From: Manis javanica
Taxonomy: Eukaryota; Chordata; Mammalia; Pholidota; Manidae
Assembly (NCBI RefSeq): GCF_040802235.1
Contig: NC_133167.1
Span: 13,818,501 to 13,882,500, forward strand
Length of the DNA: 64,000 nt
Direction: 5' to 3'
Shown here one piece after another: positions 1 to 64,000 of the stretch. The notes under the pieces were generated by a model. The model was not told where the DNA came from. It saw only the letters and a list, made by a program, of their open reading frames with translations, and ran no database searches. Within the stretch, counting starts at the first letter, position 1, and each line of letters starts with the position of its first letter. Made by a program: the position numbers and the translations under genes.

Positions 1-794
1 AATTCAACTTGATCTAGGTTCAGAGACCTTGTCTGAAGGTCTAAAATTCGCAACTAACTGCCATCCCAGTTCCATCATTCACGGTTCTACCATCCCTCTT
101 TTACTGTTGTGGCTTTCACTTCATGAATAATTATACAAATTAGAGTAAAGATAAGATTCTTCCCGCCTTACCTATGAGGATGGAAACCAACATAATTTCC
201 TGTGCTTGTGTGAAACAATACTGGGATGCAGCATATTGTCTCTATGTTAAATAATAAGCAAAACTGTCTTATCTCCTTGCCCTAGGACATAAATACTTGC
301 TCCTGGAAGATAAAAGTATGAGTCAACTAAAAGAGCTTACTTCTCAAGACTAAAAGTTTGTTGGTCAAGACTGGCTTCAAGACCTCACTTCACTGTTCCC
401 ACCAATCCAAAGCTATTGTGCCTCAAACTCTGCTCAGTGCCAACCAGTGACTCAGGCTCCAAGACCTGCCTTAACATCACCAAGGCCAGGCCCTAAAGAC
501 CCAGAACATCTGACCCTGACAGTTCCCTTCTGAGACTCTACTAAACCCTTTAAAGATATAATATGTATCTTTCTGTAATAAGCCTGATAAACTTGACTTG
601 CTTGGTCCAAGTTTTCTCTGGTCATCTTTGGTAGAGCCAACATTTGGCATGTGCTTCTTAAGAAAAATGGGGAAGAACAATGAGATAAATGTGACTCTCT
701 CCAAGTTGGAAATAATTGGTTGTTTCAAGTCTAGAGGTAGGCATGTGCAATGGTGCAACCACAATGGAAAATGGCTTATGGTGCCCTAAAAAGC
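1..794. other. Intergenic; possible LTR-like repeat at about 260-640
   Basis: No gene. The stretch ending in AATAAGCCTGATAAACTTGACTTGCT looks like the R/U5 end of an old LTR, but I cannot name it. Confidence 0.3.
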
Positions 795-1362
795 TAAACT
801 GAGAATTACCATATCATCCAGCAAGTCCCCTCCTAGATATATACCCAAAGGAATTGAAAGGGGCTCAAATAGGTATTTGTGCACCAAAATTCATAGCAGT
901 GTTTTTCGCATTAACAAAAAAGTGGAGGCAAACAAAGTCCACTGATGGATGAATGGATTTAAAAAATTGCTATATCCGTACAATGGGATTTTATTCAACC
1001 ATAAAAAGAAATGAAGTTCTAACACATGCTACTACGTGGAGGAGCCTCAAAAACAGTACACTGAGTGACATAGGCCAGACACAAAAGGACAAATATTTGT
1101 ATGATTACACTTATATGAGATTTCTAGAGTAGGTGAATTCATACAGACAGAAAGTAGATTCAAAGTTACCAGTTGCTGAGGGGAGAGGGAACGAGGAGTT
1201 AACGTTTACTGAGTACAGAGCTTGTGTTAGGGTAAAGTTTTGCAAATAGTGGTGATGGTTGCACAACATTGTGAATTAATTAATGTCAGTGACTCGTGCA
1301 CTTAAAAATGGTTAAAATAGCAAATTTCATGTTATGTATATTTTACCACACACAGAAAAAGC
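795..1362 (+). mobile_element. Old L1 (L1M-type) 3' end
   Basis: Recognisable sense-strand L1M 3' sequence: ATACCCAAAGGAATTGAAA, then CACTGATGGATGAATGGA, then the closing phrase ending CATGTTATGTATATTTTACC. Confidence 0.8.
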
Positions 1363-3560
1363 CGTATGTGTTTTCTCTCTCCTCCCATCTTACCCCTACC
1401 CCCAACCCAAACCCCTGCATGACAGGGTTTAGGGAAAGAAGAACACAGATGTGCTGAACAGAGGACCAGGCTGGTCACATAAAAAAGTGAAGCCAGTGTG
1501 TTTACACTAGCAAGTGTTAGGGATTGGAGTTTACATCAGAAAGTTTCCATTTTAAATCCTTTTGTCATTTAGAACTTCTCAGTGGGGCAGATATAGATGG
1601 AGGCCACGTGTTTGCTATTCTTGGGTTCTGCCTGCTGACCCAATCCCCAAGCTTGCAGCCGGTGCCCACATTAAAGGATCATCCAGGCAGAAGAGTGCAT
1701 TTTTCTGAACTGGAGATGTTTAACGAGCAAAAACCTTACCACCTGGGATGATGGGTCACTCCTCCCATTTTTAAATAGCCCTCCTTCTTATTTCTGCTTA
1801 GACTTCATTGATAAAATTGTCAAGAAGGGTCTGGTTCCATTCTGCCACCTTCATGATCAGGAAGCCACAATTGTGTGTCTAAGTACAGTGGAAGAAAGTA
1901 TGCCATGAAGCCCATGGGGGCCAGTGGGAAGGAAGCCGGAAAAGGGAACACCGAGAGAGTGGGGGTTGGGGGAAGAGAAGGGAGAAGGGAAAGGGGGGAT
2001 AGAAAGAGACAAAAGGGGAAAGAAATCGAAGACTTCTGTACAGAGAGTTAATACTTATTAAACCTCCGTGTGTGGTTGGAGCTCCCGGGTAAAGCCTTTC
2101 CACATATTGGTCTCCGAATTGTTACAAAGCCTGGGAAGTAGAACTTATTATCTGCTGTCTACAAATAGAGAAGATGAAGCTCTGATAAGTTGCCTTTTTG
2201 GTTCCGTGTTTAGTGGGTAAGCAACAGGGACTCCAATTGCATGCGCCTGCTGTCATGCCCCACGTCTGTAAAGAGCAAGAGAGAAAGGAAGTCTGAGGAT
2301 GAGAAGGCAGAAAGGAAGTAGGATGTTTGACTGGAAGCTGGGACAGGGCCACCAACCACTGCTGTCAGAGTCTCAATGGCAAACGGATCTTGATGACTTC
2401 CTCTGCGCTAATCTCGCCCCTGTGAATACTCCCCCATCAGCTCAGCTAATTGTGTACTTCTTGACGCCATGGGTTGGATCATACAGCAAAACATTGTTTC
2501 AGAGACTCTTAATGTTAAAATCACACATTCTAAACTGCAAAGGATGTGGACGGTGGTGCTGGGTGTCACACAACTCTTCAGGATTCAGTGGCAGAATGGC
2601 ATTACAGGCAGGACCCTCTGAAGGCAGTCCCCAGGACAGAACATCAGCACAGCCATTCTTCTCTTCCACCAGGAGGCATACTGGGAGCTGTTCATAATAC
2701 TGGCATGTGACTACATTAGGCACAAAAAGGGTGGTTTTTAATCACTGCATGGTAGAAGTCTCCGAATGAAAGGCAGGGGGAGAAAATATAAGGAAACAAC
2801 TAAATTGACTGCCTGCATCTTTACAGACTTTGCAAAGAACATCAGATTAGCTGTTTTGACAAAAGAGCATGCTTTTCTGACTCTACCTCCCTGTGTCCTG
2901 TGTTTTACTCCTATTTGTCAGTTGCTGCAAGGATCCAGGTTCAAGGAATGAGACCGTGACAGCAACCTTCTGATACCTCGTCTCAGCTGGGTCACTCATT
3001 TCCTGCTGTCTGTCCCAGCTTCCCTGCTCCGAGGACGGGACCCCCGCTGGAGCCCACGCAGCCATTTCAGTGCATGAAGAAAACTGAAAGTGTGAGAGAG
3101 TTAGCACTTACGGCACCATCCTTGCCCAGTGGAGGACGTCAGGCCTCCCCTTTCTCAGACAGTGCTGAGGCCCATTCTGCAGGGTTTTCCGGAGGGTTCT
3201 CAGTGGAGTGAGCCCCAGTTGCCCAGAGCAGCACCCAGCTCAGTGACACAGCCTTGTATTAATGCTCCTGTCCCCTATTTCATTCTCCCCAGGGTCATAC
3301 TCCTGTTCCCTGGGGTCACGTTGCACAGTAAACTACCTGTACGTCCTCATCTCCAGCGCCGGTGTTGGAGGCAGGTTAGGCTAAAACGGGCCAACCATCC
3401 TAATTCTTCTTCATAGCTGCTCCTACAAGAGGGTAACTATGTCCCAGGAGTATTAATAATCCAATTAACTGATCTTCGTGCAATCACAGTCAGGTGTTTT
3501 ACATCCTTACTATGTCTATATGAAGAGAAAAAACATCACCAAAAGAGAACTGGTTCTTAA
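1363..3560. other. Intergenic, no gene recognised
   Basis: The stretch contains a purine-rich tract at about 1905-2035 and a possible degenerate MIR at about 2130-2260. ORFs here lack codon or domain support. Confidence 0.5.
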
Positions 3561-3735
3561 ACTTGATTGTGTCCGCAGAGAGTCGCCTAGAGGGCTTGTT
3601 CACACACTGCTGGGCCCCAGCGATAGAGTTTCTGCTTCAGTAGATGTGGGCTGGGGCCTGAGGAGATGCACGTGTAGCAAGTTCCCAGGTGGCCCTGAGA
3701 CCCCCCTTTGAGTCCCCCAGGCCTAGAGCAGCAGT
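3560..3735 (+). mobile_element. MER5/MER20-type hAT-Charlie DNA transposon relic
   Basis: Contains the characteristic order of GAGGGCTTGTTCACAC, TGCTGGGCCCCA, GAGTTTCTGCTTCAGTAG and AAGTTCCCAGGTG. The exact subfamily is uncertain. Confidence 0.6.
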
Positions 3736-3769
3736 CTCCGAGATATCTCAGCAATGGTGGGAATGTTCT

Positions 3770-3950
3770 CTATCTGCACCATCCTGTACTGCAGCCACTG
3801 GCCACATATGCCTATTGAGCACTTGAAATGTGGCTAGTGAGATTATGGGGCTTAATTTGCTTATTTAATTTCATCTTCATTCATTTAGTTCTAAATTAAA
3901 TAGCCACATGTGGTAAGTGGCTCGGTATTGGACAGGACAGAGTCAGGCTC
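3770..3950 (+). mobile_element. Old MER-type DNA transposon relic
   Basis: Carries the phrases TTGAAATGTGGCTAGTGAGA and AAATAGCCACATGTGG ending TATTGGACAG, typical of an ancient nonautonomous DNA element. The family name is uncertain. Confidence 0.45.
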
Positions 3951-3989
3951 CTGCTATTCTTAAATGTGCTCTTTGGGTCATTGGTAATG

Positions 3990-4110
3990 TATTAGAAATG
4001 TGTACTTTTCTCAGGACCCCACCTCAGACCTACTGAATCAGAAACCGCATTTTAACAAGAGGTGCAAGAGATATGCATACAAGCTAAATTTAAAACACAG
4101 TGACTTGGCA
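3990..4110 (-). mobile_element. MER5-like DNA transposon relic, antisense
   Basis: The phrase CCCCACCTCAGACCTACTGA followed by ATCAGAAACCGCATTTTAACAAG is the reverse of the MER5-type repeat. Confidence 0.45.
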
Positions 4111-4154
4111 GCCATTATTTTCCCAATACTGGACCAGAATGCCTACCCAGCTAT

Positions 4155-4585
4155 CGTGGGTTGAATTATAATCCCCCCAATATGATGAAGCCTGTGATGG
4201 TGACATTATTTGGAAATAGGACCTTTGCAGATGTACCTAAGTTAAGGTAAGGCGATCAGGGTGGTCCCTAATCCTATATGACTGGTGTCCTTTTAAAAAG
4301 AAGGAAATTTAGATGGTGACAGCAGGGAGGATGCCATGTAACTGCAGGAAGGGATGGCGTGACATGGCTGCAGGTTAAGCAATGCCAAAGGTTGATGGCC
4401 ACCAACAGAAGCAGGAAGAGGCAAGGAAGGAGTCTTCCCTATGGGTTTCAGAGGGAGTATAGCCCTGCTGACACCTTCATTTTGGACTTCTGAGCTCCAT
4501 ACTGTGACACAGTAACATTGGTTGTCTTAGGCCCCAGCTTGTAGCACTTTGGCATGACAGTCCTAGGAAACTGATGCACTGGACT
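4155..4585 (+). mobile_element. MaLR/ERVL-type (MLT1-like) LTR
   Basis: Starts GGGTTGAATTATAATCCCCC, has ATTTGGAAATAGGACCTTTG and GACTGGTGTCCTTTTAAA, and ends CCTAGGAAACTGATGCA. This order is that of an old mammalian LTR; the subfamily is not certain. Confidence 0.7.
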
Positions 4586-6060
4586 TGAGCAAATCCCTGA
4601 GCGTCTCTGAGCCCAGTCAGTGATTTCTATCTGTGCAAAAGGAAGGCATTTTTAAATTATCTCCTGTCCAAGGGTGCTGCAAGGGTTAAGGAGAACGTCA
4701 GAGATCTCTGCAGGAAAGACCTGCAAGTGTTTCAAGTGGACAGAGGAATCTTGGGAAACAGCACTACGAATTAAACACATTAAGCATCCAGATATGAAAA
4801 GAGAATGCTAAACCAAAAGCCACAACTTTTCTCATGTTCACGTTTTGTTTCACAATATTTTGGCATGTGCAAGCTCGGCATTTGTCATTATAACCTCCTG
4901 CCCTTCTCAGTCTTGAGAGATGATAAATGCAGAATAACCTCAGCCAATAAAGAAAAAGAAGAGTATTACTTTAAGAAATAAATAAAACTGGAAACACGCC
5001 ATATATAAAGTAACAGATAATCCTGGAACTAAACCATTTAAAAGGCTTTAGAACTCAGCAAAACGAGAGGTGAGAAATGTGTCTGCTGAAAAGTGGATCA
5101 CTAACGAAATGAGTTTTTAAAAGAGGGGAAGGATCTTTGACACCCGGAGGAGCCACAGTATTAGGTAAAGAAAGGCCTAGCTACCTGTATTTTGAGAGCC
5201 TGGCCAGTGGAGATGCCTGCCCCTGTGACACAAATCTTTTTCTTTTTAAATAAAAGTAAAACATCCTCTCAATGAAGTGATAGGTGGTTGGGTTGTTATT
5301 TCTGTTTTCAGCAAATTCTTAGAAGAAGTCCATCAGGGTGATCTGGAAGGGATAAAAATGTCAGACATTAAATCTGGGATCAAATATGCTTTTTCATAGA
5401 ACATTCCTTGGAGTAAACAAAGAAAGCATAGAATCCAAAAATTAGTGGGTCCAACCAAGGAAAGTTGGAAAGAACAGCTTTAGAATAAGAGCTGACTGAT
5501 TACAACAGAGGGAAGGAGGAGAAAAGGGAAGGGGATCCTCAGCAGAGCATCTGATCGGTGGGAAAGTTTATGGGGAATTCTGTAGGCAGCTCTGCACACT
5601 GGGATGCTATGGATGTGGGAGCAGAGGGGGTGATAATGAAGCCTGAGTGCCTCTAGAGCTGTCACTACTGAGCTGGATGTCCTTGGCCAAGTCACTTAAC
5701 TGCTCTGGGCCTCATTTTCCTGTTAAACAAGAGAATGAGGCTACATTCATATTTCTTCATATTCTTGGCATTAAAAATAGCTTTGAAAATCTGATGAAAT
5801 AAATCTACAGACCCATACCCTCAGAAAAGTGCACACTATGGCTAAATATTTTTGTATATCTGAAAAGGATAATAGTCTGAAAATATAGGATGTCACAGAC
5901 TTTTTTCCTCATTTCACATTCTAAAGAAGATATTGTATTTGTTCTACTTTCCTCAGAGGCTTTGTTATGCAGATCGGGGTCATGTGTAGAAAGGAGAATT
6001 AAGAGTAACAAGAGAGGCTAGATTGATTTACCTAAGAGTCAGGGTGCTAACATACAAAGT
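4586..6060. other. Intergenic with MIR fragments
   Basis: MIR-like pieces are at about 4575-4700 and 5640-5770 (the phrase CCAAGTCACTTAACTGCTCTG). Otherwise AT-rich with no gene. Confidence 0.45.
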
Positions 6061-6074
6061 AAGAATAGATCTGG

Positions 6075-7114
6075 GGTAGATAAAATGTACTTCAGCAAAA
6101 TTAAAAACTTGTGCTTCCAAGGGCATCATCAACCAAGTGAAAAACAACTCATAGAATGGGAGAGAAGATTGAAAACATGTGTCTGACCAGGGGCTTATCT
6201 CTAGAATATACGAAAAACTCTTTTAATTTGACAATAAAAAAAGAACAAGTAACGCATTATAAAAATGGGCAAAAGACTTGACTAGACATACCCCTAGATT
6301 GCTAGATGGCAATCTGTGTGCCTAACAAAGGTATACAAATTAGTCACTAGCTCAGGAGAAAATGCTCAATTTCATTAGTCTCATTAACTATTAAGAGAAT
6401 GCAAATAAAAGCCACAATGAGATACAACTTCACACCCACCAGAAAGACTATAATAAAAAGGTAGACACTGTAACTGTTGGCAAGGATGTGGAGAAACTGG
6501 AAGCTTCATCCATTGATGTTGAGAATATAAAAATGGCACAGCAGCTGTGGAAAACAACTCTGGAAGTTCCTCAAGAAGTTAAACATAGAGTGGCCATATG
6601 AGCCCCAGTTCAACTTTCAGGTACATCCCCAAGAGAACTGAAAACACATTCATAGAAAAACCGTGCATGAGTATTCATAGAAACATTACTCATAATAGCC
6701 AAAAAGGGGAAAAAACCAACGCATGAACAGATAAACAAAGTGCAGTATCTCCATATTAATGCAATTTTATTCAGCCAGAAAAGGGAGTGAAGTTGATACA
6801 CATTCCAATATGGATGAATCTTGAAGACTTCATGCTAAGTGAAAGAAGCCAGACACAAAAGACCACATATCATATGATTCTGTTTGTCCAGAAGAGGCAA
6901 ATCCACAGTCGTAGATGGTAGGTTGGTTGTTGCCAGGGAGAGAGGGTAGGGATCGGGGAAGGGACTCTCACAGCGTACCGAGTTCTTTATAGGGTGATGA
7001 GGATGTTTGGAAGTGGTGGTGATGTTGCACAGTCTTGTGAGTAAATTAAAACTCATTGAGTTGTATGCTTGGTGAATTTTATGGTGTGAGAGCTATATCT
7101 CAATCTTTAAAAAA
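6075..7114 (+). mobile_element. 5'-truncated L1 with target-site duplication
   Basis: Sense-strand L1M ORF2 end and 3' UTR, about 1.04 kb with an A-rich end. AAGAATAGATCTGG repeats exactly at 6061-6074 and 7115-7128 as the target-site duplication. Confidence 0.85.
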
Positions 7115-7285
7115 AAGAATAGATCTGGTTGGTACAGTGGGGGGAAGAAGAAATGAGGAAGACAGGGGAGCCAGCATGGATTGGAGTTTTAGGGTAAAGG
7201 ATAGAAGAAAGTTCAAGAGACCTGCCTTGGATGAGCTGTGGGAGAGATGGGTGGGTAAGGAGGATTTATAAGAAGTTTGGTGTGT

Positions 7286-7744
7286 ATAGTAATCTCCCCT
7301 TATCCAGGGGGGATACATCCCATGACTCTCCCATTGATGCCTGAAGCCATGGATGGTACCAAACCCTATGCATTTTTCTATACACACATACCTATGATAA
7401 AGTTTGACTTATAAATTAGGCACAGTAAGAGATTAACAACCATAGCTAACAAATAGAACAATTATAAAAATATCTTGTAATAAAAGTTACATGAATATAT
7501 TTCTCTCTTTCTCAAAACATTTTGTGCTGTGCTCGCCTTCTTCTTGTGATGATACGAGCTGATACAATGCCTGTATGATGAGATGGAGTGAGGTGAGTGA
7601 CGTAAGCATTGTGACACAGTGTTAGGCTGCTATTGATCTTCTGGCGATAGGTGAGAATGAGGATCATCTGCTTCTAGACTGCAGTTGATCTCAGGTACTG
7701 AAACGGTGGAAAATGAAACCTTGGATAAGGAGGGACCACTGTAC
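7286..7744 (+). mobile_element. Tigger/MER2-like DNA transposon
   Basis: The ends are imperfect inverted repeats (AGTAATCTCCCCTTATCC at left, GGATAAGGAGGGACCACTGT at right), flanked by TA. The interior matches the common nonautonomous Tigger-type element. Confidence 0.7.
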
Positions 7745-8018
7745 TGGGGATACAGCCCCACTTCCTTCTGTTACTGATTCTGTCATCTTCAGAAATTACC
7801 TATTTTTAAAGGATTTTGGCATTGGATTTGTGTTGAGGGATGGCATATTGAATTGAGATTGATTCCAAAATAATCCATTTGTTTTTGGTTTTCATATTCA
7901 TTTAGTCCACAAATGTTTATTGAGAAACTACTGAGTGTTAGTCCCGTTCTGTGGATGCTGAGATGCCGAGGTGAGCAAGACAGGCTGAGGCACTGCTGTC
8001 CTGGAGCTTCACGTTCTC

Positions 8019-8052
8019 GTGGTGTGTGTGTGTGTGTGTGCACGTGTGCACA
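8019..8052. repeat. GT microsatellite
   Basis: About ten GT units with a short interrupted CACGTGTGCAC tail. Confidence 0.9.
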
Positions 8053-8509
8053 AAAGCAGGAAACTCAGGCACAGACTTGATGATGAAAGTAAAATCATAT
8101 GATAATTTCAAGTGTTGATAGTGCCTTCAGTAAAAAGCAGGTAGAGAAAAGCAATAAAGAACAACAGGATTCTGAGAGCTGTGTTAGATGTCCGTGGAGC
8201 CCTTGACATCCATGGGTTTAAAGACCACAGATTCAGAATTCCTGGACAAAAAAATCTTCACATATCCCTTTTATTTAAAAAAAAAATACCTATAGTTCAG
8301 AGAACAAGTATGAGAGATGTAAAAGTGACAAGCAATCCAAGTTAAATATAATGTCAACAATTCGGAACCTGCCAATTTGCAATTTGTGCTAATGTAAAGA
8401 GAAGCTTGGCTGATATTTATATTTTTAATAAGGAAAGAGATGACAGAATAAACAATGGTTAAAGTCACTCTGAACTAACTCCTTCAATTAACTCACAGGC
8501 ATTTCCTAA

Positions 8510-8740
8510 GGGGCCACTGTACCCAAGGCATTGAGATAGACACAGAGTGGCCCCCACTTGGTAGCTGGTAAAGCTGAAAGGAACTCTGGCGATCATCTAA
8601 TAAGGACTTCTATCCCTTCATTGTATGGAAAAGGAAACATATTCAGAGGCTCAGGTGACTTGGCCACATTTCCACATTTCACTAGTCACAGAGCTGGGAT
8701 TACAGTCCAGGTGTCCTAATTCCAGGTTCAGTTAGAAGCA
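8510..8740 (+). mobile_element. MIR-family SINE
   Basis: Shows the MIR-like sequence from AACTCTGGCGATCATCTAAT through GGTGACTTGGCCACAT to TCACAGAGCTGGGATTACAG. Confidence 0.55.
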
Positions 8741-10605
8741 TTCATTTAAAAATAATTGATATGCAAATGCAAGATTGTCTGTTCACTAAATCAAGGACCT
8801 AAACTTCCCTCTGAAACAATGTATTCTTTGTTCTGCCTCTACCAGTTAACAATAATGAAATGGCATTTTGTTTATTTTTGTATTGATTCAGGTTCTCTAT
8901 GAAACAATGCACCGCTTCTTAATTGTTTTGTCAGTGAACAGTAATGATTGGCCTGTTTTTCTCACTCATTCAGCACTATGTTAGGCGTCATAAGGAATGG
9001 GAATGTCACTCAGATATACCTCAAAAAGCTAAAAATCCAAGAGGAAATAAGACAAGTTCACAAAATATCTATGACGTAGGGCCGATCTACATGATGCCAT
9101 CAGAAGCTGCCATGTTTCATATCCAGAGAAGCAAAGTCATGTGTGCTTGGGAGAAAGGAAGGCAGAAAAATATATTCTGACTTTACAAAGCTTCAGAGGA
9201 ATAAGGTCTGGAGTTCATGAAAATTGTTCAAGTGTTCAGACAACAACTATAAGGCAATATCAGCAATTTCCTTAAAAGCACCCAAACAAACTGACTTTAT
9301 TTAACCACAGACCACAGTTTTTAAATTGGTGGCTGAGACTTTCAGAATACTTAGTGAATGCACTGGGAAAATATTTTTAATTGCACCCAAATTGACCTCA
9401 GTTGTGTCTACACTTAGAGTAAGAGTAAAGCCCTTTTAAAAAGTCAATTCTCTCTAAAATGATACCTTCAGCCATCATCTGTTAAGTTGGTCACAGTCAT
9501 TGTGGAAGGGCCTTTTCAAATAATAATGTTACAGGTTTTTAAAGAGACTGGATAGTTTGAAAAGGAATAGTTTAAATGCCTTTTTAGAAATACCCTCAGG
9601 TTTATTAAGTTATCATCTAGATATAGTAAAATTCACACTTTTTAGGTGCCTAGTTCCATGAGTTTTGACAAATGGGATGCTTTTTATTGTGGTTCCCACA
9701 GTCAGCTAGTAACACAGTAAACCCCTGCAGAACCGAAAGGAGAGAAAGAGGCAAAGAATCAGTACTAACACAGAGCAAACATTTCTGCGTGTGCTGTGTG
9801 TTCAGGCAATGGAGTGTGCTCTTTATATGAATAATCAGAACTACTTCTCCCATCCCTACAGAAAACATTCTTTTTCAATCTCTTCTCCACAGATGAGGAA
9901 ACTGCAGCTCATTGAGAGAATTCTTGAATAGGTCAGACAAGCGTGGGTAGGGAAGGAATTCATTAAAATTAGAGTAGCAGGGAATGGCAGCTGCCTTGCA
10001 GGCAGCAGAGAGCAAGAAAGAGCAGAGAAAGGAAAGAGAAGCACGTTGAACTCCTGCTCAGCATGGGGCAAATCTCTTGCCAACTCCTACACCCAGGGTC
10101 ACCTGGCATCCAATGTTCACTTGGATCTGCGTGGCATAGGGACTAAGGCTCTACCACCCCAGGATTTGGGGGAGCCACAGAGCACTGGATGGAGTGAGAT
10201 TATGTTCTGAGAACTTCCCAAAGGCAAAGAAAGGAGCTTTTTGGGCAGGCTACCAAAGGGCATGATCATACAGCTGCAGTCCTGTCTGGGTCAACCCAGA
10301 TGATGGGAATTTGCAAGCCAAAATCAGAGCTCTCAGTAGGCTCTCCCTACTTATCTGAAGTAGAACAGAGAGAGTGGAGACTTGTGTTTAAGTCTAGAAA
10401 ATAGAATAAAATGGCAAAGTAACAAAGATTCTTACCTCTGTTAAGAGTGCAGAGACAAAAATGCAGTAAGTTGAGCAGTAAGAAGTCCTTATTTATAAAG
10501 TACACATTTGAAGGAAGGAGAGTAAGGGCAACCTCAGAGAGGAGGTGCACTTAAAGGCTTAGGATTCTGGCTTTAAGGCTTTCAGGCATGGGGCAAAGGG
10601 CGGCA

Positions 10606-10632
10606 GGGTGGGGGTGGGGTGGCGGGGTTGGG
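10606..10632 (+). other. Potential G-quadruplex
   Basis: Four G-runs of at least three separated by one to four bases (GGGTGGGGGTGGGG, then GGGG). This fits the standard intramolecular quadruplex pattern. Confidence 0.6.
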
Positions 10633-12374
10633 TAGGCTGGATATGTGGTCACAAATGTTTCTGTCCAGTGGGAGACAGTATGACACTATCTACAGTCAGT
10701 CCTCTATATAAATTATTAAGATAAACTTAAGACAAGGAATTTATTGATCTGGTTTGTCTCTAAGATAGTGGTTTCCCTCAAGCACTGGGAGCTTATCAGT
10801 TAGGACTGCTTGCCCTGCCTTAAGATAGAGTGGGTTATTGTCTGATTACTGAAGAATATGTTAGGAATCTCACCTCCTAACTCCCTGGTTTTTAAAATGG
10901 AATTTTAGCCGTCAGATGGAGCCCCTCCTGTTGTTACTATACTGTTTATATTATATCTTGGCATTTTTCATCATAGGTAGGAAAAAGTAATCATGATGCC
11001 TGACCCATGTTCCTGCCTGCTTCATCTAGGACAAGGTCTCACACCCAGGAGGTGGCAGGCTGCTGCTCCAGGAGAATCTCCTGCCTGTGTCACTCAGGAG
11101 TTCTGAGATTTGGGGACTTCATTCAGCCTGTTAGGGCTTCATTTTTCTCATTTGGATGAGGAGAAGTTTGGACTAGCCTTCTGAGCCCCTGGACACCTCT
11201 AATTCCCTATCTGAATCCTACCATCTTGGTTCACAAGTAGAAATAAAAATGTCTGGCCAGCAGGGGCCCCAGGGGCTGAGGGTTTCTCAGACGAGCAGCC
11301 CTAGAGGTTAAAGAAACAACAGAAATGCCACGCACGCTTGGTCAGAGCTCAGGCTGCTCCTATGCAAACTTGTCCCCGTTTCCTCACCCTACGCAGCTGG
11401 CACAGGGGACCAGCACGATGCCAGCCAGTGGAGTTCAGGAGGCCAAAGAAAAAATGATGAGCAAGTACATTCAGTCTCAGTCAAACGGAACAATGTGGCC
11501 ACTGTTTTCAGTTCTGGCTTCTCTGGTCTTGTCACATCTTCACAGACCACGAATACATTTGAGTCGGGGACATGTGAGTTGGCTGAGCCACCCTCACTCG
11601 GCTTTCAGTTCAGCCAAACCATCCTGCCATCACCTCACTCACTAGCTGCCCCCTCCTGCCCTCTCAGCAATCCCAGTTCATTACTGTCTGGTGGACTCAG
11701 AGGCAAATGGCAAGAGAGAATGGGGAGCCAGGAACGGTAAGTGTGTCCACCCCCGCAGGGGCAGTAGAGGGACTCCGAAGACCTGGGTCCAAGTTCTGAC
11801 TCTGCCACTAAATGGCTGTGTGAATTGGGACACTCTATAATCTATCTTTAAAAAAAAAAAAAAAATTGGGACTGAGGTCAGGAAGTAAACTTTATTTCCT
11901 GAGTAATAATCGGTTTCATTTGGTGGTGCTAATTCTAAAGGACGGAGCGGGGAGAGGGTCAGTGTTACTTCTTTCTGACCACACACCCCCCACCCCCACC
12001 CCCGCATTCTCTGCCCTTCACAGTTCACAGCACCTTCACCCATGGAGATCAACAGGATATGTAGGTGGGCCATGTAGGTGGGCCCAAAGTGGCCAGAATT
12101 TAGAAACAAACCTAGGGAAATTCACCCTGTCCTTAATGTTGCCTGTTTTGGGCTGCATTTCAGGGAGCCTCAGTTAATATGAACTTCTTTTACTTCTTTT
12201 AGGACTTAAGCACATAGATATTCATCAAATACTTGGGTTACAATGGCCCCAACCCAGAATGGGTGATTACATTTTAAAAACCTAATTTTACAGGGAAAGT
12301 GTTTTTTGTTTTTTGTTTTTTTACTGGTAGAATGTCTGACTTCTCTTAGTCCCCCATATATCTAACTTATCCAG

Positions 12375-12495
12375 AGCCTCAGTTTCTATATTTGGAGGGT
12401 GAGATTAATAATAACTTCAGAATGCTCCTGCAAAGGCCAAGAGAGAGAATGCACCTGATGCTATGTGTAAATCCCAGAGCCTGGCTTCCTGGCAC
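12375..12495 (-). mobile_element. MIR SINE, antisense
   Basis: Contains GAGCCTCAGTTTCTATATTT followed by GAGATTAATAATAAC and CAGAGCCTGGC, the reverse-orientation MIR pattern. Confidence 0.5.
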
Positions 12496-13400
12496 GTTAC
12501 ACTTGATGGCATTCAGAGTAAAGGATTGTATTTGTACAGCACACTGAGGGGAAACTTTTAAACTTTCAAGGTAGCCCATAGGGAGTTCTCAGTGCCCCAG
12601 GGGTTCCAAGCAGCCTTAGAGGCTCCTGCCACTCCAGTCCCCTCTAAGCAACCCCCAGAGGTGAGGGGGGTCCAATTATTCATCACACCTGCAGTATCTG
12701 TATTGAAAAGCTGCTTTTAAACTCTGAAAAGCTCTTTTAAACTTTGATCCAAGTGTAATGAAATGTTCATATGGGTGTGAGTGACCCATATTACCTTTCC
12801 ATTCAGCTGTTGTAGGGCACATTGCCTAATCACCAAGATCATAATATTATTTATAAAAATAAGACGATATATTTGGACCAGTGGTAAAAGTAGGCATGCG
12901 TTTGGCTGTGCAAAACAGAAAACCAGATTCACCTTGGTTTTTTCGTTCTTGCATAACAGGGAGACTTGAGTTAAACAGTTACTGGCGTTGGTTTTGGTTT
13001 TATTGATGACAGGGTTTTGGATCGGTGTCCTTGGAAATTCCCTTGGCCTTGACTTTGTAGTTGAAAAATGGCCACAGAGAGCTCCAAAGTGACATGAAAT
13101 CCACCGTGCCAAGGCAGCACCATGCATGACCGTGTATCAGGAAGAAAACCTCCCAGAAGCCCCTACACAGACCCCTTATGTTTCATTGGCCAGAACTGGG
13201 CACTCTTAGCTGAGAGTAAGATGGAGAGAGCAAGTATCTGACCTATTTATGGGATGCCAGCCAGGGAGAGGGGGTCTTTGAGAAGCCACTTAGCAGTGTC
13301 TGGTTGCAGTGCAAAGCATTTCTGGTTATAACTTACAGGGGAAAGCAAGTCTTCATTTCCCAATATTATCCAAACAAACCAACTTTCTATTATTAAAATA

Positions 13401-13416
13401 TCTAAACAATTCTTTT
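13401..13416. repeat. Left target-site duplication of the L1/Ral-GEF element
   Basis: TCTAAACAATTCTTTT, identical to 19347-19362. The T-run that follows overlaps the end of the duplication, so the exact boundary is uncertain by a few T residues. Confidence 0.9.
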
Positions 13417-13424
13417 TTTTTTTT

Positions 13425-14310
13425 GGAGCCAGTTGTTAAATCTAAAAATTTATTTTTAAATTCATTGTATAAACTTATGATCAAATTAATGACAAAGGTA
13501 ATAAATACTCAAACTCAACACTCCCTGATTATTGTACGACATATAACTATGCTGCTGAGATTCTTTACCTAGATCACACCTGTATGTGAGAAATGCTTTA
13601 TTATGTGTACTGCCGCATCTCTTACCAATTCTGTTTAATGACACCGCATCACTGGCTGGAAATCAGCCATGGTGGGAGTATTTCTTATGTGAGATCTTCA
13701 TAAGATTATATATCAAAGATTTTATATCAATTCCACAGGAATTGGCATACACCACTTTGTAAAGCAAAAAAACACAAAACCCACAAAGATCAGGAGCTTT
13801 TCAGTTTGAACAGCTATATTGAACATTAAATCAACACATAGAGTGAGCACAGACACCCCCAAGGAATCTCAGCTGTGCATGGAAGGTGAAGTGATGGCAG
13901 GAAGGACATATGGGAAGGGGGGAGGGTGATTTTGAAATATTTCGAAGCTGCCAAAACACTGCAAGAAGAGTATAATGAACACTCATACATAGCCTTCCCC
14001 CAAATTCATTTTGCCACACTTACTTTAGCATTCTATTATATGTACACAAACAGATACAAATGTTTGTGTTTATTTTTCTAAGCCAGTAGAGTTGCAGACA
14101 TATGACATTTCCCCTGGGAAACTTAAGTGTGTTTCTTCTAGGAGCATTCTCTGCAAGACCTCAAGGCCATTATCACCCCCAAGACAGTCATTCTCATCAT
14201 TAAATAAAATTCAATCCAATAAAACACTGTTTCCTTCCCTCATTTTCTCTTTATAGCTTTAGAGTGACCCAGCTGGTCCTCTGGTTCAGGGTGTTTCACA
14301 AGTTTGCAGT
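13425..14310 (-). other. Probable 3'-transduced flank of the L1/Ral-GEF element
   Basis: This lies inside the duplication-bounded insertion, between the L1 ORF2 homology and the poly(A) tail, and is not L1 3' UTR of the young family. About 14070-14280 looks like an old L1M/HAL1-type fossil on the minus strand. The simplest reading is genomic sequence downstream of the source locus that was carried along by read-through transcription. Confidence 0.55.
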
Positions 14311-14873
14311 TAAAAGTGTTGGGTGGGGCTGTCCTCTTTAATTCCTCTCATGAGTGCTTTGTAGTTTTCAGGGTATAAGTCTTTCACTTCCTTGGTTAGG
14401 TTTATTCCTAGGTATTTTATTCTTTTTGATGCAATTATGAATGGAATTGTTTTCCTGATTTCTGTTTCTGCTAGCTCATCATTAGTGTATAGGAATCAAC
14501 AGATTTCTGTGTATTAATTTTGTATCCTGCAACTTTGCTGAATTCAGATATTAGATCTAGTAGTTTTGGAGTGGATTCTTAAGGGTTTTTTATATACAAT
14601 ATCATGTCATCTGCAAACAGGGACAGTTTGACTTCTTCTTTACCAATCTGGATGCCTTTTATTTCTTTGTGTTGTCTGATTGCTGTGGGTAGGACCTCCA
14701 GAACTATGATAAATAACAGTGGGGAGAATGGGCATCCTTGCCTTGTTCCCGATCTTAAAGGAAAAGCTCTTAGCTTCTCGCTGCTCAGTATAATGTTGGC
14801 CGTGGGCTTGTCATATATGGCTATTATTATGTTGAGGTACTTGCCCTCTATACCCATTTTGTTGAGAGTTTTT
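14311..14873 (-). mobile_element. L1 ORF2 fragment, reverse-transcriptase catalytic part
   Basis: An open stretch at 14857-14579 contains [12 protein letters not shown] and the catalytic [10 protein letters not shown] (FADD near 14610). Homology continues with stops to [17 protein letters not shown] and ends near 14311, so thumb and C-terminal parts are missing from this end. Confidence 0.88.
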
Positions 14874-16454
14874 TTTCTTAATTAATGAGTTTAATTCATT
14901 TCCATTTGTTGCAATTATTGTTATATTAGAACATTTCACAATTTATACTTATAAGGCTTTCTTTTTTTTCCTGCTTCCCACTAGATGGGAAGAATTCCTT
15001 TTTGCTAGTTTAAAAGTTATACATTTTGCTTTTGGCCTTCTAGTAGTTAGTAGTAACTGCTACAATAGTCCTTAATTTATTTTAAGACACATACTCAATT
15101 TTATTTTCCCTTATTTATTTCTCAAACTTGACAATATTCCTATTTGCTCTTACTTACTTGCCGTATCACTCACAGTGTCCCCTTATATGTCAGTCTGATT
15201 CTTGTTTGTTGGCAATCTGCTTCATTCTAGAAACATTTAGAAACTATCTTTCATGTTCTTATGTCTGCCTCTAATTAGGTGTAGGTGTTTTTTTTTCTTT
15301 GTTTGTTTGGTGTTGCATAAGCCTTTTCAAGCCAGGGCCTCTTGTCTTCCATTTTGCAAAGGTGAATCTTTACCCTTTCTTCAAACATTTCTTCATCTCC
15401 ATTTTTTCCCTTCTCCTAGAGTTCTTCTTTTCTGCATGTTAGCAGTTTCTATCCTCCATATTTCAAAGCATTTTAAAAAAGTATATTTTCCCCCTCTTTA
15501 TGATTTCCTGCTGCCTCTTGGGAGGGTTCTTCAATCTCACCCTCTCTTTCACTAATTTGCTCTTCAGCTGTTTCCATAATGCTATCCGCCCCAACTCTTG
15601 TATTCATGCTTTTCTTCAACTATTGTATTTTTCATGCTTAATATTTTTCCACCAGGTTCTTTTAAACAATTTCTTAATTTTTCTTCATATTATTAACATC
15701 TTCCTTTATTTCCTGAAAAACTTTTTGTGATGCTTATTTTAAATTCTGGATCCATTCATCTCAATAATTCTGCTTCAGATGGGATACATTCAGTTTCTCG
15801 TCTCTCTTTCATAAGGGATGTACTTCTCAGGTGTCTAGTTATTTCTGCCTGTGACTTCACAGTGCCATGATGGCCTTGCTGTCCTGTGCTTACTCCACTG
15901 ACACAGGAGTTCTGGGCTGTTGTTTCTAATTTCCTTGGTGATGTGGCTTTCAGAGAGAGAGAGCATCAAGGCATTTCAGGAGGAGTAGAAAGAGAAGAAT
16001 TTTAAAAAGCTTCCCTCCAACCAAGAGTATTTTAATCCTGGCTCTTCATTAGACTCATATGTGGAGATTTTTTAAATGGCGCCTTACCACAGACTAATAA
16101 ACCAGAATTCCTGGAGATAAGGCGCAGAGGTGAGTATTGATTTTCTCAACACTGCATTTTGCAAAAAAAAATCCAAACCTGGACCACTGTGAACAGTGTC
16201 TCTGCTGGCCCTGCCTCTACCTTCGCCATCTTCCAGATTATCAACAGGACAGCTGACGGAGCCTTTTGTAGCCAGAGCTAAATCAAATCACTCATCACTC
16301 AAAACCCTCCACTGCCTCCCTTCTCAGAGAAAAACAATGAGGGCCTATAAGACTGCAATACTGTGATTTATAAGAAAAATATGTATTGGTCATTCAGATC
16401 ACCAAAATACATCTCTCATATATATTTGGTCTTCATCCATGGTTCCTGACTCAC
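14874..16454 (-). mobile_element. Nested 1.58-kb insertion within the L1 reverse-transcriptase region
   Basis: TTTGTTGAGAGTTTTT occurs at 14858-14873 and 16455-16470. Removing the segment restores a continuous L1 ORF2. The left edge has a T-run, so this is probably an antisense L1-mediated insertion. Inside are an unrecognised AT-rich stretch, a MER5-like piece (about 16025-16190) and an L2-like piece (about 16235-16330). No gene was seen. Confidence 0.7.
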
Positions 16455-16470
16455 TTTGTTGAGAGTTTTT

Positions 16471-16948
16471 ATCATGAACGGATGCTGAATTTTGTCGAAT
16501 GCTTTTTCAGCATCAATGGGGATGATCATGTGGTTTCTGTCCTTTTGTTGATGTGGTGGGTGATGTTGATGGATTTTCGAATGCTGTACCATCCTTGCAT
16601 CCCTGGGATGAATCCCACTTGGTCATGATGGATGATCTTTTTGATGTATTTTTTAATTTGTTTTGCTAATATTTTGTTGAGTATTTTTGCATGTATGTTC
16701 ATCAGGGATATTGGTCTGTAATTTTCTTTTTTTGTGGTGTCTTTGCCTGGTTTTGGTATTAGAGTGATGTTGGCCTCGTAGAATGAGTTTGGGAGTATTC
16801 TACTTTTTGGAAAACTTTGAGGAGGATAGGTATTAATTAGGTCTTCACTAAATGTTTGATAAAATTCAGCAGTGAGACCATCTGATTTAAGGGTTTTGTT
16901 CTTAGGTAGTTTTTTGATTGCCAGTTCAATTTCCTTGCTGGTAATTGG
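16471..16948 (-). mobile_element. L1 ORF2 fragment, start of the reverse-transcriptase domain
   Basis: Minus-strand translation gives KEIELAIK, then [20 protein letters not shown] and [17 protein letters not shown], all classic L1 reverse-transcriptase landmarks. It continues at 14873 after the nested insertion. Confidence 0.85.
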
Positions 16949-17167
16949 TCAGATATGTCATTTATGAATATATTCTCCCATACTGTAGGATGGTTCTACT
17001 GATGGTGTCCTTTGCTGAATAGAAGATTTTCAGCTTGATATAGTCCCACTTGTTCATTTTTGCTTTTGTTTCCCTTGTCCAGGGAGATATGTTCATGAAG
17101 AAGCTGCTCATGTTTATGTCCAAGAGATTTTTTGGCTGGCGTATTATTAATTCTGGCCCTAGCCAGT
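16949..17167 (-). mobile_element. L1 ORF2 carboxyl-terminal fragment
   Basis: In minus sense it begins within a few bases of the Ral-GEF stop codon. It resembles the L1 ORF2 C-terminal segment that encodes a NKWDYIKLKSF-like stretch, with stops and frame slips. It lies 5' of the reverse-transcriptase fragment, the reverse of the normal order in L1. Confidence 0.65.
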
Positions 17168-17171
17168 AAGT

Positions 17172-19028
17172 TTAAGTGTGGCACCTGAAGAACTGCAACA
17201 GTCCCTTTCTGCTGGCTCTCTGGCCTGGGGGCTCCAGCTGGCAGGACAGGCTGTAGCTCTGCTCCTCATTCAGAAGCTCCACAGCCTGGAGAAAGGACTC
17301 GAAGCGCTCATCGGGCTCCAGGTCATACTGCCTGGCCACGTGCCTCTGCATCCTGATCTCGTGTAGGATGTTTGTGACTTCGTCATTATGTTCCGGGAGT
17401 TGGTCGATGGGCACATCATCCAGAATCAGTCCGAGGAAGGGGACCATGCCCCAATTCTCCTGGTAGTGGGATACCGTGGGGCCGCATCGCCATCGCAGCA
17501 ACAGGTACTTCCCCACCTCATGGAACCATCGCCTATCAGCCCTCTTGTCCATCCCTTTAAGTTTTTTAAACATGCGGAAGCTCTTCCAGGAAACATGTCC
17601 CCAGGTGCTTTGAAGACGACGTACAGCAGGGCACTGCAGGGCCAAGAGAATGGCATGGAGGGACGCCAAACTTGTGAAGGCCACACACTCCTTGGCCACC
17701 CGGATCCAGAACTCCACCACTCGGGCCCTGTCCTGGGCCATCATGCTTGGGGTCCCGAGGCAGGAAGTGGTGACCAACCTAACTATGGCTTCAAACTGCT
17801 TCAAGACCTTATGGATGGTGGGGGCTACGGGCTCATTGCTTACCTTCTCTGTCTGGAACCTTCTTCCCATCTGTGGCTTGTATGCAGTGTGGGCCTTGCA
17901 TTCATAATGGCTGACATTGATGAACAGCTCCGCACACATCAGGGTCAGCTGCTCAGCCACCAGGCAGTGGGGGAACTGCAGGATGGTGAGCAGCTCCTCC
18001 CTCGGCACATCCCAGGTGCTTGCGGCACAGGGGCTGGTGGGTGCTGGGCCCACCTCTGGCTCTGCCATGCCTGGTGCCATTCCGGCAGGTGCCCTGGGCG
18101 CTGGGCCCAAGGGCTCAAGGGGCTCCAGCTCAGGGCCTGAGACCACTCCTGGGGTGTCCCAGGGGCTCACGGCACAGAGTCTGGTGGGGTCCAGGCCCGC
18201 CTCTGGCTCTGCCATGCCTGGTGCCATTCCGGCAGGTGCTAAGGGCCCCAGTCCTGAGGGCTCATGGGGCTTCAGCTTGGGGCCTGGGCCCAGGGCTGAG
18301 GCCACTGCTGGGATGTCCTCTGGCTCTGCAGGGGCTGAAGCAGGTGACACCGGCCATATCTCCAGCACAGGGGTCTCACGGAGCTCCTGGCCAGGCTCTA
18401 GCCACGAAGCTGGGCCTCCCTGTGTCTCTGGAGCCAGCTGCATCTGCTGAGGTTCTTGCAGCTCTGCCACCGTGGTCCCCAGGTGCTCCTTCTGGCCCAA
18501 GTGGTGGAGGACTTGGCCCTCCAGGGTGGATGAATGCTGGCTGTCATGGAGGATGCTGGGCACATGCTTGTGCTCCCAGGCAAGGCACCTGGCCCGTCCC
18601 ATCCTGGGGATTCTCAGTTCCTTCTCTGGTGGCTCGTCATGCCCCCTGTCACATGCGGAGGCCATGAGGGCATCGCCCGTGACGCTCCCCAGCCATGACT
18701 GGGGGAGCCGCTGGTCCTTGGTCGGCTGGTCAGCATCCTCTGGAGGGAGTGTGAACTCAGGAATGCTCCGGCTGCTGTTTGGAGCTGGAGACACTCGTGC
18801 CGAGCGCTTTCTCCACTTCCTCCCCACGCCTGTCCAGGGAGCCCTGTGCCTGGGGACCTCAGTCCCATGGATAATTAGCTCATATTCAGGCTCGGGGCTC
18901 CTCGGGACACACGGACAGAGGCATTGGAGGAGGTCATTGAGCCAACGCCTGCAGCGAGCAGCAAGACTGTCCCTCTTGGCCTCCCTGACTCCCATGCCTT
19001 CAGAAGGTTCCACAAAACAAGACCGCAT
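17172..19028 (-). CDS. RalGDS/RGL-like guanine nucleotide exchange factor, intronless, inside an L1
   Basis: The 618-codon ORF is uninterrupted. The ATG (19028-19026) has A at -3 and an in-frame TGA 12 nt upstream, which fixes the start. Residues about 355-600 form a CDC25-type RasGEF domain of the RalGDS/RGL class: LVAEQLTLMCAELF, DRARVVEFWIRVAKEC, LASLHAILLALQ, GMVPFLGLILDDV and SYSLSCQLEPP are recognisable conserved blocks. The family job is to load GTP on Ral GTPases. Residues 1-50 are basic and Cys-rich (CLCPC at 36-40). Residues about 200-345 are Pro/Ala/Glu-rich with two 49-residue tandem units. No Ras-exchanger N-terminal (REM) module and no C-terminal Ras-association domain are visible. 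The ending LSCQLEP resembles RGL4/Rgr as I recall it. The lack of introns implies a retrocopy. The open frame suggests youth or selection. Whether it is expressed is unknown. Confidence 0.85.
   Translation of the reverse strand: MRSCFVEPSEGMGVREAKRDSLAARCRRWLNDLLQCLCPCVPRSPEPEYELIIHGTEVPRHRAPWTGVGRKWRKRSARVSPAPNSSRSIPEFTLPPEDADQPTKDQRLPQSWLGSVTGDALMASACDRGHDEPPEKELRIPRMGRARCLAWEHKHVPSILHDSQHSSTLEGQVLHHLGQKEHLGTTVAELQEPQQMQLAPETQGGPASWLEPGQELRETPVLEIWPVSPASAPAEPEDIPAVASALGPGPKLKPHEPSGLGPLAPAGMAPGMAEPEAGLDPTRLCAVSPWDTPGVVSGPELEPLEPLGPAPRAPAGMAPGMAEPEVGPAPTSPCAASTWDVPREELLTILQFPHCLVAEQLTLMCAELFINVSHYECKAHTAYKPQMGRRFQTEKVSNEPVAPTIHKVLKQFEAIVRLVTTSCLGTPSMMAQDRARVVEFWIRVAKECVAFTSLASLHAILLALQCPAVRRLQSTWGHVSWKSFRMFKKLKGMDKRADRRWFHEVGKYLLLRWRCGPTVSHYQENWGMVPFLGLILDDVPIDQLPEHNDEVTNILHEIRMQRHVARQYDLEPDERFESFLQAVELLNEEQSYSLSCQLEPPGQRASRKGLLQFFRCHT
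18007..18276 (-). repeat. Tandem repeat within the Ral-GEF linker
   Basis: Two units of about 123-147 bp (18007-18128 and 18154-18276) share an identical 39-bp core at 18054-18092 and 18201-18239, a period of 147 bp or 49 codons. In protein they give APAGMAPGMAEPE followed by a CA(V/A)S(P/T)WD(T/V)P motif. Confidence 0.85.
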
Positions 19029-19179
19029 GTTGCTCTGTCAAGCGCCTCCAGTCAAGTGAGCAGGACTGGGGTCTGCGGCCAGGAACTGGGTTCCGTCCGG
19101 GTCATAATTCACGTTCTACTGGGCGTGTCTTCAGTGACATCACTTCTTCAAGGGTCCATTTCCAGGGCCCCTCCCGCCT

Positions 19180-19346
19180 TTGTGAGGCGGTGGGTTCACG
19201 CTGGTGTGGATGTAGTCTGGCTGTTGTCCTGTATCTTCTGGTTTCTCTTTTAGGGATAGTTGTATTTGTTGTATTTTCAAAAATATATATGGTTTTGGGA
19301 GGAGATTCCCACTGTCCTACTCACGCCGCCATCTTGGCTCCGCCTC
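19180..19346 (-). promoter_or_regulatory. L1 5' UTR fragment (internal promoter) with YY1 site
   Basis: In minus sense it begins GAGGCGGAGCCAAGATGGCG, the standard start of mammalian L1 5' UTRs, and continues with L1 leader sequence for roughly 165 nt. AAGATGGCGGC (19335-19325) is a textbook YY1 site; in human L1 a YY1 site at the same place sets the transcription start. The rest of the L1 5' UTR is missing, so promoter strength is unknown. The 3' limit is approximate. Confidence 0.75.
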
Positions 19347-19362
19347 TCTAAACAATTCTTTT
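19347..19362. repeat. Right target-site duplication of the L1/Ral-GEF element
   Basis: TCTAAACAATTCTTTT, directly abutting the first bases (GAGGCGGAGCC on the minus strand) of the L1 5' UTR. Confidence 0.9.
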
Positions 19363-21085
19363 GAAAAAAAAGAGCTTCTGTAATTTCTACATCTGCCAAC
19401 TCTCTGTAGTTATTTGGCAGCTTGGGCTATGATGGTTTGCTCAGGTTTCTTAAAATAGGTACTCTCACTTTCCCTTCTGAAAGTGCCAGGATTCTTTCAA
19501 ATGCCTTCATGTCTGAGGTCCAGGAGCTCCTTTGTGAACTGCCTCTTGCCCACAGTCCATCTGTGCAAACTCCTTCACACAGGGACTCCTGGTGCATGTA
19601 CATCTCAACATCTTATTGAGTAGTCTTTGAGATATGAAATAATAGCATTTATTATTTTAAAGTATACATAAAATGTGTAAAATAATATCAAAATTAAAAT
19701 GTTAAAATACATTTTTATATTATATGCATGGGGTGGTAAATCAAATCAGCAGGCCCAATGTGGGCCTATAATGAAAACAGCATTCTCCCGCCTCGTCTTC
19801 ACCATTCTCCATTCCCACTTCCAGAGTCACTGATTTTCAACTCCTTTAGCTTTTTCTTTCTCTATTTATATCTGCATTTTAAATTACATGCTTGAATTAC
19901 TATTTCTTGACCTTTTTATTTTACATATCATCGGTTGGCTCTCTTCCAGGCAAAATGAGGATTTGACTCCCTCATATACCTCTGCACTGGTTTTTCTCCT
20001 CCTTTGTCATCCCCAATAATGATGCCACTTTCTTTTTTCAAAATGCTCTTTTTTACATAGCATGTTGTTCTTGTTTTATTGTTGAAAAATTTTCTCCTGT
20101 CTCCCTAGTCATCTCCCTCCTCCCATGTTACTCATTTATTAAATCATCTCCTGTTAAGGGTGTTCTTAAATGGTTAGTGAATCTTAGATGTCCATTTCTG
20201 ACACTAGATAGTTAACCAGCAGCTTTGTGCAAATAGACAAGGTTTACTCTTGGGGGGCCTCACTGCACTGTGGCAGATGGAGACCCTCAAATATTGGAAT
20301 CTGTAGGTCTTCTCTGCTGGGTCAGTTTCCCCAGAAAGGAATTCTCCATTCTCCTTTTGGGGCAATAGAAAATGGGCTGCTGCTCAGGATTATGGGAACC
20401 TAGGGTAGGAAGGGGACTATGGAAATTCTTTCAGTAGGAAGACTGTCATTCAATCTGTTTTAAAGGCACTTCACCCCATCCCCCTCTATTGAGCCTGGTG
20501 TTCCAGAGCTCAGAGGGTCTCTAGAATTTCCAAGAGCAAAGCTTTTTGTGCTTTATTCAGGTAGGGTGGACAAGCTGCAGGACAGGGAATCCGAGAATCT
20601 ACTCCTTAAAAAGATTTCCAACAACCCTGGTTTTGATTGATTTGGACTCTCCCTGACCCCTGACTTTAGAGAGGTGGTACCTTTCACGGCTTGGCCTTCC
20701 TGAGATTCTGCGATGGGCATCAGCTTGCTTCTCACTGGATTCTCCCCTTCAAGTCTCTCTACCACTAAGTTTCTGCTGCTTCTGTTCTGCCAAGTCAGTT
20801 ACCACTGGCCCATCTGTTTTCCATTTTTCATTTTCCATGCAAAATAGCATTGATATCACTTTCTCCCCTTATTCCTTCCCTGTTCTCTTTGATTCTTGCC
20901 AGTTTTATTCTTTTCTTATTTCAGAGGGTTTCATGAAGGAATAAAGATTAATGCAAGCATTCAATCTGTCATGTTTAACTGATAGTAAAAAATGTTTAAT
21001 TTTTAGGCATCCAGTTTTAACTGAGTATATGCCCATCTAGCTACTCATATATATGTGAGTGTATTTAGGGACAGGAAAAAAAAAA
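19363..21085. other. Intergenic, nothing recognised
   Basis: AT-rich DNA with no supported gene or repeat. Confidence 0.5.
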
Positions 21086-21089
21086 TTTG

Positions 21090-21470
21090 TATCTTAGGTG
21101 AAAGAAAGCCTATACTTTCCAGCTTTCCTTGCAGCTTCCGGTGCCATGAGATTAAGTTCAGGCCAATGTAATGAAAGTGGAAATGATGTGCACACTTCCG
21201 AGCCTTGGCTTTAACATAGAGCTCTGTGCTTCTCTGCCCTGCGTTTTCCCTAGAATGTGGATGCAGCAGCAGTCAACTTCGACTATGCAGACAAGAACAA
21301 TGCCCTAGGGGTTTGTACAGCAATGAATGGAAGGAACCTGGGTCTTTGAATGAAACACCCAACATCCTGGACTATTTACCTCCAGACTGTTATGTGAGAA
21401 AGAAATTAATTTCTTATTTAGGACTCTGTTCTTTGAGGTCTGTTTGCTATGGCAGCTTAGCCCTTCTAAA
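21090..21470 (+). mobile_element. Ancient MER-type interspersed repeat, family not named
   Basis: Carries a phrase common in mammalian genomes: CCAGCTTTCCTTGCAGCTTC, AAGTTCAGGCCAATGTAATG and CTGGACTATTTACCTCCAGA. It is clearly repeat-derived, but I cannot name the family. Confidence 0.4.
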
Positions 21471-21484
21471 GTGACTCCATTCAG

Positions 21485-21625
21485 TGGTTCCCAAAGCAAA
21501 TCTACGGATAAACTGCATATCTATTGCCTGAGATGATTTAAAAAAATACACAGAGCCCCAAACCCCAGGTTCAGAGATTCTGATTCAGTCAGTTTGGTGT
21601 AAAGCACAGGAATTTTTTTCTTATT
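21485..21625 (+). mobile_element. MER5-type hAT DNA transposon relic
   Basis: Begins CAGTGGTTCCCAAAGC and continues with CAGAGATTCTGATTCAGT, a MER5/MER20-group pattern. Confidence 0.5.
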
Positions 21626-23895
21626 AACTACCTAAACTTTTCTGACACTTTTCTGCCAAGATTATACACCACTGACCTTGCTCAATTTATAATAAAACAT
21701 TTTCCTTACATTCCCGTGGTTTTCCCTTTCCACATTTACTTTGAGTCTGCACAATCTTTTCCTGATGCCTTTGTTAAAAGTCAAATGTTAATGTTATCAT
21801 AGCAGACGATTGTTTTTGTCTTCCCAGAATCTATTCACCCTGATTTTCCTTTGGGGAACCGCTTATGCTTTATTCTCTGTCTATGTGGTTCAAACAAACT
21901 GGCCAGCCCCACAAGATCCCCCGCTCTACAGCAGGGACACAGCCGCACAGCCCAGGCCAGACCAGCCAGGATAGCCCAATCTCTTGACCAAAGTGATGTG
22001 TTCAGGGGTGGACATGTGATCCAAGTCAGTTGTTCCATGAGACCCAGTCCTAAGGAAAGAATGGCTCTTTTTCCTCGGGGAACGCTGACTTGGTAGGACG
22101 TATGCCTGCAGCTGCTAGTGTCTATCTCACCACTGTGAAAGGAGGCTGAGAGTGAAGTCAGCACAGCAGAGAAAAGAGAAGATACAGTCAGAACTCAGTC
22201 ATGCTCTGTCATTTGAGCATCTGACTCCATGCCTGAATTCCTACTGTATCTATGTATACAATATGTATTTTTATACTTAAATACACATACACACAATTAT
22301 AAACTTAACTGTAAACTTCAAAGGAGAACAGATGGAACATTTCTGAGGGAGTGTTCAGATGGCACTTTAGAGAGATATTCAATAAGAATAATCATTAGAT
22401 CAACATACCTAATCTAGTACTCTCCTGTATTAATATCCAGAGTAGAACTATTTTGAATTTTCATGAAGCTAAGGCAAACAGATATTTGAGTAATTATGCA
22501 AATGTTTGTGTTACAGTGTCAATACTTTTCCAGTTACAGATCTAAACTCTGTTCTAGAGTTTTCTCCTGTAGGGTCGGACCCAGTTTTACAGTCACTCTA
22601 CAGCAACATAAAACAGGAGACATAAAATATATAAGGTCTCCTGGCTCAGAAGATCAGCAATACAGATTTTCTGAGTTAAAGGTGTCCGATAAACTTTAAT
22701 TTGGTCATGACAAAGAATGTGATTTGGAAGTAGACTTTTCTTGTTGGTCTCAGGAAAATTAAAGATGGCATGAAAGATTGAGATTGTCATCGCTTTCCAA
22801 TATTGTCTATTCAAGGTGCCAAGCCTATTTATGGCAGCACTGCGGCGGGCCTTCCAAAGCCATTCTCACCTCCCTTCACACCTGGGGCCAGGGGCTACAA
22901 ATCCAATCAGGCCGGTCTCCTATAATTGTAGAGCCTGGGAGCTAAGAATGATTTTCACACTTTTAAATGGTTGAACAAAGATCAGAAGAATAATATTTCA
23001 TGAAAATTATACAACATGCAAAATTGAATGGCCATAAAGTTGTAGTGGAACACTGCCATACTCATTCATTCATTTACATATTATCTGTGGGTGCTTTTGA
23101 ACTACAATGACAGTTTTGACAGAAACCAAATGGTCTGCAAAGTCTTAGACATTTGCTCGCTTAGTCTTTACCGAAAAAGTTTGAGGACCTCTGCTATTGA
23201 GATTGGAAAGTCAATACTCACTTTGCCAACCATGTAGCTGAGCATGACTCATGTGCCCCAGTCCAACCAATGAGATGTCAAGGCAAATTTGCAAGAGGGA
23301 TTCTGGGAAAGAGTATGGTTCCTAATAATGTAAAAGAGTGGACTCCTTTCTTCTGCTTCCTGCCTTAACACAGATGTATTATCTGGAGCCATGGTGGCAT
23401 TTTTTGCCACCATGAGATAAGCAGGGGATTGACAGCATTTCTATCTGACATATTATAGTTATGTTGGTCAACTATCAAATGCTTCCTGAGTCTCTGTAGT
23501 TGAAATTGATCTGAAGCAGTCTATAGTTTTATTAAACCTAGTCTCAACAACTATCACTGGGGAAAGAATAATTTAGACAGACACGTCTCATGGGAAACTT
23601 TCTGTTTTTTTAAGAATCTGATCCTGGTCATGTAACCACAGACTCCAATTGAGGGAATTTCAACATCAGCCTAAGTTAAATCTGCCAAGGTGTTTGGAGT
23701 GCAAAGGATATAAAAACAAATTTAAGCAGCTGTGTCCAAGGGAATAGTTTTGAGGCCACTCAGACAAGACAGGGAAGTGAGAGGAACTCACAACAAAATT
23801 TTACCCAAGCACATGGAGACCTTCCAGAGCTCAAACGTCACACACTGCACTCCCAGTGATTGGGAAATACCAGAGCTTCCCAGGTGGGGAGAAAG
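21626..23895. other. Intergenic, no gene recognised
   Basis: Possible MER-type relics at about 21880-22100 and 23220-23400. No coding support. Confidence 0.4.
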
Positions 23896-24173
23896 TGAAG
23901 ATTCCTGTGGCCAGGTTCTCACCTGGCCCTGGTTGGCTAGCTCACTACACATGTGTGGGCAATACATTGTTATTGACTATATAAAGAGCTCCGCCGAGTG
24001 CTCTGGGGGACACAGTGGCATGGCTGCAAGGCTGCAGGAGAGCAGAGATGAGACTGGAGTGGTGGCAGTGCTGAGGACAGAGACTGAAATGGCTGTTGGG
24101 GCAGAGGAGCCCAGAGGCGGAGACTGGCTTGCTGCATGCAGACTCGCTCTGAGTGGGCAGGATTCTAGTGATT
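23896..24173 (+). mobile_element. Inverted LTR fragment of an endogenous retrovirus
   Basis: This plus-sense copy of the LTR seen at 24182-24593 and 25673-26084 carries the TATA box CTATATAAAG near 23978. It lacks the LTR 3' end and meets the next LTR tail to tail. Confidence 0.7.
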
Positions 24174-24181
24174 GAATCCAC

Positions 24182-24593
24182 TGGCATAGGTTTCAGCCCC
24201 TGACAAGTTTGCTATGGATTCAGTGTGACCAAAGAAATGACAGTAGAATGTTCTTGGGGTGAAAGGGTTATTCCCAACTTTATTCCCACGGTGGCAGGTC
24301 AGTCACTAAAATCCTGTTCACCTAGAGCGAGTCTGCAGGCAGCAAGCCGGTGTCTGCCTCTGGGCCCCTCTGCCCACTCAGCCATCTTTTGACTCTGTCC
24401 TCGGTGCTGCCACCACTCCAGCCTCTGCTCTGCTCTACTGCAGCCTTGCAGCCCTGCCACCGTGTCACCCAGAGCACTGGGCAGAGCACTTTATATAGAG
24501 TCAATAGCAATGTATTGCCCACAGGTGTGCAGTGAGCTAGCCAACCACTGCCAGGTGAGAGTCCTGGCCGCAGGAACTCTCATTTTATCCACT
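24182..24593 (-). mobile_element. 3' LTR of a deleted endogenous retrovirus
   Basis: Close copy of 25673-26084 in the same (minus) sense, including the TATA-box region CTATATAAAG. It ends near GGGGCTGAAACC. Confidence 0.7.
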
Positions 24594-25672
24594 CAACCCC
24601 TCTCGGATTCTCTCCTCTCAATCTATGTGCCCTCAATCCTCTGCAACGGTCCCTGTGCGAGGAAGCAGGAGCACTGTGCTGAAATCCCATAATAACAACA
24701 GAGGCTACAACAACATACAAATAACAAAAATTACAACAAATTGTAATAACCCTTAAGCCTGAGGAGTTCCATTGCATCCTGGCTGTATTGAAACCAGTTC
24801 TAACAAATTATAATAACCCTCAAGCCTGAGGAGATCCATTGCCACCAAGTGGTCATCCTGGCTGTATTCAAACCAGTTCTACTCCAAGGAGTTAACCTAA
24901 AGGACCATGGGTGGGCCTTACAGTACCCACCTTCTCCAGCCCCTCTGGCAGAAAGTCTTGCAGACACACAGGTCGATCTTGTTGCTCTATCTCTGGCTTC
25001 TGCTTCATCCTCAGCGGCCTGAACCACTGCTCTGGTCTCAATTGCCACAGCTCCAGTCCAATTTCTTTCCGTCTGCTCCTGCCTTTTCAAACCACCCCAC
25101 ATCTGGGTCCTCGCGACCTTCACCCGGCCCTTTAAATCCTTCCGTCCAGAAGCAGACCCTGTTTCCTTTCGTGCTTGAGCCTGAGGACAGAAGCAGAGCA
25201 TGGATGCTCCATAGCCTGAGGAGGGGGCTGCACCTCTCCTGGAAGAACCGGTGCCGAGTCCTTCTGGCTGTCCACCAGCTTCCAGCCAGGGGGGTCTCTA
25301 CCGAGGAGGGGCCAATGCCTCCGGCACCAGCAGGGCCTCCACCCCACCTGTTCGTCAGACCTCCGCTCCTCCACTTCTGGGGCTGACGGCTGCGCTACAC
25401 CCTCCACCTGCCCTGCGGCACCTGGCAGCCTGCGTGCTGCTGCTTCTCGGGCTGCTTCCTCTCGGGCCACAGCACTTCTAGTGCCGCCATTTCAGTCAGC
25501 TTTCCCTTGGGGCAGAGGGGAGTCCTCCACACCTTACCCAGTACCACATGTCCACAGGTGACACTCGAACGTCTCCCCGTCCACAGGTGCAGCTGAAGCA
25601 CTCCTTCCATGAGGGCAGCCTGTTCTTTTTCCTTAGTCACCAATGAACCCTGCTGACTGTCACCAATTGTCT
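24594..25672 (-). mobile_element. Remnant internal region of the endogenous retrovirus
   Basis: About 1.08 kb between two like-oriented LTRs, far shorter than a provirus, so gag, pro, pol and env are mostly deleted. The part next to the 5' LTR is GC-rich with short broken ORFs and no domain I can name. An imperfect tandem duplication lies at 24735-24801 and 24802-24880. No intact viral gene is present. Confidence 0.6.
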
Positions 25673-26084
25673 TGCCAATGGGTTTCAGCCCCGGGCAAGT
25701 TCACTATGGATTCAGTGTGATCAAAGAAATGACAGTAAAATGTTCTTGGAGTGAATGAGTTATACCCAATTTTGTTTCCATGGTGGCAGGTCAGTCACTA
25801 AAATCCTGTTCACCCAGAGCGAGTCGGCCTGCAGCAAGCCAGTCTCTGCCTCTGAGCCTCTCTGTCCCCGCAGTCGCCTTGGTCTCTGTCCTCAGCACTG
25901 CCACCACTCCAGCCTCTGCTCTGTTTTCCTGCAGCCTTACAGGCCCGCCACCATGTTGCCCACAGCACTGGGTGGAGCTCTTTATATAGAGTCAACAGCA
26001 ACGTATTGCCCACACGTGTATAGGGAGCGAGCCATCCAGGGCCAGGTGAGAATCCTGGCCACAGGAACTTCTATTTTATCCACA
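25673..26084 (-). mobile_element. 5' LTR of a deleted endogenous retrovirus
   Basis: 412 bp in minus sense, beginning TGTGGATAAAATAG and ending ACCCATTGGCA (TG...CA), with a TATA box on the minus strand near 25985. Strong similarity to 24182-24593 identifies the pair as LTRs. Confidence 0.7.
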
Positions 26085-28840
26085 GCAAGACACTGGGATA
26101 TACAGCTAAGTTGGAATACTTCATTTTCCAAAAATGAGTTGAAAAGCTGCTCTCTGAAATATAAAATAAATAAAATGCCTCCCTCCCATCCCTCCCAAAA
26201 GTGAAGAGAGCTGCTGCCCAGGCCCTCAACACCAGGGTCATGTGGTATTCTGCCTTCCCACCTTGGTGCTTTTCAGAGTCAGCGCTTGATCAACATCATC
26301 CCATTGGCTTCTGGGAAGATGTCAGAAGGACGGGGCCCTGAGCATCTTCCTCATGCAGGATTCAGACTCGTGCTTACTGTCAGAAGTACACCTGGCAATC
26401 TGGCCCTCAGCCCCTCTGCAAGAATCCTTGAATCACCGGGAGACGCAGGAAATTCTAGTTGAACTTAGTAACCACAGACAAAGCTGGAAGTAATTCTTCA
26501 GTGGATTCGTGCCAGATAATTCTGGCAGAGAACATCCCTAATGGAACCCAGTGAATTAGCAGAAAACACATTACACACCCCAGATAGATGATCTAACTGG
26601 TCACTGCATATCCCTGTCTCACAAAAACAAGAGCCCAGAGCAAAGAGATCACAGGATGGATGGAAGAGAAAATTCTTCTTTGAAATTATGGCCCTGGGGC
26701 AGTTTCTAAACCTGTCAAGACGTGGAAAAGGAAACAACCTTTACAATAACATCAGGCCAAAAGGATGTGGTAACAGCTTCAGAACCATTCAGAAGTTCAG
26801 TATCAACAGCTCCTTATGAAAAGCGTTTTCTCTGGCCACAAATGACCATTGGGGCATACTCCTTTGCATAAGCTCTGTCATCTAAACATCTGACCTCAGC
26901 AATTATAGCCAAATCATCTCGGTGGTTTGTTTCATGGAATTCTCAGCAGTAATAGTGGAAATATATAATTCTAAAGGTCCCATGGTCTATGCAGATTTGA
27001 ACAAAGACAGTTGTACTATTCTGTTTTTGTTTGACTACTTGATCTTTGGACTAGCTGCTGGAATATCATGTCAACGTGGCATAGTATTCAGGAAAAAATG
27101 GGCTTTCAGGGTCTCCCATAAACTTCAGCTAAGATTTTCAACTGTCTAGCTGTCTAGGAAAGAGAGCGTGGATTCATAACAGTAATCAGACAAATGGCAA
27201 AGATCCTTATCACAGTGGCCTGCTTAGCGCTAAGAAAGTCTGAACTTTAATTGCTGGAATTACTCACAGTACCAGGAAAGGGCCAACGAGGGGATACACC
27301 TTCCTCCCGGAGAGAACCATTTCTCAGGTAAACTTTCCCTCAGCAGGGCCAGATGTGTTCCTGGCATTTTACTGAAGTGAAGGTTCTCAGGGACAAGGAC
27401 GCACCGTGGGGCGGAATGTGGAAGGTCTTCTAACACGACCTGTGTAGTAGTAAGATGCCTTCCTCTTCCTTTCTCCTCAGTCTCCTGCTTCCGTTTCCCC
27501 CCTCTACTGTCTTTGACCTTATCTGACAGAAAATGAGTCCCTGGGTTGCTTGCAAATCAGCTTCACCTTTTAAGGTGCAGATATGCTTGTCCTGATTTGA
27601 AACAACAAAGTGTGTTGTTTCCTATAGAAACATGCAGAGTATCACTTGTGTCGTATCTCCTGTGTTTACTTGTAATAATAGTGGCACTAAGTTCAATCAA
27701 CTACTTATTATTCAAAATACAGATCAAATTCACTTTTCAAAGTATAGCTAGTTTCCCAAATGAGCCCCATTTGCTCTCATTCCCAGTGACTTAATATTTC
27801 CTTTACTTGGGTATTATTTCGATAACAATAACAAATACATAGCTATATGTCAATGTCTATATATAATATATAAGCCCTTCTGCAAATCCCACAAAGTTAC
27901 TTAATATGACTTAACATTCTTTATTTATGGATTCAATGTTAAAGTTAAGTGAACTTGAAATGACAATTTATATGGCCCTGCTCTTACAGAGTCAACCAGT
28001 CTGACATGGATTACAGCACTCCTTTATTTCAGCATACACATCAAGTGTCAAGGCCAGGTTCACCTAAAGATCAAATTTCATTTCCGTCTAGCTTTCTAAA
28101 AGATGCTTGTGAACTGGAGAAGGCAAGAAGGAGAAATTTCTTCTCAAGTATGGAACATGCAGTCGTCTTATGGAGAAAATCTTTTTTATGTTCTTGGAAA
28201 CACACACGTATATACATGTGAGGAATAAAATCAATTTAAAAATACAGTTTGGACAAAGGATATTTCTCCAGCTAATGTTCCATGTAGTTATTGCTATAAA
28301 AAAATAGAGACTTTTTAGCTACACAGGTGTTCTTAGTTTGACATGTTAAATGTTTGACTTGGCCAAGAAATATTAGTCCACTTATGAAACTTTCTTACCC
28401 TGTCCTTCTCGCAGTGGACACAATATTTTGCCATCTCACAATGGGCCCTAGGGTAGTTCTAAGTACAGAAGGCTCCTGTACCCACTGGTTTATGTGCATT
28501 GGGGGGTGTTCAGAAAGGTACATGACATTAGAACAGAATCACAGGCAGGTGGACCCACGAAGAACCTTAGGGATCGTGTCCCACCCTGTCACTTGATAAC
28601 ATAACACAAGGGCACTTACCTAGAGCCACAGCATGTTAGTGACAGAGAAGGAAGGCTCCGGAGCCCCACACCCAAAGCATTTTCTCAGGCCAGAGGACCT
28701 GGCATCATGTCCAAACTCCATCACCCACTGGGGTTTCCTTGGGCAAAGTTCTTAGCCCCTCTAAATTCCAGTTTCCTATGGGACAAAAATGGTACTGACC
28801 TCATAGGGCTATTTCAAGAACTAAATGTCATGGCATACAT
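26085..28840. other. Intergenic, no gene recognised
   Basis: A MIR-like piece is at about 28700-28835. The rest holds no feature I can support. Confidence 0.45.
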
Positions 28841-29569
28841 TGCTGGAGTCCAGCTCCCACGGGGCATGTGTTGCCCGAAAGGATGAGACGGAATCGGTGC
28901 ATGGAGAGACAGGACACAGAGTCAGATGGAGGTGGTCTCTCGACAAAGTGCAGATGACAGCTTTATTTATACCATTTTGCACAAGAATATGATTATTTTT
29001 TATTGTTCTGTTGATTAATAGGTATAGGCAAGTTTTTTTCTTTCTATTTCCTTCTAATCTATACATGGGTAGTCAAGTGTTAGACAGGTGATCTTTTTTG
29101 TTTCTTGACCTAACGTTTTCCTAGCAACATGTACTCTATTGTGTTTTATGTTTCTATGCAACGCAGTTTCTAAGTAGTGCATGTGACCACAGGAGTGTGG
29201 AGTATATGTAGCAGTGACTATGGAGTCTGTCAGCTCAGGGTGAATGAAATACAGGTCACCTACTGCCGCAGTTAGCTAGGCAGGTATCGTCATCTATATT
29301 TTTAATGCAATGGGTACATTTTATCCCCTCATACTATTTATTCCATCATAGGTAGATGCAAGATAAAGATAGAAAGCATGATTTAGTCCTGTAAGAAGGC
29401 AAGTGTAGATGATCAGGTCTGTGCCTATAGACTAGGTATTAATCCAAGTTAGACAAGGGCAACAAAACATCCACAGGTGTAGAAGATTTTGCTCAAAACT
29501 GGGGGGGGGGTGAGGTTCTAAGCCTCACCTCTTTTGACCCCCATTTCCTCACCTGATGGCCCCCCTGCA
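28841..29569 (-). mobile_element. Solo LTR, class-II (ERVK-like) endogenous retrovirus
   Basis: 729 bp in minus sense, from TGCAGGGGGGCCATCAGG to GGACTCCAGCA. It has a GGTATAAATAAAGC promoter/poly(A) region and a CTGTCTCTCC...CCCGTGGGAGC end, typical of betaretrovirus-like LTRs. No 6-bp duplication was found at its edges. The first 235 bp or so match the start of the 49795 element. Confidence 0.65.
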
Positions 29570-29573
29570 ACTG

Positions 29574-29674
29574 TACAGAGTTGTACAACCATCACCACAA
29601 CCTAATTTTAGAACATTCTCATCCCCCAAAAAGATACCCCATGCCCATTAGCAGTTATTCACTTGACCTGGGAT
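29574..29674 (-). repeat. 101-bp duplicated L1M 3'-UTR segment, copy 1
   Basis: Differs from 30876-30976 at one base of 101. The sequence is from an old L1 3' end, antisense. Confidence 0.9.
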
Positions 29675-30080
29675 CGATATATTCCTCCTGTGAGGAATCT
29701 TACCCATTTCTGGCTAACCAGCCATCTTCCAGGGCCATACAGGGAGATATAAAGCTGGTAAGTGAGAGAAAAGTAATATTCTACGAAAAGGTTAGTTTTT
29801 CACTTCTTTGCAGATTTATGCCCCGTGGCTTCCAGGCCCAGAACTTGCTGGAGTTATCTTTACTACTTAGAAGAATTATGATACTTGGTAATTCCAAATA
29901 TGAGGCACAGGTTCTAGTAAAGGGCTGTAATTAGGAAGGAAGAAGAAAAGCTATAGAAGTAGCAGATGGAAAAAACATGAGAAGATTAAGTGTCAGACAG
30001 GGTTATTCTATTCAGTATTCCCCCATAACTCTATTTCTCTAATTTTCCTATAAAACTCTTCATCACTAATTTCACTAGCA

Positions 30081-30415
30081 TTACAAAAAAGGGGGGCATT
30101 CCCACTTAGGTGGAGATGGGGTAGTCAATGTCTGACTAGCTACCTGCAGCTTTCGGTTTTTTATGCCAAGGTCGCCGTCTGGCCCCTGCGTGTTCCATCC
30201 TTCAGAAGCACTGTCCTGAAAAGCTTCTGGGAAGTTTATGTTCTCCTCCTTTCCATGCTGCTTATCAAAGGTTAGCTTAGTCTTTGGCAAAAATGCAAGC
30301 AAAAGCAAAGCCAATAGTATAATGGAGAATAACAAAATCAACGTGGGTAATAGGGGGAGCCAGCTGTGAAGGCCCCTTCTTTGTGGGGGTCTCCCTCCAG
30401 CCTGAGCTTTGCTAC
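30081..30415 (-). other. Unidentified exon-like ORF with one membrane segment
   Basis: A minus-strand frame opens upstream of 30341 (30341 itself is TTG, not ATG). It reads a Pro/Arg-rich stretch, then about 22 hydrophobic residues around LILLFSIILLALLLLAFL, then a charged tail. An AAGCTGCAG/GTAGC splice-donor-like site follows at about 30144. It could be a lone exon, an env-tail relic of the retrovirus whose LTR lies next to it, or chance. I do not recognise it. Confidence 0.2.
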
Positions 30416-30794
30416 ACAGCTAGAGTAGCATGGCTCCCACCAATACATGGAGTACTGAGCCCTGTATCTGGCACATTATGGGGGTCAATAAATACTGGCT
30501 GTTGTTTTACATGATAATAGTTATATAGTATTATAAAGTACTGGGGGTAAATTAAAACCAAACAGTATTTTACACAATAAAAAAGCAAGTCTTTCATCTA
30601 ATGAAATACTTGAGTATTGAAAACACATATTTTTGATAATGAACACCAGAAACTCCCATAGGTCTAAAAAATCAAGGCTTAAGCTTTGTCATCCTAACTG
30701 CTGGCATCAAAGGGAGGCAAGTTCACTTTTGACACATTAAAAAAAGGAATTTAGTTTTTAGCTTCTTCCATTATTTTGGCAACTGACCCGACTG

Positions 30795-31020
30795 ACTGAA
30801 ACAGCTTTATTGAGATATGATTCACAAATAAAGTTCACCCACCCGAAGTGTAGGGGTTAGGGGGCTTAGTATATTTACAGAGTTGTACAACCATCACCAC
30901 AACCTAATTTTAGAACATTTTCATCCCCCAAAAAGATACCCCATGCCCATTAGCAGTTATTCACTTGACCTGGGATTGCTACATTTTTCTACCAGTTTTT
31001 GAACATTTCTGAATCTTAGA
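30795..31020 (-). mobile_element. Old L1M 3' end, antisense, includes duplicated segment copy 2
   Basis: Contains the L1M phrase TTATTGAGATATGATTCACA and then GAGTTGTACAACCATCACCA. The part 30876-30976 is copied at 29574-29674. Confidence 0.8.
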
Positions 31021-32109
31021 GGTTTTCACTCTTATTCTGACCACAGGAGGCCAGGGCAGGTTCCTGACTCGTTTCCTCTTCCTGTCCTCGGCTCTTGTCT
31101 CATCCTGCCCCCCTGTGCTTTTCAGTTAGCTCTGGCCCTGCTTCCCATTCTGTCTTTTTCCCATCAAGAGCATTTACAGCCCTGACCTTGCAGTATGCTT
31201 TGGTACTGCTCACAATTCCGCTGCGATTCCCTTCCTTATAGGCAGCCCCAAGTTCAAGTGAATTCAGCCTTGTCACCATGTGGGAAGGAAAACCATTCCA
31301 TCCAGGTGAAACACAACACCCACACATTTATAACTTGAGCATAGAACGCATTTATTGGTCGAAATTTTACAAACCGAGGGCTTTTTAAAAAGCACACAGC
31401 AACACATACAATATAGAAAATATAACAATTCACCATCTCCTACAAAGACTGTAACAAGTAATAAACTGTTATTCCATAGTTTTGGATGATATGAAGGAAG
31501 AAGCCTCTTAGACAAATGCCTGTTTTTATTTAGAGAATTAAATTATTTCTTAGAAACACCATGACTAAGGGTCATTGTGATGCTGGAGAAATCTCAGTGG
31601 CAGTTTATGTTTTATATACAGATATACTAAAAAAGTGAGACAGTCCTTTGAACTCAGTGCATGTCTTGGAGGAACACAAGGTGGGATGGCAGAGGAAAAG
31701 GAAAAGTCAGCAGATAAATCTAACATCTCCAACAAGGTGTGATTATCACAACAGGAAAAAGGCCAGGCAGAGACACAGAGGAAGAGCTGGAAGGGACGCT
31801 GAAGGTCATTCACTCCTGTTTACACAGGCAGGAACTGAGCCCAGGTAACCCAGCCAGTTAGCAGAGGGCCAGAGGCTAATGGGTTATTTGAAACAGAAGC
31901 CTGGAGAGTACAGAGTGGCTCAGTTACGTTCTTTGCCCACCGAACGGTCTGGAATTCAACCCCAAACACCTAAGACTGAGTTGCTCTGGAAATGGAGAGG
32001 GGAGAATCATGCAGCCCCTGGGGACGCAAAGACGGCAGATTTATCTTTACTCTCAAGAGAGCTGAAGATAGTTCTTCACCAGAATATAAGAGCTATTTTT
32101 AAAAAAGCA
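31021..32109. other. Intergenic, no gene recognised
   Basis: 31260-31560 is AT-rich with several minus-strand AATAAA signals, resembling a 3' UTR but without a coding partner. A MIR-like piece is at about 31760-31870. Confidence 0.35.
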
Positions 32110-32350
32110 GCTGTGACGACCAGCTGGATGAGGCTGGGGCCGGAACGGACTCTGGGTTTGGGGCGGTCAGGGGGGTGACAGAAGTTTTGTGCCTCTGCCC
32201 GAGTAAGGGGAGGCTTTGCCCTGATTAATGACCACGTGGCCGAGAGGGCTGCTCCTCGCAGGGCCTGCCACTCGCCCCCGCGGAGCGCGCCTGGCCTCAC
32301 TCCGCTGCGCCGACACTCAAGGCTCCAGTGGCTACGTGAGTGAAAACTTG
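32110..32350. promoter_or_regulatory. Small orphan CpG island
   Basis: About 240 bp with many CpGs (for example CGCCCCCGCGGAGCGCGCC near 32272) in an AT-rich setting 4 kb past the MOGAT1 stop codon. No gene starts here that I can see. Confidence 0.55.
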
Positions 32351-33067
32351 GACGTTGCCCAGGACACATCACCGAAATAGCAATAGCCAGAGGGAAAAAA
32401 CAACAATGCGGGGGCTGCTCTCAGAAAAGGAAAACGTTCTCAGTCCCACTAAGACAGAGCTTGGTTCAGAATTGTTAAATCCCTTGCTCTAAGTGCATTT
32501 TTAATTCTACTCTTCTGTTTTGACACTTTGGTTTTCAGGGAGGATCCTTAGGGCAAAGTGATACAAACACGGGATCAGTTCTAGTCCACGTTAAACTTGA
32601 CTGAGGTTCAATCGCTTCATCTGCCAGAAGTCATAAATGGCAGACTATGAAGTCCCTTCTAGGTCTACACCTTGGCCTCGAGGACACCCGGCAGTCCCCC
32701 AGGTGAGCATCACAAGCCTTCATGGGGAGACTGCTAGAGGCCTGCTTTGCTGGGGCCAGGATCCAAACACACACAATTCACAGATTCTCCTATGGAGGAA
32801 CATCCTGGGGGCCGGCTATGGGTTGATGCAAACATCCTCCTTCCATATAAAACACTAAGGCACTAAGCTGAAGGTGTTTAGGAAAGGTTAGGTACAATAA
32901 CTAGAATGTAGGTATTACAGAAATCCTTTTGTTTTAAATATAAAAGAGCCGCTTCTGTGTTTGCCATCCTGGAGAAACCGGAGTGGTTATCTGGAAGTTG
33001 CCTTGTTTTTCTTCTTTACAAATACATATAAATTCTACTTGAACTAACTACAAATAGACATTTTATT

Positions 33068-33247
33068 GCTTAGTTTAAGAAATACAAAAATGGGAACTAG
33101 CAATCTTGGGCTAGGGGAAAAAAAACATCCAATCAATAAATTCTATTGATGTTGTCTTATCAGAGGAAAAGAAGACAGAGGGAACACACCCAAAACCTGT
33201 TTCCATAATCATCACAAACTTTGGTAATCTGCATCAGTGAGGTAGTT
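33068..33247 (+). repeat. 180-bp direct repeat, copy 1
   Basis: Matches 34479-34658 with about six differences and no gaps (roughly 97% identity). It does not match any transposable element I know. Confidence 0.9.
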
Positions 33248-34478
33248 TGGGAAGAGATGCAAAGTTACAGCTGTATGGACATTGCATCTACACTACACCT
33301 CCTAGGACAGAAATGTACCTTCTACTGAAGAGGAGGGATTTTACTTTTAGCCCAGGGCTCGCCAACATCCCTGAAGTACTGACACTGTTTTCGTAGTCTG
33401 GTGAAGGGTTTGCATAAATCATGCAGCATCCCCTTCCCCTGGTTCCAGTGGAGACAGAGCAAACCTGGCTGGTCTTCATAGGTACCCAAGCCTTAAGCTT
33501 CAATGTGAGCATAACAGACTTAGCTAGGCATAGACAATTTCCTACTTCTAGCTGCAGAACAAACAAGGTGACTCCACTTGCGCCCAGAGAACAAGGAAAA
33601 CAGGAGGAAGAAATGTCAAAATCACATAGCCTAGAAGCCCATTTTCTCAAGGCAACTAGCCAAGTTTCTCATACTGTTTTCTGGGGTTTTCTGTTGGTAC
33701 CATTTTGCTTTGCTGTTTAAATCTGATGAATAATTGGGCAGTAGATGAGAATCTTTAAGATAGATGAGATTGACATCAAACCAGACCAGTGAATACAATA
33801 TATGGCCCATATTTGTATGGTAGCAAAAATTCTTATCAAAAAATTCCTTTGCAATCTGTGGGACTTCATGGGACTTAAAACTATGCTTTGAGTTTATGAA
33901 AGAACTTCTCGTGTGGCTGGATTAGGACCTCTGGAGACCCTAAGAAAGGGAGAGATAAACTCCCCAATATGTACTTAAAAATAAGACTTTATGCATGCCA
34001 AAATTAAAGTTGTTGACATCTAGACTTTTTAAATGGCAAAGTTCTGGATAAATTCACTAGAGCAGGACTGTTCTCATTCTTTCAGTGTCTCTGCTTTTCT
34101 ACACGTGGGCTTTAGCTGCTAACTAGGCAATATGGCTGGTCTTAGATGGTCAGCTTGGCCCCCTCGCTCACCGAGTGGGAGGTTAAAATCCATACCTCTG
34201 CGAAATCACCAAAGACTATGTGTCATGAGCTTTTAATAAACGTCTCCAAAGGAATGGAATTCATGGGTTTTACAATAACTTACAAGTGTATACTTGTGGT
34301 TTTGGGCTTCAGAGCTTTATTCTGAAAGGTTGACCCCCGACCAGCTGGGGTGTAATTTTACATAAATGGTGCTCCTTTTGTACTCTTTCGGTACTGAGAA
34401 ATGCCAAAAAGAATTTATAGTTGAATTTTCTGCATCTCTTATACTAGGTTGTGTCTATTCCCTGCTTTGACAAAAATC

Positions 34479-34658
34479 GCTTAGTTTAAGAAATACAAAA
34501 ATGGGAACTAGCGATCTTGGGCTAGGGGAAAAAAAACATCCAATCAATGAATCCTATCGATGTTGTCTTATCAGAGGAAAAGAAGACAGAGGGAATACAC
34601 CCAAAACCTGTGTCCATAATCATCACAAACTTTGGTAATCTGCATCAGTGAGGTAGTT
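34479..34658 (+). repeat. 180-bp direct repeat, copy 2
   Basis: Second copy of the 33068-33247 unit, 1411 bp away. Similarity ends sharply on both sides. Confidence 0.9.
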
Positions 34659-36079
34659 GATCTGATTGCAAGGTATGGGTCAATGGACTCCCAGATTGCT
34701 CGATCAGTGTGACACCAAAGGGATGCTGGGCAAAAAAACTTAGACAGAAAAACTAAGGCTCACTTTTTCATGTGTGAAATGCTTTCCTATCAAGGCATCC
34801 CCCAGCATAATTTTGTTTGGCTGTTGCTGAAGCCAATCCAAGAGCTTGATGTTCCAAAAAAATCAGAGGCGTGAAGACAGACTACGCTTAAGGTAGAGCG
34901 TCACAGTGAGGTTGCCCCCAAATACCTGGAGTGGAGGAGTACACACACAGCCTCTAGTGATGAAGATCATGTGGACACGAGACACTCTTCTTACATACTT
35001 ACTTACTGAATAATCCCTTAATGCTCAGGGACTAATGATCAGAGATGTCCTTCTGACTTGCTCCATACAAAGGAACCTGCAGTTTTGTCCATTATGTCAC
35101 AGGACATCAGGCATAACAAATAATTTCCTTCTCAAAGTGTATCTCCACTTATTAATAAGTGTCATCCTATGGGGTAGCTTAAAAAAATCTCCAACTTATG
35201 GCAAAGTTTGTTTGTACATGCATCTATAAATACATTGTTTAAACACGTACTGGTTTTGTACCTACTAAGTGTCATGAGCTGACCCAGGGAGACATCAGTG
35301 AACAGGAGAGACAAGTCCTCTCAAAGACCTGACACTCTGGTTCACAGGAGACTCAGACAAGTCCACTCAACTGTGACCTGGACACATCTCGCTGGGAAGG
35401 GTGCTTTCTTTCATAGTTCGTCTTACTTGAAGAGCCATTTGGGAAGAAAATTAAAACCATTTCTATGGCCATGAAAACCTTTTGGAATTTCCATGTCCTA
35501 AAACATGGAAAAACACATCTCTAAAAGACCTCCTTGTCTATAGCAAATGAACACATTTCTAAGCAAATGACAAGGACGAATATTTTAAAGCATGAATAGA
35601 AATGAGGCACACTCTTATTCACATGGGTTTCCATATGGCAGATTCATCCTATTTCGAAAACTGCATAAAAATCCTGCATTACTGTATAAAAAAATGTGTC
35701 AGCTGACATGACCCGAAGGATCAAATTATCTATTTTAAAAGCAACATTATTCACTAATAAATGGTCTGTTCAGGCAGAAATAAATATAAATTATTTCTTC
35801 TAGCTCTATATGGCAAATTATTTTATACACTGTTGCCTAAATGTTCCAGATGCGCTAAACAACAGCTGTCATACTTAGCGGAAACACCACCTTAAATTAT
35901 TCTGGTATTTACTAAAAGGGTCTAACCATTTTTGGAAGCTGTCATTTTTTTTTTTGAGCAGATAAATAATGCTAAGCCTTTTCTTAGCCTGTAAAATGAT
36001 TTCACCTTCCTAAAGGAGGAATACTAAATACCTTTTATAATTATCTCCAACCTTATCCTACAGTCACCCGCTGTGGATT
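34659..36079. other. Intergenic, downstream of MOGAT1
   Basis: AT-rich. An L2/MIR-like piece lies at about 35250-35340 (CCTACTAAGTGTCATGAGCT). No gene. Confidence 0.45.
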
Positions 36080-36216
36080 TTTATTTACCACAGATATACA
36101 TTAACATCTGCCACCATAAATAAACTTGTCAGTCACAAATTTGATTCCATCATCAAAGAAAAAAATATCCTTATTTAAAATATTTATTCTCTCAACAGGA
36201 TGTTCTACGAATACAG
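36080..36216 (-). terminator. MOGAT1: candidate MOGAT1 3' UTR and poly(A) signals
   Basis: On the minus strand AATAAA hexamers occur at 36188-36183, about 30 nt past the stop codon, and at 36085-36080. Either could end the mRNA. The true cleavage site cannot be read from sequence alone. Confidence 0.4.
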
Positions 36217-36371
36217 TTACCTAAAAATGAGAGTTTCATGCTCTGCGATACCATACTTCCCTTTGTGTTCATCAAATAATTTCCTCAGCTCTTCCATGTA
36301 GGTCTGATGCAACTCCTCGATCTGCTCCGGGGTTGGGCGCAGACTCTGATGAACGGGGATTGGGTGGCCAA
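36217..36371 (-). CDS. MOGAT1: MOGAT1 coding exon 6 with stop codon
   Basis: The acceptor is TTTTTTGCAG at 36372-36381. The exon encodes [13 protein letters not shown], then [18 protein letters not shown] and [17 protein letters not shown], followed by TAA at 36219-36217. Residue 287 is His where human and mouse have Arg as I recall, a change that one CpG-type mutation could make. The frame stays open upstream to 36507, but that part is intron 5. Confidence 0.95.
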
Positions 36372-39300
36372 CTGCAAAAAACACAGGGTCCATCAGACAC
36401 AAGAAACCAAAACCACTCCACCACAAACTGCTTCCTCCACTGGATGGCCCTGGAAAGATCTGCCAATCAGGAGCCATCAGGCCTCCCAGCTTCAACCTTT
36501 TCTTCATTTTCTGCAGTGGTCACACCACCCCATTTGATAACAAATAAAACTTGCCTTCTCAGCAGATGCTGGATTGTCGGTACCCTGGTGGTTCTGACTT
36601 TGAGTCAAACGAACTACAGAGCTGACTGCAGCTCTGAGGGAAGAGGACATAGCTGTGGGTGCACACACCCCGCGCTCACCCTCGTACAGCTGCTGACAGC
36701 CAGACCACGGCACCCGGTTATGATAGGCCGCGAAATCTTGAATCATGAGGCATCAACTGTCTACTCTGATTCTTTTTAATGTCATCCTAAAAACTAAAAA
36801 AATAAGTATCTTCACAGCTAAGCATCTATTCTAGAAAAATGCACATAATCAAAAGGATTCCACTGTTTGTAACAGTGGAAAATGAAACCAACCAGAACGC
36901 TCAATAGAAGAAGTAGGAAATAAACCATAGAACATGCATTCAATGAAATTCTAGGCAGTAATTTTTTTTAATGAAGTAATGTGTATGTGTACACATAATA
37001 CATATACAGATGTCTAAAATGTATTAAGTGGGGGAAAAAGTTGTAATTTAATACAGTATACCATTTACAAGAAAAGTTTGTATTTATGGGTGTATTATAA
37101 GCTTTCAGCATACTTTTAAAAGTCTGGAAGGAGAGACTGGTAACCATTACCTCTAGGGAGAGAGGTAGAAATGGGGGAACTTTCACTTTAACTGTATTGT
37201 ATGGATTTTCTACAATGAGAATGCACTTGTGTTACCTGTAATTAAAAATGAACTAATTATTTTTTAACTGGCAGCTTCTATATGTATTTTAAAAGGTGTT
37301 CATATAACAATTTTTATTTTACTTGTTTCAGATTTTTAGAGAATACAAGATACAGCCTTGACATGGGGATCCTGGGTCCTCGCTTCTGACCACTGCGCCC
37401 TCTGCTGGTCCGATGATGCTACTGATGCCAAGAGTTGGAAATGTACAGGGTATTGCATGAGCCCACCACCAGTCGTGGGGCAGCAAACTGCTTCTTACAA
37501 CTGATGAGCTCGGGCATGAGGTCAAGTAGGGCTGTAGGTAGTGAAGTCAAAGGGGAGGAGATTTCCTCTGGTCTACCCTAGGTCACTCCATGCTACATCC
37601 AAGGCTCAGATCCATGTCAGTAACAGAAGGGAGGTCAAAACAAAACAAGCAGTGTTCAGTCACAGAGAAAGAAGGAAGCAATAAATGACATCACTATGGG
37701 AAGTAAGGGGATACAGAGAAGGGAGTGATACACCCCCTCACACACACACATATATAATAAAATGTATTATACATTAAGAAGATATATATCTATGTATATG
37801 TGTGTATAATGTTCTAGTAAGTAGATACAGATACGTACCTCCATACTGTGACATTAATATTCTCAAATTGTTAAGTTTTTAACCAGATATAGACTCAAGA
37901 AGTTCATGTTTTCTTTGATAGCTTGGCTGTCAAATTTACATATAGTATACAGCAGTCCCTTATAATTCAACATAACGACCTAGAAAATAACCGACTTGCT
38001 GTCAGTTCTGGATGGAAATGGGGATGAGGAGAGGCAAATGTGGTGACGGGGCGGAATTGGGAGCTGGTGATGCACAAAAAGCACCAGGCTAAGCCAGGTC
38101 TGGTGCAAACTCCCCAGCAAGAACACTGAGCTAGCAATTAACTTCCTCTCTGGCCTCAACTTTTCACATGTGGGATAAAAGAGAATTTGGTGATCTTAAA
38201 ACTTCCTTCCAGCTCTGAACTTGGTTGTTATTTGAGGAAGAAGTTGAGACACTTAACATGCAAACTGATCCACTTAAAATCTACCAGCACATTGTGGTTT
38301 TATAGAAATAGCTTCTGCTTTCTTAGTGAAATGATCCCAAGGAGAGAGGTCAAATGCAACCATTCAGTATGGGAGTGGGGGACATATAAAGAGACACGAT
38401 GGCCTAAGGAGATGAGGTGTGTTGTTCTCAGCTTGCTTTAATTAGGACTTGTCATTCTGAATTATTAATTGAGTCTTCTTTCCTATGAGCTTTCCTACAA
38501 TTAATTTCAACCCCCGTCTCTTCTTAATAATGGTTTTATGATACTTCCGATGGTTCTTCCAGAGAGCTCAAACATGCCCATATGCATTGAATTTATCATC
38601 ATGTTTCCCTTTAAACTAAGGGACAACATACTTATACTTGCCTTCCTCTTATTTACATGTTGAGAAACCGAGATGCTAGTAGTTCTTAAAATATACACAA
38701 AAAACAGGAAATCATGGTTTAAACTCTGTACTCCCGCCCCTCATTCCTAATCCAGAACTGGATTAAAGAACTAAAAAACCTTTCTCAATTGCTTTTCAGG
38801 GAGAAAGACGGAGGTAACAAAACAAAACCTTGCAAATCTGAGAAGGGTCCCCAGAGCCCTAGAAGACCAAAATTCTCTCTGCGGAGAGATGTTTTATTAT
38901 CAAAGAGAAGAAAACAATGTTTTCAACCTAAGACCAAGTTGCAAACTGCTGCCTAACTTTCTTTCTACACCACAAAGTCAAAAACAGCTGCATCAGGCTG
39001 TTTTTGGAAATAGAACTCCTTGCCCTGGAAAAAAATCAGCCAACATCTACTTGTGGCAGAGTCAGGAAACATAGCTCTTTTTATATTTCGGTGTTGTTTT
39101 TATAGCTGGCACACTCGTTCCATTTTCCAGTTCCATCCAACAATTCAACATTCGTTCTGCATTTATTGCCTTACACAGCAGTCTTGCCCTAATTTCTATG
39201 GTGCTGTGTTGTATTTACCTCAGATGAGGAAGGAGCAGCTTCGGGAACCACTGAATACACAGCTGGAGAAGAGCATGGACATGGGCATTATTTTCTGCTC

Positions 39301-42249
39301 ATCAAGGCAAAGAGCAGATCTTTCACAATAAGAAATCTTTGCTCAATTTTTCTGTAATTATAAAAATTCCATAGAATTTATCTTGCTGATGGTTTTACAA
39401 AGGAATTATTCTCTCTCCAGAATCTACAGAGCTGTACACTGGGAAAGAACGGGCAGAAAGCAGGGTGGTAGGGAGGGTGTAGAGCTGTAACATGGGTGCC
39501 AGATGAAACCTGAGTTCAAGTCAAACCTCTGGCTTATGAGAGAGGCTCAAAATATGCGCAAAGAAAGAATGAGTGAGTGAGTGTGTGACTTATAAATGTT
39601 TATAGATCATTTAATATGTTGTACTGGGTACCATACGAATCCCCTTTAATCTCTACTTTGCATTTAAATGTTCCCCTTCTTTATTTTCCATTTCAGAGAA
39701 TCCCACAGCCTGTTTTTATCCCATCAGAATATAATGACTAGAAACATAATGGATTACTTTTTTCTTCGCGTGGTTGCAAACCAGTTTTATTTAAGTACAT
39801 TCCCTTCTCTATCTTTATATTAAAAAAATTCAAATCTATTAAAAAAATAATACAATAAACACTTGCACATCCCTCCTCAAGACTTACCAGTTTTAAACAT
39901 TTTATAGACACACCCACAATACGTATATGGATATACATACGTATTCCTATTTTTATTTTTGCAGAACCCTTTGACAGGAACGTACAGACATCCATGATCC
40001 AATCATGTTACTCTTTCCTAAATATTTAAATATTATAACAAAGACCACTGTCCTTTATAACAACACCATTATCCTACCCAAGGAGTCTAACCTCTACACA
40101 ATATTATTTTGTACTTAATCCACATGCAAACTTGCTCAGCTGTCCCAATGACATTGTTCTGGCTGCCCCCACCACCCACCAGACCACAACAGCTGTTGGG
40201 TGTCTCTGAATGCTCCATCCACTTGGTCTTTCACGACATTAATATTTTTGAAGAGTCTAGGCCAACCAGTTGTTCTGTACAATGTCCTGCACTCTGAATT
40301 TGTCTGATTATTTCCTCACGATCTGATTCAGATTATCATTTTGGCAACAGTACTCCCAACACAGGGAAATTGAAACACACTTGATAGCTCCCAACAGTCT
40401 CGTCAGAAGCCTTCTGCTCTCCACCAGACTCTCTGTATACCCACCAGACTCCCCTAACCCCTGGGGCTTACAGAGAGCTGGCCCATGTCTCATGTCATCT
40501 GATCCCCAGAATAACACTGAGAGAAGAGAGGACAATTGTAAGAGTCTCCTCTGCAGAGCTGTAAACCTCAGGCTCAGAGACAATAAACGAAACATCCTCA
40601 GTCACTCCAAGTCAGACGCTAAATCCATGTCGCTTCCTTCTGTACACTGGGCTGATGCATAAAAAATGCCTTCCTCACTTCAATACTGATTTCTTTGTGT
40701 GCCTGGTACCCAAGCTTTGGCCACAGCATCAAGGTTGGGCCTACAGATGGAAAAAACCAATTTCTTAATGGCATTATTTGTATTTTTTCCCTTGTTGCCA
40801 TAAGAATAAAAATGAAATAGACACTACCATCATATCCATAATCAGAAGATATGCTTTTTAAGCCGGTGGTAATCTTGAAACTATATAAAAGGTGGGACTG
40901 GAGAACTTTGCATGCCACATGCAAACATAGCTGATAAGCCTATTTGGGTATCCATAATTCAAATAATCTAACTCTGGGAGGAGGAAAGCTCTTTCTTATG
41001 GTAAATGCCAACTAATTAATATAGAAAGAATGCTAGAATTAGAAAACCACAGTTTGCAACCATGATTATATTAACTGATTCAGGCAAAAATTATCCATGG
41101 ATATTAAAACCATCAATACAGTTTGATGAGAACAGGGTAAGTACACAGTCTCTAAGTAATACTATGCCAGGTTCCTTGTTAATGAAGAGGAAAAAAATCT
41201 TTATATTTATAAATATAAAAAAATACATAAATATATAAAGATTTCTATAAATAAATCTTTAAAATGTATCTTTACAGTAGAGAAACCTGGCATGCAACTT
41301 ACCCAAGTGATGAAGTGGGTATCAGAAAAACCAACATCAAGTGCCTCCTGATATGATGTACTGAGGAGGATGTGATACCCCAGCTGTGGGATCCTTGCTG
41401 TTCACGCACAACTGGGACATAATCATGATGAAATGCAACCCAAGTTGAAGAAAATTCTACCAAACAACTGACCTATACTCTTCAAAACTGCTCATGTCAT
41501 AAAGGCAAAGAAAAGCTGGGAAAGTATTTAATCCTTGACCAATTAATCATTAGTAGAGGTGTACCAGGCTGTATCAAATGACAAACCACTTTACTTTAAA
41601 AATAAGAAGTTCAATGCAACCAGGTGATAACTGTAGTCATTTAACTCAACAAAATACATTTCTTTCAACACTGACAACTTATTTCATTGTGCATATGAGT
41701 TACACTTCAACATTTAGTTCCTAAAATCATACAGTTGTCTATATATCCGCCCAAATGGTGATACAGTACTTGGCACATAAGGGATCAAAAATAACTAATC
41801 AATATTATGTTAAAGAAACGAAGCAAAACTGAAGGAACAAAATAGCAGCAGACTCACAGACTCCAAGAAGGGACTAGAGGTCACTAAAGGGGAGGCGTGG
41901 GAGAGGGCGGGTGGGGAGGGAGGGAAATGGGGACTGTGGGGTACCATGATTAGTACACATGGTGTGGGGGTGGGGACGGGGTCACAGGGAAGACAGTATA
42001 GCTCAGAGAAGACAAATAGGGACTCTGTGGCATCTTACTGCACTGATGGACAGTGACTGCAATGGGGTATGGGGGGGAACTCGACAATATGGGTGAATGC
42101 AGTAACCATATTGTTTTTCTTGTGAAACCTTCATAAGAGTGTATATCAATGATACCTTAATTAAAAAAATACATGTTAAAGAAAAATCATGACCTAAAAC
42201 ATGTTGATTGCTTGGGTAAAGAAAAAAAAAACATACATACATATATATA

Positions 42250-42296
<47 letters not shown>

Positions 42297-45200
42297 TGTC
42301 AAAGAAATGTAACCAATTTATCTTAAAACACAATTGTGAGCTCATCTCAGTATTCCTATTACACTGATCTACAGTCTCTTAACTTTCATTTGAGCTAAAT
42401 ATAGCTTTTTAAAATAACGTTGTGTGATCGTATGTAAAATGTAAAACTCTTGTAAACTGACATTAGTAAAACCCCATTCTAATGAAACAGACCTAAAAAC
42501 TTTTGAATGTCATTCAATAGACTACAGATGGTGAAAGTACTCCAGTTTCACCTGAAGTATGTAGTTTGATTAATTCTACAGCATGTGGCTCAGCACTTTC
42601 TCCTTATCAGCCCTCTGGTGCTTTTCCAATCTAAGGACGGAACGGTTCCTCCTTCATTTTATCAACATGGTCTGTCACCTCCCCTCCCCCATCTCAGTTC
42701 TGCCAAACACACAATTAAAAAAAATAAAATCAGCCTATGTTAGAATACATATATGCATATTTGCCAAAACCAAACTGCCAAAATCAAAATGCTTTTGCTA
42801 TAGAAAAGGATGCCTGTGTGAACAGAACACAGTGAAGGCATCTATTATACAGAAATATGATATATTAATACTCTCATGCAAAGGGTTCACCGAAGAATTG
42901 CTGTGTTATAATCTGCTGCTGGAGAGATAGATTCATCACAGAATATTAGAAAATTGACTGCTTAGTTGGATTCTCCCTGTAATTCAGCAGCAGTATTCTT
43001 TTTTTTTAATACTTTGATTTTTTTTAAATTAAGGTATCATTGATATACGTTCTTGGGAAGGTTTCACATGAAAAACATTATGGTTACTACATTCACCCAT
43101 ATTATCAAGTCCCCCACCTTGCCCCGTAGAAGTCACTGTCCATCAGCATGGTAAGATTCAACAGCAGTATTCAAAGTAATCAATTCTCATTCAAATAGAA
43201 AATAAACCCATTTCATAAATAAAATGCCTACTGTAAAAGCAGCTCAAATAACACGTGTGGGATGTGATTATTTTGGGAAGGTCTTACTCACAACCACTTC
43301 TCTTGCATTAGCACCTCAGTTAGTAACAAGCATTGATCCAAGTACTTTCACTTATGCTAAAAAAGCTTTGGTCTGGGATGTACGTACCGACAGTGTGGAT
43401 AGGTTTCCTATAGGGCATTAGGCCAAAATTGTACTGAAAAACTCCTCTGGCGTGGAAGAGGGGCAGAGCAAACCCCATGACATCCCGCAGTTTCTCCTGC
43501 ACAGTTCGAAGCCAGGAGCCTTCAGGGTTGTTAACTTGTTTAAACAGTTCATTTTCACCAAAAGAAAACACAGGGACCAAATAGGCGCTGCAAATAGCAG
43601 AGGGAAAGAATAAGAATTTTCAGTGAAAAGAATCTAAATATTTTATTCTGTCCAGCTCACTTTAGCAACAGATGCACGTTAGCAACGGTACTTCAGCATT
43701 CGGGTGATTTGTAGATTTTACTGTATAGAAAATCAAGATTCCAGGAAGCTTCTTCCTCACCTATAGTTTTAGGCCATAGTTTGTTCATTTGGCTGGAAAC
43801 TTACCCCATGCATATAAAATTTCGTATGGTTTTTGTTTTGCTTTGCTTTTACAGAGAAGTTTAACTGCTGACCACCGCAGCATTGAGCTACCTAGTGGCA
43901 AGGTTTTCTGCCATTCCCCATGAACATGCACATCCACTTTTATTGTACGACTGATGAGGAGGTCTGCCTTTCAGGGCTAGACAAATCACTTTACTTCTTT
44001 GTGTTCATTTAGTAATGCCTCAAGTTCTCTGATCCAGCTCCCCGAAATGGGACACCACTTACCCGTGGGTCAAAGCAATTTTAACAAATCCTTTCCGCTG
44101 GCGGATGAACAGGGTGAATTTCCCAGGGTGGGCATCCAGTGATTCTTCTGCACCCCCAAGGACAATGACTGAAATGTTTCCACCTCCCTCCTTGCTTAGC
44201 ACATGGGAAACACTTTTCTTGGAAACTGAGACTGGCCCTTTGGGAATAAAATAAAAGTTGTAACCAATTATCCTTTCATAAAATTAAAACTTTCATCATA
44301 ATATTCCTTGGTGTCAGTGAATATTTAACAAAATGTCCTATACTGCTTAGATATGGAGCACCTTGCAGGTTCATAATTTTGTCAGAGCCCAATCTTTGGT
44401 AATGGATTCCACTAATAAGGTCTAACATTTTGGCAGGTGTTGGGTAAGGATTCTGAAATGTCGCTTTATCATGGCACTTATTTGGGTAGGTTGTGCACTG
44501 TTCAACTCTCCAGACCCCATGCACATTGCATTCCAAGTAAAAGGTGCCCCCTAGAGTTGTTCAGTGCACAACCTACATAGCTGTGTGTGGTAGCCTTGAT
44601 CAATTACCCTGGTGAATCCTGGCTCAGAACCAAAAAGTATATCCTCCAAGAGATCGCATTGGACCTTCTGAACACACAGCGTCCTGTTTTCAGATACTCT
44701 ATGTGGATTCTTGTTCCCCAAACCCAGATTTATAAAGTAAATGGTTATAAAAACTCAGACATTTGGCAAATAACCTAGTTCACTTGCCAGATTTCTCCAT
44801 GGTTCCAAGATGGCTAGTCTGACCTTGGTAAACTATTAAGATAGTCATATAATTTTCCAGTCTTTGTATCAGGCTTTCCCACATAAAAATAACTAAGTGT
44901 CCCTTTTGATTTTAAGTATACTCTGTACCCTTGGAGCAAAATACCATAAACTCGTGGAGGCAAAGAAAAAAGATGAAAACATAAAACACTCATGACCCAC
45001 ATTTCAGAGATAAGTGCTTTTCAACATCTTATTGTTTCCCCCTCATTCTTGGTTTTATCCATTTTCTTCTAAGTCATAAACGAAAGTGTTCCTCAGGCTT
45101 TATAAAGACACAGCACACCTCATTTCTCAAAGGAGAATGTTATGTTCATTTTACTGTGGGTTCCTATTCCTGGGAGAATGTAAAATCACGCAGGATTCTG

Positions 45201-48200
45201 GATGACCAACCACAATCTTAAAAGAAGCAGCAGAGGGTGGTGGGTGGAGAACACAAGCTTGATGGGTTAGAACTTCCAGTGAGGCTGAGGCGTGGCCGCT
45301 CGGCTGGGGTCCCTGAGTGGGAGCCGGAGGCGCGTACTGCCCCTGGGAAGAGGGCCTCCTCGGTTTCCCGACACCGGCCTCTCCTCCGGCCACTTCTTAG
45401 TTCCCTCTCTAGGCTTCCTTTCTTCACCATCTTTAAATGCTGCTGTGTCTTGGGGCTTGATAAAACCTGCATGTTTGTATCCTTCCAAAATTCACATGTT
45501 GAAACCCTCGTCACCAGTAGGCTGGTATTAGGAGGTGGGGCCTCTAAGGGGTAATCAGGTCACGAGAGTGGAGCCCCCGACGGGATTAGTGTTCTTCTAG
45601 GAGGAAGAAAGCCAGGTGTTCTGTCCCCTGTCCCCCTCGTGAGGACGCAGCAGTGAGACTCGGTCTGCAGACCAGGGAGCGAGAGCTCATCAGACGCCGG
45701 ATCTGCCTGGGTCTTGTACTTTCCAGCCTCCAGAACCATGAGAAATAAATTTCTATTGTTTAAGAGGCCCCGTATACGGTATTCTGTTACAACAGCCCAA
45801 ACTAAGACAGGTTCCTTTATTGTCTCTAGTATCTCCTAACCTTATTCATAGACGGGGACTCAACTACCACTTCTGTGCACTGAGTTCTGCCAAATCCGTC
45901 TCCCAGGAAATCCTCCTGAGGCTCCAGGCCACGTCTCCAGCGGCCCAATGACACGACCTCAACAGTGAGAAGATACCTCCGACTGCGTGTTTCCAAATCC
46001 AATGCACTGAAGTCTCCCTGCAAGTTGCTCCTCTTGCAACATTACCCATAAGGTGGGCAGGACCACCACTTACTCCGTCCCCGACGTCAGAGCAGAGGCT
46101 CCTCCCACATGGTTCCCTCTTGTTAGCAACCACGCCCACTCCCTGCTCTTTCATAAACCCCAAAACCCCTACTGAGCAACTGCTGTGCTAGATGCTGATG
46201 ATCTGATGACAAAATACAGTTGCTACCTTCACGAGGTCACATCAATCATTCAGTCTTGTTGACTCTATCAGTTATTGTTTTTACCAATCTCCTCTTCCGT
46301 TCACCACTTCATCTGCCAATGGTTTAGCCTTTCTTACCTCTCCCTTGACCACTGCCATAGGCCCCTTCCATCATCACTGCCTCTGGGCTCCCCTCATCCA
46401 AGCTATGTCTGAGCAGCTGCCTGGATGATCTTTCTAACGCATAAAACCCGGTCAGGTCCCCTCCTTCCTGAAACGCCTCACAAGATATCCATGGCTCACC
46501 TACAAGATAAAATCTAACGTCCTCTGTGTGAGCAATAAGGCTGTTGTGATGTGGTATCTGCTACTTATCCAGGCTTAATGAGTAGACAGAAAAGAACATG
46601 AGCCTTCAAACATGATGCCCTGTGGATATCAGATGAGTATAGATTCAGCAAAATGGGCCAAGAGGACTGGTTTGGAGGTGGGACTTACAGGGACACACAG
46701 CCACAGAAATCTCTTGGATAAGAATGAGACAGACACCTAAGAGCAAAGGACCTCTGAAACCCTACTGGCATCTTACCATAAGAGGTCTGGTCTATCTGTC
46801 TGTCTGTCTGCTTTCACACCCAGTGAGGCAGGCACACACCAGAAGGGCCGCCTTGGACCAGCAGCTGCCCTAGGAAGCCAGTTCTGGCAGGGATTGAGAC
46901 TCTCTAAACTTTGAGGTAAGGATACCCTAAGCTCCACTGGCTACAAGTCTGGATATTTTTATTTCACTTTAAAGAAATCTCAAGTTAGAGAAAAGGATAA
47001 GGCCTCATGACATCATACACTGGTGACTGAAGACAGGGTGCATCTTAAATGCCACCTCCAGCAAATGGCAGTGGTTGTGGGGGTGTCACACAGAGAAAGG
47101 CTCTATGATAGATTATGTGTAGCTGACATGGTCGCTGAGAGGGGGGTAACCTGCATTTCTTGTGCCATGAATTTGCCACACCTGCTCTCAATTCTACTTA
47201 CACTCACTTGTGGGTATTTAAAGTTTTTAAATTTCCCTTTAATTTTCTTTATTTTATTAAACTCTAACCCAATTATCTGCAAAATTATGAAGTGAGTTTT
47301 TTTCCTCTAAGGTAGTTTGGGTGGGGTGGGGCGCCCTCTAGAGGCCAGATGCAGTGGCAGCCCAGACTGGACTGGACGGCCAGCTCCGGGCTACATGCAC
47401 CAAGGTCCACAGAGACCACAAACCCAGCCAGAGATCCTGGTCCTTTGGTGCTTAGTGATTTCCCACCAAGTATATAATAACAACAGAGACTTGAAGAATT
47501 AATAGGAAGTAATGAAAACCTGGAACACCACCATGGAAAATTCTATCTCTGAATATGCCACTTAATGACCCTGGAAATAACAAATTTTCAAAAAGAGGCT
47601 ACCCACTTTTCTATATATCCAAGAAATGCAAAGACAATAATAGTTACCCTACACAATGGCCATAAACATAAAGTACTTTGTAAGTCACTGTAGTTCACGC
47701 TTAGTAAGTTGGTCAGGTTGGAAAACCAAACAAATTGAACTTTGTGCATTCAAGTGAGGGCTGTTAACAAAAGTTTAGCCCCTTCATACATTCATATAGT
47801 GTCCTTACAGCATTTCAGCTGAATTTTATTCTCATAATTGGTAGAATTGTGGTTTCATTAGTCAAAGGGGCTTCCACTAGTTCAGAGTAGCAGTGTAGAA
47901 TGGACTTTTATTTCTGAGCCAAGTTATATTCAGTCTATGAAGGAAAAGACAGCAGATTGAGTATGTTTAGTTTATACACTGTCATGGGAGGACATCTGCT
48001 GCCTCTAATATTCTTAAAGCATGCCAAGAGCCTGTCCAAAGGTGCAATTTATCACTTATGTGACCCATGATTTTGTTTCTTTCACATCTGGATACAAAAT
48101 GCATTCACTGATTTATTCTTCCATGGAAGTAATATCTGCTGAACATTCTTACACTCCAGGCACCATGCTAAGTACTTGGGGTTAAAACAGAGAAAACAAC

Positions 48201-51200
48201 ACATCTCTGTCTTCCTGACATTTCCGGCCAGTGGCAGAGGCAAGAAACGTCCAAATAGCATATGAAGTGTTGCATAGGGATGAAGCCCCAGGTTTTACTC
48301 TAAGAAATTGTAAACTTGATTGAGTTTAAGTGGGAACATTCTGGGTGGTCCTGGCACCCTAGAACATGCTAGAATAGGGATATGCCTTCACTTACCACTA
48401 CTCATCAGATATTCTCGGAAGAGAGGGCACCGGAACCAAAATGGGAGCACATGAAGATACGCAGTAAGGCCAGGAAACAGCTCTTTGAAGTTTGAGTAAT
48501 TCGTACAAAAATTTCCAAAGGCTCCAGTAACCAGCACTCCGTGGGGGTGAAACCCAAATATGTAGTTGTGACTTGGATCCAAATCACAGGTTTTGATGAG
48601 CTACAGTGCATTGACATTGAGATAAAAAAATAAAATGTTTCCCTGATTAGTTTCCAATATATAACAACAGGACTCATGATTAGATTTTGTGTCATGAGGA
48701 AATGGAGAATGTGACTCATTTTAGTTCCCTGGGTTAGCGCTATTTCCAAATTTTAAAACAATTTCCCGAGCCCAAAGCCCCTCACACACAGCCTGCTAAA
48801 TTCTGTCAATTTAGAGTCCAGTTAGTAATGGGCTGTTGCATGCTTGCTCCCTCTGAAGAGAGGGAAGCTTGAAATATGTGTGATGAAAACAAATTTCCAT
48901 TCATCTCCCAGCTCAAAACGCTACTATAAAAAACAATTCTACTCACATGAATTGGAAAATAGTCCTTAAAGTACCTCCAAACAGTCCAGCTTCTCACCCA
49001 ATTGGATCTCCTGCCTCCTTGCTCTGGGGTATGCCAGTCAAAGTAAAGCCACGTCAAATAAGGGACGTAGAGGAACCAGTAGTTATATATGATCAGCACC
49101 ACGATGAGTCCAATGCACACCTGTGCTGTAAAAAAGGCAAAGACCTCAAGAATCAGGGTCCATTAGCAGCTACTCACTGTACCATGCAGTCACTGTAGGG
49201 GGGATTTCATACATACAAAGTGCGTTAAGCTGAGCCTCAATTAAGCAAGGTAATATAACAAGACAGCGATGGTACAGTATTATTTACCATGTATTGGATA
49301 CTAACTGTACACCAACTATTGAATTGTGTACTCTGCCAAAAGATTGTCTGTCACTTAATCCTGAAAGAGCCACAGTATCTTAATGTCCTTTTTATAGAAA
49401 AGAAAATGGAAGTGCGGAGAGGTTAAATGAATTGCTAGAGCCGCACAGAACATTTAGTGGTTGAGCTGTCCAAATTTAAGTCTGCTCTCAAAGTCTGTGG
49501 CCCTGCACTGCCTCCCTAACGTGACCTAGGGAGGGATCATGAGTGACAGGAGGCACGCGGAGGGGTTCCTACTACAGGTGTTCACCTTGCTGAGCAGCCT
49601 TATTCATGTGCCCTTCCAACAGGGAAAAGGAAAACTTCATTTTCAGGAACTCTGTTGCCCGAGATAGACATGGCATAGGAGAAACTGTGTACATCTTAGC
49701 TCCTCTCACACTACTTGCAACATTTCACAAGGACAAGGCAAGAGCCATATTGCTTGTGCATCTAATGACACAGCTTCAAAATACATGAAGTAAGGCACAG
49801 TCGCAGGGGGGCCATCAGGTGAGAATTTGGGGATCAACAGAGGTGAGGCTCAGAACCTCACCCCCTCTGCTTTGAGAGAAATCTTCTCCATCCGTGGATG
49901 TCTTGCTGCCCTTGTCTAGCCTGGATTAATACTTAGTCCATAGGCACACACCTGATCATCTGATCATCTACATTTGCCCTCTTACAGCACTAAACTATGT
50001 TTTCTACCTTTATCTTGCATCTACCTACCACTTCAGCATTTTATTAAAAATAAAAATAATAATAATAGGAGAAATGTGGGATCAACATATAAATCAAGTA
50101 CAAAAATCAAACGAATATTCATATTTGACCTGATTGTTTATAGGTCATAATGCGTGATCAAAACCGAAAGTTTCTGTGATGAATGCCCTTGTACTGTTCA
50201 CCATGTAAGAATTTATTCCCTATGTAAGAATTCGTTCACCATGTAAGAACTTGTTCGTTATGCTTCAGAAGATTGGAGACTGACGAGAATTAGGCTTGAG
50301 ATGGATTAATGATTGTACATTGAGCGTTGACCCCCCTATACTGAATTTTATTGTTGTTAACAACCATTTGATCAATAAATATGAGAGATGCCCTCTCAAA
50401 AAAAAAAAAAATACATGAAGTAAGAGCGGACAAAACTTGACCAGGGTGGTAGTGCCATGAATGTTTGCCTTAAAGTGAAACATTAGCTAAGCTAGAAATT
50501 TTCTTTTCGCATGTGTGCTATGTATTATACTAAAAAATGTTAAAAGAGAAATACATCAATGAAGGAGGAGGAGGGGAGTGTAAAGACATAAAGTGTAAAG
50601 ACATAAAGCACACAGTAAGTGCTCAATAAATGCCAGCTCTTACTATCGCTTTGCAGGGTGCCACTGCGTCTTTCTCTTCTGTTGCCTGCTGCAGTCTCTA
50701 ACTGAGCGCTGACTTCAGTCCCCCAAAGGCCTGCCCATCCCCTGCTGACTTTGTGAAGAAGGGCTCGGTCCCCAGAGTCCCTTCATGGTGTCTGAGTAAC
50801 AGCACCTTGACCTATTATAGTTTCATAGATTAATTTTTTTGTTTTGGGCCAAAAAGTGGAGCATGCATTTACATTTCTGGAAATACTTAAATCAATACAT
50901 TTCCCAGTATCCATTTAACTCACATATAGAAGTGAACCAACTGACTCACTCTCTCTAAGGTGGGTCAAAGTTTGTTAAGAGAGAGTGAACGGTTAAGGAA
51001 GATGTACCCTCTTCCATGCTGTTGGGGTGTTTTGTTATGATCTGGAACAGCCAACAGTTTCCACTGAGTCCAGAAGCAAGGCCAAAAGACTGTCGTTTAC
51101 CTTTATTCCTTCCAGGGGCATTCCATTTTGCTTCACCTGCTTCCCTCTAGCCAGGTCTGCATGCTGACAATTTACTGCCATGACTAGTTTTCTGTTTATC

Positions 51201-53833
51201 TTACTAAAATATGCACAAAAGATTTAAGTAACTTAGGTAGGTCTCACTATGCCACACTCTGTGCAGGAGCAGGTGAGCGGGGTGCGGCAGGGAAGGCAGG
51301 GCCAGTTATTGAGGAGGGGCCTCTCCCACCACCTCGTTTCTGCCCCCTGGCAGTCCTCAAAGTACACCTCACTCTCCCCATTTGCACTTGTGGGAACTGA
51401 GGCTCGGGGAGTTGGCATGTCCGAGGGATCTGAACGTGGCTCAGCCTAATCCCTAAACCAGACACCCCTCCCCCACCTTTTTTTTAAACTAAACTATCCC
51501 AAGTTAATGGAATTGGGGACATAAACTTAAGAGGTATTCATGACAAGTGCATAAGCAAGTTCATAAGCCTAAAGAATCAGGCAGATGGGAGGTTCTGTTT
51601 TCCTTACTGTAACGATGGAGAGACTGAGACCAAAAGCAAATGGACTTAATTTCCATCAGAGTGAGTCAAGAGCGATCCCGAAATAAAGTCCCCCGGCTAG
51701 TAATTCAGTGTTCCACGAATGCAATTACATGTCCTCTACTTGCGTGTCTCTTTAACATTCGCTCAATGTTTTGTGTGCATCGTGGTTAAGACTTGGATCT
51801 GGAGTTGGACTGCTTATGTTGGCATCTGCCACCGACTAACTGCCTGACCTGGAGCAAGTGCTTTCATTTCTTGAGCCTCAAGTCCTTTACCTGTGAAATG
51901 GGCTAGGAACTGCCCCTGTTTGTGGGGAGGACAAACAGTGCCTGGCACAGAGCAAGTGCTTGACACATGGGAGCCACACGTGGAGAATGTAAGAAGTAAA
52001 ACGAGACCAGATATCACCCACATTCTTATCACTCAACAAACAGCACTGTTAGAATTTTCCTTGTGGTCTTTTTTCCCTATGAACAGGTTATGTTTCCTCA
52101 ACATGGCTGATCCCACATCTTTTTTATTCTGCATTTTATCCCTCAGAATTATCTCACATTAGCCGTTGATACTATAAATTTGGCATTAAAACCTCTTCAT
52201 AAGTGTTATTTTTGATGACTGATGAACATTTCACTGATTGTCAGTGCTAATTTAACCATTCTTTTATTTCTGATAATGTGGGCTTCTGACAAATTCTGCA
52301 AACATAATCTTGCATAAGTTTTTCCACATTTTCATTACTTCCATAGGGCAGTAAGTAAGACACTGGACCACGGAGCAGAAACATCTTTGTCACTTGATAT
52401 AATTTAAACTCTCACCCCACACATTGCATACATTCTTTTATATTTCATATCATAAACAGCACCAAAATAGTTTTTTAATCCCTTGATCCTAAATTGGATC
52501 GAAAGAAAAAAACACTATGAAAACTAGGTGACCGGATCACCTCTATTTTCTATTTTTATCCCATTAAGCAATCCAAAGTAACATGATTCTTCTAAACTGG
52601 AGGCCACAAAGAAGAAGAAGATACAAGTCTACTCCAAATACACCGTGTGACTCTCAAAACTGATGTTGACACCTTCTAAAATCATCCAGATTCACAAACC
52701 AAGGTGCATGGAAGGCCTGAATTTCAGTTGCCTCGACTTAGGCATATTCTGAATGAAAAGCCCCAAGTCAGCCCCCACCGCATCTCACTCCATTTTTACT
52801 TATTTCCCATAGATTCCATTTTCTCTGCATTGTTGAGGAAGCTGCTTCCACTCATGTTTTCTATTGAGGTGAAATTCACATAACATAAATTAGCTATTTT
52901 AAGAATCAATCCAGAGGCACCCAGTACATTCACAGTGGTGCAATGACCCCTTCCACCGAGTTCGGAAACATTTAGGTCATTCCAAAAGAAAACTCTGCTC
53001 CATTAAGCAGTTACTCCCTATTCCCCGCTTCTTGCCCCAGCAGCCACCGATTTGCGTTCTATTTCCATGGGTTTACCTATTCTAGGTATTTCATATAAAT
53101 AGAATGATCCCATCTGTAACCTACTGTGGACTTTCCTTAACATCAGGTTTTTGAGGTTCACCCACGTTGTTGCATGTATCAGTACTTCATTCCCCTTTTT
53201 GAGTAAGTAACACTCCCATCTATGGATACATTGCAATCTGTCTGGTCAGCTATAGATGCAACAGTTGGGATGTTTCCACAGAAACAAAAAAGATGCAGTC
53301 AAAGTGTATGGCATCATCATAAAATTTAGCACTACCAATAGTCAAAATGATGCCTCTTGGTACGATCAAATGGGAAATACGCCCCCCCACCACCTCCCCG
53401 CCATCACCGTTGTGGTCTTCTTGCCAAAAAGGCTAAACTGACTCTAATCATGAGAACGTAGTAGGCAAGCCCAGACCGTGGGACACTCTACAAGGAAATG
53501 AGCTGGGCTATTTAAAGAAGATCAATGCTATAAGTGATGAAAAAAGAAAAGAGGTAGGAAATGGTCTAGTTTTAAAGAAAAATTTGAAGACAGGGAAATT
53601 TGAATACAAGTCATGTTCAAAAATATTTTATAAGATATTAGATAAGATTATTGCTATCACTGACAAATTTCTTGGGTATGACAATGGGATTGTGATTATG
53701 CAGAAAATCCTTGTTTTCAGAGACACATTCTATAGTACTTGTGATGAAGTCCCAAGATGTCTACAACTTTCTGTATATTTTCAATGGTTTAACAGCAACA
53801 ATAACAAAGTGTGTGTGTGTGTGTGTGTGTGGA

Positions 53834-53869
<36 letters not shown>

Positions 53870-56800
53870 CAGATGTGGCAAAATGCTAAGAGCTGGTGAA
53901 TCTAGGTAAAAGAAATGTTTACTGAACTATTCTTTTAATACTTCTATAAGTTTGAGAATTTTCAAAATTAAAAGATGGGGGAATATGTGTCCCACATATA
54001 AGTGATAAAATGCATAGCAGGTAAAATGCACTGCTGCCTGGCTGGGAACAAACTGGAACCTCACAAGAGAGACAGCCCTACATTTGCAGAAAAGTCTTGA
54101 CTTCCAATCTCATACATGTAGCAGGGATGATGGAGCCAATGACCCAGTTTCAGCTTCAAAGACACCTTTGGATAAGCCTAGCTTTATGGAAAATAAGTGT
54201 TCTACCAAAATCAGGAATGTAAATTTCACTTTTTTCCAATGAACTGAAGACTTTTGGCAAGGAGTAGTGGAAAGGTCTATGGCTTTGGGGAGGTGGAGGG
54301 TCCTTCAGCACTTATGTGCACACTGGTCATTGCTTCACATGATGAGCTCTTGAATAATGAGCTTCCTCTGCTCCTCCAGCATGTCTGACTCCAGTGCACT
54401 CACCTGGATACTTACAATCAGGGAAAATGGTGCTGAACGAGAAAGTACAAATGGAAATGCAATGCAGTGTCTCCCCATGGTAACTGCTCCATCAATGTCA
54501 GTGGAATTTGAAAAGTAAATGAATCTTACTAACATACTTTGCCGATAGGTACTTCTTCAGCCAAAGGTGTAATATATGTAAAGTGATAAATTCCTTAAAT
54601 TCTAGGTGTTGTTCTATCAGTTTTTCAAAATTTAAGACAGTATTTATAATATGGAAAAATAATTGGTTAGTGTAACTTAAATAATACAAAGAAAACTTTC
54701 AGAATGATGGTGTATAAGAAATGCTCAATAATACGTTAGTTATTAACCACCATTAACTGCTTGAGATCTTCAAAACACCAATTTCATATGTCTCAATCCA
54801 ATATATTTGGTTTGTTCTCCAGTGCATATATTATCTTGATAAACATAAATTTTTCAAATTAGGAGGAAAAAATATACCAAAATACTAACAGTAATTATCT
54901 CTGGATGAGAATATGGAATTTCTCTAGTCTTTTTTTTCTCTGTGCTTTTTTACATTTTCCAATTTTTCTAATGATTAGTGTGCATCTTATGATCAAAGCT
55001 TATTTTGTAAAAAGAAATAAAATGGCTCCACTAAAGGGAAAGAAACTATGCAGAACAAGTCTACTTATGTAAGTATATTCTTGTCTTTAACATGATTCTA
55101 TTAAATTTCCATGAGCAAACTGCATCAGAAAAACATTGTGAATATGGAAGGCTTACTTACTTGCATTAGTCACCAATATTAAAAAATAAATGAAAATATT
55201 TAACTATATGTTACACACATATTAACTCATATTAACTTGTATGATACAACTTTCCCACTTGTATGTAAGAAATTTTCATTTTTCCTCCTATGAAAACTGT
55301 TTCTATGCTTATTTTAACCATTTACCATAGGATAGAGAAAGAAATGGAATCAGAGGCAAGCAAAACCTTTTAGCACATCACTTTCCTTCTTACTCCTGAG
55401 GTATTGTATCTCAAAACACAATCAGAGCTATCTGCTGAATATAAGAAAGTAAACCTAACATTCTTCTGATTTTTAAAATTCCTGTTTTCTGAAAACATGC
55501 CTCTTACACAGAGTTTCTCAGGATGATGCTTAAAGAAAAATGAGCATTTGCAGCACAGTATTCCTCAGATGTGGGTCTGTACCACATTGCTTTTAAGAAG
55601 TATTGCTTAAAGGGAACTACGTTTTTCTTGTTTAAAAGCATATTCATTATTGGACCTACTTCTCTGCCTAGTGAAGGCAAATAAATTGTAGCAAGGTGAA
55701 AACAGTCCCGTGTTCTTAATATTTCAGAAAGATTTATAAGCTTAAAGACAAAATATGCACAAATACTTCGTGTAGTCACAAACTGAAACTCATGGAGATA
55801 AGCCGTAATACAAGAGACAAAATAGGTTTGTGTTAAGTCCAAGAATCTAGTATGAATCACTAGAGTGAATGTTAAGATGCAATCCCTCAAGATTTTCCAG
55901 ATTAAAGAAACTTAAAAAGACATTACTGAATACATTATGTGGATTCCTCTGCTATAAAGGACATTCACAAGGCAATTGCTGAATTATGAATAGGGTCTTT
56001 GTATGGATTAGATCATAGTTCTGCATCACTAGAAGTTTTCTGATTTGCATAACTGTTCTGTGGTTACATAAAACAATGTCCTTGGTTTCAGGAAACATAC
56101 ACTGAAGTACTTAAGGGTAAAGGAAAACCATGTCTGCAACTTACTCTTAAAGAGTTCAAAAAATAATTGTGTGTGTGTGTGGGGGGGGGGAGACAGAGAG
56201 ATAGAGAAAAGTAAAGGAAACATGGTAAAATGTTAATATTTGGGGAATCTGATGAAAGAATAGGAGATTTTTTTGTAGTTTTCTATAATTATTTCTGAAA
56301 TTATTGCCAAATAAAAAGCTTTAAGAAATTTAATGGCCCTCCCTGAGACCTACAGAAGCAAAATCTCTGGGGAATTTGTACTTTAACAAAAATCTCCAAG
56401 TGATTCATAAATATGCTTTAAAGTTTGAAAACTTCTGCTATAAATAAAATCATACAGTGGAAGACTCAATATTTTGAGGTGTCAATTTCTCTCCAAATGA
56501 ATCTATAATGTCAATCAGAAAACAATCCCAATGAAAATCCCAGCAGGCTTTTCTCCAGAAATCAATAAGCTGATTCTAAAGTGCATATGGAAACACAAAG
56601 GACCTATGAGAGTAAAAATAACCCTGACAAAAAAGAACAAAGTTTGAGAACCAACACTCTTTGATTTCATAAATATTATAAAGCTACAGTAATCAAGACA
56701 GCCTTGTATACTGGCATCAAGATAGATCAATGGGATAGGACAGAATCTACAAATAGACCCACATATTTATGGACAATTGCCTTTGACAAAGGCACAAGGT

Positions 56801-59800
56801 TAATGCTGTGGAGAAAAGATAGTTGTTTTTTTAAAAAAACAAATAGGGCTGGACAATTGGATTATACATATGCCAAAAAAAATGAACTTAGACCTTGCAT
56901 CATATACCAAAGTACACCCCAAATGGGTCATAATCCTATTTGTAAAACCTAAAATTATAGAACTTGTAGAGGAAAACAAAGAAAATCTTTGTGACCTGGG
57001 ATTAAGCAAAGATTTTTTAGATATACAACCAAAAACACAATCCATAAAGAAAATACAGATAAGTTGGACTTGATCAAGATTAAAGACTTCTGCTCTTCAA
57101 AAGGCACTGTGTAGAGAATGCAAAGATAACCCACAGAGTGGAAGAAAAATCTATTACAAAACATAAGCCTGATAAAAGGCTTGTATCCAGAAGAATGCAA
57201 AGAACTCTCAAAACTCAGTAACAGGAAAGGAAGCACCCCAACTAAAAAATGGGCCAAGATTTAAACAGGTACTTCAACAAAGATATAAAGATGGCAAATA
57301 AACACATGAAAAGATGCTCAACATCATTGGTCATTAGGGAAATGCAAACCAAAGCCACAATGAAATACCATTAGACACCGATTAAGATCATAAAGACTAA
57401 AATCACTGACCATTATCAAGTGAGGGCAAAGATACTGAGCAACTGGCACTCTCATGCACTGCTGGTGGGAATGCAAAATGGCACAAGGAAGGTGGGGGGA
57501 GAAAGTTCAGCAGTTTCTTAAAAAGTTAACCCTGCTCCTACCCTACCATGATTCTAGGTTTTCCCCAAAACTAAAAAAGCATATGTTCATACAAAGACTT
57601 GTAGGCAGAAATTCACAGCAGCATTATTCCTAATAGTTAAACCCAAATAGTCATCTACAGATGAATGGACAATTTGCAATGTATCTGTTTGACAGAATAT
57701 AACTTCAGAAAACAAAAGGCAATAACTTTTTATGCATAAATCAAGAATAAATCTTAAAATAATTATGTTGAGTGAAAGAAGCCAGAGCAAAAAAGGACAT
57801 ACAATGTGACTACATTTCTATGAAACATTAGAAAATGAAACTAATCTATATGTCAGAAAGCACATCAATGCATGGAGAAGACAGGCAGAGAGGGACTACA
57901 AAGGGGACAGGAGAAACCTTTGGGGATGATGGCTATGTTCACTCTGTTAATTGTGGTAATGGTTTCTTGGGGATATATACATATATATATGTATGTATAT
58001 ATCACAACATATCAAACTGTATACTTTAAATATGTACAGTTTACTACATGTCAATTTTGCTGCAATAAGGCTGTTTAAGTATGTAAATAAACAAACCCAC
58101 TTAGTAAAAGATCATGGTCCCATTCAATGTGGTTTTCTGAAGATACTTCATTTTTGAGCCTTAGTTTTTTCATCTAAAAAAATTAATCTAATAATCCCTG
58201 TCACATGGGGTTGTCCATTGAAAGCAGTCAATAAATGTTGGCTCTTTTTTGGTTTCCCACTTTTCAGTTAGCTGGTTGGTAGCATGCAAGCTAGTCAGTA
58301 ATGTTTTGTTTCTTGAATATTAAGACTGGATGACAGGTGATTCAGCAATCAGCAATCCCACGCCTGGGTAATTATCTGAAGGAAATGAAATCACTATCTC
58401 AGAAAGATATCCGCACTGTCTGTGTTCACTGAAGCATTACTTACAACAGCCAAGACATGGAAACACCTTAAGTGATGGGTGAATGGATAAAGAAAATTGG
58501 TGTCTGTGTACACGCACACACACAGGAATATTATTCAGCCATTAAAAGGAAGGAACCCCTGCCATTTGTGATGACATGAATGGACCCTAAGGTACATTAT
58601 GCTACATGGATTAAGTCAGATAGGGAGAGACAAATACTGTACGATCCTATATGTGGAATCTAAAAAAAATCTAACTCATAGGTAGAGAACAGATTGGTGG
58701 CTGCTGGGGATAAGGGCATAGACCAATGGGTGAAGTATGTCAAAAGGTACAAACTTCCAGTTATAAGATAAGTAAGTCCTGGGGATGTAATGTACAGCAT
58801 ATTGACCATAGTTAACAATGCCACAATGTATATTTGAAAGTTGCTGAGAGTAAATTTTGAAGGTTCTCATCACAAGGAAAAAAAGTTGTAACTATATATG
58901 GTAATGGATATTAATTAAATTTATTGTGGTCCTCACATTGCAATATATACATATATCAATCACTATGCTGTACACCTAAAATTAATACAATGTTGTAAGA
59001 TTGGATGACAGGTACTTAACATTTGTCTCAGAGAAACAGTGCTTGATTCATGACTAAATGAAACATTTGGTGATTCTTAAATATATCCCAGACTAACAGC
59101 TTAAACTCATTTCCTGAGGGTGGAAAGAAAAATGCATTCCAGGATTTGATCTAGAGATCTTAAAATACACAGTTAATAAAACTCTCTTGTCACCACTGGA
59201 GGTAGCTATTACATCAACTCTTACTTTAAAACTGATAATGGAAAGACACTTTTATGCTATTCTTCCTGTAAGAATTGAATTGTTGGGTAGTCAAGCAGCC
59301 CTTGATGATGGTGAAAAATTATTCCTTGCATAAATTTTAGTTAATATGTGCAGAATATATGACTGAATAAGAAAACTACCATTTTACAGTCCCAAATAAA
59401 ATATTAATTCAGGCAAGGATCATTAATGGAGACTTAAGTCACTGCAGGAAAGGGCAATGGTCAATGGGAAACTTGTTTGCAGCATGCCAATTACCACCCC
59501 TCAGATTCCTTCCTGAACCCACTGATCACTCTTTGACATTAGTAATGAGACAACTAGCCATGACGTCTATTGTGACGTAATGCAATATGAAGGGTACAGT
59601 AGCACCCAAGAAAAAGTCCTGCCAAAAAGGTTTCACCTAAATCTTATCAAGCCTATAGATCTAAATTCCATTTTAGCAGAAATACAGGGGATTGAGGAAC
59701 AAGTCAACACTACAAAGAAGCAATCAGGGAAATTCTGAAAGTGAGACATTTTGCAGGACATGTAACTGGGCTTTCTTCAATGCCTCACGAACAAGGAAAC

Positions 59801-61527
59801 AAACAGGGGAACAGTGTTCTAAATTAGAAGACATAAAAACAAATGCAACACGAGAGGCTTGTTTGGATCCTGGTTCAAATAAATCACTGATAAAAGCCTA
59901 TTTTGACACCATTTAAGAAATATGAAGATGAGCTTAGTTTAGATGATTTTAAGCAACAATTATTAGTTATGCCACAGTGACAATGGCATGATGACTATGT
60001 AAAAAATATTTAAATTTTTTAAATTAAGGTATCATTGATATATACTTAAGAAGGTTTTACATGAAAAACATAATGGTTACTACATTCACCCATATTATCA
60101 AGTCCCCCCATACCCCACTGAAGTCACTGTCTATCAGTGTAGTAAGATGTCACAGAGTCACTACTTGTCTTCTCTTTGTCTTCTCTGTGCTATACTGTCT
60201 TCTCCATGACCTCCCACCGCTTCCCCTCCCTCCTACCCACCCTCCCCCACCCTTCCCCTTTAGTAATCACTAGTCCCTTCCTGGAGTCTGAGTATGCTGC
60301 TGTTCTGTTCCTTCAGTTTTGCTTCATTGTTATACTCCACAAATGAGAAAAATCAGAAAAATACTTAATTTTATATAGGCCTACTACTTAGAATTAAAAT
60401 ATCAAAATGTAATTTGTCTAAAAAATACTTCGGCAAAACCATTGATAAAAATGATTTGGCAAATTGTTAAATAATTATAAACCCAGGTAATGGGTGTATG
60501 GGAGTTCATACCTTTCTTTCTACTTTTCTGTATGTTTGAAATCTCTCCTAATAAAATTTCCAAAATACATAATACAAAATAATATGCTCCTAGTAACACA
60601 AATGTCAAATGCATGCAATGAAAGCACCTAAATGAATTGCCTGTCAAGCCACTGTAGTTTGATTTAAATTAGGACTCACTGGTCATGTCTAAGTCACAAG
60701 GCACACACATTTGACATCTGTGGCTCCACCACCCACTTCGAGCCATGTGACCTTGAGCAATTTACTTCCCCTCCAAGCTCCCTCATTTGTAAAGCGAGTA
60801 TAGGGGCAGTCCCTACCTCTCAGGGTTGCTGTGTGGCTTATATGGGTTAAGAGAAGTAGGGACCTGAGGGGTGGAGAGCTGCCCTTCTGGGTGACAGAGT
60901 GGAGACAGCCATTCAACAAGTATTTATTTCATACCATCCACGGGATAGGTGCATGCTGGGCGCTCCCTCACTGAGCTTGTGGACAAGGGTGGCGATACGG
61001 ACCTTTCTCAAGTCACTGCAGACATACACAAACACAAGCGATGATAAGTGACATGGAAGAAAAGGACAGTGGGCTATCAGAGACGTGCGCGGTGATTAGC
61101 AGGGAAGACCATCTCCAGGTTCAAGCTATTGAAGTGGGCAGTCTAATGGTTAAGGCAAGGACTCTGGGTAGAATATTTGGGTTCGCATCCAGGTCCTCCA
61201 TCTCTGACTAGCTGTGTGACTTCACCTCTTAGTTCCATCATCTGCACAATGAGTGCAAGAATGAACATTTCCTCCCTTATAGGGTTGTTGTAAAGATCAC
61301 TGTTGGTTATAGCGTATGGTGCTTAGAATAGTACTTGGCACATACTAAGCCCTGGAATAAGTGTACCTGTTATTACCTTCATGGTCTTCTGGTCCAGAGC
61401 AAAATGCAGTGTAATGCTCTCAACCCTGCCTCCCGGTTTGGCCTGTCAGGACTTTAATGAGTTAACGTTTTGAGATTCCTTATTCAGAAGAAGCATCGGT
61501 TGATTGAAAAGACTTTTTTTTCTCATT

Positions 61528-61590
<63 letters not shown>

Positions 61591-62725
61591 ACATGCGCAA
61601 ATGCACAGGCTCCGTTCTGAAACACATGAACTGCAAATTCCAAGGACAGAGACTGGACGTGCATGTTTATTAGACGCTTCTGCAGTAATTCCATTATTGC
61701 ACCCAGAGTTGAGAACCACTGATCTGGATATTCAAATTGTAAACCTCTATAATGCAATGAATTTATCATACTGTGTTACTATTGTGGCCTCAACAGCATA
61801 TAGACATACTTTTATAGCATACAAGCCATCTTTAGTCTTCAGAACGTCAGGTTCTCAGTAATTCCTCTCTCCTCTCAACCAATCCTTCATTTACTCCAAG
61901 AGCTGAGCGGACATCCAGGAACAAAAGTGCTCAGGTAAGCCGCCCTGCCCCAACTGGTGACTGGCCCGTATGCGTGTCTACATGGGCTTAACTTGGGAAC
62001 CCCCTAGATCACACGCCTGGATCGAATTCCGTACAGATAGAAGCCCTCAATCCAACCCAATGTTTGCTGCGGCCTTCCTGCAGAAAGGTACTTCTCTGCA
62101 TCCAGAAGATCTTAAACGCGTTAAAGCTCACGGCTAGTTGTTTTGAGGGTGGGAGAGGAAGGAATCAGATTTTAAATACTTGCCATTGGTTTTCCTTACA
62201 AGAATCGGAAATTCAAGGAACAAGTTCCCCAACTTTGAGGGGCTGGAGTGCAAGGCTCCACGGTTCCACTGGGACGTGGCCACATCTGGGGGTACACATT
62301 TGCTCAGATTCACTGAGTCGATACTTACAACCTATGCCTTTCATTGTAGGTAAAGTCTCACCTCGATTTTTAAAAATAGCACCGAGGAAAATAATGTTGG
62401 CAAACAGTTGTTCGCAACGAGGTTCACGTGGGGAGAGAAACGAAAGAGGAGAGTCTCAAGTTAGCTCCGAACTCTCGGTCTGCCCTGCCTGTCCTGGTTT
62501 ACAAGGGAGGCAGGGTCCGAAGGTCCAAGCACGTCCTTGGACAAGGACTGCCCGGGAGGCAGGCGACGGAGCCGTTTGCCCCGCGGTGTTTGGCTGGATC
62601 TTGCGCTGCCAGGAGCGCGCGGGGCCCTTACCCAGCAGCAGGAAAGACAGGACCCATTGCAGCACCGCCGCCGTCTGCAGCCGCCGCGCCAGCGGGATGT
62701 TGAGCGGCGCAAACTCGACCTTCAT
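36217..62725 (-). CDS. MOGAT1: MOGAT1, monoacylglycerol O-acyltransferase 1, complete six-exon gene
   Basis: The product is an ER membrane acyltransferase of the DGAT2 family that joins a fatty acyl group from acyl-CoA to monoacylglycerol, giving diacylglycerol for triglyceride synthesis. Six exons join at 62632-62725, 48947-49125, 48396-48600, 44063-44237, 43388-43587 and 36217-36371, giving 1008 nt, 335 codons plus TAA, the length I recall for human MOGAT1. Two hydrophobic segments lie at about residues 18-32 and 35-58. The family active-site motif HPHG is at residues 109-112 within [14 protein letters not shown] is at 187-191, [12 protein letters not shown] ends at 218, and FSFGENELF starts near 225. 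Every intron is GT-AG and phases match. No frameshift or stop was found, so the gene looks functional. MOGAT2 and DGAT2 are less likely because the N-terminus [10 protein letters not shown] and the C-terminal region match MOGAT1 as I remember it. Confidence 0.95.
36795..37255 (+). mobile_element. Old L1 (L1ME-type) 3' end
   Basis: Ends in the L1ME-like phrase TGGATTTTCTACAATGAGAA followed by an A-rich stretch. Confidence 0.6.
37735..37815. repeat. CA/TA-rich simple repeat
   Basis: A CA run followed by TA-rich low-complexity sequence. Confidence 0.7.
39780..40270 (-). mobile_element. Old L1M/HAL1-type fragment, antisense
   Basis: Shows the antisense pattern with CCAGTTTTAAACATTTTATA and GCTCAGCTGTCCCAATGACA, shared in style with 14070-14280. 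Confidence 0.5.
40490..40615 (+). mobile_element. MIR SINE
   Basis: A degenerate MIR core ending AACCTCAGGCTCAGAGACAA. Confidence 0.5.
41819..42172 (+). mobile_element. Young L1 3' end with target-site duplication
   Basis: 5'-truncated L1 3' UTR ending AATGATACCTTAATTAAAAAAA, flanked by ATGTTAAAGAAA at 41807-41818 and 42173-42184. The last part is the reverse complement of the 42999 and 60012 copies. It contains a G-rich tract at 41888-41935. Confidence 0.85.
42236..42296. repeat. TA/TG microsatellite
   Basis: A long TA run with a short GTGTGTGT block, about 50 bp past the young L1. Confidence 0.95.
42999..43155 (-). mobile_element. Young L1 3' end, antisense, with target-site duplication
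   Basis: About 157 bp, starting with T-runs and AAATTAAGGTATCATTGATA. ATTCAGCAGCAGTATTC (42982-42998) recurs with one change at 43156-43172. Confidence 0.85.
43388..43587 (-). CDS. MOGAT1: MOGAT1 coding exon 5 (residues 218-285)
   Basis: The acceptor is ATTTGCAG and the donor GTACGT; the exon is 200 nt. It encodes the conserved [16 protein letters not shown] block, the [11 protein letters not shown] segment and the [17 protein letters not shown] segment, ending in KPIHTV. All are strong MOGAT-family landmarks. Confidence 0.95.
43588..44062 (-). other. MOGAT1: MOGAT1 intron 4 (475 bp)
   Basis: Donor GTAAGT, acceptor ATTTGCAG. No repeat or gene was recognised. Confidence 0.9.
44063..44237 (-). 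CDS. MOGAT1: MOGAT1 coding exon 4 (residues 160-218)
   Basis: I read this short exon directly on the minus strand. The acceptor is TTCCCAAAG, the donor GTAAGT, and the length 175 nt. It encodes [20 protein letters not shown] and then the conserved [20 protein letters not shown] and [14 protein letters not shown] blocks. GGAEE replaces the GGAKE that I recall for human. There is no internal stop. Confidence 0.93.
45478..45812 (+). mobile_element. MLT1A-like MaLR LTR
   Basis: Contains AAATTCACATGTTGAAACCC, then GAGGTGGGGCCTCTAAGGGG, then CCTCCAGAACCATGAGAAAT and a CAGCCCAAACTAAGACA end. Confidence 0.8.
46255..46560 (+). mobile_element. LINE-2 fragment
   Basis: Contains L2-type sequence such as GATGATCTTTCTAACGCATA and TCCATGGCTCACCTACAAGA. 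Confidence 0.5.
48396..48600 (-). CDS. MOGAT1: MOGAT1 coding exon 3, carries the HPHG active-site motif
   Basis: The acceptor is CACTGTAG and the donor GTAAGT; the exon is 205 nt and ends in phase 1. It encodes [15 protein letters not shown] followed by GFHPHG, the DGAT2-family catalytic motif. Position 96 is Cys, where human and mouse MOGAT1 have Gln as I recall. The exon ends in FREYLMSS. Confidence 0.95.
48601..48946 (-). other. MOGAT1: MOGAT1 intron 2 (346 bp)
   Basis: Donor GTGAGT, acceptor CACTGTAG. Nothing else was recognised in it. Confidence 0.9.
48947..49125 (-). CDS. MOGAT1: MOGAT1 coding exon 2 (residues 32-91)
   Basis: The acceptor is TTTTTTACAG and the exon begins CACAGG, giving A-Q-V-C-I-G at the join, similar to my memory of the mouse protein. 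A nearer CACAG is out of phase and was rejected. The exon encodes the second membrane segment ([20 protein letters not shown]) and the conserved [14 protein letters not shown] block. The donor is GTGAGT directly after the His codon. The exon is 179 nt. Confidence 0.95.
49340..49520 (+). mobile_element. MIR SINE
   Basis: Contains GAGAGGTTAAATGAATTGCT and related MIR core sequence. Confidence 0.55.
49795..50407 (+). mobile_element. LTR-headed poly(A) retroposon (SINE-R-like)
   Basis: About 613 bp, beginning with retroviral U3-like sequence (GCAGGGGGGCCATCAGGTGA) homologous to the start of the 28841-29569 LTR for about 235 bp. It then diverges and ends GATCAATAAATATGAGAGAT plus an A tail. AAAATACATGAAGTAAG is exactly repeated at 49778-49794 and 50408-50424. 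The tail and 17-bp duplication show L1-mediated retroposition, not retroviral integration. It has no ORF, so it is nonautonomous. Confidence 0.8.
51790..51970 (-). mobile_element. MIR SINE
   Basis: Contains TTTACCTGTGAAATGGGCTA and GTGCCTGGCACAGAGCAAGT; the reverse-complement core orientation is inferred. Confidence 0.55.
52860..53275 (-). mobile_element. Old L1M 3' region, antisense
   Basis: Shows the pattern ATTGAGGTGAAATTCACATA through ATTTCATATAAATAGAATGA to TTGTTGCATGTATCAGTACT. Confidence 0.8.
53500..53985 (+). mobile_element. Old L1M/HAL1-type 3' end interrupted by a microsatellite
   Basis: Contains GACAATGGGATTGTGATTAT and ends AGAATTTTCAAAATTAAAAG. Same family as 56070 and 59690. 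Confidence 0.5.
53809..53868. repeat. GT then GA microsatellite
   Basis: About 11 GT units followed by about 15 GA units, with GGATGT between them. Confidence 0.95.
54850..55020 (+). mobile_element. Old L1ME-type 3' end
   Basis: Contains AGTAATTATCTCTGGATGAG and then TTTTACATTTTCCAATTTTT. Confidence 0.5.
56070..56330 (+). mobile_element. Old L1M/HAL1-type 3' end
   Basis: Contains AAACATACACTGAAGTACTT and ACCATGTCTGCAACTTACTC, the sense form of the phrase seen antisense at 14070-14280. A short GT/G run lies inside. Confidence 0.55.
56440..58080 (+). mobile_element. L1 (L1M-type) ORF2 end and 3' UTR, 1.6 kb
   Basis: The order is that of L1 ORF2: GACAGCCTTGTATACTGGCA, CAATGGGATAGGACAGAATC, then AAAAATGGGCCAAGATTTAA, and a 3' UTR with GCTATGTTCACTCTGTTAAT. 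Only short broken ORFs remain. Confidence 0.85.
58339..58996 (+). mobile_element. L1 3' end with target-site duplication
   Basis: Sense L1 3' end. AAGACTGGATGACAGGT (58322-58338) recurs with one change at 58997-59013. Confidence 0.8.
59690..60580 (+). mobile_element. Old L1M/HAL1-type 3' end split by a young L1
   Basis: Homology resumes after 60345 with AATGGGTGTATGGGAGTTCA and CTGTATGTTTGAAATCTCTC. Confidence 0.5.
60012..60345 (-). mobile_element. Young L1 3' end, antisense
   Basis: AAATTAAGGTATCATTGATA, then CATTCACCCATATTATCAAG, through TATACTCCACAAATGAGA. Possible imperfect duplication of AAAAATATTTAA at the edges. Confidence 0.8.
60720..60875 (-). mobile_element. MIR SINE
   Basis: Contains CATGTGACCTTGAGCAATTT and ACCTCTCAGGGTTGCTGTGT; orientation is inferred from the core order. 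Confidence 0.6.
61140..61370 (-). mobile_element. MIR SINE
   Basis: Contains TGACTAGCTGTGTGACTTCA, TATAGGGTTGTTGTAAAGAT and AGTACTTGGCACATACTAAG in the standard MIR order. Confidence 0.65.
61528..61590. repeat. TA microsatellite
   Basis: About 25 TA units followed by ACACACATAC. Confidence 0.95.
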
Positions 62726-63140
62726 GGCCCGGCCGAGCGAGGAAAGCGCCGACCGCGCCCGCCTCCAACCTCGCTGCCCCGGGGCGCCTGCGGCGAAGGC
62801 GCCGCCGGACCCAGACCCCGCGCCGGGCACCCGCCGGGCGGAGAGGAGGACGCGGCCGTCCCGGAGCTGCCGGGGGCTGGACTGGGTCTCCGCTGGGCGG
62901 GCGCGCCCGGGCTGAGGCAGGGGGCTGCCAATCACGCACGCCCTGGCGGAGGAGCAACAGCCGAGTCCCGGGCGCATTGGCTGGCGCTCCTGGGCGCGGA
63001 CGAGGGCGCTCAGGGTTGCGCTCAAGGGGCGGTGAGAGAGCCCAGCTGGCTGCCTGCCCCGGCCGGGCACCCGGGACTCCTGCAGCCTTGCCAAGGACCA
63101 AGGATCACCACCGGGACCTGACCTTTGCTCGACTGATCGA
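62440..63140 (-). promoter_or_regulatory. MOGAT1: CpG-island promoter of MOGAT1
   Basis: The stretch around exon 1 is very GC-rich with many CpG dinucleotides, unlike the AT-rich DNA on both sides. No TATA box was found at a suitable distance. It is the obvious promoter of the minus-strand gene. A bidirectional transcript toward the right is possible but not shown. Confidence 0.75.
62632..62725 (-). CDS. MOGAT1: MOGAT1 coding exon 1 (residues 1-31 and first base of codon 32)
   Basis: The start codon is at 62725-62723 with G at -3. The reading frame stays open upstream to 63094, but only from this ATG does the protein begin with the MOGAT1 signature [10 protein letters not shown]. The exon ends in phase 1 before a GTAAGG donor (62631 downward). 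It encodes the first hydrophobic segment ([11 protein letters not shown]). The upstream in-frame extension is CpG-island sequence and is not taken as coding. Confidence 0.95.
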
Positions 63141-64000
63141 TCACCATGCTCTCGGCTCCAGCATCCGCCCTTAAACCCACCCCTTCCTCCGAACTCGTCT
63201 GGGGAAGGGGTGCAAGGAATCGCCCCTGACCTGGAGGAAGGCGCGGAACTTAGCTTCTCTGGCAGCAGGTACTCATTTATTTATTGGTCAGGGTCCCCCA
63301 CACCACCCCCACACTCCGAACTTGGCGCCCTCGCTCCTGTGTTCAGATCCCTACATGAGTTCTGGAAACTTTTCCCTGGTTCATTCATTCAGCAGACCTT
63401 CGCCAGGAACCATTCTGGGGATTCACCCCATAACCAAGTCATTCATCGGTTCTGCTCTCACAGAGTATAAATTATGGGGTGAGACAAATAGTAAGCAAAA
63501 TTACCACACATCTAGGTGTGTACCTACAAAGTGAAACCTCACTGTGAATGACTGGAAGAAAGTTCTAGGACAGACTGAAGAGTTGGGGAAGTCTCTGAAG
63601 AAGTGACCTTGACTTGAACTATAACGATGAATTTAGTTAACTGAGGGAACTGTCCACGCAAAGGGAAGTAATGTGCAAAGGTCCTGTGGCTGATACTCAA
63701 AGAAGATCATAGTGGAAGTTCAGGGAACAAGGAGGAGATTGGGATGAGATGAGGCAAAAATGGGTCAGATCCTTGCAGGCTGTGTTTAGGGTTCAATACC
63801 TGCCACTGAAGCGTTTCAATTATGATGTGTTAAATGTATGGATTCCAAATAGTGCCCAGTCCTTGTCAGCATCTGCTACATCGTTCTCTTTATAAATATT
63901 AATTACTGTATAGTTGAACAACTCCAAGTTGCAGGTGGCTGTGAAGGCATTGCTACATTGGATTTGGAACAGAGGAAAACAACAGAGTTGGCTACCTCCT
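63141..64000. other. Upstream flank of MOGAT1, no gene recognised
   Basis: L2/MIR-type traces occur at about 63380-63480 and 63560-63800 (GTAATGTGCAAAGGTCCTGT). No exon of a neighbouring gene was found. Confidence 0.4.

Follow-up and report, generated by a model that had tools for sequence, protein, structure and literature searches.

A hybrid retrocopy in the pangolin Manis javanica with an L1 leader ahead of an intact RGL4-like coding sequence

Introduction

Retrocopies usually arrive without a promoter. At the locus analysed here, on the minus strand at positions 13417-19346 of a 64-kb window (the whole stretch of Manis javanica DNA that was analysed), one insertion delivered a host coding sequence that is complete and intact and has an L1 start region in front of it. 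Processed retrogenes made by L1 in trans include PABP3, described as a retrocopy whose upstream sequence is conserved, which suggests that the parent transcript was longer (PMC5408686). The pangolin copy resembles such retrogenes in its lack of introns, its target duplication and its A tail, whereas its 5' sequence is L1 5' UTR and not the parent's promoter.

Human mRNA/L1 chimeras with duplications and tails were described by Law and Burns, and in 6 of 17 cases a splice donor marks the end of the gene part (Law and Burns 2026, PMC13174262). In these 17, gene or lncRNA sequence, mostly first exons, lies 5' of a mostly near full-length L1. The pangolin copy is like them in that L1 and spliced mRNA are joined in one insertion, with a duplication and an A tail; some of their junctions fall at splice sites, as the pangolin junction may. 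Unlike them, it carries the L1 leader at the 5' end and the whole coding sequence after it.

Human L1 also uses a splice donor, G98U99, that lies early in the 5' UTR, and the spliced L1 RNAs have been retrotransposed as SpIREs (PMC5860796). An early L1 5' UTR donor, itself deduced in the pangolin copy, and retrotransposition of spliced RNA would be common to both. The acceptors described for SpIREs lie within L1, whereas in the pangolin copy the acceptor would be a host gene, with no working L1 ORF after it. A host gene carried by a retroposon is also known from AMAC1, which was moved by SVA-mediated 3' transduction and multiplied on several chromosomes, as mentioned in a citing article (PMC9917352). 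AMAC1 was thus transduced and amplified; the pangolin element, in contrast, is known from one copy.

Boundaries of the insertion

One insertion, bracketed by a target-site duplication, was found. The duplication, TCTAAACAATTCTTTT, is exact (16/16) at 13401-13416, on the 3' side of the element, and at 19347-19362, on its 5' side in the minus-strand reading. The perfect 16-bp repeat of the original prediction is thereby confirmed, and when 199,620 pairs of 40-base stretches were drawn at random from the same window, 3 of them shared an exact 16-mer. Both ends of the element adjoin the duplication, with an L1-type 5' start at 19346 on the minus strand and, at the other end, 12 consecutive T at 13413-13424. 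This run is the claimed poly(A) tail, 12 A on the minus strand, of which 4 are common to the target duplication, and an AATAAA polyadenylation signal lies 23 nt upstream of it (13449-13454, minus strand). On the sense strand, an endonuclease-type site, TC/AAAA, is found at 19363/19362, one base from the L1 endonuclease consensus TT/AAAA. Duplication at both ends, a tail after a signal, an endonuclease-type site and absence of introns are all features of an L1-mediated retrocopy. The insertion point lies about 17 kb downstream of MOGAT1, the exons of which match Manis javanica, and no tRNA was found in the 64-kb window by ARAGORN.

The reading we favour, and consider modestly probable, is that L1 made a single retrocopy of a Pol II transcript that was both chimeric and spliced. 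Transcription of the source would have begun at an L1 5' UTR, which implies use of an L1 promoter there, and the L1 RNA would have been joined to the leader of a pangolin RGL4-like gene, the likeliest joining point being a splice donor of the L1 5' UTR near +172. The introns of that gene would have been spliced out, and the RNA would have continued through a 3' flank with old L1 fragments and ended at an ordinary AATAAA signal. In trans, L1 proteins would then have reverse-transcribed the entire RNA and inserted it at the site about 17 kb downstream of MOGAT1, integration leaving the 16-bp duplication and the A tail. The proposal that L1 5' UTR, Ral-GEF coding sequence and 3' flank with L1 pieces were retrotransposed as a unit, in a single RNA, agrees well with the exact outer duplication, the tail and the AATAAA signal.

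The RGL4-like reading frame and its relatives

The intact Ral-GEF gene that had been claimed was recovered as an intronless RGL4-like (ral-GDS-related) ORF of 618 codons without a stop, at 17172-19028 on the minus strand. It contains a RasGEF domain (Pfam PF00617, 91 bits) at residues 357-539, matching profile positions 2-159 of 181. With the ral-GDS-related family, which we take to be tied to RGL4, it shares the common RasGEF domain, a similar C terminus and an N-terminal MRSC start, as in 11 of 48 pangolin models. It differs from that family in lacking introns, and its identity to the closest Manis protein is no more than 73% across 244 columns; so distant a nearest relative counts against the favoured reading.

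At family-conserved positions, the ORF retained 36 of 40 residues. The four changed columns are as many as or more than in 25 of 28 relatives, these being the 28 of 48 pangolin proteins that cover at least 85% of the domain, and on this count purifying selection after the insertion is not supported. Structure prediction for the domain, using an alignment of 34 rows from 62 proteins and the window ORF, gave a weak model with a mean pLDDT of 62, mostly below 50 beyond about domain residue 175. Its best Foldseek matches were RGL2/Rlf, with an E value of 2e-7 and a TM score of only 0.39.

A protein search, which scored the 7,988 candidates with the most shared words, gave 62 matches. Among these were 48 pangolin clusters, and the others included horse, donkey, two seals and lynx; the clusters include isoforms, and their counts are not gene counts. 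The 48 top-ranked relatives were all Manis proteins, many of them named ral-GDS-related or RalGDS-like, which bears out the suggestion of many such loci in some mammals. In the tree, for which 42 of 59 aligned rows were used and five were flagged as long branches, the window ORF grouped with Manis javanica P0015/P0043 with support of 100/99. Among viral contigs, a Ral-GEF pattern was matched once and no match was confirmed.

Intron signatures were seen in the protein models of the relatives at three sites. Intron read-through after ...KQ occurs, by pattern, in 4 of 62 models (P0021, P0030, P0031 and P0046), an R followed by a stop at the ...DEEE/SY site in 6 of 62, including the nearest relative, P0015, and the lynx protein, and read-on at the third site in 3 of 62. 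Since the window ORF is continuous at these sites, it is, judged by its relatives' protein models, a retrocopy of a spliced mRNA that has lost its introns.

The original prediction offered a propagating element as a possible explanation of the many loci. A contig is listed for 33 Manis javanica clusters, isoforms included; 24 of these are on contigs of equal size, 101 Mb, and several clusters in this group carry intron signatures. The equal contigs and these signatures make the expansion look like the product of ordinary duplication of a gene with introns, and the annotated pangolin family looks to be mainly an intron-bearing gene cluster; the idea that this element gave rise to the many pangolin loci is unsupported. 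It is an unusual hybrid retrocopy, nothing in the analysis indicates a spreading family, and it adds a retrocopy to the large pangolin RGL4-like family. No paper on this family was found among the matches listed from one open-licence literature collection.

The L1 leader and its junction with the gene

The element begins with the start of an L1 5' UTR of up to 172 nt (19175-19346, minus strand), opening with GAGGCGGAGCCAAGATGGCGGC, presumably a YY1-type motif, which has its sole copy in the window here when up to three mismatches are allowed. Its translation matches 8/8 L1-leader relatives, protein-level matches that are interpreted as L1 5' UTR, and on this reading the L1 5' UTR start that had been claimed is a true one. 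Patterns from the L1 5' UTR had no match in the viral contig or genome (bacterial) contig collections. The L1 part is only about 160-175 nt long, from 19346 to a 3' boundary between 19184 and 19172, and the gene leader follows, so the gene does not literally sit at the ORF1 position, as had been thought. This non-L1 leader ahead of the ATG, about 146 nt at 19029-19174 on the minus strand, has several short upstream ORFs.

The junction zone at 19172-19184 (minus strand) was examined codon by codon. Identity with the eight relatives is 8/8 at codon 19187, then 1, 0, 2 and 7 of 8, then 0/8 at codon 19172. Over the last ten codons before the junction the matches out of 8 are 0, 0, 7, 8, 0, 8, 1, 0, 2 and 7, and because the match is so patchy ahead of the junction the boundary can be placed no more closely than to about 13 nt. 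A single codon further on, isolated and coding for Pro, agrees in 8/8 relatives in a gapped alignment and not in an ungapped one. Where the L1 similarity fades out, all eight relatives have Lys-Ile-Gln, preceded by Gly in seven and by Asp in one, which is compatible with a GT-AAG (GGT-AAG) splice donor, deduced from proteins and one of several possible spellings. Such a GT-AAG-type L1 donor would fall at 19175/19174. In the sole search covering the junction, 0/8 matches crossed it, which, given the short reading frame, is weak evidence on whether other copies share the L1/Ral-GEF junction.

The same 13 nt bear on template switching, in which the L1 reverse transcriptase first copied the spliced mRNA of an RGL4-like gene together with its 3' flank, then jumped, near the 5' end of that mRNA, to the 5' UTR of an L1 RNA and continued to the L1 5' end. 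The L1 leader would then be a by-product and not the promoter that drove the source RNA. We regard this as possible and rather unlikely: the L1 sequence extends to the L1 5' end, as expected from copying to the end, and the junction is placed no more closely than the 13-nt zone, yet that zone contains the deduced splice-donor position, where a random jump would rarely land. Among the ways in which L1 chimeras can form, PMC13174262 names template switching, there from L1 RNA to another RNA. From the agreement of junction and donor we infer that the 5' junction of the chimeric transcript was made by splicing and not by template switching. If the junction is a splice, the L1 5' UTR donor, known in human for defective L1 copies, would also be a portable first exon and start site for a host retrogene. 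With the 618-codon ORF intact and the L1 start motif retained, the copy could in principle start its own transcription, and it may be expressed or functional at present.

Fossil L1 pieces and the 3' part of the element

Downstream of the gene, the order of the parts is plain, and the L1 sequence there is a set of shuffled fossils on the minus strand. A fragment of the ORF2 C terminus (human ORF2p about 985-1046, one frame change) lies at 16953-17150, with approximate ends, and is followed at 16471-16948 by an RT fragment that corresponds to human 453-589, extends slightly further and has one frame change. Further RT fragments, equivalent to human 615-711 and 756-796 and with one frame change and one in-frame stop, occupy 14330-14873, a span that overlaps a duplication copy and whose lower end is approximate. 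Along the element the order in human ORF2p residues is 985-1046, 453-589, 615-711 and 756-796, which is not collinear, and besides the single in-frame stop the frame changes at least three times across the fragments. Of the claimed L1 ORF2 pieces, the L1 RT sequence is present; the set is not an ORF2 lacking its endonuclease, as the C-terminal fragment precedes the RT fragments. An L1 with ORF1 and endonuclease replaced is ruled out by this fragment order, the pieces being frameshifted fossils interrupted by a 1.6-kb insertion.

The putative 3' flank of the source transcript makes up the last 0.9 kb or so (13425-14329, minus strand), without a Pfam or Rfam match. An L1 3' UTR was not recognised there at the Pfam/Rfam level, and Rfam gave nothing at gathering score over 13300-19450. 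Behind the intronless gene lie about 3.7 kb of flank that looks unprocessed and ends at an ordinary poly(A) signal. The spliced-chimera reading leaves the Ral-GEF/fossil-L1 junction near 17150 unexplained, which counts against it.

This flank, like the retained L1 start motif, would suit a second-generation copy, in which an older L1-leader/Ral-GEF retrocopy at another site was transcribed from its leader through the L1 fossils and the 0.9-kb flank and retrotransposed again with 3' transduction. Near 17150, however, no internal poly(A) tract or second duplication was noticed, and this history is judged unlikely. Going further, the locus might be a self-transcribing non-autonomous retroposon of pangolins, with an L1 start spliced to a coding Ral-GEF, mobilised by L1 and now a second-generation copy with 3.7 kb of former flank; this we hold to be highly improbable.

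Stepwise local assembly, with a Ral-GEF retrocopy later joined to an old L1 locus, or a misjoining of contigs, is very unlikely. The insertion nested at 14874-16452 does point to a multi-step history, in the source or in the present copy, but one exact outer duplication encloses L1 leader, gene, fossils and tail, and the out-of-order L1 fragments mean that no single L1 had parts of it replaced by the gene. For the Ral-GEF part, a separate duplication or poly(A) tail was not seen, and for want of these a later Ral-GEF insertion into a standing L1 was rejected.

The nested insertion, 1.58 kb on the minus strand inside the L1 RT fossil, is a feature absent from the earlier note. No Pfam family reached the cut-off on separate pieces of the element, nor when the insert was translated in all six frames and the tail in three, where the best was DUF7813 at an E value of 0.045, below cut-off. 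The insertion is flanked by a duplication of its own, with copies at 16453-16470 and 14856-14873 that agree at 17 of 18 positions (94%), 16 of them exact in a row.

The insertion and its ends

We take the segment at 13417-19346 (minus strand) to be one L1-mediated insertion. An exact 16-base duplication adjoins both ends of the element, whose minus strand opens with an L1-type start at 19346 and closes with a poly(A) tract of 12 A (13424-13413), with an AATAAA signal 23 nt before it; these features bear out the original prediction that a single unit was retrotransposed. A shared exact 16-mer arose by chance in 3 of 199,620 random pairs of 40-base window stretches, a null that does not yet count the exact placement of the duplication at both ends. 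On the sense strand the cut falls at TC|AAAA, close to the L1 endonuclease consensus.

The Ral-GEF reading frame

The insertion carries an intact open reading frame (ORF) of 618 codons (19028-17172, minus strand) with a RasGEF domain (Pfam, 91 bits). The predicted intact Ral-GEF gene stands as an intact ORF, its Ral-GEF activity being putative. The closest PDB relative is RGL2 (E 1.7e-21), and RGL2/Rlf also ranked first in Foldseek, though at a TM of only 0.39, the query being a poor AlphaFold model with a mean pLDDT of 62 and an unreliable C-terminal part. The proline-rich region contains a tandem duplication (18010-18154 and 18157-18301; 147-bp spacing, 80% identical); Manis relatives seem to have differing numbers of such repeats.

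Among 7,988 candidates scored, the best 48 came without exception from Manis javanica or M. pentadactyla. Next ranked ten proteins from horse, donkey, seal and lynx (34-40% identity), then four RGL1 proteins of salmonids (27%), and no match exceeded 71% identity to the window ORF. By these relatives and by its MOGAT1 exons, the window is pangolin DNA, probably from the genus Manis. The 48 are named uncharacterized, 'ral-GDS-related protein-like' or 'ral guanine nucleotide dissociation stimulator-like', except P0047, which bears an unrelated name; the N terminus MRSC of the window ORF recurs in 11 of them. In a domain tree of 42 rows, the window ORF clusters with the pangolin proteins P0015 and P0043 (support 100/99), both listed on a 101-Mb M. 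javanica contig; identity to P0015, the nearest relative, is 73% over 244 columns.

The window ORF is uninterrupted at sites where its relatives bear intron signatures. By pattern search among 62 models, 4 read into intron sequence at a '...KQ' site, 6 end in R* at '...DEEE|SY' and 3 read on at a third site; P0015 is among those stopping at an intron, and P0036 appears by eye to be an additional '...KQ' read-through. Compared with 28 pangolin relatives, the window ORF changes 4 of 40 conserved columns against 91 of 215 variable ones; when each relative was left out in turn, 24 of the 28 changed fewer than 4 conserved columns. Most of the constraint is thus retained, for which youth would be as good an explanation as any putative selection after insertion.

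The L1/gene junction

Searching with the translated leader matched 8 predicted proteins, read as L1 5' UTR, with high identity as far as codon 19205. Over the ten codons to 19175, identity was 0, 0, 7, 8, 0, 8, 1, 0, 2 and 7 of 8; at the next codon it was 0 of 8, all eight relatives having Lys, then Ile-Gln. A nucleotide-level comparison that assumes the best codon for each residue gives a clear match as far as codon 19187 and a partial one to 19175; from 19169 on, the ungapped version is overall not above random codons. The L1 boundary therefore lies between about 19184 and 19172.

Here G|GT-AAG, as deduced from the relatives' proteins, would be a plausible 5' splice site. Laurasiatherian L1 presumably has GGGGGTAAGATAC at this position, and one relative has Asp in place of the last Gly before the junction, consistent with GGT -> GAT. 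The simplest reading is that the L1 leader and the RGL4-like gene were joined by RNA splicing; the main rival is that template switching produced the junction. Splicing has precedents: one report describes a human L1 splice donor in use at G98U99, with RNAs spliced there retrotransposed as SpIREs (PMC5860796), and another infers joining by RNA splicing for several human mRNA/L1 chimeras (PMC13174262). In the latter the order of parts is opposite to that of the pangolin element.

The 3' part

In transcript order, the L1 fragments correspond to human ORF2p residues 985-1046, 453-589 and, beyond a nested insertion, 615-711 and 756-796. Because the C-terminal piece lies ahead of the RT, simple deletion of one L1 is impossible as an origin, and the same order rules out a truncated ORF2. 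Across the L1 pieces the frame changes at least three times and one in-frame stop occurs; the Ral-GEF ORF has neither defect. The proposed L1 with replaced ORF1 and endonuclease does not survive such out-of-order, frame-broken fragments; we read the 3' part as the 3' flank, with L1 fossils in it, of the transcript that served as source. The nested insertion (14874-16452, 1.58 kb), within the L1 RT fossil, has its own duplication (16 exact bases, 17/18 overall) and may either have come along from the source or postdate the main insertion. Pfam and Rfam searches gave no identification for it or for the final 0.9 kb of the element.

A family of elements?

Pangolins have many RGL4-like proteins, with similar ones in horse, seal and lynx, which agrees with the predicted abundance of RalGDS-like loci in some mammals. 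Of 33 M. javanica clusters (isoforms included) with a contig listed, 24 lie on one 101-Mb contig, same-size contig entries being treated as one, and 9 on five others; at least one of these 9, P0039, also ends at an intron site. Judged by protein models and contig listings, namely this shared contig, the P0039 intron stop and the relatives in horse, seal and lynx, the family seems to have grown by ordinary duplication of a gene with introns. L1-linked multiplication would be a hypothetical alternative, to which these listings lend no support. A putative self-transcribing, gene-carrying retroposon is of low probability. We regard the element as an unusual chimeric retrogene of a generally known kind, with an L1 start in front and the coding sequence whole and intact.

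Neighbouring features

MOGAT1 shares its strand with the element, which lies ~17 kb downstream of it. A tblastn search with MOGAT1 proteins, that of Manis javanica among them, placed the exons on the minus strand from the start codon at 62725 to the end of the last exon at 36220, so that the gene spans the window's right half. Exon 1 with translated leader matched M. javanica MOGAT1 (P0097) at 97.4% over 117 positions, and further exons matched it at 69/69 and at 98% over 61; the remaining two matches are lower (78% over 92, 84% over 74), probably because they overrun exon ends. Direct and inverted repeated sequences (76-85% identity) occupy 23885-24592 and 25678-26084. Two direct repeat pairs at 96% identity (33065-33247/34476-34658 and 29574-29683/30876-30985) are possibly recent duplications or young repeats. 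Outside the window, the model of one MOGAT1 isoform from water buffalo (P0117) ends in a reverse-transcriptase domain (PF00078), apparently a 3' exon of retroelement origin.
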